Positions 1 to 44,022 of a stretch of DNA of 44,022 nt are shown here, in pieces. Where the stretch lies: the NCBI GenBank assembly GCA_012522835.1, contig JAAYJR010000596.1, positions 1 to 44,022 on the forward strand. Direction: 5' to 3'. The notes beneath the pieces were generated by a model. That model saw nothing but the letters and a program-made list of their open reading frames with translations. It did no database searches and had not been told where the DNA came from. The translations under genes were made by a program, and so were the position numbers. How positions within the stretch are numbered: position 1 is the stretch's first letter; every line of letters begins with the position of its first letter. Origin of the DNA: Bacteroidales bacterium (GTDB lineage: Bacteria > Bacteroidota > Bacteroidia > Bacteroidales > Prolixibacteraceae).

Positions 1-1767
1 GCCGATGATTATTACACAATCGTAATTTTTGATAAATACGCTTGTGAATCACAGGCATTCACTCAGTATGTAACTCAACCTGAAGAGTTCAAGGTAGTAA
101 TGAAAGACAAACAAAATGCTTTCGTATGCCCGAACGACCAGGCCGGTATCTTCGAAATTGAAGTGGTAAGCGGTGGAACTCCGTTTGGCATAGGTCCTGA
201 CAACCTGCCACAGTATGAATACAAATGGGATGTATATTCCGATGTAGCATACAGTATGCTGGTTGACAGCCTGTCAGATGATACCTACGGCTTTACAAAG
301 ACCTTCCTTGGTTATGCAGGATTATACTACAGGGTATGGGCCCGTGACGCCAACGGTTGTGAAACTTCACGTGATACCTTTATCCAGGCTCCGGAACCAA
401 TCGAATTCAGTGTAAGGAAACTTACATGCTACGGAGATGAAAAAGCATCTGCTAGAGTTTATGCTACAGGTACTGAAGGCAGATCATTCAGGGTTCTTTA
501 TAAAGAGATACTGAATGGCGATATAGACGAAGACTGGACAATATATAACGGTTGGTTTACTGAATCAATTGATATGATTGAAGAGTTCTTATATGATGCT
601 GAAAACCTGGTTGACCGTCACTATGCAGTTGTTGTAGAAGACACAATGGGTTGTCGCTCTATAGTTGATACACTGACATTTGATAAAGTTCAGACAGAGT
701 TGATTGCAACTGCAACCATCAATGGTAATGAAATTACAGTAGAAGCATTTGGTGGCGCTGTAGATGAAGATCTTAACCATCATTATCAGTATGCTGCTGC
801 ACCTGTTGGCGATGAATCACCGCTGGTATGGCAGGATGATAACATCATCGTTGTAGATGCTACTGCAGAGTACGTAGTATATGTTCGTGATTACCATCTG
901 CGTTGTCATGCAACTGATACAGTAACCGGAGGCGCTGCTGCTTACACAATTGCAGAAGTACAGGGTGAAGCTGATGAATCTCCTGTAGTAGGTGAGGTTG
1001 TGTTTGTTGAAGGTACAGTAACAGCAATTGCTGACGGAGAAGGATTCTTCATGCAGGATGCAGTTGCAGCATGGAGCGGTATCTGGGTTGCTACAGACGA
1101 AACTGGTGATGTAGTTGTAGGCGACGGTGTTAAAGTTAAAGGTGAAGTTGGAGAAGTAGAGGATGTAACTACTATCACTGCAAGTGAGGTTACCGTAATT
1201 GATGCTCCATTGGCTATCACAGCACTAGAACTTGATTCACCGTCAGCGGCTGTAAATGAAATGTATGAAAGCGTACTGACGATTGTTAAGGGTGCAGGTG
1301 CCGGTGAAGTTGACGAAGAAACCAACGAGTTCGAAATATTCTACGAACTTAATGACAGTGTGGTTGTTAACGACTGGTTATATGCATACGATACTGATTC
1401 AATCATTGCAGGTAATTTCTACAATGTTACTGGTGTTGTTAACGGTAAGGCTAATGCCTTCACTCTCGAACCGAGAATGGAAGAAGATATCGTGGATATC
1501 ACGAAGACTACTCCGGCTGTTATCACTCCGGAAAGTGTTGAATTCAAAGTTTATCCGAATCCTTTCAACGACTATATCTATATTGATAACTACGACAAAC
1601 TTACAAGGGTTGTTATTAGCAACATTGCAGGTCAGCGTGTTCTTGATGTAGAATTCCCGACAAGGGAGATCCGTACTGAAAATCTGGTAAGCGGTGTTTA
1701 CGTTGTAAGTATGTTTACTGAAGACGGAAGGGCCAAAACAGAGAGGATTATTAAAAGCAAAAGGTAA
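1..1767 (+). CDS. Large T9SS-secreted SprB-like protein, 3' part
   Basis: The reading frame is open from base 1, so the ATG at 100 is internal and the gene starts outside the window. The first part has SprB/PKD-like repeats (segments such as DANGCETS followed by LTCYGDEKASA), as in Bacteroidota surface adhesins. The middle (about residues 285-370 of the track protein) resembles the OB-fold found in secreted nuclease-associated proteins (VEGTVTAIADGEGFFMQD, then a VGDGVKVKGEV stretch). The last 75 residues form a type IX secretion type A sorting domain (KVYPNPFNDYIYID ... LVSGVYVVSMF ... RIIK). It is therefore predicted to be exported through the T9SS and anchored or released at the cell surface. 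Function beyond adhesion or surface display cannot be read. An intrinsic terminator follows. Confidence 0.85.
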   Translation, partial: ADDYYTIVIFDKYACESQAFTQYVTQPEEFKVVMKDKQNAFVCPNDQAGIFEIEVVSGGTPFGIGPDNLPQYEYKWDVYSDVAYSMLVDSLSDDTYGFTKTFLGYAGLYYRVWARDANGCETSRDTFIQAPEPIEFSVRKLTCYGDEKASARVYATGTEGRSFRVLYKEILNGDIDEDWTIYNGWFTESIDMIEEFLYDAENLVDRHYAVVVEDTMGCRSIVDTLTFDKVQTELIATATINGNEITVEAFGGAVDEDLNHHYQYAAAPVGDESPLVWQDDNIIVVDATAEYVVYVRDYHLRCHATDTVTGGAAAYTIAEVQGEADESPVVGEVVFVEGTVTAIADGEGFFMQDAVAAWSGIWVATDETGDVVVGDGVKVKGEVGEVEDVTTITASEVTVIDAPLAITALELDSPSAAVNEMYESVLTIVKGAGAGEVDEETNEFEIFYELNDSVVVNDWLYAYDTDSIIAGNFYNVTGVVNGKANAFTLEPRMEEDIVDITKTTPAVITPESVEFKVYPNPFNDYIYIDNYDKLTRVVISNIAGQRVLDVEFPTREIRTENLVSGVYVVSMFTEDGRAKTERIIKSKR

Positions 1768-1784
1768 TACCGAATTGATTGATT

Positions 1785-1816
1785 AAAAAGGGGAAGCCTA
1801 TCGGCTTCCCTTTTTT
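1785..1816 (+). terminator. Intrinsic terminator after the T9SS protein
   Basis: GGGAAGCC, loop TATC, GGCTTCCC, then a six-T run: an 8-bp perfect stem 23 nt after the stop codon. The upstream A-run extends the pairing into the T-run. Confidence 0.92.
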
Positions 1817-1841
1817 ATTTAACAGGGTTACGTGGAATAAT

Positions 1842-1849
1842 TAAATTTG
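1842..1849 (+). promoter_or_regulatory. Bacteroidota-type -7 box before nitroreductase
   Basis: TAAATTTG matches TAnnTTTG. It lies 38 nt before the ATG at 1888, directly downstream of a terminator. No clear TTTG -33 element is visible at the expected distance. Confidence 0.5.
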
Positions 1850-1887
1850 TAAAATTAAATGATAAATATCTTTTAAAAAGTTAGAAT

Positions 1888-2628
1888 ATGGAAGTTATTA
1901 ACAGACACGTTACTATAAGAAAATTCAAAGAGAAAGATATCACTGAAGACCTGCTGGAAAAGATCATTTACTCAGGAACAAGAGCCTCTACAACCGGGAA
2001 TATGCAGGTTTACAGTGTCATAATAACAAAGGAGAGGTATATGAAGGAGAGACTTGCACCTTTGCATTTCAATCAGCCTGTTGCAGTTAAGGCTCCTGTA
2101 TTATTGACTTTTATTGCTGATTTTAACAGGTTCTCCAAATGGTGTGAGCATAACAAAGCGAATCCCGGATATTCCAATTTTTTATCATTTTATACAGCCT
2201 CCATTGATGCTTTGCTGGTTGCACAGAATGTTTGTATTGCTGCAGAGAGCGAAGGTTTGGGAATTTGTTATCTTGGCACTACTACATACAATGCTAAAGA
2301 GATAATTGAATTGATGAATCTTCCGCAGTTGACATTCCCCGTTACTACTGTTGCACTTGGATATCCTGACGAAAAACCCGGTCTGACCGACAGGCTACCA
2401 TTGGAGGGTATTATTCACAGTGAAAAGTATAATGACTATTCGGGAGAGGATATTAATAAGTTATATTCTTATAAAGAGAACCTTGAATTAATGAGGCAGT
2501 TTGTAAAAGAGAATAACAAGGAAACCCTTGCGCAGGTATTCACAGATGTCAGGTATTCAAAAGCAGACAACGAATTCTTTTCTGAAAAGATGATGCAAAC
2601 ACTCAGAGACCAGGGATTTCTTGATTAA
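1888..2628 (+). CDS. NADPH-dependent nitroreductase-family oxidoreductase
   Basis: The 246-aa protein is of the FMN-dependent nitroreductase fold, NfsA/FRP type. It has the N-terminal phosphate-binding pattern RHVTIRKF, a flavin-contacting ASTTGNMQVYSV segment near residue 35 and the GLGICYLGTT segment near 125. It would reduce nitroaromatics, quinones or flavin with NAD(P)H in the cytoplasm; the physiological substrate is unknown. The length is normal for NfsA-like proteins. It is monocistronic, with a terminator upstream and a gene on the opposite strand ending 3 nt beyond its stop. Confidence 0.88.
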   Translation: MEVINRHVTIRKFKEKDITEDLLEKIIYSGTRASTTGNMQVYSVIITKERYMKERLAPLHFNQPVAVKAPVLLTFIADFNRFSKWCEHNKANPGYSNFLSFYTASIDALLVAQNVCIAAESEGLGICYLGTTTYNAKEIIELMNLPQLTFPVTTVALGYPDEKPGLTDRLPLEGIIHSEKYNDYSGEDINKLYSYKENLELMRQFVKENNKETLAQVFTDVRYSKADNEFFSEKMMQTLRDQGFLD

Positions 2629-2631
2629 TAT

Positions 2632-3390
2632 TTATTTACGGTTGAAATCCCTTGAATACGCCTGCGCTGCCGGCATTACAAGTATATCATCGATATTGAC
2701 ATGATCCGGACGTGAAATCACGAATAGTATTGTATCTGCGATATCATTGGCATATAGCGGAGTGAAACCGCTGTAAACCTTCTCTGCCCGTTCGCGGTCC
2801 CAGTTAAACCTGACAAGTGAGAATTCAGTCTCAACAGCGCCGGGGCACACCGATGTGACTTTAATACCGTGCTTCAGCAAGTCGAGGCGCATTCCTTTTG
2901 TAAGTGATTGCACTGCATGCTTTGTTGCACAGTAAACATTGCCCATCGGATAGGTCTCTTTCCCGGCAATAGATGATATATTAATAATGTGACCTCTGCC
3001 TTTTTTTACCATCCACTGGGATATAATTCTCGATATATAGAGCAGCCCTTTAATATTTGTATCGATCATACGCTCCCAGTCGTCCGCTAAACCATCGTTA
3101 ATATCATTCAATCCCGCAGCCAGTCCTGCATTATTAATAAGGATGTCAACATCCATATTTAAATCTTTGATTTTTTGTAGAGCGATTTCAGTCTCTTCCC
3201 GGTTCCTTATATCAAAATTTAATATTAGTACCGTTTTTTTATATTTGCTTTCAATTTCTGATTTCAACCCGGCCAGCCTGTCGTTTCTCCTCCCGGTAAG
3301 GATAAGGTTGTAGCCATTTTCAGACAGTAGCAAAGCTGTTGCTTTTCCAATACCTGAAGTTGCACCTGTTATTAATACTGTTTTTCCCAT
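2632..3390 (-). CDS. SDR family oxidoreductase, YdfG-like
   Basis: Classical short-chain dehydrogenase/reductase of 252 aa. It has the Rossmann glycine motif TGATSGIG at residues 9-16, the NNAG motif near 86, and the catalytic Ser-Tyr-Lys triad (ISSIAGK, then YCATK). The C-terminal region GAVETEFSLVRF matches NADP-dependent serine/3-hydroxy acid dehydrogenases of the YdfG type, so it probably acts on a small hydroxy acid. That assignment is by family only. The gene converges on the nitroreductase with a 3-nt gap and no terminator between them. Confidence 0.9.
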   Translation of the reverse strand: MGKTVLITGATSGIGKATALLLSENGYNLILTGRRNDRLAGLKSEIESKYKKTVLILNFDIRNREETEIALQKIKDLNMDVDILINNAGLAAGLNDINDGLADDWERMIDTNIKGLLYISRIISQWMVKKGRGHIINISSIAGKETYPMGNVYCATKHAVQSLTKGMRLDLLKHGIKVTSVCPGAVETEFSLVRFNWDRERAEKVYSGFTPLYANDIADTILFVISRPDHVNIDDILVMPAAQAYSRDFNRK

Positions 3391-3468
3391 GGTTTAAAAA
3401 AATTGTTTTAGTCCCCGAAATTAGTAAATCATAAATTTTTAAAGAAAAGTTGTGTATCAAAATATTTT

Positions 3469-3476
3469 TATTTTTG
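3469..3476 (+). promoter_or_regulatory. -7 box before the PurL-like gene
   Basis: TATTTTTG matches TAnnTTTG and lies 25 nt before the start at 3502. A TTG at 3450-3452 could serve as a poorly spaced -33 element. Confidence 0.5.
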
Positions 3477-3501
3477 CTATGTTTACCCAAAATATGATGT
3501 T

Positions 3502-4542
3502 ATGAAGGAGATTATCCAGAAGGAAACAGAATTTTCCATTAATTCCATTGCTGAACCTGACAATATTGAGAACATTATTTTTTCATTGATTGTCAATCCA
3601 AATCTGTCGAGTATAAACTACTTCAATGATTTTAGCGAATTTCCTGTTTCTCCGTCTGCCATTGGTACTACAGACAGTGACGAAACAGGGTTGTTCGACC
3701 TTGATTCAGATGGCAGAAGTATTGCAATGAGTACCCATGCCCTCCATCATCATCTTGAAAGTGACCCTAAGAAGGCTACTGAAATCTTAATTTCAAGAGC
3801 TGCCAGAAAGATGTATTGCCAGGGCGCTCAGCCGGTGGCAATCAGTGCTATGCTTTATCACATTGATTTTGGCGACCCCAACGGACAGAATATTTCATCA
3901 GGGGCTAAGCAGGGACTGGAAAATGTAGCTCAGAAATTTAATTTAAAGATATCGGACCGTAAGATCCGCTTCGACCACTTTTCCTGTAACGGGCCTTTCC
4001 CTCCCACAATTATTATTAGTATGATAAGCATGGTAGGGAACAAAGAGAAAATTACCAACCATGCATTCAAAAAGAAAGGAGGCAATATCTTTGTAATCGG
4101 CCGGTCTGTTAATGATCTGGGTTCTTCTGAATATCTTGAATTTTATCATGGAATTGAGGATTCCCCTTTGCCTGCTTTCAATATTGACACGGAGATAAGG
4201 ATACAGCAGACTTTACGAAAATTACATGAACATGACCTGTTGGAAAGTGCCAGTCCGGTTGGTAAGGGAGGATTGTTTTTTACATTATTGAGGGCAGGGA
4301 TACCCAATGAACTTGGTTTCGATATAACTACAGATGCCGAGATGCGCATTGATTCTTTTTTATTTGGAGAAGCTATGGGCAGGGTATTAGTTGAAGTAAA
4401 TCCGGTAAAACAGGATGAGTTTGTAGATTTAATGACAGGGATCAAAATGCCGTTTTTTACTTTGGGCCATGTTACGAAAGGGGAAATAAGGATAGATGAC
4501 ATCTCTCTCGGGTATATCGACAAGATGACCCCTTCGAAGTAA
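3502..4542 (+). CDS. AIR synthase-related protein, stand-alone PurL-half homologue
   Basis: The 346-aa protein resembles only the second AIRS_N/AIRS_C half of formylglycinamidine ribonucleotide synthase (PurL). It contains the DLDSDGRSIAMSTHA strand, the KKATEILISRAARKMYCQGA helix, the LGSSEYLEFYHG block, and the SPVGKGGLFFTLLRAG and GEAMGRVLVEVNP segments seen in PurL C-terminal halves. The PurL N-terminal half, its linker and the glutaminase are missing. The fold predicts a nucleotide-binding AIRS-like dimer; the reaction is unknown. A neighbouring -7 box suggests its own promoter. ubiE starts 75 nt downstream and may be cotranscribed. It is not a truncated purL, since it has an intact start and a -7 box of its own. 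Confidence 0.75.
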   Translation: MKEIIQKETEFSINSIAEPDNIENIIFSLIVNPNLSSINYFNDFSEFPVSPSAIGTTDSDETGLFDLDSDGRSIAMSTHALHHHLESDPKKATEILISRAARKMYCQGAQPVAISAMLYHIDFGDPNGQNISSGAKQGLENVAQKFNLKISDRKIRFDHFSCNGPFPPTIIISMISMVGNKEKITNHAFKKKGGNIFVIGRSVNDLGSSEYLEFYHGIEDSPLPAFNIDTEIRIQQTLRKLHEHDLLESASPVGKGGLFFTLLRAGIPNELGFDITTDAEMRIDSFLFGEAMGRVLVEVNPVKQDEFVDLMTGIKMPFFTLGHVTKGEIRIDDISLGYIDKMTPSK

Positions 4543-4617
4543 ACTGCATAGTACATAGCTACATTGATAACTTTTAACCGGTGTGCTTATTAACAGGTTA
4601 TTCATTAGATATTCCGG

Positions 4618-5349
4618 ATGCCCGCAAAGCCATATAAAAAATCTGAATTAAGTAAGAAGAGGCAGGTTGAAGAAATGTTTGACCGTATATCTTACAGATA
4701 TGATCTCTTAAATCATCTTCTTTCATTCAATATTGATAAGCTCTGGAGGAGAAATGCGATTAACAGGCTTGCGGAGTTTAATCCGGCAACAATTATAGAT
4801 ATTGCTACCGGCACAGCTGATTTTGCCCTTGCTGCAACCAGGTTAAATCCAAAAAAAATTACAGGGATCGACCTGTCAGAAGGAATGCTGGAAATTGGAC
4901 GGCAAAAAGTAAAAAGGAGAGGGTTTTCTCATCTGATAACATTAATTAAGGGCGATTCTGAAGAGCTCCCTTTTGCTGATAACTTATTTGATGCTGCAAT
5001 AGTTGGTTTTGGGGTGAGGAATTTTGAAAATTTAGAGAAAGGGTTAAGTGAGATTTTCAGAATACTTAATCCCGGAGGAGTTTTTATTGTCCTTGAATTT
5101 TCTTATCCTCACAATAAATTATTCAGGAAGTTATATTTTTTTTATTTTACCAAAGTGTTACCGGTTATTGGAAGGATTTTATCAAAAGATAGCAGTGCAT
5201 ACAGCTATTTACCTGAATCTGTTGCTGAATTTCCTGAGGGGGAAAGGTTTATGGATGCGCTGCGGCAGACAGGTTACTTTAATTGCAGATGTTATCCGCA
5301 AACTTTTGGCATTGCATCTGTTTATTTATCCCAAAAACCTAAAATTTAG
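4618..5349 (+). CDS. ubiE: Demethylmenaquinone methyltransferase UbiE/MenG
   Basis: The 243-aa class I SAM methyltransferase performs the last step of menaquinone synthesis, methylating demethylmenaquinol. The UbiE signature is present: FDRISYRYDLLNHLLSFNID at residues 21-40, SAM motif I DIATGTADFA at 61-70, and FGVRNFENLEKGLSEIFRIL with LNPGG further on. Length is typical. The ubiE-porT pair is a recurring Bacteroidota arrangement; here porT begins 62 nt downstream. This supports a menaquinone-based respiratory chain. Confidence 0.95.
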   Translation: MPAKPYKKSELSKKRQVEEMFDRISYRYDLLNHLLSFNIDKLWRRNAINRLAEFNPATIIDIATGTADFALAATRLNPKKITGIDLSEGMLEIGRQKVKRRGFSHLITLIKGDSEELPFADNLFDAAIVGFGVRNFENLEKGLSEIFRILNPGGVFIVLEFSYPHNKLFRKLYFFYFTKVLPVIGRILSKDSSAYSYLPESVAEFPEGERFMDALRQTGYFNCRCYPQTFGIASVYLSQKPKI

Positions 5350-5411
5350 AGTTATATACAATAAAAATTCACTTTATTTGTTTGAAAATAGAATAAACTG
5401 AAATCGACCAG

Positions 5412-6173
5412 GTGAAGAGATATCTTATTTCAATACTATTGATAGCCGGTTTTTACAATCTGTATGGCCAGAAACAGAGGGTAAACTATATGACCACCTT
5501 CGATGAAAAGCTTATCCACTTCGGATTTACCTTAGGATGGAATACTTTGGATTTTGGGGTAACGCACTACAAACCGATAGGTTCAAATCCCGATTTTTTA
5601 CAAGGCAACTGGCCTCTTGATCTGGAGAAGATTACAGAAAATTCTTATGTAAGGGCAGATGTCGCCGGCCTTATACCAGGATTTACAGTAGGTATAATTT
5701 CCAGTTTACGTATTGGACGTGACCTTAACCTGAGGTTTCTGCCCGGACTCTCTTTTGGTGAACGAAAACTAACATATAATTATCCGGTTTGGGATATAGA
5801 TTATTATGAACCTCTGCAATTTTATTCGATCAAGTCTACATTCCTCGATTTTCCCTTGCTGATAAAATATAAAGCAAGAAGGATAAATAATGACAGGCCA
5901 TATATCGTTTTTGGGCCGGCATACCGGCAGGATATTTCACGCACAGGCAAAGATGATCTTGTTAAGCTTAAAAATTCCGGATTTTATGCTGAGATTGGAG
6001 TAGGCTGGGATCACTATTTTACCTTTTTCAGGCTGTCGACCGAAGCAAAAGTCAGTATAGGATTAAATAATCAGCTTGGAGATCCACCGGGGCCGAATCA
6101 AAGGCAATATTATTCAAATGCAATAAAACATCTCAGGTCAGATATATTTACCCTCAGCTTTCACTTTGAATAG
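5412..6173 (+). CDS. porT: Type IX secretion protein PorT
   Basis: A 253-aa outer-membrane beta-barrel protein with a GTG start. An N-terminal signal peptide (KRYLISILLIAGFYNLYG) is followed by alternating amphipathic strands and an aromatic-ended C terminus (FTLSFHFE), as in PorT-family barrels. PorT is required for T9SS function. The assignment rests on size, barrel character and its place next to ubiE, which is conserved in the phylum. Its 3' end overlaps the convergent RNA methyltransferase by 20 nt. The T9SS sorting domain protein at the left edge is a potential client of the system. Confidence 0.85.
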   Translation: MKRYLISILLIAGFYNLYGQKQRVNYMTTFDEKLIHFGFTLGWNTLDFGVTHYKPIGSNPDFLQGNWPLDLEKITENSYVRADVAGLIPGFTVGIISSLRIGRDLNLRFLPGLSFGERKLTYNYPVWDIDYYEPLQFYSIKSTFLDFPLLIKYKARRINNDRPYIVFGPAYRQDISRTGKDDLVKLKNSGFYAEIGVGWDHYFTFFRLSTEAKVSIGLNNQLGDPPGPNQRQYYSNAIKHLRSDIFTLSFHFE

Positions 6174-6942
6174 GCCTTCCGGATTTTCTTCTTTTAAACT
6201 CGGAGCATATTATTCCTGCTGCAATTGCCACATTTAATGACTCTGCCCGCTTTTTAGCCTTACTGAATGCCGGGATACTTAGTCTGCAATTAACTTTTTG
6301 TTCCACTTCACTGCTGATCCCTTTCCCCTCATTGCCCAGTATTACCAGGCCATTTCCCGGAAGCTCCTCTTCATAGATATTATTTCCTTCAGGGAAAGTG
6401 CCGAAAACAGGAAAATTTATTTCGACTGCCATATCGAACAGTTCGGTAAAGGGTATATATATGGTTTCCACCCTGCAGAAAGATCCCATGCTTGCCTGAA
6501 TAACTTTAGGGTTGTACATATCAACAGTTGATGGTGAGCAAAAAAGACGCTCTATCCCGAACCAGTCACAAATACGTATAATAGTACCCATATTACCGGG
6601 ATCCTGTATATCATCAAGAAATAAAGAGAAGCTGTTTAAACCGGGAATTATATCTTTGGCCGGGGGAATTGAGCATAGTGCAACAGCATTTTGGGGCTGG
6701 CTCAGAAGACTTATTTTTTTAATTTCATCCGCGTTTACCTCAAATACAGAATTAGCCCGGATTAACCTTTGTTTATTACCTTTAAGAAATGTTTCTGTGG
6801 CATAGATCTCATTTACCAGATAGCCGGAGTCAAGCACTTCTGAGACATTTTTATCACCTTCCACCAGAAAGAGATTTTCTTTTTGCCTTATCTTTTTTCT
6901 GGCGAGTAATCTTAGTTGATTAATTTTATTTTTGCTGATCAT
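6154..6942 (-). CDS. SpoU/TrmH-family RNA 2'-O-methyltransferase
   Basis: This 262-aa SPOUT methyltransferase has an N-terminal substrate-binding domain (KIRQKENLFLVEGDKNVSE, like the eL30-like SpoU_sub_bind domain). The SPOUT motifs follow in order: DIQDPGNMGTIIR...FG (motif 1), LVILGNEGKGIS (motif 2) and RAESLNVAIAAGI (motif 3, forming the SAM knot). It would methylate a ribose in rRNA or tRNA; the target position is unknown. It is divergent from the TamL gene, an arrangement common in Bacteroidota. Confidence 0.92.
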   Translation of the reverse strand: MISKNKINQLRLLARKKIRQKENLFLVEGDKNVSEVLDSGYLVNEIYATETFLKGNKQRLIRANSVFEVNADEIKKISLLSQPQNAVALCSIPPAKDIIPGLNSFSLFLDDIQDPGNMGTIIRICDWFGIERLFCSPSTVDMYNPKVIQASMGSFCRVETIYIPFTELFDMAVEINFPVFGTFPEGNNIYEEELPGNGLVILGNEGKGISSEVEQKVNCRLSIPAFSKAKKRAESLNVAIAAGIICSEFKRRKSGRPIQSES

Positions 6943-6946
6943 TGGC

Positions 6947-6954
6947 CAAACCTA
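6947..6954 (-). promoter_or_regulatory. -7 box at the start of the SpoU methyltransferase gene
   Basis: On the minus strand TAGGTTTG matches TAnnTTTG and ends only 4 nt before the ATG at 6942, so the transcript would be leaderless. No TTTG lies at the -33 position, so the call is weak. Confidence 0.3.
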
Positions 6955-6999
6955 TAAAATAAACTGTTAAAATTAATGTTTTCATCTAAAACACTTCAT

Positions 7000-7007
7000 T
7001 ATTTTTG
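7000..7007 (+). promoter_or_regulatory. -7 box before tamL
   Basis: TATTTTTG matches TAnnTTTG and lies 23 nt before the GTG start at 7031, predicting a leader of only about 17 nt. The -33 position holds TGTT rather than TTTG. Confidence 0.5.
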
Positions 7008-7030
7008 TTGAATATAATTTTACAAGTCCT

Positions 7031-9364
7031 GTGCAAAAGATATTATTGAAAATATCATTTTTTAAATGTATTGCCTTCTTAATATTGGCAGTTATCATTT
7101 TTTCATGTTCCCCGGTAAAATTTGTTCCCGGGGATAAATACTTATTGAATAAGGCAGAGGTTGAAGTTGATAATCCTGAGATAAACAGAGAAGAGGCCAA
7201 AAGGCATATAAGGCAAAAAGAAAATTATAAGATCCTGGGGTTTTTGAAATTTCATTTATGGCTTTATAATTTGTCGGGCAGGGAGAAGAGTGACACCTGG
7301 CTTAAACGTATCGGTGAACCCCCTGAAATATATGACCCGGCTCTTGCCGGCGCTTCAGGGGAGCGGTTAAGGCAATACCTTGAAAGCAAAGGATATTTCC
7401 GTAGTGTTGTTGATTCGGAGGTTAAGTTCAATGACAGGAAAAGAAAGGCTAATATAAAATATATAATTAATACAGGGGAGCAGTATAAAATACGGTCAGT
7501 AAATTATCACTTTGGAGATTCTGTTTTACAAGCTCTCTTTTTTGAGGATTCGGCAAGGACAATTCTCCAACCAGGGACCCCCTTCGATTTCGATCTGCTT
7601 GATGAACACAGGAACAGCATTGTTGACTTATACAAGAATAACGGTTTTTTTTATATTTCAAGAGATGATATCAGTTATCTGGCAGACAGCAGTAAATTTG
7701 AAACTGACATCGTTCTGGATATGTTTGTAGGAGATGTTAAAGGAGCTGATTCTTTAAAAAAAGTTTCACGATATTACCTGGACCACTTTTATATTTCAGT
7801 TTTGTCGGGATCCTCCTCATTTGATGCCCAACAGGATGATCTTGGTTCTTTTTCAGATACTGTTTCGTGGGATAATTATACATTATACCGAAGTGATGAG
7901 ATGAAGTACAGTCCGGGATTGTTTAATGATCTTATGCAGATGGAGAGCGGAGAACTGTATCGTCTTAAAGATGCAAAAAATACCTTTAATGCATTTAACC
8001 GCCTCAGACAATTCCGTTTTATCGATATCCAGTTCAGGGAGTCTGTCGCATACAGGGATACCCAGCTACTTGACTGTTATATCCGCCTGGCACCGGTTAA
8101 TAAGCAGTCAGTCTCTCTGGATGTTGAAGGCACTAACACTTCAGGTAACCTGGGTATAGCCGGCAATGTTAATTACCGGCACAGAAACCTGCTGAACGGG
8201 GCTGAATTGTTACACCTTAATTTTAAAGGCGCTATGGAGAGGCAACAGAGGGTGGTAGATAATATGCCGGAGTATTTTAATACCCGTGAGCTTGGTGTCG
8301 AGGCCAGCCTGACCATCCCCAAATTGCTCGGGCCGGGTAAAATAATTGATGTCTTCCGGGATTTTCTTCCTCAAACGGTTTTTACACTGGGTTATAACTT
8401 TCAGCGCAGGCCTGAGTATACCCGGACTATTTCCAATTTCAAGTTCGGATATGACTGGATGACTTCTGAACTGTGGAAACATACCCTTAACCTGGTTGAT
8501 TTCAATATGGTAAATCTTTACCGGTTTGATCCTGAATTTATTGATTTCATTAAGGATCTTTATATTAAAAGCAGTTTTACAGACCACCTGATATTTGCGA
8601 CAAATTATTCTGTTACTTATAATACACGTTCGTCGGGTGTTAATCAGAATTATTCATATATGAGGGTTAATGTGGAATCGGCAGGCAATCTTCTGAGACT
8701 GGCATCCGGAATAGCAAATCGTCCTAAAGTGACTGCAGCCGACAGCGAAGGCCTTGGTTCCCCTGAGTATTACCAGGTGTTAAATACACGGTTTGCCCAA
8801 TATGTTAAATCAGATATTGAATTCAGATACGGTTATATAATCAATAAATATAATTCAGTTGTTGGTCGCGCCTTTTTTGGAGCCGGGCTCCCATATGGTA
8901 ATTTTGATGTTTTACCATTTGAAAAAAAGTATTTTACCGGCGGGGCTAACGGTATAAGGGCCTGGCAGGTAAGATCTTTAGGCCCGGGCACATACAGGGC
9001 ACCTGCCGATAATTACCCGAATCAGTCGTCTGATATAAAACTTGAAGCCAATATTGAATACCGCTTCAATCTTATCGGATTCCTTGAAGGGGCTTTTTTC
9101 CTCGATGCCGGAAATATATGGGCAATAAATAAAAAAGATAACAGGCCGGGAGCTCTTTTCAGGATCAATCAATTCTATAAACAGTTAGCTTTCGGTACCG
9201 GCACCGGGTTTCGTTTCGACTTTAAATATTTTATTTTTCGTCTTGATGTGGGAATGAAACTGAGAGATCCCTCTCAGTTTGAGGGCAATGGCTGGATAAT
9301 TGGAACAAGGCCTTACAGCTCTGACGATTTTAATCTCTCCTTCGCGATTGGCTATCCATTTTGA
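7031..9364 (+). CDS. tamL: TamL-type BamA/Omp85 lipoprotein
   Basis: A 777-aa outer-membrane protein. A lipoprotein signal peptide ends at FSC (Cys26), then come POTRA-like segments in the N-terminal half (for example YKIRSVNYHFGDSVLQ and GTPFDFDLLDEHRNSIVDLYKNNG). A C-terminal 16-strand Omp85 barrel carries the FTGGANGIRAWQVRSLGPGTY element (the conserved substrate-loop region) and ends in GYPF. A lipid-anchored TamA homologue is typical of Bacteroidota and would act in outer-membrane protein or lipid assembly. Start is GTG; no upstream ATG exists in frame within the short leader, and this start gives a clean signal peptide. A gene for a TamB partner is not in the window. Confidence 0.9.
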   Translation: MQKILLKISFFKCIAFLILAVIIFSCSPVKFVPGDKYLLNKAEVEVDNPEINREEAKRHIRQKENYKILGFLKFHLWLYNLSGREKSDTWLKRIGEPPEIYDPALAGASGERLRQYLESKGYFRSVVDSEVKFNDRKRKANIKYIINTGEQYKIRSVNYHFGDSVLQALFFEDSARTILQPGTPFDFDLLDEHRNSIVDLYKNNGFFYISRDDISYLADSSKFETDIVLDMFVGDVKGADSLKKVSRYYLDHFYISVLSGSSSFDAQQDDLGSFSDTVSWDNYTLYRSDEMKYSPGLFNDLMQMESGELYRLKDAKNTFNAFNRLRQFRFIDIQFRESVAYRDTQLLDCYIRLAPVNKQSVSLDVEGTNTSGNLGIAGNVNYRHRNLLNGAELLHLNFKGAMERQQRVVDNMPEYFNTRELGVEASLTIPKLLGPGKIIDVFRDFLPQTVFTLGYNFQRRPEYTRTISNFKFGYDWMTSELWKHTLNLVDFNMVNLYRFDPEFIDFIKDLYIKSSFTDHLIFATNYSVTYNTRSSGVNQNYSYMRVNVESAGNLLRLASGIANRPKVTAADSEGLGSPEYYQVLNTRFAQYVKSDIEFRYGYIINKYNSVVGRAFFGAGLPYGNFDVLPFEKKYFTGGANGIRAWQVRSLGPGTYRAPADNYPNQSSDIKLEANIEYRFNLIGFLEGAFFLDAGNIWAINKKDNRPGALFRINQFYKQLAFGTGTGFRFDFKYFIFRLDVGMKLRDPSQFEGNGWIIGTRPYSSDDFNLSFAIGYPF

Positions 9365-9450
9365 TGTAAATTATATCATATCAGAAGACAGGGCCAAAGT
9401 TAACCGATGGAATATTTAATAATCGCTAAAATCAGGTTATAGCAGATGGA

Positions 9451-9478
9451 TTGTCTAAATTATTATTTATTATTTTTA
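9451..9478 (+). promoter_or_regulatory. Possible promoter of the NSS transporter gene
   Basis: TTG, 17 nt, TATTTTTA: one mismatch to TAnnTTTG, 41 nt before the ATG at 9520. Spacing is slightly short of the Bacteroidota norm. Confidence 0.35.
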
Positions 9479-9519
9479 CCTCCGTTATGAAGGAAGAGTT
9501 AATATAAAACAGTTATTGT

Positions 9520-10881
9520 ATGTCAGACAATAATACTAACCGTGATTCTTTTGGTTCAAAGTTTGGAGTAATTGCAGCAACAGCGGGATCTGCCATCGGA
9601 CTGGGAAATATTTGGAGATTCCCTTATGTTGCGGGAGAAAACGGAGGAGCTGCTTTTCTTATCATCTATCTGGGTTTCGTTTTGATGATAGGCATTCCGG
9701 TGATGCTCTCCGAATTTTTTATTGGAAGGAGTTCTCAGAAGAATGTATTCGGTGCATTCCGCAGGCTTGCACCCGGCAGGCCGTGGTATTTGATCGGGCT
9801 GATGGGGGTTGTTGCTGCTTTTATGATACTGGCTTTTTATACAGTCGTTGCCGGCTGGACCCTTGAATATATTTACCAGTCGCTTATAGACGGATTTGCA
9901 GGACAGTCGGCCTCACAACTTAATGATATGTACAACTCTTTTATAGGGAGTACTTGGCGTCCGTTGCTATGGTTTTTTGTTTTTATGGGCCTTACATCAG
10001 CCATAATAATGGCAGGAGTCCATAAGGGTATTGAAAAGTACACTAAAATTTTAATGCCTGTGCTTTTGTTACTACTTTTAGCACTGGTAATCCGATCAGT
10101 TACTCTTCCCGGAGCAGGCAAGGGATTGGAGTTTTTATTCAGGCCGGATTTCTCTAAGATCGGCCCCTCCACAATTCTCGTTGCCCTGGGCCAGTCTTTC
10201 TTCTCTTTGAGTATTGGAATGGGTACACTAATTACTTATGCTTCCTATATCAGAAAGGATGAGAACCTTGGTTTTACTGCTTTATCAGTAGCCATGGCTG
10301 ATACGTTCATTGCTGTACTTGCAGGAGTTGCAATTTTTCCTGCTGTTTTTGCATTTAATATAGAGCCGGGATCAGGAGAAGGATTGGTATATATAACTCT
10401 GCCAAATATTTTTAATCAAATGCCGGGAGGGTATTTCTTCTCACTGATTTTTTTTATTCTGTTAACTGTTGCAGCCCTTACATCAACAATCTCTGTACTT
10501 GAAGTTATTGTTGCTTTTTTTGTTGAGGAGCTGAAACTTAAACGGAGGATTGCCACTGTGATTGCCGCGGGTTCAGTATCGGTCATCGGTGTTCTTTGTG
10601 TTTTGTCTTTCAGCTCCATGGCAGAGACGAAGATATTCGGGTTCACTGTTTTTCAGTTGCTTGATTTTACCTCAGCAAACATCTTCCTGCCGCTGGGAGG
10701 GTTGTTTATTGTATTGTTTGTTGCATGGTACATAAACCGGAAAGCTATCGATAAAGAACTTTCAAACAAAGGGGAACTAAAGGCAGGATATATTCCTTTT
10801 TATCTTTTTGTAATAAAATTCATCGCACCTCTTGCTATAGCATTTATATTTCTTCAGGGTGTGGGGCTGATCAATTTCTGA
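9520..10881 (+). CDS. Sodium-dependent transporter, NSS/SNF family
   Basis: The 453-aa LeuT-fold inner-membrane symporter has about 12 predicted TM segments. The TM1 unwound region AGSAIGLGNIWRFPY (residues 22-36) carries the sodium- and substrate-binding backbone. Further hallmarks are GENGGAAF and the TM6 motif SFFSLSIGMGTLITYASY. The protein would import an amino acid or related compound with Na+; substrate specificity is not readable. Length is normal for bacterial members. The gene is flanked by unrelated genes and appears monocistronic. Confidence 0.93.
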   Translation: MSDNNTNRDSFGSKFGVIAATAGSAIGLGNIWRFPYVAGENGGAAFLIIYLGFVLMIGIPVMLSEFFIGRSSQKNVFGAFRRLAPGRPWYLIGLMGVVAAFMILAFYTVVAGWTLEYIYQSLIDGFAGQSASQLNDMYNSFIGSTWRPLLWFFVFMGLTSAIIMAGVHKGIEKYTKILMPVLLLLLLALVIRSVTLPGAGKGLEFLFRPDFSKIGPSTILVALGQSFFSLSIGMGTLITYASYIRKDENLGFTALSVAMADTFIAVLAGVAIFPAVFAFNIEPGSGEGLVYITLPNIFNQMPGGYFFSLIFFILLTVAALTSTISVLEVIVAFFVEELKLKRRIATVIAAGSVSVIGVLCVLSFSSMAETKIFGFTVFQLLDFTSANIFLPLGGLFIVLFVAWYINRKAIDKELSNKGELKAGYIPFYLFVIKFIAPLAIAFIFLQGVGLINF

Positions 10882-10970
10882 CTTCAGCTTGTTTTGATTG
10901 CTGCAAATATTTGTTTTAAGGATCTAAAGTGTTAAGTTTAGGAAAATTTTGTTAACCCTCTTTTAACGCC

Positions 10971-11879
10971 ATGATAAGATTTTTCAGACAAGCAAGAGAA
11001 ATTTTTGCTTTTTCTAAAGGTGACAGAAATGCTGTTATAACCTTAGCCATCTTAATTATTATTGCTTTAGCAGGCCATTTTTTGATAGGATTTGTGAGTC
11101 TGAACAGACCGACAGATCATTCTGAATTTGAACTTGCCATGGCTGCCTGGCAGTCACGGCAGGATACTGCAGTAACCCGAAATATTGTTCTGTTTGATTT
11201 TGATCCCAACACTGTTTCAGCCCGTCAACTCGACAGTTTATCACTTCCAAAGAGGATTAAGGATAACCTTTTGAAATATCGTGCCGCAGGTGGCAGGCTG
11301 CTGAAACCTGCCGGACTGAAAAAAATTTACGGAATGAATGACAGCATCTATGAAGCAGTAAAGGGATACATTAAAATTGAAGATTTATCTGATACATTTA
11401 CTGACAGTAAAGAAAACTATTTTGAGTCTGTTCCGGTAGATTCTCCGACCGGCAAAACCGACGGAAGTGATGCCGCTGATCAATTGCTTGAGCTTAATTC
11501 TGCAGATTCATTACAATTGGTCAGGTTGAGAGGTATTGGTCCTGTTTTTGCCGCAAGGATTATTAAGTATCGTAATCTGCTGGGAGGTTATTATTCAGCA
11601 CAGCAACTTCTTGAAGTTTATAACTTCCCCGAAGAAACATTTTATGAGATTAGGCGTTATATTACTGTAGATACTGCTGCTGTGAAAAAGATACGGATCA
11701 ATTATGCAGGTTATTCCGAGCTTCTTCGTCATCCATACTTTGAGAAGAGCGATGTTAAAAAGATAATTGAATACAGGGAAAAGCATGGTTCATTCAGTAC
11801 AGTGGGGCAGATATTGCAGTTGGAACCGGCCGATTCCTTAAAAAGGGCAAAGATCGGGCACTATTTAACCTGTCGTTAA
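10971..11879 (+). CDS. Membrane-anchored helix-hairpin-helix protein, ComEA-like
   Basis: A 302-aa protein with one N-terminal membrane segment (VITLAILIIIALAGHFLIG) and then a soluble part. That part carries several helix-hairpin-helix modules: a partial one near residue 95 (LPKRIKDNLLKYRAAGG), a clear one near 170-215 (LNSADSLQLVRLRGIGPVFA ... YRNLLGGYYSAQQLLEVY) and one near the C terminus (SDVKKIIEYREKHGSFSTVG). HhH modules bind DNA non-specifically; ComEA proteins do so in DNA uptake, but competence is not proven here. Located upstream of rpsU without a visible terminator. Confidence 0.8.
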   Translation: MIRFFRQAREIFAFSKGDRNAVITLAILIIIALAGHFLIGFVSLNRPTDHSEFELAMAAWQSRQDTAVTRNIVLFDFDPNTVSARQLDSLSLPKRIKDNLLKYRAAGGRLLKPAGLKKIYGMNDSIYEAVKGYIKIEDLSDTFTDSKENYFESVPVDSPTGKTDGSDAADQLLELNSADSLQLVRLRGIGPVFAARIIKYRNLLGGYYSAQQLLEVYNFPEETFYEIRRYITVDTAAVKKIRINYAGYSELLRHPYFEKSDVKKIIEYREKHGSFSTVGQILQLEPADSLKRAKIGHYLTCR

Positions 11880-11931
11880 AAAAGTTTAAATAAATAATGT
11901 TGTATGGGAGTTATCATTTTTTTATATTAAA

Positions 11932-11962
11932 TTTGATTTGCAATGAATAATTTTTAAATTTG
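11932..11962 (+). promoter_or_regulatory. Consensus Bacteroidota promoter of rpsU operon
   Basis: TTTG, 19-nt spacer, TAAATTTG: both elements match the phylum consensus (-33 TTTG, -7 TAnnTTTG) at the standard spacing. Transcription would begin about 20 nt before the rpsU ATG at 11990. It is the best-formed promoter in the window. Confidence 0.75.
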
Positions 11963-11989
11963 CGCCTCAATTTTTAAAACCGTACAGTA

Positions 11990-12181
11990 ATGATAATAAT
12001 TCCGGTAAAAGAGGGCGAAAATATAGAAAGAGCCTTAAAACGATTTAAACGGAAATTTGAAAAGACAGGCGTAGTGAAAGAACTGCGTGAACGCCAGAAG
12101 TTTACAAAACCCTCAATTAAGAGAAGGGAAGAAGTAAAGAAGGCTGCTTATATAGAAAAGTTACAGCGTCAGGAAGACTAA
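11990..12181 (+). CDS. rpsU: 30S ribosomal protein S21
   Basis: A 63-aa basic protein of the S21 family (KEGENIERALKRFKRKFEKTG, then KPSIKRREEVKKAAY). It binds the 30S platform near the anti-Shine-Dalgarno end of 16S rRNA. In Bacteroidota S21 is linked to occlusion of the anti-SD, consistent with SD-poor starts here. It heads the rpsU-xerC-hpf cluster, with xerC beginning about 40 nt later. Confidence 0.96.
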   Translation: MIIIPVKEGENIERALKRFKRKFEKTGVVKELRERQKFTKPSIKRREEVKKAAYIEKLQRQED

Positions 12182-12220
12182 GACATTTTTAGTGGTTTCT
12201 GATGATTGATTATGATGTTA

Positions 12221-13108
12221 ATGAACTATCAGGAATCGTTTATCAATTATTTAAAGTATGAGAAGAGATGCTCCACTCATACTGTTGTGGCTTATAAAAA
12301 AGACCTCGATCAATTTATGGTATTTTGTACCGGGATGGTCGGGGAATTTAATATTAAAGAGGTCAGTTCAAAGCTGGTGCGCAGTTGGGTTGTAGAGTTG
12401 ATGGAGAAAGGCTATACGCCCCGGTCAGTTAACCGGAAAGTATCATCTGTAAGGGCATTTTTTCTTTTTTTAATGAAAGGCAAAGAGGTTGAAAAAAATC
12501 CCGCTGTTAATATATCTCTTCCGAAAATCAGGAAAAAATTACCATTTTTTGTTGAAGAGAACAGGCTTATCCACTTGTTGGATGACGGCTTTTTTTCCTG
12601 CGATTTCAAAGGAATAAGAGACAAACTTATAATTTCGATGCTTTATGGTACAGGGGTCAGGCTTGCCGAATTAATGAATCTGAAAGAGATCAATATTGAT
12701 ACTGCAGACTATTTAATAAAAGTAACAGGGAAGAGAAACAAGGAAAGAATTATTCCTTATCCAAAGAGTATGAATACATTGATTTTTCAATATATTGAGG
12801 AGAGAGACAGGAAGCTGGGATTTACTCCGGAATTTTTACTCGTTACAGAAGAGGGGAAACCTGTTTATGAGAAACTGATATACAGGGTAGTTAAAGAGAA
12901 CCTGGAAAAGGTCACTTCTCTCGAAAAAAAGAGTCCCCATGTGCTGAGGCATTCATATGCCACTCATTTGCTGAACAAGGGTGCTGACCTGAATGCTGTA
13001 AAAGAATTGCTCGGCCATTCAAATCTTTCGGCTACACAGATTTACACACATACAACATTCTCAAAATTGAATGATATTTATAAACAAGCCCACCCAAGGG
13101 GTAATTAA
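12221..13108 (+). CDS. xerC: Site-specific tyrosine recombinase XerC
   Basis: Phage-integrase-fold recombinase of about 295 aa. The N-terminal SAM-like core-binding domain (FINYLKYEKRCSTHTVVAYKK) precedes the catalytic domain. Active-site residues are visible: Arg in YGTGVRLAEL, Lys in GKRNKERIIP, the HxxR motif in SPHVLRHSYATHLL, His in LGHSNLSA and Tyr in TQIYTH. It resolves chromosome dimers at dif. The track starts with TTG at 12206; the ATG at 12221 (MNYQESF) matches the family N terminus better, although ATGs at 12212/12215 cannot be excluded. hpf follows after 11 nt, so they are cotranscribed. Confidence 0.92.
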   Translation: MNYQESFINYLKYEKRCSTHTVVAYKKDLDQFMVFCTGMVGEFNIKEVSSKLVRSWVVELMEKGYTPRSVNRKVSSVRAFFLFLMKGKEVEKNPAVNISLPKIRKKLPFFVEENRLIHLLDDGFFSCDFKGIRDKLIISMLYGTGVRLAELMNLKEINIDTADYLIKVTGKRNKERIIPYPKSMNTLIFQYIEERDRKLGFTPEFLLVTEEGKPVYEKLIYRVVKENLEKVTSLEKKSPHVLRHSYATHLLNKGADLNAVKELLGHSNLSATQIYTHTTFSKLNDIYKQAHPRGN

Positions 13109-13119
13109 AAAGTATTACT

Positions 13120-13422
13120 ATGGAAATAATTATCAATTCGGTGCATTTTGATGCAGATAATAAGCTGGTTGAATTCGTTAATAAAAAAGTGAACAAACTT
13201 GACACTTTTTTCGACGGAATAATTAACGCGGAGGTAACATTAAAGGTACTGAAACCTGAGACTGCCAAAAACAAGATATCAGAGATAAAACTTTCAATTC
13301 CGGTGAACGGCTATTTATTTGCTAAAAAACAGGCTGATACATTTGAGGAGGCCACTGATTTAGCAGTTGATGCTATTCGTAAACAGTTAGGGAAATATAA
13401 AGAAAAACTCAAGAACAAATAA
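13120..13422 (+). CDS. hpf: Ribosome hibernation promoting factor
   Basis: A 100-aa short-form HPF/RaiA (IIINSVHFDADNKLVEFVNK ... DLAVDAIRKQLGKYKEKLK). It binds the decoding region of idle 30S subunits and protects ribosomes in stationary phase. Only the N-terminal domain is present, with no C-terminal dimerisation domain. Immediately follows xerC. Confidence 0.94.
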   Translation: MEIIINSVHFDADNKLVEFVNKKVNKLDTFFDGIINAEVTLKVLKPETAKNKISEIKLSIPVNGYLFAKKQADTFEEATDLAVDAIRKQLGKYKEKLKNK

Positions 13423-13469
13423 TTTGTTAATTTTTACCGCTGAATTTTAGATTTTTAAAATAATATTTT

Positions 13470-13477
13470 TACATTTG
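13470..13477 (+). promoter_or_regulatory. -7 box in the hpf-tRNA gap
   Basis: TACATTTG matches TAnnTTTG. A transcript would start near 13484 and run through about 190 nt of non-coding sequence before tRNA-Gly. The -33 position is only T-rich. Confidence 0.4.
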
Positions 13478-13642
13478 CACACCCAATTTGGAGCGTTGCG
13501 GAAACATCTGAATTTAAAGCAGTTTAGACGTTCACACCGGGTTTTCTAAATAATATAATGTTTATCCGGAATATTTTTATTGTTTAATTGTTTTGAATTT
13601 CAGCGAGAGAAATATAAAATATTAATATTTAATATTTTTTTG

Positions 13643-13650
13643 TAATTTTG
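13643..13650 (+). promoter_or_regulatory. -7 box before the tRNA-tuf transcription unit
   Basis: TAATTTTG matches TAnnTTTG; predicted start about 20 nt before tRNA-Gly. No clear -33 TTTG. This is the second -7 match in the gap, suggesting tandem promoters for a highly expressed unit. Confidence 0.5.
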
Positions 13651-13675
13651 CACCGCGTTTTTGCAGGGTAATATT

Positions 13676-13748
13676 GCGGGAGTAGCTCAGTTGATAGAGC
13701 ATTAGCCTTCCAAGCTAAGGGTCGCGGGTTTGAGTCCCGTCTCCCGCT
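13676..13748 (+). tRNA. tRNA-Gly (TCC)
   Basis: A 73-nt cloverleaf: acceptor GCGGGAG/CTCCCGC, D arm AGCTC...GAGC, anticodon stem TTAGC/GCTAA around loop CTTCCAA (anticodon TCC), T arm GCGGG-TTTGAGT-CCCGT. Discriminator U. No complete CCA is encoded. Confidence 0.95.
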
Positions 13749-13811
13749 CAGATGTGAGGTCAGGTTTTATTAACTATAAGTTAAGAATACCAGGCTCACT
13801 GTTTTTAAAGT

Positions 13812-13883
<72 letters not shown>

Positions 13884-13918
13884 CAAAGGATTTAGATAAT
13901 AATTAAAATTTTGGAGTT

Positions 13919-15106
13919 ATGGCTAAACAAACATTTGTAAGGGATAAAGATCATGTCAATATTGGCACTATCGGCCATGTTGACCATGGAAAAACCACCC
14001 TCACTGCAGCTATTACAATGGTATTGGCCAAAAAAGGTCTTTCTGAAATCAAAACTTTTGATTCAATTGATAATGCACCTGAAGAAAAGGAAAGGGGTAT
14101 TACCATTAATACTGCTCATGTTGAGTATCAGACAGCGACCCGTCACTATGCCCATGTTGACTGTCCCGGTCATGCTGACTATGTTAAAAACATGGTTACC
14201 GGTGCAGCCCAGATGGATGGTGCCATTATTGTAGTTGCTGCAACCGACGGCCCTATGCCGCAAACACGTGAACACATTCTTCTTGCACGTCAGGTTAACG
14301 TTCCCAAGCTGGTTGTTTTCATGAATAAAGTTGATATGGTTGATGATGAGGAGCTTCTCGAACTGGTTGAGATGGAAATCCGCGAATTACTGGAATTCTA
14401 TGAGTTTGATGGTGACAATACACCTGTTATCAGAGGATCAGCTTTGGGCGCAATGAATGGTGAAGCACAGTGGGAAGATAAAATTATGGAGTTAATGGAC
14501 GCTGTGGATACATGGATTCCTGTTCCCGTGCGTGAAAAAGACAAACCGTTCCTGATGCCTGTTGAAGATGTTTTCTCAATCACAGGCCGGGGTACAGTTG
14601 CAACCGGACGTATAGAAACTGGTATTGTCCATACTGGTGATGAATTGCAGTTAATCGGCCTTGGAGCTGAAGGACGTAAAACTGTATGTACAGGTGTTGA
14701 GATGTTCCGTAAAATTCTGGATGAAGGCCAGGCCGGAGACAATGTAGGATTATTGTTGCGCGGTGTGGATAAGAAAGAGATTAAGAGAGGTCAGATCCTG
14801 GCTAAACCCGGATCAATAACTCCGCATACAAAGTTCAAAGCTGAGGTTTATGTGCTGAAGAAAGAAGAAGGTGGACGTCATACTCCGTTCCATAATAAAT
14901 ACCGGCCTCAGTTCTATCTCCGCACCCTTGATGTTACAGGTGAGATTCATCTGCCGGAAGGACGCGAGATGGTAATGCCGGGTGATAATGTATCAATTGA
15001 GGTTGATCTTATCTATCCTGTAGCCCTGAACGTTGGATTACGCTTTGCAATTCGTGAAGGCGGACGAACAGTTGGTGCAGGACAGGTTACTGATATTATA
15101 GAATAA
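13919..15106 (+). CDS. tuf: Translation elongation factor Tu
   Basis: The 395-aa GTPase delivers aminoacyl-tRNA to the ribosome. All G motifs are present: GHVDHGKTT, the [10 protein letters not shown] switch region, [12 protein letters not shown] and a SALG-type G5. Domains II and III follow with [13 protein letters not shown] and the C-terminal [13 protein letters not shown]. Cotranscribed with the upstream tRNAs. The 219-nt gap to secE holds a repeat and a broken tRNA. Confidence 0.99.
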
Positions 15107-15137
15107 TTATAATTCTGTTGTTACAATCAGAGAACAG

Positions 15138-15258
15138 AAAAGAGGCTGTCCAAAAATAATTTGTTTATGTCGGTTCTGCATAAGGAGTTTTTGATATTTA
15201 GGACATTTATGCGTTAATAAGACATCGGATCAGAATTATGAATTTGGACAGCTTCTTT
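15138..15258 (+). mobile_element. MITE-like inverted-repeat element between tuf and secE
   Basis: A 121-bp segment bounded by 16-bp inverted repeats with one mismatch: AAAGAGGCTGTCCAAA on the left and TTTGGACAGCTTCTTT on the right. Pairing continues inward (ATAATT with AATTAT), so the whole segment could fold as a long imperfect hairpin. It has no ORF. Ends of the form GAGGCTGTCC are reminiscent of the termini of some DDE-transposase insertion sequences, so a non-autonomous element or decayed IS is the best guess. No target-site duplication was found. The right end abuts the tRNA remnant. Confidence 0.6.
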
Positions 15259-15308
15259 ACGGGAGAAACTCAATTTGGTGATTGTAAGTTCGAATCTTAC
15301 CTTCCGTT
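15259..15308 (+). pseudogene. tRNA remnant lacking the anticodon arm
   Basis: The acceptor strands ACGGGAG and CTTCCGT pair fully (one G-U). A perfect T arm GTAAG-TTCGAAT-CTTAC and a D-arm 5' half (ACTCAATTTGGT) are present, but the 3' D strand and entire anticodon stem-loop are missing, leaving 50 nt. Other Bacteroidota often carry tRNA-Trp between tuf and secE, so this may be a deleted trnW; identity cannot be proven without an anticodon, and the discriminator is T rather than the G expected for Trp. Confidence 0.7.
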
Positions 15309-15325
15309 CAGATAAAAATATAAAA

Positions 15326-15517
15326 ATGAAGATAAAAGTATATTTGCAAGAGGCCTATGACGAGCTTATCCATAAAGTTACATGGCCTACTTGGAAAGAA
15401 CTGCAAAGCAGTGCTTTGGTTGTAATGGTTGCTTCCTTTATTATATCACTCGTAATCTTCGTTATGGATCTGTCATTCAGAAACGTAATGAGTTTTATTT
15501 ATGAATTGTTTTATTAA
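15326..15517 (+). CDS. secE: Preprotein translocase subunit SecE
   Basis: A 63-aa single-span SecE: amphipathic helix (YLQEAYDELIHKVTWPTWKELQ) with the family VTWPT motif, then one TM segment (LVVMVASFIISLVIFVMDL). It clamps SecY in the inner membrane. The track's GTG start at 15275 would translate the tRNA remnant; the ATG at 15326 gives the usual length and N terminus. Confidence 0.95.
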   Translation: MKIKVYLQEAYDELIHKVTWPTWKELQSSALVVMVASFIISLVIFVMDLSFRNVMSFIYELFY

Positions 15518-15536
15518 CAGAAATCTTTAGTTCATT

Positions 15537-16085
15537 ATGAGCGACACTAGTAAAAAATGGTATGTTCTTCGTGCAATTGGCGGGAAAGAGAAGAAAGTGA
15601 AAGAATATATCGAAAACGAAATCGCAAATGGAGATCTAAAGGGACTGGTAGAACAGGTTTTAATACCTACTGAGAAGGTTTATCAAATCAGGAATGGTAA
15701 AAAGATCAGCAAGGAAAGAAATTTTTTCCCGGGTTATGTCCTTGTAGAAGCATCGTTGGTTGGCGAAGCAGAGCATATTCTCAGAAGCATTCCTAATGTT
15801 ATTGGATTCCTCGGCGACACCAAAGGTGGGAATCCGTTGCCAATGCGACCAAACGAGGTTAACAGGATACTGGGTAAAGTGGATGAACTTGCCGAAACAG
15901 ATGAAGAATTGAATATTCCTTTTGTTGTAGGAGAGACAGTAAAAGTTATCGACGGACCATTTAACGGCTTTAACGGAACCATTGAGGGAATCAATGAGGA
16001 GAAGAAAAAGCTGCAGGTAATGGTGAAGATCTTTGGACGTAAAACTCCTTTAGAGCTTAGTTTTATGCAAGTTGAAAAGGAATAA
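15537..16085 (+). CDS. nusG: Transcription termination/antitermination factor NusG
   Basis: The 182-aa protein has an NGN domain (KWYVLRAIGGKEKKVKEYIE ... FFPGYVLVEA) and a C-terminal KOW domain (FVVGETVKVIDGPFNGFNGT). It binds RNA polymerase and couples transcription to translation or Rho. It sits 19 nt after secE in the standard order. Confidence 0.97.
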   Translation: MSDTSKKWYVLRAIGGKEKKVKEYIENEIANGDLKGLVEQVLIPTEKVYQIRNGKKISKERNFFPGYVLVEASLVGEAEHILRSIPNVIGFLGDTKGGNPLPMRPNEVNRILGKVDELAETDEELNIPFVVGETVKVIDGPFNGFNGTIEGINEEKKKLQVMVKIFGRKTPLELSFMQVEKE

Positions 16086-16105
16086 GAACGCGTTAATTTT
16101 AAGTT

Positions 16106-16549
16106 ATGGCAAAAGAAGTTGCTGGATTAATTAAGTTACAGATTAAAGGTGGTGCGGCAAATCCGTCACCACCGGTGGGGCCGGCACTTGGTGCCAAAGG
16201 GGTTAATATAATGCAATTTTGTAAGCAGTTTAACGGCCGTACACAGGATCAGGCAGGGAAATTACTTCCTGTTATAATTACTGTATACAGTGACAAGTCG
16301 TTCGACTTTATTATAAAACAACCACCCGTGGCCGTTCAATTGCTGGAGGCATCAAAAGCAAAAAAGGGTTCTGCTGAGCCACATGTTACTAAAGTGGCAT
16401 CAGTAACCTGGGAACAGGTAAGACAGATTGCAGAATTTAAAATGTCTGACCTGAATTGCTTTACAGTTGAATCGGCAATGAAAATGGTGGCCGGTACCGC
16501 CAGGAGTATGGGGATTGCCCTGAAGGGCACTTCACCATTCAATAATTAA
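16106..16549 (+). CDS. rplK: 50S ribosomal protein L11
   Basis: A 147-aa L11: N-terminal domain with the proline-rich [20 protein letters not shown] and C-terminal rRNA-binding domain ending SMGIALKG. It forms the GTPase-associated stalk base. 20 nt after nusG and 14 nt before rplA. Confidence 0.98.
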
Positions 16550-16563
16550 ATAAAAATTCTAAG

Positions 16564-17259
16564 ATGGGCAGAATTACGAAAAACAAAAAAGCTTCTCTGG
16601 AAAAACTTGATAAAGGCAGGTTATACTCTATTGATGAAGCTTCGGAGTTGGTTAAAGAGATATCATATACCAAATTCGATGCCTCAGTTGATTTAGACGT
16701 CCGGCTGGGAGTTGATCCAAGAAAAGCTAACCAGATGGTTAGAGGTGTAGTTTCGTTACCCCATGGAACTGGTAAAGAGGTTCGTGTTTTAGCTTTAGTA
16801 ACTCCTGACAAGGAGGATGAAGCCAAAGAAGCCGGAGCTGATTTTGTTGGTTTGGATGATTATATTGAAAAGATAAAAGGGGGTTGGACCGATATTGATG
16901 TGGTAATTACCATGCCGCCTGTTATGGGTAAAGTTGGCCAGTTAGGCCGTGTATTGGGTCCGCGTGGCCTGATGCCAAACCCAAAAAGCGGTACGGTGAC
17001 CATGGAGATAGGTAAAGCCGTCATGGAGGTTAAACAGGGTAAAATTGACTTTAAAGTTGATAAGTTTGGTATTGTACATACCTCAATCGGCAAAGTGTCA
17101 TTTTCTCCTGAGAAAATAAAAGAGAATGCAGTAGAATTTATCCACACTATTCAGAAGTTGAAACCAACAGCAGCTAAGGGTTCTTATATAAGAAGCATCT
17201 ACCTTTCCAGTACTATGAGCCCTGGTATTAAAGTTGAACCAAAGTCAGTCACTGACTAA
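16564..17259 (+). CDS. rplA: 50S ribosomal protein L1
   Basis: A 231-aa L1 of the L1 stalk: [21 protein letters not shown] near the N terminus, domain [21 protein letters not shown], and the C-terminal [14 protein letters not shown]. In other bacteria L1 also represses translation of its operon; no L1 operator was recognised here. Confidence 0.98.
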
Positions 17260-17270
17260 AAAGAGTAAAA

Positions 17271-17789
17271 ATGAAAAGTTCAGAGAAGCAAGTTTTGATT
17301 AATAACTTACAGGAACAAATTGATTCGTACAACCATTTTTACCTGACTGACATTAGTGGTTTAAACGCTGCTGATACCAGTGAATTGAGAAGATTATGCT
17401 TTAAACAGGATGTAAAACTGGTTGTTGCGAAAAATACTTTATTACGTAAAGCTCTTGAAAATTCAGGCAAAAATGCCGGGGAACTTTACGATGCGCTAAA
17501 GGGAAATACATCGGTCATGTTTACCGAAGTCGGCAATGCTCCCGCCAAGTTGATAAAAGAGTTCAGAAAGAAACACAAGAGGCCTTTACTAAAGGCTGCA
17601 TTTGTTGAAGAATCAACTTATCTGGGAGAAGAACAACTTGATGCACTGATAGCAGTGAAATCCAAGAATGAACTTATTGCTGATGTTGTTGCTCTCTTGA
17701 AATCACCAATGCAGACATTGCTTTCGCAACTGCAAAGTGGTGGTAATACTATACATGGTGTTCTTGAAGCACTAAAAGAAAAAGAATAA
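17271..17789 (+). CDS. rplJ: 50S ribosomal protein L10
   Basis: A 172-aa L10: N-terminal rRNA-binding domain (HFYLTDISGLNAADTSELRR ... VVAKNTLLRKAL) and a C-terminal helix that docks L7/L12 dimers. It anchors the ribosomal stalk. 11 nt downstream of rplA. Confidence 0.97.
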   Translation: MKSSEKQVLINNLQEQIDSYNHFYLTDISGLNAADTSELRRLCFKQDVKLVVAKNTLLRKALENSGKNAGELYDALKGNTSVMFTEVGNAPAKLIKEFRKKHKRPLLKAAFVEESTYLGEEQLDALIAVKSKNELIADVVALLKSPMQTLLSQLQSGGNTIHGVLEALKEKE

Positions 17790-17823
17790 TTTATTATTGA
17801 AATAATTTTAAAAACAAGTCAAA

Positions 17824-18204
17824 ATGGCAGATTTAATACAGCTTGCAGAGGAGTTGGTAAATTTAACTGTTAAAGAGGTTAATGAATTAGCGGGGATCCT
17901 TAAAGATAAATATGGAATAGAACCGGCTGCTGCTGCAGTTGCAGTTGCCGGACCGGCAGCTGCGGGTGGCGAAGGCGAAGCCGCTGCAGAACAAACTGAA
18001 TTTGATGTTGTCCTGAAAGCAGCAGGTCAGTCAAAACTGGCAGTAGTTAAACTCGTAAAAGAATTAACCGGACTTGGTCTTAAAGAGGCCAAAGCAGTTG
18101 TTGATGAAGCTCCCAAGGCAATAAAAGAAAAAATTTCCAAAGAAGAAGCGGAAGCTCTGAAAAATCAGTTAGAAGAAGCAGGAGCCGAAGTAGAAGTTAA
18201 ATAA
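17824..18204 (+). CDS. rplL: 50S ribosomal protein L7/L12
   Basis: A 126-aa stalk protein: N-terminal dimerisation helices, Ala-rich hinge ([19 protein letters not shown]) and the factor-binding C-terminal domain ([20 protein letters not shown] ... [16 protein letters not shown]). Follows rplJ by 34 nt. The gap to rpoB is enlarged by a repeat. Confidence 0.98.
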
Positions 18205-18232
18205 TCACATTCCGGCCTGATAAAGGTTGCAT

Positions 18233-18380
18233 GGGGGATGTATCAAAATAGAGGTGTCCATTGTGATATTTCTATATTTTAAAGTCGTATTTCACAGTTG
18301 AACTGTTTGTAAATGAAAAATCCTTAAATTAATTTCAGAATATTATGAAAGGCTTAAAAACGACTTTTGATACATCTCCC
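18233..18380 (+). mobile_element. MITE-like inverted-repeat element between rplL and rpoB
   Basis: A 148-bp segment bounded by 16-bp inverted repeats with one mismatch: GGGGGATGTATCAAAA and TTTTGATACATCTCCC. A second nested pair, AAAGTCGT and ACGACTTT, lies further in. No ORF of its own. Non-coding, within the gap of an essential operon, so transcripts to rpoB would pass through a strong potential hairpin. No target-site duplication was found, and the ends differ from those of the tuf-secE element. Confidence 0.55.
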
Positions 18381-18423
18381 TGTTTGTGTATTTATATTTT
18401 ATTTAATTAACCTGTGCAGATAC

Positions 18424-21400
18424 ATGTCAGTTATAACAAAAAACGAGAGAATTAATTTTTCCTCAACTCAAACCAGGTTTGATTATCCTGACTTCCTGGA
18501 AGTACAAATTAAATCGTTTAAAGATTTTTTTCAGTTAAATACTACTCCTGAACAGCGAAAGGGGGAGGGATTACACCGTGTATTTCAGGAAAATTTTCCT
18601 ATAACTGATACACGTAATAATTTTGTTCTGGAATTTATCGATTACCAGGTTGATCCGCCACGATACTCAATTCTTGAATGTATTGAAAGGGGATTGACTT
18701 ATAGTGTGCCTGTTAAGGCTAAGTTGAAGCTTTATTGTACAGACCCGGAACACGAGGATTTCGATACGGTTGTTCAGGATGTTTATCTTGGTACAGTGCC
18801 GTATATGACCGATAAAGGTACTTTTATTATCAATGGGGCAGAGAGGGTAATTGTTTCGCAATTACACAGATCTCCCGGCGTATTTTTCGGACAGAGCCTG
18901 CATGCAAACGGGACTAAGCTCTATTCAGCACGTGTAATCCCTTTTAAGGGATCCTGGATAGAATTTGCTACAGATATTAACAGTGTAATGTTCGCCTATA
19001 TCGACAGGAAGAAAAAACTGCCTGTTACTACTCTGTTACGTGCAATAGGATACGAAAGCGATAAGGATATTCTTGAAATATTCAACCTTGCAGATGAAAT
19101 AAAGGTATCCAGAAGCGGCCTCAAAAAGGTTATAGGCAGAAAACTTGCTGCACGTGTTTTGAAATCATGGGTTGAGGATTTCGTCGATGAGGATACAGGG
19201 GAAGTAGTTTCTATTGAGAGGAACGAAGTTATAATTGATCGTGAAACTGTTCTTGAGGAAGATCATATTGAGGATATTTTGGAATCAGGAGTTAAGACTG
19301 TCCTGATTCATAAAGATGATCAGAGGCAACAGGATTTTGCAATCATTTACAATACTTTGCAAAAAGATCCCTGTAATTCTGAGAAGGAGGCAGTACTTCA
19401 TATTTACCGGCAGCTGAGGAACGCTGAGCCACCGGATGAAGCAACTGCCAGAGATGTAATAGATAAGCTGTTTTTCTCGGATAAAAGATATGATCTTGGT
19501 GAGGTTGGACGTTACAGGATCAACAGGAAACTCGGACTTGAGGTAGACTCGGAGATCAGGGTTTTGACAAGAGAAGATATTATAGAGATTATAAGATATC
19601 TGATCCAGCTGGTTAATTCCAAAACAGATGTTGATGATATAGATCACCTGAGCAACAGGCGTGTCCGTACTGTAGGGGAACAAATGTTCAACCAGTTTGG
19701 CGTTGGATTAGCCAGAATGGCACGTACTATCCGCGAAAGGATGAATGTCCGCGATAATGAAGTTTTCACACCAATAGACCTTATTAATTCAAAAACACTG
19801 TCATCGGTTATCAATTCCTTCTTTGGAACTAATGCATTGTCGCAGTTCATGGACCAGACAAATCCCCTTGCAGAAATGACCCATAAGAGGAGGATGTCTG
19901 CACTTGGTCCCGGAGGATTGTCGAGGGAACGTGCCGGATTTGAGGTGAGGGATGTGCATTATACCCATTACGGGAGACTCTGTCCGATAGAAACCCCTGA
20001 AGGGCCAAATATCGGACTTATATCTTCATTGTGCGTTTTTGCCAAGATAAATGACCTGGGCTTTATTGCCACACCATACAGAATAGTTAAGGAAGGCAGG
20101 GTGGATCTCTCGGATGATGGGACAGTTTACCTGACAGCTGAGGAAGAAGAGGGACGAATTATAGCACAGGCAAATGCCCCTATTGATGAAAAGGGCTTTT
20201 TTATTAATCAGAAAGTCAAATCAAGGCTTGACGGCGATTATCCATTGATTGATAAGGAGGAGGTAAACCTGATGGATGTGGGGCCAAACCAGATTGCATC
20301 TGTGGCTGCTTCACTGATATCCTTCCTTGAACATGATGATGCCAACAGGGCGTTGATGGGCTCAAATATGATGAGACAGGCTGTGCCGTTGCTGAGGCCT
20401 GAAACCCCTATAGTTGGAACAGGGCTGGAAGGAATAACCGCATCTGATTCAAGGGTGATGATAAAAGCAGAGTTTGACGGTGTGGTTGAATATGTTGATT
20501 CCACCCAGATAATTGTCCGTTACGATGTTACTGATGATGACAGATTCGTAAGTTTCGACCCGGAGGTAGTTACTTATGAACTGCTTAAATATGCCAAGAC
20601 AAATCAGGGGACTACAATTGATCTTAAGCCTATAGTTTCTAAGGGTGAAAGGATTACCAAAGGACAGATATTAACCGAGGGTTACGCTACTCAAAATGGC
20701 GAGCTGGCCCTGGGGAGAAACCTGATGGTGGCTTTTATGCCCTGGCAGGGTTATAACTATGAGGATGCAATTGTGGTTTCTGAACGTATTGTGAGAGAGG
20801 ATATATTCACATCTGTACATGTCGATGAATACAGCCTTGAGGTGCGGGATACAAAGCGGGGACTGGAAGAGTTTACATCCGACATACCAAATGTAAGTGA
20901 AGATGCTACAAAAAATCTTGATGAAAATGGATTGATCAGGATTGGGGCAGACGTTAAACCCGGTGATATTCTGATTGGCAAGATTACTCCCAAAGGGGAA
21001 TCTGACCCTTCTCCGGAGGAAAAATTGTTAAGGGCAATTTTTGGAGATAAAGCAGGTGACGTCAAAGATGCTTCCCTGAAGGCCACTCCTTCTCTAACTG
21101 GTATAGTAATTGACAAAAAATTGTTTTCCAGGATCGGAAAAGAGAAGAAGGGCAAAAATGTAACGAAGGTAATGCTTGATCAGATTGACGAAAAGTTTGA
21201 TCGTGAGGTTTCTGCATTACGCTCCAGACTGGAAGATAAACTATTTGCCCTTGTTAGCGGTAAAACATCCCAGGGGGTAAAAGATTTTTATGGTACAGAG
21301 ATTATCTCAAAAGGGGTAAAATTCACGCTAAAACAATTACAGGAAATTGATTATCTGACGATCAATCCATCCAAATGGACCACAGATAAAAATAGAAATG

Positions 21401-22236
21401 ATCTGATCTTCAGGTTGATCAATAATTATATAATGAAGCATAAAGAGGCTGAGGCACTTGCCAGACGCGACAGGTATAATGTTACCATAGGGGATGAACT
21501 CCCTCCGGGTATCATTCAGCTGGCAAAGATCTTTATTGCAAAGAAACGTAAGCTTCAGATCGGTGATAAAATGGCAGGCAGGCATGGAAATAAAGGTATT
21601 GTTTCACGTGTTGTAAGGCAGGAGGATATGCCGTTCCTTGACGACGGGACTCCGGTTGATATAGTTCTAAACCCACTGGGCGTACCTTCAAGGATGAACC
21701 TGGGACAGATCTATGAGACTGTTCTCGGCTGGGCAGGACAAAAGCTGGGGCTAAAATTTTCAACTCCTATATTCGATGGGGCCTCACTTGAACAGATAAC
21801 AGAATATACTGATAAAGCCGGTTGTCCCAGGTATGGCAGGACTGTCCTTTACGACGGAGAAACGGGCGAACCTTTTGATCAGCATGCCACGGTGGGCATG
21901 ATTTATATGATGAAGCTCGGCCATATGGTTGAGGATAAGATGCATGCACGTTCGATAGGGCCTTATTCACTTATTACCCAGCAGCCCCTGGGTGGTAAAG
22001 CACAGTTTGGAGGACAAAGGTTTGGTGAAATGGAAGTATGGGCGCTCGAAGCATTTGGAGCTTCTCATATACTTCAGGAGATCCTCACGGTAAAATCAGA
22101 TGATGTAATGGGACGTGCAAAAGCTTATGAAACAATAGTAAAAGGAGAGCCGATGCCACAACCCGGAATTCCCGAATCACTTAATGTGCTATTGCATGAA
22201 TTAAGAGGCCTTGGCCTCAGTATACGCATGGAATAG
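18424..22236 (+). CDS. rpoB: DNA-directed RNA polymerase subunit beta
   Basis: A 1270-aa beta subunit with all expected regions: the protrusion/lobe, the rifampicin-pocket region ([40 protein letters not shown]), the active-site [10 protein letters not shown] and [10 protein letters not shown], and the C-terminal clamp connector. Wild-type rifampicin-region residues appear intact. The track start at 18367 lies in the repeat; the ATG at 18424 ([14 protein letters not shown]) matches the family. Confidence 0.98.
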
Positions 22237-22288
22237 TAACCATAGCTGCTGTATACGTGTTCGGTTTTAATGAATATTTATTACAATT

Positions 22289-25200
22289 ATGGCATTCAGA
22301 AAAGAAAACAAAGTAAAAGGTAGATTTGCAAAAATTTCTATAAGCCTTTCCTCTCCGGAAGAAATTCTGGAAAGATCTTATGGTGAGGTTTTAAAACCCG
22401 AAACAATTAACTACAGAACCTATAAACCTGAACGCGATGGTTTGTTTTGCGAGCGTATATTCGGACCTGTAAAAGATTACGAGTGTCATTGCGGTAAATA
22501 TAAGCGAATCAGATATAAAGGAATAGTTTGCGACCGGTGCGGTGTTGAAGTAACTGAAAAGAAGGTAAGGCGCGAACGAATGGGTCATATTGCCCTTGTG
22601 GTGCCGGTTGCCCATATTTGGTACTTCCGTTCACTTCCTAATAAAATAGGATACCTGCTTGGTTTGCCGTCTAAAAAACTCGATTCAATAATATATTACG
22701 AAAGATATGTGGTTATTAATCCCGGGCTAAAGGCAACAGACGGGGTTAAGGAGCTTGACTTTCTGACAGAAGAAGAATATTTGGATATTTTAGACTCACT
22801 GCCTAAAGAGAATGCACTTCTCGATGATGACGATCCTAATAAATTTGTTGCAAAAATGGGAGCGGAAGCCCTGTTTGAAATATTGCGAAAACTTGACCTG
22901 GATGACTTGTCATATACTTTAAGGCACAAAGCTAATACCGAAACCTCGCAACAGAGAAAAAATGAGGCATTGAAACGCCTTCAGGTTGTCGAAGCATTCA
23001 GGGCCAGCAAGAGCCTTAACCATCCCGAGTGGATGATCGTAAGGGTGGTACCTGTAATCCCTCCGGACCTGAGGCCTTTGGTTCCTCTCGACGGAGGCAG
23101 GTTTGCCACATCAGACCTGAATGACCTCTACCGGAGGGTTATTATTAGAAACAACCGGTTGAAGAGGCTGATAGAAATAAAAGCCCCGGAGGTAATCCTA
23201 AGGAATGAAAAAAGAATGCTGCAGGAATCTGTAGATTCACTGTTCGATAATTCCAGAAAGGCAAATGCTGTAAAAACTGAAAATAACAGGGCATTAAAAT
23301 CCCTGTCTGACAGCTTAAAAGGCAAACAGGGCCGGTTCCGTCAGAATCTTCTGGGTAAGAGAGTCGACTATTCTGCCCGTTCTGTAATCGTGGTTGGCCC
23401 GAAATTGAAACTTCATGAATGCGGCCTTCCCAAAGATATGGCGGCAGAGCTTTATAAACCTTTTATAATCCGTAAACTTATTGAGAGAGGGATTGTAAAA
23501 ACTGTTAAGTCAGCAAAGAAGATAGTTGACAGGAAGGACCCTGTGGTATGGGAAATACTGGAAAATGTATTGAAGGGTCATCCTGTTATGCTGAACCGTG
23601 CGCCTACTTTGCACCGTCTTTCTATCCAGGCGTTTCAACCTGTGATGATTGAAGGAAAGGCAATTCAGCTTCACCCTCTTGTGTGTACCGGGTTCAATGC
23701 CGATTTCGACGGCGACCAGATGGCAGTTCACCTTCCTTTGGGAAATGCTGCTATCCTTGAAGCTCAATTGCTTATGCTGGCATCACACAACCTTCTCAAT
23801 CCGGCCAATGGCGCTCCTATTCATGTGCCTTCGCAGGATATGGTACTTGGATTGTATTATATGACTAAGCAAAGGGAAGGTTCTGCAGGTGAAGGTATGA
23901 CATTCTACTCTCCCGAAGAGGTAACTATTGCCTATTCAGAAAGGGTTGTCGGACTTCATGCTATTATAAAAGTAAAAGTGGAGGATATCGACGAGAACGG
24001 TGAATTTTTTAAACATATAATCGAGACAACAGTAGGTAGGATCCTTTTCAATGAATACGTTCCCCGTAAGGTAGGATATATCAATCAGTTACTTACCAAG
24101 AAATCGCTCAGGTCAATTATCTCTGACGTTTTCAATAAATGCGGAAATGCAGAAACTGTGGCATTCCTGGATGCCATTAAAGACCTTGGTTATCACATGG
24201 CTTACAGGGGCGGCTTATCATTCAATCTTGATGATGTTATAGTTCCGGTTGATAAGGAGACTATTGTTGAAGATGGTTATAGTGAGGTCGAGGAGGTTGT
24301 CGGCAACTATAATATGGGCTTTATTACCAACAATGAAAGATATAATCAGGTTATTGATATCTGGACACATGCCAACTCTAAGCTGACCTATTCGGTTATG
24401 AAAACCCTGAGCACTGATAAGCAGGGCTTTAATTCAATCTATATGATGCTTGACTCAGGGGCCAGGGGGTCAAAAGAACAAATCAGGCAGTTATGCGGGA
24501 TGAGAGGGTTGATGGCCAAACCACAAAAATCGGGATCAACAGGTTCGCAGATCATTGAAAACCCTATCCTGGCTAATTTTAAAGAGGGGCTATCTGTACT
24601 GGAATATTTTATTTCAACCCACGGAGCCCGTAAGGGTTTGGCAGATACTGCCCTGAAAACAGCTGATGCCGGGTATCTTACCCGTCGTCTTGTTGATGTA
24701 TCCCAGGATGTTATAATTTCCGAAGAGGATTGTGGTACATTAAGGGGAATTGTTGCTACTGCAATTAAAAATAATGAAGAGGTTGTTGCCTCACTGTACG
24801 AAAGGATCATTGGCAGGACCTCTGTTCATGATATTTACCATCCGCTTAATGGTGAACTTTTAGTAAAATCCGGAGGTGAGATCACTGAAGGTGTTGCTGC
24901 CGCAATTGAAGATTCTCCTATTGAAGGCATTGAAATCCGCTCGGTGCTCACATGTGAGTCACAGGTAGGAGTTTGTACCAAATGTTATGGAAGAAACCTG
25001 GCAACAGGTAAAATGGTGCAAAAAGGAGAAGCTGTGGGAGTCATTGCCGCCCAGTCTATTGGTGAGCCGGGAACACAGCTGACACTGCGGACTTTCCACG
25101 TTGGTGGTATTGCAGGAAATATATCAGCCCAGTCGGCAATCGAAGCCCGGTATGACGGTATTATAGAGATTGATGAGTTACGTTCAGTTGCATTGAAAAA

Positions 25201-26551
25201 TGATGATGATAAGTCTGTCGAAGTAGTAGTAAGTCGTCTTGCGGAATTAAAGATAATTGATAAGAATACTCAAATACCTTTATCAACACATCCACTTCCT
25301 TATGGTTCGAAGTTATACGTCAAAAGCGGTGATGATATTAGAAAAGGAAAGTTGATATGCGAATGGGACCCGTTTAATGGAGTTATAATTAGTGAGTTTG
25401 ACGGTAAAATTGAATTTGAACATCTTATTGAGGGAGTCACTTTCCGCGAGGAATCTGATGAACAGACCGGGTATAGTGAAAAAGTAATTATAGAGACCAG
25501 GGACAAAACAAAAAATCCCACTTTAAAGATATTAGATAAGGATGGGGTTCAAATACGTTCATACAACCTGCCTGTTGGAGGCCATATTGCAGTTTCCGAC
25601 GGACAGAAGGTGAATGCAGGCATTGTACTGGTCAAGATACCAAGGGCAGCAGGAAAGGCCGGTGATATAACCGGTGGTTTGCCAAGGGTTACAGAGTTGT
25701 TTGAAGCACGTAACCCCTCGAACCCTGCAGTTGTTTCTGAAATTGACGGTGAAGTTTCCCTGGGTAAAATTAAGAGAGGAAACCGGGAAATTATAATCAC
25801 TTCGAAAACTGACAATGTTAAGAAATATCTGGTGCCCCTTTCAAAACAGATACTCGTCCAGGAGAATGACTATATCAGGGCAGGTACTCCTCTGTCTGAC
25901 GGAGCAACCACTCCTTCGGATATATTGGCGATCAAAGGGCCTACGGCTGTTCAGGAGTATATTCTGAATGAGGTTCAGGATGTTTACCGGATGCAGGGTG
26001 TTAAGATTAATGATAAGCACTTCGAGGTTATAATTCGCCAGATGATGAGGAAGGTTGAGATTGAAGATCCGGGTGATACCAGGTTCCTCGAAAAGCAGGT
26101 TGTAGATAAGAATGAGTTCATTTCAGAAAATGACTGGATTTGGAATAAGAAGGTTGTTATTGAACCTGGCGATGCTGAAGGAATAAAAGCCGGCCAGATA
26201 ATCTCTTCAAGGAGGCTCAGGGATGAAAATTCACAGTTGAGAAGAAAAGATAAAAAACTTATAGAGTCCAGAGATGCCATCCCTGCAACATCCAGCCAGA
26301 TTTTACAGGGTATTACAAGGGCAGCGCTTCAAACGAGAAGCTGGCTTTCAGCAGCATCTTTCCAGGAGACAACCAAAGTGCTTAATGAAGCAGCTATAAA
26401 CGGAAAAACAGATTTCCTTGACGGCCTGAAGGAGAATGTTATTTGCGGACACCTCATCCCTGCAGGTACAGGATTGAAGGAATATAAAAACCTTATAGTC
26501 GGGTCGAGGGAAGAGTATGACCGGATGATCGAAATGAAAAAGAGTATTTAA
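22289..26551 (+). CDS. rpoC: DNA-directed RNA polymerase subunit beta'
   Basis: A 1420-aa beta' subunit: N-terminal zinc ribbon ([20 protein letters not shown]), catalytic [12 protein letters not shown] with the three Mg-binding Asp, bridge helix and trigger-loop region ([16 protein letters not shown]), and the second Cys cluster [19 protein letters not shown]. Starts 52 nt after rpoB; length is normal for Bacteroidota. Confidence 0.99.
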
Positions 26552-26562
26552 GCAATAATATC

Positions 26563-26886
26563 ATGGATGACGTAAAGAAAAAACAACAGCTGAATATTGA
26601 ACTAAGTGAGGAGGTTGCACAGGGGATTTACTCCAATCTTGCTGTAATCACCCATTCTGCTTCAGAATTTATCATTGACTTTATAAGAATTATGCCGGGT
26701 ATTCCGAAAGCAAATGTAAAATCACGGGTTATACTGACTCCTGAACATGCAAAGCGTTTGTTATTAGCCCTTCAGGATAATATAAAAAAATATGAAGCTG
26801 TTCACGGCCCTGTAAAAAATATTGTGCCGGGATCTGATCCATCCATGCCGCCTTTAAGTTTTGGCGGACCGACAGCGCAGGCCTAA
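26563..26886 (+). CDS. DUF3467 family protein
   Basis: A 107-aa protein of unknown function that follows rpoC in many Bacteroidota. The core is IELSEEVAQGIYSNLAVITHSASEFIIDF and a C-terminal VILTPEHAKRLLLALQDNIKKYE, with a Pro-rich tail. It is 11 nt after rpoC and before the operon terminator, so it is the last gene of the RNA polymerase transcript. Confidence 0.88.
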   Translation: MDDVKKKQQLNIELSEEVAQGIYSNLAVITHSASEFIIDFIRIMPGIPKANVKSRVILTPEHAKRLLLALQDNIKKYEAVHGPVKNIVPGSDPSMPPLSFGGPTAQA

Positions 26887-26907
26887 ATACAGCTGTTAAA
26901 TAATTGG

Positions 26908-26944
26908 GCTGCCTGATGATATACCATTTATCAGGCAGCTTTTT
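26908..26944 (+). terminator. Intrinsic terminator ending the rpoBC operon
   Basis: A 10-bp perfect stem GCTGCCTGAT/ATCAGGCAGC, 12-nt loop, then TTTTT. It lies between convergent DUF3467 and cysK. On the minus strand the trailing sequence is not U-rich, so it mainly serves the plus-strand operon. Confidence 0.93.
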
Positions 26945-26947
26945 ATA

Positions 26948-27859
26948 TTAATATAGGTCGGGTATGGAGAGGTATCTTTCGCCATGGTCATATGCAAAAG
27001 TCATTATTCGCGACCCTTCTGGAATTTCTTTAATCTTTTTTGCTACGGCTGCAAGTGAGGCTCCTGAAGATATTCCTATAAATAAACCTTCCAGCTTTGC
27101 AGCTTTTTTTGCATATTCAAATGCCTCCTCCTTCGAAACAGTTATGGTTCCGTCGAGTAGTTCTGTTTTGAGGTTGTCGGGTATGAAACCTGCTCCTATT
27201 CCCTGGATTTTATGAGGCCCCGGCTGGCCACCGCCGATTACAGGACTATCGGACGGTTCGACAGCAAAAACTTTAAGCCCGGGGAATTCTTTTTTGAGCA
27301 CTTCAGCTGTACCGCTTATATGGCCGCCTGTGCCCACTCCGGAGATCAGATAATCCAGTCCGTCGGGAAAATCATGCAAGATCTCTGTTGCCGTTTTTTT
27401 TCGGTGAACGTCAATATTTGACGGGTTTGAAAATTGAAGGGGAATCCACGAATTCCTGATCTCCGATGCCAGCTCCCTGGCTTTGTCAATTGAGCCGTTC
27501 ATTCCCTGTTCTTTAGGAGTAAGCACCAGTTCTGCCCCCAAAGCATTCAATACCCTGCGCCTTTCCATTGTCATAGATTCGGGCATGGTCAGAATTAGCC
27601 GGTAACCCTTTACAGCAGCAACCAGTGCAAGTCCGATGCCTGTATTTCCCGAAGTGGGTTCTATTATCACTGAACCGGGTTTTAATATTCCTGCTTTTTC
27701 TGCATCTTCTACCATTGATTGGGCGATTCTGTCTTTGATGCTCCCTCCCGGGTTGGTCTTTTCTACTTTTACCCAAACTTCGTAGCCGGCAGGATAGAGC
27801 CGGTTGATCCTTACATGGGGTGTGTTCCCGATAGTCTCTAAAATGTTATTTGCCTTCAT
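26948..27859 (-). CDS. cysK: Cysteine synthase A (O-acetylserine sulfhydrylase)
   Basis: A 303-aa PLP enzyme making cysteine from O-acetylserine and sulfide. The PLP lysine is in NPGGSIKDR, the substrate loop is [10 protein letters not shown], the phosphate-binding loop is [11 protein letters not shown], and FIGISSGAS is near the C terminus. Its start lies 16 nt after the U-run of an intrinsic terminator, which is itself preceded by a Cys-rich leader ORF. Expression is therefore likely controlled by attenuation that senses charged tRNA-Cys (see the leader entries). Confidence 0.96.
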
Positions 27860-27875
27860 ATGATTAAAATTAATT

Positions 27876-27904
27876 AAAAAAAAACCTTCCGATTTAAGGA
27901 AGGC
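27876..27904 (-). terminator. Leader terminator (attenuator) of cysK
   Basis: On the minus strand CCTTCC, loop TTAAATC, GGAAGG, then nine Ts. Upstream A residues extend the stem against the T-run. It stands between the leader ORF stop (27930) and the cysK ATG (27859). It could also end the ABC-transporter transcript, but its position 16 nt before cysK implies that cysK transcripts must pass through it. Confidence 0.85.
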
Positions 27905-27929
27905 TTTTTCATGTAAATATTATTCTCAT

Positions 27930-28001
27930 TTAAAATATGAAAAACACCCTCCTGTCTGTCATAAGACAGCAACAAATCATAGTATTTATGGTGTTATTCA
28001 T
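27930..28001 (-). CDS. Candidate cysteine leader peptide of cysK
   Basis: A 23-codon ORF, ATG to TAA, too short for the track. Residues 9-15 read ICCCLMT, with three consecutive Cys codons TGT TGC TGT. AGGA lies about 9 nt before its ATG. A CTGTC-TTAT-GACAG hairpin begins in the Cys codons. The AGGAGGGT inside the ORF (27953-27946) can pair with GCCTTCCT (27904-27897), the 5' arm of the terminator. This is the architecture of a ribosome-mediated attenuator: stalling at Cys codons frees AGGAGGGT to block the terminator; efficient translation masks it. The peptide itself need have no function. No clear promoter was found upstream. Confidence 0.65.
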   Translation of the reverse strand: MNNTINTMICCCLMTDRRVFFIF

Positions 28002-28112
28002 AATATATCCTGAATCTGGTTATTTATAATTCTGTTCTATTTTAGGCAAGATAAGTAATTTTAGCAATTTATAATAGGGCATGAACAATATATTCTGAAT
28101 AATTTTTAAAAT

Positions 28113-29489
28113 TTAAAATTTATATAAATAATAAGGATTCTTTTGTAAATTATTATATCTGATCCATTTTATCAGTTCTTTTAATGTGATCTTTTTACCA
28201 TATAGCAATAATCCTGTTTTGTATATTTTTGCAGCAATCCATATTGCCCCGGCTGTGGTTATTAACAGGAGAAACATTGAAAGCAGAAGTTCCCATACCG
28301 GTATTTCATAAGGTATCCGTGCCAGCATAGCAACCGGTGAGGTAAAGGGAATTATTGACCCCCAGAATGCAACCGGGCCTTCAGGGTTTCTGGCAATAGG
28401 GAAGAGGAGCATAATGGAAAGGATCAGGGGAAGGGTTATAGGGAATACAAGTTGCTGTGAATCTTCATCATTATCGACTGCTGCACCGACTGCACCCAGA
28501 AGGGAGCTATACAAAAGATAACCTGCGAGAAAATAAAATATAAATGAAAAAATGATAAGTCCGATATTTAAATTCCCAATCATTTCAAGTGTTTCTGTTA
28601 AGATTGCCTGATCGGCAAGCTGGGAGGTCTGGTTATTTAAATATTGTTGATTCTCCATAATACTTTGTCCCATACCTGTGGCATTTTCAGAAATCAGAAG
28701 TCCAGGTACCAGTACCATAGCAACGGATCCTATGACTACCCAAATGGCTACCTGCGTAAGGCCTACAAGGGCTGTCCCGATAATTTTGCCGGCCATTAAC
28801 TGAATAGGTTTTACAGAGGATATTATAACTTCCACTATTCGCGATTTTTTCTCCTCCATCACGCTGCGCATGACCATTGAACCATACATAAATACAAAAA
28901 AGTATATCAGGAACCCCATGGAGTAACTTGCAATGAACGCTATTTCCGACGAGCTTTTAGTAGTTTCTCCTGTCTCAGTAACTTTAAGAGTATGCAGCTT
29001 AACAGGGGTCCGGGTGGAGGCAAGCCGGTCCTCAAGATCCGGGATTCCGGTTTCCGATATTATTATTTTTCGCTTATCGCTCTCGATCAGGTTGCTGAGC
29101 TTCATCTCAATCTGTTCGGTCAATTCAATGGGTATCTGTTTTTCTGATATCAGTTGTGCATTGCCGGTTGAATAAATATTATCCGGAATATAAAGGAGTG
29201 CATAAAACTCACTCTCTTTGAGGTTTGACTTTGCCTTTTCAAATTCTGACAAAGGCATAAAATGGAATTTTGTAAAACCATCTTTATCATCAAGAGCTCC
29301 GGTGAAAAGGGTTGATGCATCATAAACAGCAATTAAACGCTCCTGTTTATCTGTCTTTACAGTGAGCCATATCATTAATGCAAACATCCCGGCAAAAAGT
29401 AAGGGTACCAGCAATGTTAAGATAATGAAGGATTTTCTGGTTACTCTTTTCAGATATTCTTGTTTCAGTATCAATAGCGTCTTGTTCAT
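28113..29489 (-). CDS. ABC-2 type transporter permease, NatB-like
   Basis: A 458-aa inner-membrane permease. It has one N-terminal TM (SFIILTLLVPLLFAGMFALMIW), a large extracytoplasmic domain of about 130 residues, then at least five TM segments in the C-terminal half. The MRSVMEEKKSRIVEVIISS coupling-helix signature marks NatB/ABC-2 exporters. It forms an exporter with the ATPase whose gene ends 5 nt upstream. The substrate (Na+ in NatAB, otherwise peptide or drug) is unknown. Confidence 0.88.
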   Translation of the reverse strand: MNKTLLILKQEYLKRVTRKSFIILTLLVPLLFAGMFALMIWLTVKTDKQERLIAVYDASTLFTGALDDKDGFTKFHFMPLSEFEKAKSNLKESEFYALLYIPDNIYSTGNAQLISEKQIPIELTEQIEMKLSNLIESDKRKIIISETGIPDLEDRLASTRTPVKLHTLKVTETGETTKSSSEIAFIASYSMGFLIYFFVFMYGSMVMRSVMEEKKSRIVEVIISSVKPIQLMAGKIIGTALVGLTQVAIWVVIGSVAMVLVPGLLISENATGMGQSIMENQQYLNNQTSQLADQAILTETLEMIGNLNIGLIIFSFIFYFLAGYLLYSSLLGAVGAAVDNDEDSQQLVFPITLPLILSIMLLFPIARNPEGPVAFWGSIIPFTSPVAMLARIPYEIPVWELLLSMFLLLITTAGAIWIAAKIYKTGLLLYGKKITLKELIKWIRYNNLQKNPYYLYKF

Positions 29490-29494
29490 TGTTT

Positions 29495-30421
29495 TTAATT
29501 TGATGGTTTGTCTTCCTGGACAGCTTTAATAAATACGTCGTTCATTCCCGGAATAATTTCCCTGAAGGCTATTACATCCACAACCGGAATAATTTCCCTG
29601 AGCAACTGATTGCCGGCATCTTTTTCAGGATTTTGAACAGTTACCCTGTTTATGGTATTTTCTTCAATATGATTTAATATTTTATAACGCTCCTCAAGAG
29701 TGCTGTATAAATTTCCAGGTTCTCCCTTATATGTAATTTCAAAGAGATTTGACTTATATTTTTCACGGATCTCATTTGTTGGACCGTCAACAATTTTTAC
29801 CGACTTATTTATCAATGCAATATGGTCGCATAACTCTTCAACCGAAGCCATATTATGGGTAGAAAATATAATTGTTGCCCCCTTATCCCGCAGGTTAAGT
29901 ATTTCCTTTTTTAAGAGGGTGGCATTTATAGGATCGAATCCGCTGAAAGGTTCATCAAAAATCAAAAGCTTTGGATTATGTGCTACTGTAGTGATAAACT
30001 GGACTTTTTGCTGCATCCCTTTTGATAGTTCTTCAATTTTTTTATTCCACCAGTCCATGATCTCAAATTTCAAAAACCATTTTTTCAAGGCTGCAATAGC
30101 ATCATGTTTGCTAAGCCCTTTTAGTTGAGCCAGATAAACAGCCTGTTCCCCTATTTTCATTTTCTGGTACAATCCTCGCTCCTCCGGAAGGTATCCTATA
30201 AGGGAAACATCGGAAGATTTCATTTTTCTTCCCTCCAGAAATATTTCACCTGAATCGGGGGCAGTTATCTGGTTTATAATTCGGATAAGAGTTGTTTTGC
30301 CTGCCCCGTTTGGGCCCAGGAGTCCGAAGATGCTCTGTTTTTTTACAGTAATACTAACATCAGTAAGGGCTTTGGTAGTGGCAAAAACCTTTGTTATATT
30401 TTTTGCTTCGAAAAAGTCCAT
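29495..30421 (-). CDS. ABC transporter ATP-binding protein, NatA-like
   Basis: A 308-aa ATPase: Walker A GPNGAGKTT (residues 36-44), signature LSKGMQQK, Walker B LLIFDEPFSGFDP, switch His in STHN, and a C-terminal DUF4162-like extension (residues about 215-300) found in NatA-type ATPases. It powers the adjacent permease, 5 nt downstream. Confidence 0.92.
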   Translation of the reverse strand: MDFFEAKNITKVFATTKALTDVSITVKKQSIFGLLGPNGAGKTTLIRIINQITAPDSGEIFLEGRKMKSSDVSLIGYLPEERGLYQKMKIGEQAVYLAQLKGLSKHDAIAALKKWFLKFEIMDWWNKKIEELSKGMQQKVQFITTVAHNPKLLIFDEPFSGFDPINATLLKKEILNLRDKGATIIFSTHNMASVEELCDHIALINKSVKIVDGPTNEIREKYKSNLFEITYKGEPGNLYSTLEERYKILNHIEENTINRVTVQNPEKDAGNQLLREIIPVVDVIAFREIIPGMNDVFIKAVQEDKPSN

Positions 30422-30642
30422 TAGCAGTTATTTTTGACTTATTATTATTTTTCGAAATTAATCTTTTTCATCCTATTAAAATTGTTTATTTATATGGTAT
30501 AAGATGGAACTCGCACATGTTTTAATCATTCTCTTTTGTGATTTTACAATCATGCTCGTTTCATGATCATATTTATCAGTGCCGTCTGACCAGCCATTTT
30601 TCCATGATTCAGCTACATGCTTTTTCTTTGCCGGATTTGGTA

Positions 30643-31791
30643 TTACTCTTCTGTTATTGACTTTTTTTTGTTACCTTCCTGTTTATTAAGACTTTCAGTA
30701 AGTTTTCTGACCAGTTTCATATTGTCAAAGAATTCTTTGGCTACAACTCTGATTATGGTATATGTCGGTATTGCCAGGAACATTCCCAATACTCCTGCCA
30801 TGCTGCCTGCTGCCATGATCACCAGAAAGATCTCCAGTGGGTGCGCTTTAACGCTGCTGGAGTAAATAAGAGGCTGGAAAAGTACATTATCAATTATCTG
30901 GACAGACAAAAATACAATAGTCATCATGCCAAGAAGAGGAAGAGTATGTTCCATGAAACTGGCATTTATGTTGAGGGCTGCGCCTATGAGCAATCCGACA
31001 ATTGCTCCCATCCATGGCCCTAAATATGGAATCACATTAAACAATCCGCAGAACAGTCCTATTAGTACTGCATGATTGAATTCAATCCCTATAATTGATA
31101 ATCCTATGGTATCCAGAAGGCCAACCATTAAAACTTCCAGTATTATACCCAGAAAATATCTTCTTAGCAGGTAGGAGATAGAATCGAGTATATGTGCAAC
31201 TTTTTCCTCAAATTCAGTTGGGACGATAAGGAGTATCCCTTCTCTGAACATGCTTTTCTCTTTGAGAAAGAAAAATGTAATAAATGAGATCGAAAATGCT
31301 GCTATCAGAAGGTCGCCTATCGTACCTGCCACATATACGAAAATATTTGATAATCCTGAAAGGTCAATTTTTGAACTTAATTTCTCCGAAAAGACATCCA
31401 TAAATGTTTTATTCTCTAATACCAGGCTGTCATCACCTGAAAGTTTAAGGAGCCTTGTAAGAGGTTCCTCAATTGAGTTAATGACAGCATCAATATCTAT
31501 TTGTGAGAGAGTTTCCAGTTCTGTTACCAGCAAGGGTATCATAAAGCGGAAGAAGATAAATACAATAGCCCAGATTGCAATAAGTGCGATTAATGCCGCA
31601 ACTCCTTTGGGGAGATAGAATTTTTTATAGTGCAGAAGTGAAAGCCACTTTACCAGTGGCCTTCCCAGAAAAGCCAGAACAACTGAGATTAGTATATAAG
31701 TTACTATGGCACTGAAATACCAGATCAGGAAAATCAGAAATAATCCGCCGGTTATCAGCAGAGTGTTACGGGTTACTCCTTTTATGCGCAT
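30643..31791 (-). CDS. AI-2E family transporter (PerM/UPF0118)
   Basis: A 382-aa membrane protein with about eight TM segments. The family's C-terminal block is present: VLIGLFCGLFNVIPYLGPWMG and, later, AGSMAGVLGMFLAIPTYTI. Members export autoinducer-2 or act as Na+/H+ antiporters; the substrate cannot be assigned. The charged C-terminal tail (NKQEGNKKKSITEE) is cytoplasmic. The 221-nt gap beyond its stop holds only an unassigned open frame. Confidence 0.88.
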   Translation of the reverse strand: MRIKGVTRNTLLITGGLFLIFLIWYFSAIVTYILISVVLAFLGRPLVKWLSLLHYKKFYLPKGVAALIALIAIWAIVFIFFRFMIPLLVTELETLSQIDIDAVINSIEEPLTRLLKLSGDDSLVLENKTFMDVFSEKLSSKIDLSGLSNIFVYVAGTIGDLLIAAFSISFITFFFLKEKSMFREGILLIVPTEFEEKVAHILDSISYLLRRYFLGIILEVLMVGLLDTIGLSIIGIEFNHAVLIGLFCGLFNVIPYLGPWMGAIVGLLIGAALNINASFMEHTLPLLGMMTIVFLSVQIIDNVLFQPLIYSSSVKAHPLEIFLVIMAAGSMAGVLGMFLAIPTYTIIRVVAKEFFDNMKLVRKLTESLNKQEGNKKKSITEE

Positions 31792-31825
31792 ATATGTGCA
31801 GTTTTAAACAAAGATAAGTGAAAAA

Positions 31826-31978
31826 TTATAATCTTTTTTCCCATCTGATTAAAATCCTTATTGGTGCATTATAAACCAGGTTCACAAACTTGTCGATTGC
31901 TTTCCATATCCGGAAATTTAAATATTTTAAAATATGGTGCATTCTCAGATGAATAAGAATTTTATTTCCAAAAGTTCT
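31826..31978 (-). pseudogene. In-frame 3' continuation of the methyltransferase gene after a stop
   Basis: Reading straight on past the TAA at 31981-31979 in the same frame gives 50 more sense codons to a TAA at 31826. The peptide (RTFGNKILIHLRMHHILKYL, then FRIWKAIDKFVNLVYNAPIR) looks like a real C-terminal amphipathic segment of this methyltransferase group. The gene appears to be interrupted by a nonsense codon (TAA in place of a sense codon, perhaps TAT/TAC). Confidence 0.65.
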
Positions 31979-32746
31979 TTATTCAAATTTTTTTAAATCC
32001 TTTCCACTGTATAAGGATTGTAATTTATGTTCGTCGAATGAATGAAGATGGGCATTGAAGGGTGTTGGTCTGTTGCAATGGATACAAAGTGACCATGCCA
32101 GTTTTTCTTTATAGGGGGTTGTTATCAGCAAAATTCCCCCCGGTTTCAATACCCTGAACAATTTTTGTATAAAAATACCAGGATTTACAACGTGCTCAAT
32201 AACTTCTGATGCAATGATATAGTCAAAACTATTTTCTTTAAAAGGAAGGGCATAAGCATCTCCAACTACCGCTGCATGATTTGGAAATGGAAATTTTTTG
32301 AGGGCGCGTGAAGTATTTTCCACTGAGATATCCATTGAGACTACGGTGTAGCCTTTGGGACAAAAAAGTTCTGAAACCCAGGCTTTTCCGCAACCTGTAT
32401 CAAGGATACGGCCGTTGCCGGCAGTGATGTATGATGCAATGTATTCCCTTACCCTTCTGTCGGTATGCTCAGTTTCGTTATCCCGGACCGCGAAATAGTC
32501 ATACTCTTTTGCATCTTTCTGGTAATGGTCAATATAGTCGAACGCTGTCCCCTGGTGCTTATGGATTTCCGAGGCAACAGGTGAAGAATCCTCCTTTTGT
32601 ACGATAAAGGAAGGGATATTTTCAGTTACAGGATAAATGGCATTGCAACTTGTGCAGGTTAATATATTTCCTTCAGATGACAGTCTCAGTTCACCGGTAT
32701 TGCAACCGGGACATTGTAATATTTCCAGTAAATTTTTAATTGTCAT
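31979..32746 (-). CDS. SAM-dependent methyltransferase with zinc-ribbon N terminus, probably truncated
   Basis: The 255 aa begin with a Trm112-like zinc ribbon (Cys12, Cys15, Cys31, Cys34; QCPGCNTGEL and LTCTSC). A class I methyltransferase domain follows: motif I RILDTGCGKAW, VVSMDISVEN, then FDYIIASEVIEHV and LKPGGILLITTPYKE. It probably acts on a glycan or lipid precursor, given the flippase gene 36 nt upstream; this is an inference. Translation ends at an in-frame TAA beyond which coding continues (see 31826-31978). Whether the shorter product works is unknown. Confidence 0.8.
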   Translation of the reverse strand: MTIKNLLEILQCPGCNTGELRLSSEGNILTCTSCNAIYPVTENIPSFIVQKEDSSPVASEIHKHQGTAFDYIDHYQKDAKEYDYFAVRDNETEHTDRRVREYIASYITAGNGRILDTGCGKAWVSELFCPKGYTVVSMDISVENTSRALKKFPFPNHAAVVGDAYALPFKENSFDYIIASEVIEHVVNPGIFIQKLFRVLKPGGILLITTPYKEKLAWSLCIHCNRPTPFNAHLHSFDEHKLQSLYSGKDLKKFE

Positions 32747-32782
32747 TCCGGTAAATTTGAAATCGTTCTTTAGTTATCAACA

Positions 32783-34111
32783 TTAAAAACCGATATTTAA
32801 ATATATTAATAAAAACATAGCAACAGTAACAAATGAGTAAATAATGAATAATCCTGCCGGTATGTATCTCCCGGGATCAATACCAAGAACAAATTTATTA
32901 TATGCTATCCAGATGATTTTTTGTGTTGCGTATGCAATTAGAGTTGCAAAGGCAACCCCCTCAATGCCCCAGAAGTTTATGAAAATAACACTTAGAGATA
33001 TATTGACTATTAATTCTGCGAGGGAGGCATACATAATAATTTTCATTTTTTTAAGTCCTATCAGTATGGTATGGGGAAAAACCAGCCTGCTTATGATAAG
33101 AAGCAGATAGATATTGATGATAACTGCACTCTCTGCGAAATTGAGGTTGAATATTCTGGGATACAACCAGTTGCTGAATAATAAAAATATTATTGTTACC
33201 GGGAAAAGTAAATGCATAAGCATTGCCGATCTGTTTTTTAATGAGCTTAATATTTTTCCGGTATTTTTATCTGAAGAAAATTTGGGAATAAAAGCAGCAC
33301 TCAGGGCATTGGCCATGAGCAGTACCAGTGGAAATTCGCGGGCACCGTAACTAAAAACCGCAAATTTGGCTGAGTCAAATTTCGACAGCACTAATAATCC
33401 GTCAACATAGTGTGCTGATCCTCCCAGTAAAGTGCTTAATATCAGAGGGTAGGCTAAATGAATGTGTTCTTTGATGAATGCAGGTGAAAAGAGGGGCAAA
33501 GAATACTTTTTTATTAAAGCAAGAATCCAGATATATCTTATCCCTGAAATTATTACAAGTCCTGTAAGTGATAACTCAACAGACCCTCCAAGCATAACAG
33601 GGAAAGAGACAAAAATAAATTGCAGGCAAAATGTAATAAATCCATATTTCAGCATCCGGCCAGGTTGGTTTTTTAACAGATAAATATATTCTATTAAAAA
33701 AGCAGGACTGCTAAAAAATATATATAGTAGAATAAGTTTAAAATAAGGGATATCTGAGGATTTTACCAATGTTTTTATGATAAGCCCTTTGAAAATAATA
33801 ATTAATATTATTGACAACAGGCTAAAAAAGGTGATCAGCAGAAAGGTATTAAATATCGCAGGTGACCTCTCATCTGTAATTTTAAAAGATTTGTTATTAT
33901 TATATAACGGCAGGAATGACTGGATAAGGCCATTTATCCAGAATGAGCATATAAGCGCCGAAAAGAACATGAAAAATTCATATTCGCCAATTGCTTCAGT
34001 AGGCAGTTTACTTTTTGCAAGGACGATACTTATCAGGAGCAGAGTACCATACCTGAGCATCTGGAATATCTGGAGTCCCGAAATATTGTCTTTATATTTT
34101 TTCAGAAACAA
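32783..34111 (-). CDS. Wzx-like polysaccharide flippase (MOP superfamily)
   Basis: A 442-aa polytopic protein with about 12-14 TM segments and no large soluble part. It has the N-terminal SGLQIFQMLRYGTLLLISIV and paired-helix layout of oligosaccharide flippases (polysaccharide_synt family). It would move lipid-linked glycans across the inner membrane. Only the flippase and the neighbouring methyltransferase suggest glycan work; no glycosyltransferases are nearby, so the substrate is unknown. Unusually Ile/Leu/Phe-rich and AT-rich. Confidence 0.82.
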   Translation of the reverse strand: MFLKKYKDNISGLQIFQMLRYGTLLLISIVLAKSKLPTEAIGEYEFFMFFSALICSFWINGLIQSFLPLYNNNKSFKITDERSPAIFNTFLLITFFSLLSIILIIIFKGLIIKTLVKSSDIPYFKLILLYIFFSSPAFLIEYIYLLKNQPGRMLKYGFITFCLQFIFVSFPVMLGGSVELSLTGLVIISGIRYIWILALIKKYSLPLFSPAFIKEHIHLAYPLILSTLLGGSAHYVDGLLVLSKFDSAKFAVFSYGAREFPLVLLMANALSAAFIPKFSSDKNTGKILSSLKNRSAMLMHLLFPVTIIFLLFSNWLYPRIFNLNFAESAVIINIYLLLIISRLVFPHTILIGLKKMKIIMYASLAELIVNISLSVIFINFWGIEGVAFATLIAYATQKIIWIAYNKFVLGIDPGRYIPAGLFIIYSFVTVAMFLLIYLNIGF

Positions 34112-34150
34112 TTTATTTTTTTGATAAATACAAAGTTAATTTTTTCAGTA

Positions 34151-34909
34151 TTATAAAATATATACCTCCCCTGGTCCTGACCTTGATGTCAGCTTTATTT
34201 CAAATTTTGAAGTGAGAGGCTGGTGTGCTTCCATTGCCAGATGAGGTGTATTATTTTCGGCAGACAGATGACTTAGAAATACGCACTTCATATGATTTCC
34301 TGCATTTTCCCGGAGCAGTCTGAATGATTGCATGTTGGATAAGTGTCCGTTTGAAGAGGCAATTCTTTTTTTAAGAAAATAGGGATAAGGGCCTTCGTGT
34401 AACATATTTTCATCATAGTTCGACTCCAGGAAAGCAGCATCACACATTGCCAGGTTGTTTACTACATTTATGCATGGGTCGCCGATATCTGTAAAAACAC
34501 CAATATGCTTTTCCTTATGGCTGACCCTGAAAGAGCAAGGTTCAGAGGCATCATGGTTTTTCAGGAAGGTATATACTTCTAACTCACCTATAGTGATCAC
34601 AGTCCCCGGAGCAAAAAATTCAGGCCATACAGGACGCATATTTTTGTATACTGCATTATAAGTTTTTGCAGTCAGGTAGACCGGACAGATAATTTTTTTT
34701 GCCAGCACCCTGGCACCCCTTATATGGTCGCTGTGTTCATGTGATATGAAGATTCCTTTTACTTTTTGGGGATCAAGGTTTTTCTCTTTTAAGCGAAGCA
34801 GGATCTGTTTGCATGAAATCCCGGCATCAATCAGTACAGCCTCATTTTCATTTCCTATATAATAACAATTACCGTTACTGCCGGATGCAATGGCACATAT
34901 TTCTATCAT
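34151..34909 (-). CDS. MBL-fold metallo-hydrolase, YycJ/WalJ-like
   Basis: A 252-aa metallo-beta-lactamase-fold protein: N-terminal IASGSNGNCYYIG, the HxHxDH motif SHEHSDH (His57, His59, Asp61, His62), then further metal ligands (FTDIGDP, SNGHLSN and FLSHLSAENN). This order matches YycJ-type proteins proposed to be dinuclear-zinc exonucleases. The function is by family only. It lies between the PurF paralogue and the flippase on the same strand. Confidence 0.88.
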   Translation of the reverse strand: MIEICAIASGSNGNCYYIGNENEAVLIDAGISCKQILLRLKEKNLDPQKVKGIFISHEHSDHIRGARVLAKKIICPVYLTAKTYNAVYKNMRPVWPEFFAPGTVITIGELEVYTFLKNHDASEPCSFRVSHKEKHIGVFTDIGDPCINVVNNLAMCDAAFLESNYDENMLHEGPYPYFLKKRIASSNGHLSNMQSFRLLRENAGNHMKCVFLSHLSAENNTPHLAMEAHQPLTSKFEIKLTSRSGPGEVYIL

Positions 34910-35034
34910 TGGGTATAAGATGTTACATTAGCTGAGAATATTTTCCTGTCATATATCTTTTTTATTAGTGGCTTGTCAGCTACTGTCTGTAAGCGGTAGT
35001 TTAGGAAATTCAATATTGAAGCTCAGGATTTACC

Positions 35035-36441
35035 TTAAAAGTAGCTGCTCCCGTCCCAGCAGTGTGTGCACAGCCTGTCCTTGGGCAATCCTATGGCTTC
35101 CACCAGATCATGGATGTTTTGGTACTGAAGTGTTGTGAGTCCAAGATTTTTCCTGATCCGCTCAACCATTGCATTGTACTCTTCTGAACCGGTAGTGGAA
35201 TACTTTTTCATATCCACATTTTCTGTGCCTTCCAACTGGTTTATAGCCTTTCTGGTAGCCAGCTCAAGAGTTTTTCTTGATCGTGAAAAATTTAAAAATT
35301 CGCAGGGATAAGTCAGAGGAGGACAGGCGATACGCATATGAACCTCTTTAATCCCTTTGTCGTAAAGGTCACGCGTATTATCTTTTAACTGTGTGCCCCT
35401 GACAATAGAATCATCCAGAAAAATACCCCTTTTACCCCTGATTATTGCAGGATTGGGAATCAGCTTCATCTTGGCCACAAGATCCCTGGTTACCTGGTTC
35501 TGGGGCATGAAGCTGCGTGGCCATGTTGGCGTATATTTAGCATATGGACGCATATAAGGAATTTTTCGTTCATTGCTGTAGCCAATGGCATGGCCAAGTC
35601 CTGAGTCAGGTATCCCAGCAACAAAGTCAGCTTCGGTATTATCATTCCTGGCCAATGCCGCTCCACATCTGTAGCGGGTTTCGTCAACGTTAATACCTTC
35701 ATAATATGAAGGAGGATAACCATAATATACCCACAGGAATGCACATATCTGCATTTGATCGTTTGGCTTTCTGATTTGTTCATAACCTTCGGCAGTTATT
35801 CGAACTATTTCGCCTGGTCCAAGGAACTTTTCAATTTCAAAGCCCAGGTTGGCAAAAGCACAGGTTTCTGAAGCTACAGCCAATCCATTAAGGTTTTTTC
35901 CTATTATTACCGGTGTGCGGCCAAGCTTGTCACGGGCAGCAATTATCTCTTTCTCTGTTAACAAAATAATCGAGCATGAGCCTTTGATCTCGTTAAATGC
36001 ATTTTCAATACCGGCAACAAAATTTTCATCATCTGCAATCAACATAGCAACAAGTTCCGTCGGGTTTACGCTTCCCTGGCTTGTTTCGGAAAAAGTCCTG
36101 TGGCTATTCAGGAATAAATTCTCCAGTTCATCGGCATTCACTATTTTACTTACTGTGGCGATTGCAAATTTTCCCAGGTGGGAATTGGCAACTATAGGTT
36201 GTGCCTCGGTATCACTTATTACTCCAATACCGCTGTTGCCACTGAAGTTAACCAGGTCGTTTTCGAATTTGGTCCTGAAGTATCCGTCTTCAAGACTGTG
36301 AATGGCACGTTGAAATCCGGTTTTAGAATTGAAATATGCTAATCCTGCTCTTTTTGTACCCAGATGTGAATGGTAGTCTGTCCCGTAAAATACATTTGAA
36401 ACGCAGTCTGTTTTCTCAATACATCCAAAAAATCCGCTCAT
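35035..36441 (-). CDS. Amidophosphoribosyltransferase (PurF) paralogue with degenerate glutaminase site
   Basis: A 468-aa protein with the PurF layout: N-terminal class II amidotransferase fold and C-terminal type I phosphoribosyltransferase with the PRPP loop IFLDDSIVRGTQ. The track's TTG start adds MP; the ATG at 36441 (MSGFFGCIEK) is better. The position of the catalytic Cys1 is Ser (MSGFFG against CGVFG). The conserved Arg loop is altered (GIGVISDTEAQP), and the His-Asn-Gly oxyanion motif is replaced (IATVSKIVN for LAHNGNLVN). Glutamine hydrolysis is thus unlikely, while PRPP chemistry may be intact. A C-terminal CTHC pair is present. It may work with ammonia, or in regulation; this is inference. 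Confidence 0.82.
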   Translation of the reverse strand: MSGFFGCIEKTDCVSNVFYGTDYHSHLGTKRAGLAYFNSKTGFQRAIHSLEDGYFRTKFENDLVNFSGNSGIGVISDTEAQPIVANSHLGKFAIATVSKIVNADELENLFLNSHRTFSETSQGSVNPTELVAMLIADDENFVAGIENAFNEIKGSCSIILLTEKEIIAARDKLGRTPVIIGKNLNGLAVASETCAFANLGFEIEKFLGPGEIVRITAEGYEQIRKPNDQMQICAFLWVYYGYPPSYYEGINVDETRYRCGAALARNDNTEADFVAGIPDSGLGHAIGYSNERKIPYMRPYAKYTPTWPRSFMPQNQVTRDLVAKMKLIPNPAIIRGKRGIFLDDSIVRGTQLKDNTRDLYDKGIKEVHMRIACPPLTYPCEFLNFSRSRKTLELATRKAINQLEGTENVDMKKYSTTGSEEYNAMVERIRKNLGLTTLQYQNIHDLVEAIGLPKDRLCTHCWDGSSYF

Positions 36442-36551
36442 TGGCAAGTGGTTTTATTTTATTAAAATTCATTTTCTAAATTAAATGTTTTTTCAGTTTA
36501 TATATGTTATTCAACCAATTCTTTGTTAACAAACTGCAAACAGATAACCGG

Positions 36552-37094
36552 TTATTTCACAAGTTTTGATATTGTTTTAAATTCAGGTGATGCAGAAGAC
36601 CTTGTGAGTTCAAAGAGTATTGCTTCCGCTGAGGCCATCATAATTTTTTCAAACCGAAATCGCTCCTTCGCCATCTCTATGCTATCCGGCTTTCTGGAAG
36701 AAACACAATCCATGATAATAACCGGATTGAGGCCGGCATTTTTCAAATCGATTGCTGTTTGCTGAACGCAAACATGGGATTCGATGCCGCAAATAATGAT
36801 ATTCTTTGCATTTATTTCCTCTAGTTTTTCAATTACCCCGGGTTCATCGCAACAACTGAATTCCCGTTTTTCGATATAATGCAATCCTGACAAAGCTGAT
36901 TGTATTTCCGGGATTGTATCACCTAATCCTTTAGTATATTGCTGGGTAAGGACAAGTGGTATGTGCAGGGCAGTTAATCCCCGGAGAAGTATGTTGCAAT
37001 TTTTGAGAAGATTTGTTTTTTTCCACATTACAGGAAATAGTCTCTCCTGGATATCAATTATAAGCCCTGCCGTGTTCTCTCTTGTAATTCTCAT
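36552..37094 (-). CDS. Isochorismatase-family cysteine hydrolase
   Basis: A hydrolase of about 180 aa (starting MRITRENTAG) with the catalytic triad of the fold: Asp in LIIDIQERL, Lys in IEKREFSC and Cys in CGIESHVCVQQTA. It is closest to YcaC-like hydrolases of unknown substrate; nicotinamidase or isochorismatase activity cannot be claimed. The track's earlier start at 37142 would overlap the SIS gene by 41 nt, while the ATG at 37094 begins 7 nt past its stop. The two are probably cotranscribed. Confidence 0.85.
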   Translation of the reverse strand: MRITRENTAGLIIDIQERLFPVMWKKTNLLKNCNILLRGLTALHIPLVLTQQYTKGLGDTIPEIQSALSGLHYIEKREFSCCDEPGVIEKLEEINAKNIIICGIESHVCVQQTAIDLKNAGLNPVIIMDCVSSRKPDSIEMAKERFRFEKIMMASAEAILFELTRSSASPEFKTISKLVK

Positions 37095-37101
37095 GCTTTT
37101 G

Positions 37102-37716
37102 TCATTCAAAAATTTTTCCTGCCTGTTGTCTGGATTTATCACCGAGGTATCCTCCGTGGTGCCTTTTAGAATAGTCTTTACAGGTGAATTCTATTTTTAT
37201 CATCATAGCAACTACCAACGCATCACCTATTACCGTCATTACAGTTGTGGATGTGGTTGGTGTAAGTCCCAGCGGACAAACTTCACCGGGATTGCCAGTG
37301 AAGATAAATACATCGGCATTTTTGGAGAGTATACTTTCAGGGTTACCGGAAATCACGATCAGTGGCAAGCCATGATAGAGGTTTTTTGCCAGATCAACCA
37401 ACTCAAGTATCTCTCTTGTTTTTCCGGAATTGGATATCAACAGCAGAATGTCATTTTCCTGTATCACACCCAGGTCTCCATGCTGCGAATCGCTGGGATG
37501 CAGAAATACTGCGGGTGTTCCGGTTGAGCTGAATGTTGTGGCTATGTTAAGGGCTATCTGGCCGGCTTTCCCCATTCCGCTTGCCACCAGTTTACCTTTG
37601 TTAAGATGGACCCTGTCATAAATCAACTCGGTTGCTTTTTGAAAATCAACGGAGACAGGGATATTTCTAATGGCTTCTGCCTCCTGTTCAATTACTTTTC
37701 GGATCAAGTCTTCCAT
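37102..37716 (-). CDS. SIS-domain sugar-phosphate isomerase/binding protein (KpsF/GutQ-like)
   Basis: A 204-aa protein with a single SIS domain: VASGMGKAGQIALNIATTFS, SDSQHGDLGVIQENDILLLI, and SNSGKTREILEL. These match arabinose-5-phosphate isomerases of the KpsF/KdsD type, but the usual tandem CBS domains (another 120 residues) are absent. It could be a short isomerase or another phosphosugar enzyme. The C-terminal HHGGYLGDKSR tail is characteristic of the short form. The well-spaced promoter at 37735-37764 precedes it. Confidence 0.82.
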   Translation of the reverse strand: MEDLIRKVIEQEAEAIRNIPVSVDFQKATELIYDRVHLNKGKLVASGMGKAGQIALNIATTFSSTGTPAVFLHPSDSQHGDLGVIQENDILLLISNSGKTREILELVDLAKNLYHGLPLIVISGNPESILSKNADVFIFTGNPGEVCPLGLTPTTSTTVMTVIGDALVVAMMIKIEFTCKDYSKRHHGGYLGDKSRQQAGKIFE

Positions 37717-37734
37717 AAGTATGCAATTGTTTTA

Positions 37735-37764
37735 CAAAAATACATCAAATTAATAAGCTACCAA
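37735..37764 (-). promoter_or_regulatory. Promoter of the SIS-isochorismatase genes
   Basis: On the minus strand TTG, a 19-nt spacer, then TATTTTTG (TAnnTTTG), with transcription predicted about 12 nt before the ATG at 37716. Confidence 0.6.
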
Positions 37765-37937
37765 CGAATAAAAGCATCAATGGCAAAAGGATTAAGATTA
37801 AATACATGACCGGATAGTTGATGTAATGAGTGTTAATGTTTTAAAAAAGCGACCGGCTAATATTAATATTAATAAATGTTTGATATTTTTAAGAAATATT
37901 TTATCTGACTTATAAAAAGCAGATTGGTTTTCAATAT

Positions 37938-37969
37938 TTTGAATAGTCTGCATAACCATAAAATTTTTG
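37938..37969 (+). promoter_or_regulatory. Possible sucC promoter abutting its start
   Basis: TTTG, 20 nt, AATTTTTG (one mismatch to TAnnTTTG). Predicted transcription start would fall at about 37973, on the GTG start of sucC at 37974, implying a leaderless or nearly leaderless message. Confidence 0.35.
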
Positions 37970-37973
37970 ACAC

Positions 37974-39113
37974 GTGAAGATTTTTGAATATCAGGCAACA
38001 GGGCTTTTTAAAAAATACGGCATTCCGGTTACTGAAGGGATTTTGTGTAGTTCTGCAGGGGAGGTTGAAGCAAAAATTCCTGATGATGGTAAATCCAGAG
38101 TTGTTAAAGCTCAGGTGTATTCCGGAGGAAGAGGTAAGGCCGGGGGTGTTAAAGTTGTGACCGGCAAGGAGGCAACTGTTGAAGCAGCCGGACAAATTCT
38201 GGGAATGAAAATTAAAGATTTTGTGGTGGAAAAGATTTTAATTACAGAAGCTGTCACTATTGAAAAAGAGTATTATGTGGGAATGGTCAATGACCGTAAC
38301 ACAAGGTCGGTAATCCTGATGGTAAGTACTGAAGGGGGTGTCGATATTGAAGAGGTTGCTGCTCTGTCTCCTTCAAAGATCTTCCGGACTGCTGTTGACC
38401 CTGTAGTCGGGTTAATGGACTGGCAGGCAAGGAGTGCAGCATTGAAGCTTTTCAGTGAACCGGACTTGTTGCGACAGGCCTCAGGAATTTTGTCAGCTCT
38501 TTACCGCCTGTTCCGGGATACGGATTCAACTCTGACAGAGATAAATCCTTTGGTACTCACTTCGGGTAAAAAAATAGTTGCTGTCGACGGGAAAATGAAT
38601 TTTGATGATAATGCACTATACCGGCAGCCAGGCATTCTGGCAATGCGTGAAACCACTGATACAGAAGCTTTGGAGATAGAAGCTGAAGGGAAAGGGTTAT
38701 CATATATTAAATTAAACGGTACTATAGGCTGTATAGTGAATGGTGCGGGCCTTGCAATGGCAACAATGGACATGATTAAGCTGTATGGAGGTGAACCGGC
38801 AAATTTTTTGGATATAGGTGGTTCGTCCAATCCCCAAAAAGTTATTGACGCAATGGATCTTCTGATCCGTGATAAGAATGTAAAGACAGTACTGATAAAT
38901 ATTTTCGGGGGTATTACCAGGTGTGACGATGTGGCATTGGGATTGATTGCCGCATTGAAAAAAATACAGTTAGCGATACCTGTGGTTGTCCGGCTATCAG
39001 GGACTAACGCTGCTGAGGGGTTACAGATTATTCGAGATTATGGACTTCAGCCGGTTACATCAATGAGGGAGGCCGCAAAAAAGGCAATTGAACTGAGCAA
39101 AACAAAATCTTGA
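37974..39113 (+). CDS. sucC: Succinyl-CoA ligase beta subunit
   Basis: A 379-aa ATP-grasp subunit with a GTG start (KIFEYQATGLFKKYGIPV). The nucleotide-binding domain carries VVKAQVYSGGRGKAGGVKV and LTEINPLVL; the CoA-ligase domain carries FLDIGGSSNPQKV and NIFGGITRCDDVA. With SucD it interconverts succinyl-CoA and succinate with ADP or GDP phosphorylation in the TCA cycle or its reductive branch. sucD follows 17 nt later. Confidence 0.96.
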   Translation: MKIFEYQATGLFKKYGIPVTEGILCSSAGEVEAKIPDDGKSRVVKAQVYSGGRGKAGGVKVVTGKEATVEAAGQILGMKIKDFVVEKILITEAVTIEKEYYVGMVNDRNTRSVILMVSTEGGVDIEEVAALSPSKIFRTAVDPVVGLMDWQARSAALKLFSEPDLLRQASGILSALYRLFRDTDSTLTEINPLVLTSGKKIVAVDGKMNFDDNALYRQPGILAMRETTDTEALEIEAEGKGLSYIKLNGTIGCIVNGAGLAMATMDMIKLYGGEPANFLDIGGSSNPQKVIDAMDLLIRDKNVKTVLINIFGGITRCDDVALGLIAALKKIQLAIPVVVRLSGTNAAEGLQIIRDYGLQPVTSMREAAKKAIELSKTKS

Positions 39114-39130
39114 GGATATAAAGTTAAAAA

Positions 39131-40003
39131 ATGGGTATTCTGATTAATAAAAACAGTAAAGTTATAGTGCAGGGAATCACTGGCCGCGACGGTGCCTTCC
39201 ATACTGCTAAAATGAAAGCGTACGGAACCAATATTACCGGTGGCGTATCACCCGGAAAGGCTGGATTATCAGTTGAAGGAGTGGCGGTTTTTAATACTGT
39301 CAGAGATGCAGTTGAACTTACAGGGGCCGACACTTCTGTAATTTTTGTCCCTGCCCCTTTTGCCGGAGATGCTATCCTGGAGGCAAGTTATGCCGGAGTG
39401 GAACTGGTGGTTTGCATTACTGAGGGCATTCCTGTGCATGACATGATGAAGGTCACTGATTTAATCAAAAGAAACGGCACTATGTTAATTGGGGCAAATT
39501 GTCCGGGACTGATTACTCCTGATGAGTGTCTTGCAGGAATAATGCCCGGCAATATATTTAAAAAGGGGAGTACAGGGGTTATCTCCAGGTCAGGTACTCT
39601 TACATATGAGGTAGTTTATCTGCTTTCTGAATCGGGACTGGGACAGTCAACTTGTATTGGTGTCGGAGGAGATCCTGTGTCCGGATTATATTTTACCGAA
39701 TTACTTGAAATGTTTGAAAATGACCCTGAAACGGAGTCAATTGTTTTGATTGGTGAAATTGGCGGTGACGCAGAAGAGCAGGCAGCGCAATTTATCAGTG
39801 CTGGTATAACAAAGCCTGTTGTTGCATTTATCGCAGGACAAACAGCTCCTCAGGGTAAACGGATGGGACATGCGGGAGCTATAATTTCCAGCGGGACAGG
39901 GACAGCAGAAGAGAAGATAAAAGCTTTCATTGAGGCAGGAGTCCCTGTTGCCCGGGAACCGGCAGAGATAGCAGACCTTATAAAATCAGGATCAGGCTTT
40001 TGA
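39131..40003 (+). CDS. sucD: Succinyl-CoA ligase alpha subunit
   Basis: A 290-aa subunit: CoA-binding Rossmann domain ([16 protein letters not shown]) and the ligase domain with active-site phospho-histidine in [14 protein letters not shown], plus the GVGGDPV and [12 protein letters not shown] segments. Partner of SucC, encoded 17 nt upstream. No terminator is seen before the sulfatase gene. Confidence 0.96.
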
Positions 40004-40036
40004 ACGAAAAGATCCAATTAATTAAAAGTATAAACC

Positions 40037-41455
40037 ATGATTAAAAAAAACCTTGTTCTAATTCTGTTTACCGGTGTTATTTTGTTTTCATGTAAAGATG
40101 ATCCTCCAAATTTTGTATTCATTCTTGTTGATGACCTTGGCTGGGCTGATGTAAAATGTAATAATTCAGAATCATTTTATGAAACTCCCAATATTGACAG
40201 GCTCGCCCAACGCGGGATCAGGTTTTCACAGGCATACTCTGCAAATCCGGTTTGCAGTCCAACCCGCGCGGCAATAATGACTGGCAAGCATCCCAACAGA
40301 GTAAATATAACTGACTGGATACCAGGCAATGACCGGAAGGACAGATTGTTACTGGGGCCACAGGACAGGCATGAACTGGCACTTGAAGAGTTGACAATAG
40401 CTGAGAAATTGAAGGAGAAAGGGTATAAAACATATTTTGTCGGGAAATGGCATCTCGGGGATGAAGGTTTTTTCCCGGAGGACCAGGGTTTTGATGTAAA
40501 TTTAGGAGGCCATCACAGAGGAAGCCCTCCCGGAGGATATTATTCTCCATATAAAAATCCAAAACTTACGGATGGGCCGGAAGGGGAGTACCTGACAGAC
40601 CGTCTTACAGATGAGAGTATAAAATTTATTGATCAGAGCAGTGATGATCCATTTTTGCTCTGTCTTGCATTTTATACTGTCCATACACCAATTGAAGCTG
40701 CGAAGAAACATATTGAAAAATATAACCTCAAACGTCGTGATCTGACTGTTGAAGAAGTTCCTCACAGAAAGGAGGGTGATGGCTGGACTAAACTATTGCA
40801 GGAAAATGCAGAATATGCCTCAATGGTTGCTGCAATGGATGAGAATGTTGGCAGGATTGCAGATAAGCTGGAGGAGACAGGATTAAGCAAAAATACATGG
40901 ATAATTTTTACGAGTGACAATGGTGGCCTTTCCACATTGTACAGGCAGAATGCCCCTACCAGTAACGGACATCTGCGGGCTGGCAAAGGATGGTGCTATG
41001 AGGGTGGCATCCGTGTACCGCTTATCATATCCGGACCGGGCATTGTCGGTCCCGGGAGGCTGGCCGCAGAACCTGTTGTAAGCATGGATTATTTTACTAC
41101 AATTTTAAGTATTGCAGGAATTGATCACAATCCAAACGACGGTCAGAATTTACTGCCACTTTTAAAAGGGGAAGGAACAGTGAACAGGGATGAACTTTTT
41201 TGGCATTTTCCTCATTACCATGGCAGTGCATGGAAACCCGGGTCTGCACTCAGAAAAGGTGACTGGAAGATGGTTTACTTTTATGAGGACGACCGCTCAG
41301 AACTTTTTAACCTTGCTGATGATCCGGGGGAGAAGCACGATCTGTCAGATATTTATACTGAAAAGGCCGGAGAAATGAAAAAAATACTGGAGAGCAGGCT
41401 GGCAGAATCAGGGGGTAAGCTTCCCATTCCCAATCCGGATTATATTACTCAGTGA
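40037..41455 (+). CDS. Lipoprotein sulfatase, FGly type
   Basis: A 472-aa S1-family sulfatase. The signal peptide ends at LFSC (Cys19), so it is a lipoprotein of the cell envelope. Metal-site residues are in VDDLGWAD, and the formylglycine signature CSPTR (Cys73) would be converted by an anSME or FGE. Further active-site residues are in GKWHLG and TSDNGG. It would hydrolyse a sulfate ester on a polysaccharide or small molecule; the specificity is unknown. It is 33 nt after sucD, so possibly cotranscribed, and its end overlaps the convergent M23 gene by 11 nt. Confidence 0.93.
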   Translation: MIKKNLVLILFTGVILFSCKDDPPNFVFILVDDLGWADVKCNNSESFYETPNIDRLAQRGIRFSQAYSANPVCSPTRAAIMTGKHPNRVNITDWIPGNDRKDRLLLGPQDRHELALEELTIAEKLKEKGYKTYFVGKWHLGDEGFFPEDQGFDVNLGGHHRGSPPGGYYSPYKNPKLTDGPEGEYLTDRLTDESIKFIDQSSDDPFLLCLAFYTVHTPIEAAKKHIEKYNLKRRDLTVEEVPHRKEGDGWTKLLQENAEYASMVAAMDENVGRIADKLEETGLSKNTWIIFTSDNGGLSTLYRQNAPTSNGHLRAGKGWCYEGGIRVPLIISGPGIVGPGRLAAEPVVSMDYFTTILSIAGIDHNPNDGQNLLPLLKGEGTVNRDELFWHFPHYHGSAWKPGSALRKGDWKMVYFYEDDRSELFNLADDPGEKHDLSDIYTEKAGEMKKILESRLAESGGKLPIPNPDYITQ

Positions 41456-42713
41456 CAGCAAGCATTTCGTACCAGCTAATTTTATGCAGTTCAGTTAATA
41501 AGGAATCTTTCAGGGTGTTGTAGAAAGGAAGATTTTCCTGTTTTACAGGTTCAACAGGAGGAGCTTCCACAGTAAGCGGATCAATTGGTTTGCCATTTTT
41601 GAAAACCCTGAAATCCAGATGAGGCCCTGTTGATAGTCCTGTAGAACCAACATAACCGATTACCTGTTTCTGTTTTACACGTGTCCCCGGTGTTATCCCC
41701 TTTCCAAATCCTGACAGATGCATATAGAGAGTAGTGTAAACAGAATTATGCTTTATCTTTACAAAATTACCTCCTCCGCCTTTCTGATAGGCACGTTCAG
41801 TAACAATGCCATCTCCGATGCTCATTACCGGGGTACCCTTGGGTGCAGCATAATCCACACCTAAATGAGGCCTTCTTATCCTTAATACAGGATGCAGTCT
41901 GCTGTATGAAAACCTGGAACTGATCCTGTAAAAATCCAGTGGTGCCTTCAGAAAAGCTTTTCTCAGGCTCACTCCTGTTTCATCAAAATAATCAAACCGC
42001 TCATCCTGAAAAAAACGGAATGCATAATTAGCATCTCCGAAATGATCAAACTGAACTGCATATATGTCACCTATGCCTACAAGTGATGAATCAACATAGA
42101 GCTCATCGTAAATTACCCTGAAACGATCTCCCCTTTGTATTGCAAAAAAATCTATTGTCCAGGCGAAAATATCACTTAGCTTAATTGCAAGCATCGGATC
42201 CAGGTTATTATCGATCATAGTATTCCATAAAGAGGTCTCGATCTCTCCGCACGCCCTTACCTGACGGACTTGCACCTCTTTTTCCCCGCGATATACTCTC
42301 AGGGAATCAAACAGTTCAAAAACATAATAGTCGGTGGTTGAATTTTCATATACAAAATAATGGGGAGTTTCTGTTGAATCCTGCTTGTGAAAGACAGAAT
42401 AATTATGTCCGCTTCTTATTTTACGAACATCAAATACATGTTTACAGCTTTTTGCAATCTTGTCAATTGTCCCAAAACCCACACCAAAATTACTCAATAT
42501 ACTGCTTAGATGCTGGTTGGGTTCTATTTTGCCATCTTTAATTATAAATGAGTCGACTGGTAAGCCGTATTTTAAAACAGGCTCAGCAACTGTCAGGGAG
42601 TCATTCAGAGATTCGTTAGCCTGTTTATTTCCTTTCAGGTTACATGAAAACAAAATTATTACGGCAAGGAGGAATCCTGCTACTGAAATCAGCTGATTTT
42701 TCTTTTGGGTCAT
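41445..42713 (-). CDS. M23-family peptidoglycan endopeptidase, lipoprotein
   Basis: A 422-aa protein. The signal peptide ends at LFSC (a lipoprotein Cys near residue 24), followed by an OapA/LysM-like N-terminal region and a C-terminal LytM domain. The zinc ligands HxxxD are in RPHLGVDYAAPKGT. The second motif reads TGPHLDFRVF, so Asp replaces the usual second His of HxH. It would cleave cell-wall crosslinks. Its start lies 9 nt after the M20 stop, so they are probably cotranscribed. Confidence 0.9.
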   Translation of the reverse strand: MTQKKNQLISVAGFLLAVIILFSCNLKGNKQANESLNDSLTVAEPVLKYGLPVDSFIIKDGKIEPNQHLSSILSNFGVGFGTIDKIAKSCKHVFDVRKIRSGHNYSVFHKQDSTETPHYFVYENSTTDYYVFELFDSLRVYRGEKEVQVRQVRACGEIETSLWNTMIDNNLDPMLAIKLSDIFAWTIDFFAIQRGDRFRVIYDELYVDSSLVGIGDIYAVQFDHFGDANYAFRFFQDERFDYFDETGVSLRKAFLKAPLDFYRISSRFSYSRLHPVLRIRRPHLGVDYAAPKGTPVMSIGDGIVTERAYQKGGGGNFVKIKHNSVYTTLYMHLSGFGKGITPGTRVKQKQVIGYVGSTGLSTGPHLDFRVFKNGKPIDPLTVEAPPVEPVKQENLPFYNTLKDSLLTELHKISWYEMLAVTE

Positions 42714-42721
42714 AAGTTTGT

Positions 42722-44022
42722 TTACTTATAGCTTTCTGTAAAATATTTGTAAAACAATGGAACTGTTTTGATACCTTTTATGAATTGATCAACAGGGAAA
42801 TTTTCATTGGGTGAGTGGATTGCGTCAGATTCGAGTCCAAAACCCATCAGAATTGACTTAATGCCAAGTATCTCTTCAAAAGCAGGTATGATCGGAATAC
42901 TTCCCCCGGTTCTTATTGGGACCGGCCTGGTCCCGTATACCTCAGCATATGCTTTTTCTGCTGCTTTATAGGCAGGGATATCTATCGGGCATACATAACC
43001 CTGTCCGCCATGCATAGGGGTTATATTTACCTTGACAGATTTCGGGGCTGTCTTCAGGAAATGTTCTGTAAATAATTTACTGATCTTTTTATGGTCCTGG
43101 TTTGGAACCAGCCTGGTTGAAATTTTTGCATAAGCTTTTGATGGAAGGACTGTTTTAGACCCTTCTCCTGTGTATCCTCCCCAAATCCCGCAAACATCAA
43201 ATGAAGGCCTTATGCCTGTCCTTTCGAGGGTTGTATAGCCGGCTTCCCCGGTAAGCTCATTGACACCGATTGCTTTCATATACTCTTTTTCATCAAATGG
43301 TGCAAGTCCTAGATGCTTACGTTCTTCAGGTGAAACCTCAAGCACATCATCATAAAAACCCGGAATTGTAATTTTTCCCTGTTTATCTGTCATCCGGGCA
43401 ATCATTGAGCAGAGCACGTTAACGGGATTTGCCACTGCACCTCCGAAAATTCCTGAGTGAAGGTCATGATCAGGGCCTGTGACTTCAACCTGCCAGTAAG
43501 CAAGGCCTCTCAGTCCGACAGTAATTGAAGGGATTTTCTCAGAAAGAAGAGATGTGTCTGACACTAAAATGATATCTGCTTTAAGCATCTCTCTATGTTC
43601 TTTGCACCATTGCCCGAGACTCGGTGAACCGACCTCCTCCTCTCCTTCAGTCATGAACTTTACGTTGCAGGGAAGAGTATTGGTTTTTACCATCAGTTCA
43701 AATGCTTTTGCATGTATCATTCCCTGCCCTTTATCATCATCTGCTCCACGTCCCCATATCTTCCCGTCACGGATTACCGGTTCAAAAGGGTTGGAGTTCC
43801 ACTTTTCGACCGGGTCGGCCGGCATAACGTCAAGGTGAGAATATACCAGAACAGTTGGCAATGAAGGGTCAATTATTTTTTCAGCGTAAGTAACCGGATT
43901 GCCGTCTGTTTCATAAATCTCTGCTTTGTCTGCCCCTGAACTTAACAATAGGTCTTTCCAGTACTCTGCAGCCCTGTACATATCCGGCTTATGACTTTTC
44001 ACCGAGCTGATTGACGGTATAC
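42722..44022 (-). CDS. M20-family dipeptidase, 5' end outside window
   Basis: A zinc peptidase of the M20 (CNDP/PepV-like) type: VYSHLDVMPADP (His and bridging region), the GRGADDDKGQG metal Asp with activator, EGEEEVGSPSLGQW (catalytic and metal Glu), and the dimerisation-domain His in GPDHDLHSGIFGG. The C-terminal metal His is in DAIHSPNENF. It cleaves di- and tripeptides in the cytoplasm. The frame continues past the GTG at 44002 to the edge, and the residues before it (IPSISSV) match the family N terminus, so the gene is partial. Confidence 0.93.
   Translation of the reverse strand, partial: IPSISSVKSHKPDMYRAAEYWKDLLLSSGADKAEIYETDGNPVTYAEKIIDPSLPTVLVYSHLDVMPADPVEKWNSNPFEPVIRDGKIWGRGADDDKGQGMIHAKAFELMVKTNTLPCNVKFMTEGEEEVGSPSLGQWCKEHREMLKADIILVSDTSLLSEKIPSITVGLRGLAYWQVEVTGPDHDLHSGIFGGAVANPVNVLCSMIARMTDKQGKITIPGFYDDVLEVSPEERKHLGLAPFDEKEYMKAIGVNELTGEAGYTTLERTGIRPSFDVCGIWGGYTGEGSKTVLPSKAYAKISTRLVPNQDHKKISKLFTEHFLKTAPKSVKVNITPMHGGQGYVCPIDIPAYKAAEKAYAEVYGTRPVPIRTGGSIPIIPAFEEILGIKSILMGFGLESDAIHSPNENFPVDQFIKGIKTVPLFYKYFTESYK

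Follow-up and report, generated by a model that had tools for sequence, protein, structure and literature searches.

The cysK gene in the window, a stretch of 44,022 nucleotides of Prolixibacteraceae DNA, is preceded by a leader that is in all likelihood a ribosome-mediated transcription attenuator sensing charged tRNA-Cys. Judged from sequence comparison, this leader very probably turns cysK on under cysteine shortage. The sequences of the window and its relatives show the parts of the leader, how these are spaced and conserved, and that two of its segments co-vary; these features are described below together with the mechanism that they suggest.

Anatomy of the cysK leader

The features of the leader are collected in Table 1. 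The identity of the downstream gene is secure, with a TIGR01139 score of 399 bits against a cut-off of 351. An earlier note on this DNA had described a 23-codon upstream open reading frame (uORF) with three Cys codons in a row, an intrinsic terminator ending 16 nt before cysK, and an 8-bp alternative pairing of 27953-27946 with 27904-27897. The uORF and the terminator are indeed found at the positions that the note had given. The pairing of AGGAGGGT with GCCTTCCT also holds (8 pairs, 2 of them G-U), but the note understated the helix, which when folded alone extends to 16 bp with one bulge. The start of segment 2 lies 12 nt past the last Cys codon, and 11 sense codons separate the Cys run from the stop. 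The leader region of 201 nt gave a folding z of -2.7 against shuffles. A search of the whole window with Rfam at gathering scores returned two tRNAs only, and a T-box or SAM-type riboswitch upstream of cysK was not found.

Table 1. Features of the cysK leader and their positions in the window
Feature	Position	Strand	Remarks
Leader-peptide uORF MNNTINTMICCCLMTDRRVFFIF	27930..28001	-	23 codons and TAA; equivalents in 72 distinct leaders
Consecutive Cys codons TGT TGC TGT, proposed sensor	27966..27974	-	
CTGTC-TTAT-GACAG hairpin (segments 1:2), starting in the last Cys codons	27956..27969	-	-5.3 kcal/mol
Antiterminator 5' element AGGAGGGT (segment 2)	27946..27953	-	co-variation with the terminator 5' arm across relatives
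Extended antiterminator helix, 5' half	27937..27953	-	partner 27912-27897; -15.6 kcal/mol
GCCTTCCT (segment 3), common to the terminator 5' arm and the antiterminator	27897..27904	-	
Intrinsic terminator hairpin AAAGCCTTCC-N7-GGAAGGTTTT (segments 3:4)	27881..27907	-	-11.8 kcal/mol; kept in 72 leaders
Terminator U9 tract, overlapping the hairpin	27876..27884	-	ending 16 nt before the cysK ATG
cysK, cysteine synthase A, 303 aa, proposed regulated gene	26948..27859	-	NCBIfam TIGR01139 and PALP

We infer from this arrangement that the uORF is translated, that ribosomes can stall within it, that cysteine is the signal and that the steps are timed as follows. When cysteine is ample, the lead ribosome would pass the three Cys codons and get to the purine element and the stop codon. 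Segment 2 (AGGAGGGT...) would thereby stay occupied by the ribosome while RNA polymerase makes segment 4, the terminator 3:4 would form, and the transcript would end about 17 nt short of cysK. When Cys-tRNA is scarce, the ribosome would stall on the Cys codons with its leading edge short of segment 2, which would then capture segment 3 as the antiterminator, and the polymerase would read into cysK.

The energetics of the competing structures are of note. When each is folded by itself, the antiterminator exceeds the terminator hairpin in stability (-15.6 versus -11.8 kcal/mol). In the full-length window leader with the Cys region masked, the terminator together with an alternative hairpin was still the minimum-free-energy structure (-19.9 versus -16.2 kcal/mol), and the terminator also remained the outcome of the fold with segment 2 masked. 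Since the minimum-free-energy fold keeps the terminator despite masking of the Cys region, antitermination would have to be kinetic, which is also the case in the classic attenuators. The hairpin 1:2 over the Cys codons, to which the note had drawn attention, is present in the window and is seen in most of the leaders of relatives. It was no better there than in shuffles (mean z -0.5), and we do not claim it as more than a possible protector or pause hairpin.

Conservation of the leader and co-variation of segments 2 and 3

Upstream regions of cysK were gathered by protein homology and not by the presence of a leader. The closest relatives of the window's gene belong to Prolixibacteraceae (Mariniphaga, Maribellus, Draconibacterium). 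A short uORF that starts with ATG and has Cys codons next to, or almost next to, each other was found in 82 of 143 regions of the window's cysK type, a set that includes many distant homologues devoid of the leader, compared to 3.3% of dinucleotide shuffles. Both Cys uORF and terminator were present in 73 distinct leaders; one weak case was dropped and the remaining 72, including that of the window, were aligned. They fall into 44 clusters at 75% identity, from about 15 genera of Prolixibacteraceae and a few sources outside the family. All 72 have a run of 2-5 Cys codons (exactly 3 in 52 leaders, at least 3 in a row in 59), a conservation that is partly selected because the detector demanded two adjacent Cys codons, the unselected figure being the 82 of 143. 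The uORF varies from 19 to 33 codons, and its peptide drifts beyond the Cys run, while an intrinsic terminator stands between uORF and cysK throughout. The alignment that the earlier note had called for thus shows the Cys codons, the terminator and compensatory changes (below) to be kept as the peptide drifts.

The spacing of the parts is likewise maintained. The distance from the last Cys codon to the segment-2 element has a median of 14 nt (IQR 13-16), and that from the element to the stop codon has a median of 13 nt (10-17). Given the size of a ribosome footprint, the former distance would leave the antiterminator element free with a ribosome on the sensor codons. The median distance from U-tract to cysK start is 45 nt. 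A -7-like element (TAnnTTG and variants) precedes 70 of the 72 uORFs, with a median distance of 13 nt to the ATG, and occurs in 29% of mononucleotide shuffles. For comparison with the leaderless uORFs of mycobacterial poly-Cys leaders, the element lies 12 nt or less before the ATG in 35 of the 70 leaders, and about 45 nt before it in the window, where the promoter is a loose motif match.

The leader is not universal for this gene. All sampled genomes of genus g7 (L100, L105, L244, L262, L266, L268, L271, L272) have this type of cysK without a Cys leader, and cysK genes outside the family mostly have neither Cys uORF nor terminator. In some genomes of g18 (L098, L241, L250) the terminator before cysK is kept and the Cys uORF is absent; in L098 the terminator is directly behind the stop of the upstream gene.

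Segment 2 corresponds across relatives to a purine motif (element 2, GGAAGG/AGGAGG-like) complementary to the terminator 5' arm. Relative to the Cys codons it is found in each of the three reading frames (29/21/20), and selection is therefore on the RNA and not on the peptide. The element resembles a Shine-Dalgarno sequence, located inside an open frame, and Bacteroidota ribosomes make little use of Shine-Dalgarno pairing.

In an independent MAFFT alignment the 2:3 register showed 87.5% of cells paired and 33 cells with double change. In slid registers the paired share was 40-73%, and cells with double change numbered no more than 26. Permutation of whole arms gave a mean of 12 double-change cells, and none of 1,000 permutations reached 33; the counts of pair types and of pairs showing double change for 2:3 in this alignment were not above permuted values. 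Kinship was limited by taking one representative for each of the 44 clusters. For these, the native partner gave -14.2 kcal/mol versus -11.5 for swapped partners (0 of 20,000 permutations), with a mean z of -2.8 against shuffled element-2 regions. Compensatory pairs of segments 2 and 3 include GGAAGG/CCTTCC, GGAAAG/CTTTCC, GCAGAAAGG/CCTTTCTGC and AUAGAAGGC/GCCTTCAU. The window's own pair is no better than swapped partners (-12.3 versus -12.5 kcal/mol). At 16 loci from other sulfur genes or other branches, which are phylogenetically non-independent with eight coming from the OsmC/type-B group, the native pair gave -16.8 versus -12.2 kcal/mol for swapped partners (0 of 20,000). As far as sequence comparison can tell, the alternative helix that excludes the terminator is maintained by compensatory change. 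Conservation and 2:3 co-variation in relatives thus support the logic of leader-peptide attenuation that the note had proposed for cysteine synthase.

These observations bear on a simpler account, by which the hairpin and U-tract only terminate an upstream ABC-transporter operon and the Cys-rich frame is a coincidence. An ABC permease gene on the same strand does end at 28113, upstream of the leader, and L243 joins the g18 loci above in having a terminator without a matching Cys uORF. The account leaves unexplained the Cys uORF frequency and the frequency of the -7-like element, both well above those of the respective shuffles, the co-variation of the uORF element with the terminator arm, and the same plan in front of unrelated sulfur operons (see below). 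We consider it extremely unlikely, and as the sole explanation it was rejected on uORF enrichment, co-variation and recurrence at sulfur operons.

Cys leaders before other sulfur genes

A family-wide pattern scan, followed by inspection, revealed the same leader plan before other sulfur genes in Prolixibacteraceae. In one group the genes encode OsmC, followed by a cysteine synthase/CBS-like enzyme and MetB-/MetY-type enzymes. The uORFs are of the kind of MCCCMFFKHVEGDAVLL, and the element GUGGAGGG pairs with CCCUUCAC. uORFs resembling MCCCMxxxHVEG were seen before OsmC-cysteine synthase/CBS-MetB or MetY operons of the family in L280-L284, L290-L292 and L176, the Cys leader of L176 being directly before a type-B cysteine synthase. 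In L281 a single operon carries a tandem of Cys-leader attenuators that differ from each other (positions 50 and 465), the second directly before a CBS-like gene and with the pair GUGAAAGG/CCUUUCAC. The second group comprises a small DUF2061-like gene (assigned by eye), siroheme synthase and CysJ, with the element UGCAGAAGG pairing with CCUUCUGCA. Here a Cys-leader attenuator was observed before siroheme synthase and CysJ in L285 and L286, the DUF2061-like gene coming first in L285.

A stricter pattern, which required the terminator arms as well, was run over 393 genomes of the phylum. It returned nine matches including that of the window, and a reversed control pattern returned 3. Five of the other eight matches are a Cys uORF with a terminator, all outside class Bacteroidia: before cysK in L306 and L308, before a sulfite/nitrite reductase in L309, before a membrane gene, a thioredoxin-like gene and a MetY-type gene in L311, and before an unknown gene in L310. 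A scan of the order added cysK (L312) and cysE-cysK (L314) in other families. Three of the nine phylum matches (L304, L305, L307) and one of four from the order (L313) had no ATG-started Cys uORF, were apparently coding and were dropped. In the window's own genome the cysK leader was the sole match to the stricter pattern; other matches to looser patterns (three TGY codons in a row and T6), which weaker copies could escape, were not leader-like.

With one exception, the genes downstream of Cys leaders belong to cysteine or sulfur metabolism. The note had proposed an attenuator of cysteine synthase; this is supported for cysK, but such leaders are confined neither to cysK nor to Prolixibacteraceae. 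The evidence is evenly poised on a broader proposal, that Bacteroidota have a phylum-wide cysteine regulon (cysK, cysE, sulfite reduction/siroheme, OsmC-CBS-MetB/MetY and thioredoxin-MetY) controlled by Cys-codon attenuators, without a transcription factor, and built from RNA parts with fast turnover and tandem copies.

The nature of these targets also informs on the signal. A translated leader could in principle stall in response to thiol oxidation, to metal on the nascent Cys cluster or to an antibiotic. Consecutive Cys residues could bind metal or oxidise, and other leader peptides act as arrest peptides. In contrast to arrest peptides, the residues flanking the Cys run vary, and the targets (cysteine synthase, serine acetyltransferase, sulfite reduction, Met/Cys PLP enzymes) are the expected cysteine regulon. 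A signal other than tRNA charging is thus very unlikely, and sensing of charged tRNA-Cys is preferred.

Known attenuators and the biology of Bacteroidota

The classic ribosome-mediated attenuators are the trp, his, leu, ilv, thr and pheA leaders of Proteobacteria. The cysK leader resembles these in having a short uORF with codons for the amino acid whose synthesis is controlled, a biosynthesis gene of that amino acid downstream, and an antiterminator and an intrinsic terminator that are mutually exclusive. It differs in being cysteine-specific, in its occurrence in Bacteroidota, in placing the purine antiterminator element inside the uORF, and in the lack of a supported 1:2 protector.

Two cysteine cases are also known. 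In the uORFC-8-2 motif before cysS in Rhodobacterales, a pair of Cys codons stands in tandem within the uORF; the motif also has stems and a run of U that would fit an intrinsic terminator, and Cys-tRNA sensing has been proposed for it (PMC8632094). Compared by description, the motif shares these elements with the cysK leader, whereas it is alphaproteobacterial and controls cysteinyl-tRNA synthetase rather than cysteine synthesis. In the leaders of mycobacterial cys operons the Cys codons are close to the stop of the uORF, and a terminator is not conserved (PMC1262725); such poly-Cys leaders are also a subject of Canestrari et al. 2020. They share with the cysK leader a short uORF in which Cys codons follow one another, a position ahead of cysteine or sulfur genes, and a proposed response to cysteine. 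In contrast, the window has a terminator and its 11 sense codons after the Cys run, and the antiterminator of cysK leaders co-varies across relatives.

The mycobacterial leaders raise the question of whether control is exerted through translation or Rho, as proposed for them, instead of intrinsic termination. Their lack of conserved terminators lends itself to this view (PMC1262725), as do the type-B cysK leaders L165, L171, L174 and L182, in which poly-Cys is at or beside the stop and no clear hairpin is found. These four loci (genera g4 and g16 of the same family) also have a pyrimidine-rich tract; they resemble the mycobacterial leaders and are possibly Rho-dependent. In the window and its relatives, however, a hairpin and a U-tract are present, and the 5' arm of this hairpin co-varies with the element in the uORF. 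For these leaders a mechanism based on translation or Rho is exceedingly improbable, and intrinsic termination under ribosome control remains the preferred reading.

Within the phylum, a study of Flavobacterium psychrophilum reported 'strong clues' that operons of amino-acid biosynthesis are preceded by leader-peptide attenuators, and the passages of its main text that bear on them name no cysteine case (PMC9723704). Candidates in Bacteroidota receive general mention in PMC9723704 and PMC7366714. The note knew of no described case for the phylum, and we likewise found no cysteine attenuator in Bacteroidota in the freely readable literature, so that priority is not certain. The cysteine-specific attenuator is apparently undescribed in Bacteroidota. 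The kind is already known, ribosome-mediated attenuation being old and Cys-specific versions having been described in mycobacteria and Rhodobacterales; the reach of cysteine attenuators is wider than expected.

Bacteroidota are one of the dominant phyla in gut, soil and sea. We know of no established cysteine regulator of the CysB, CymR or S-box type in them. Conserved cysteine-sensing attenuators would answer, in a directly testable manner, the question of how cysteine and sulfur assimilation are regulated in this phylum. Attenuators need a ribosome close behind RNA polymerase, and such leaders would thus be a natural reporter of transcription-translation coupling; if the phylum-wide regulon is true, close coupling of the two processes in Bacteroidota would be implied.
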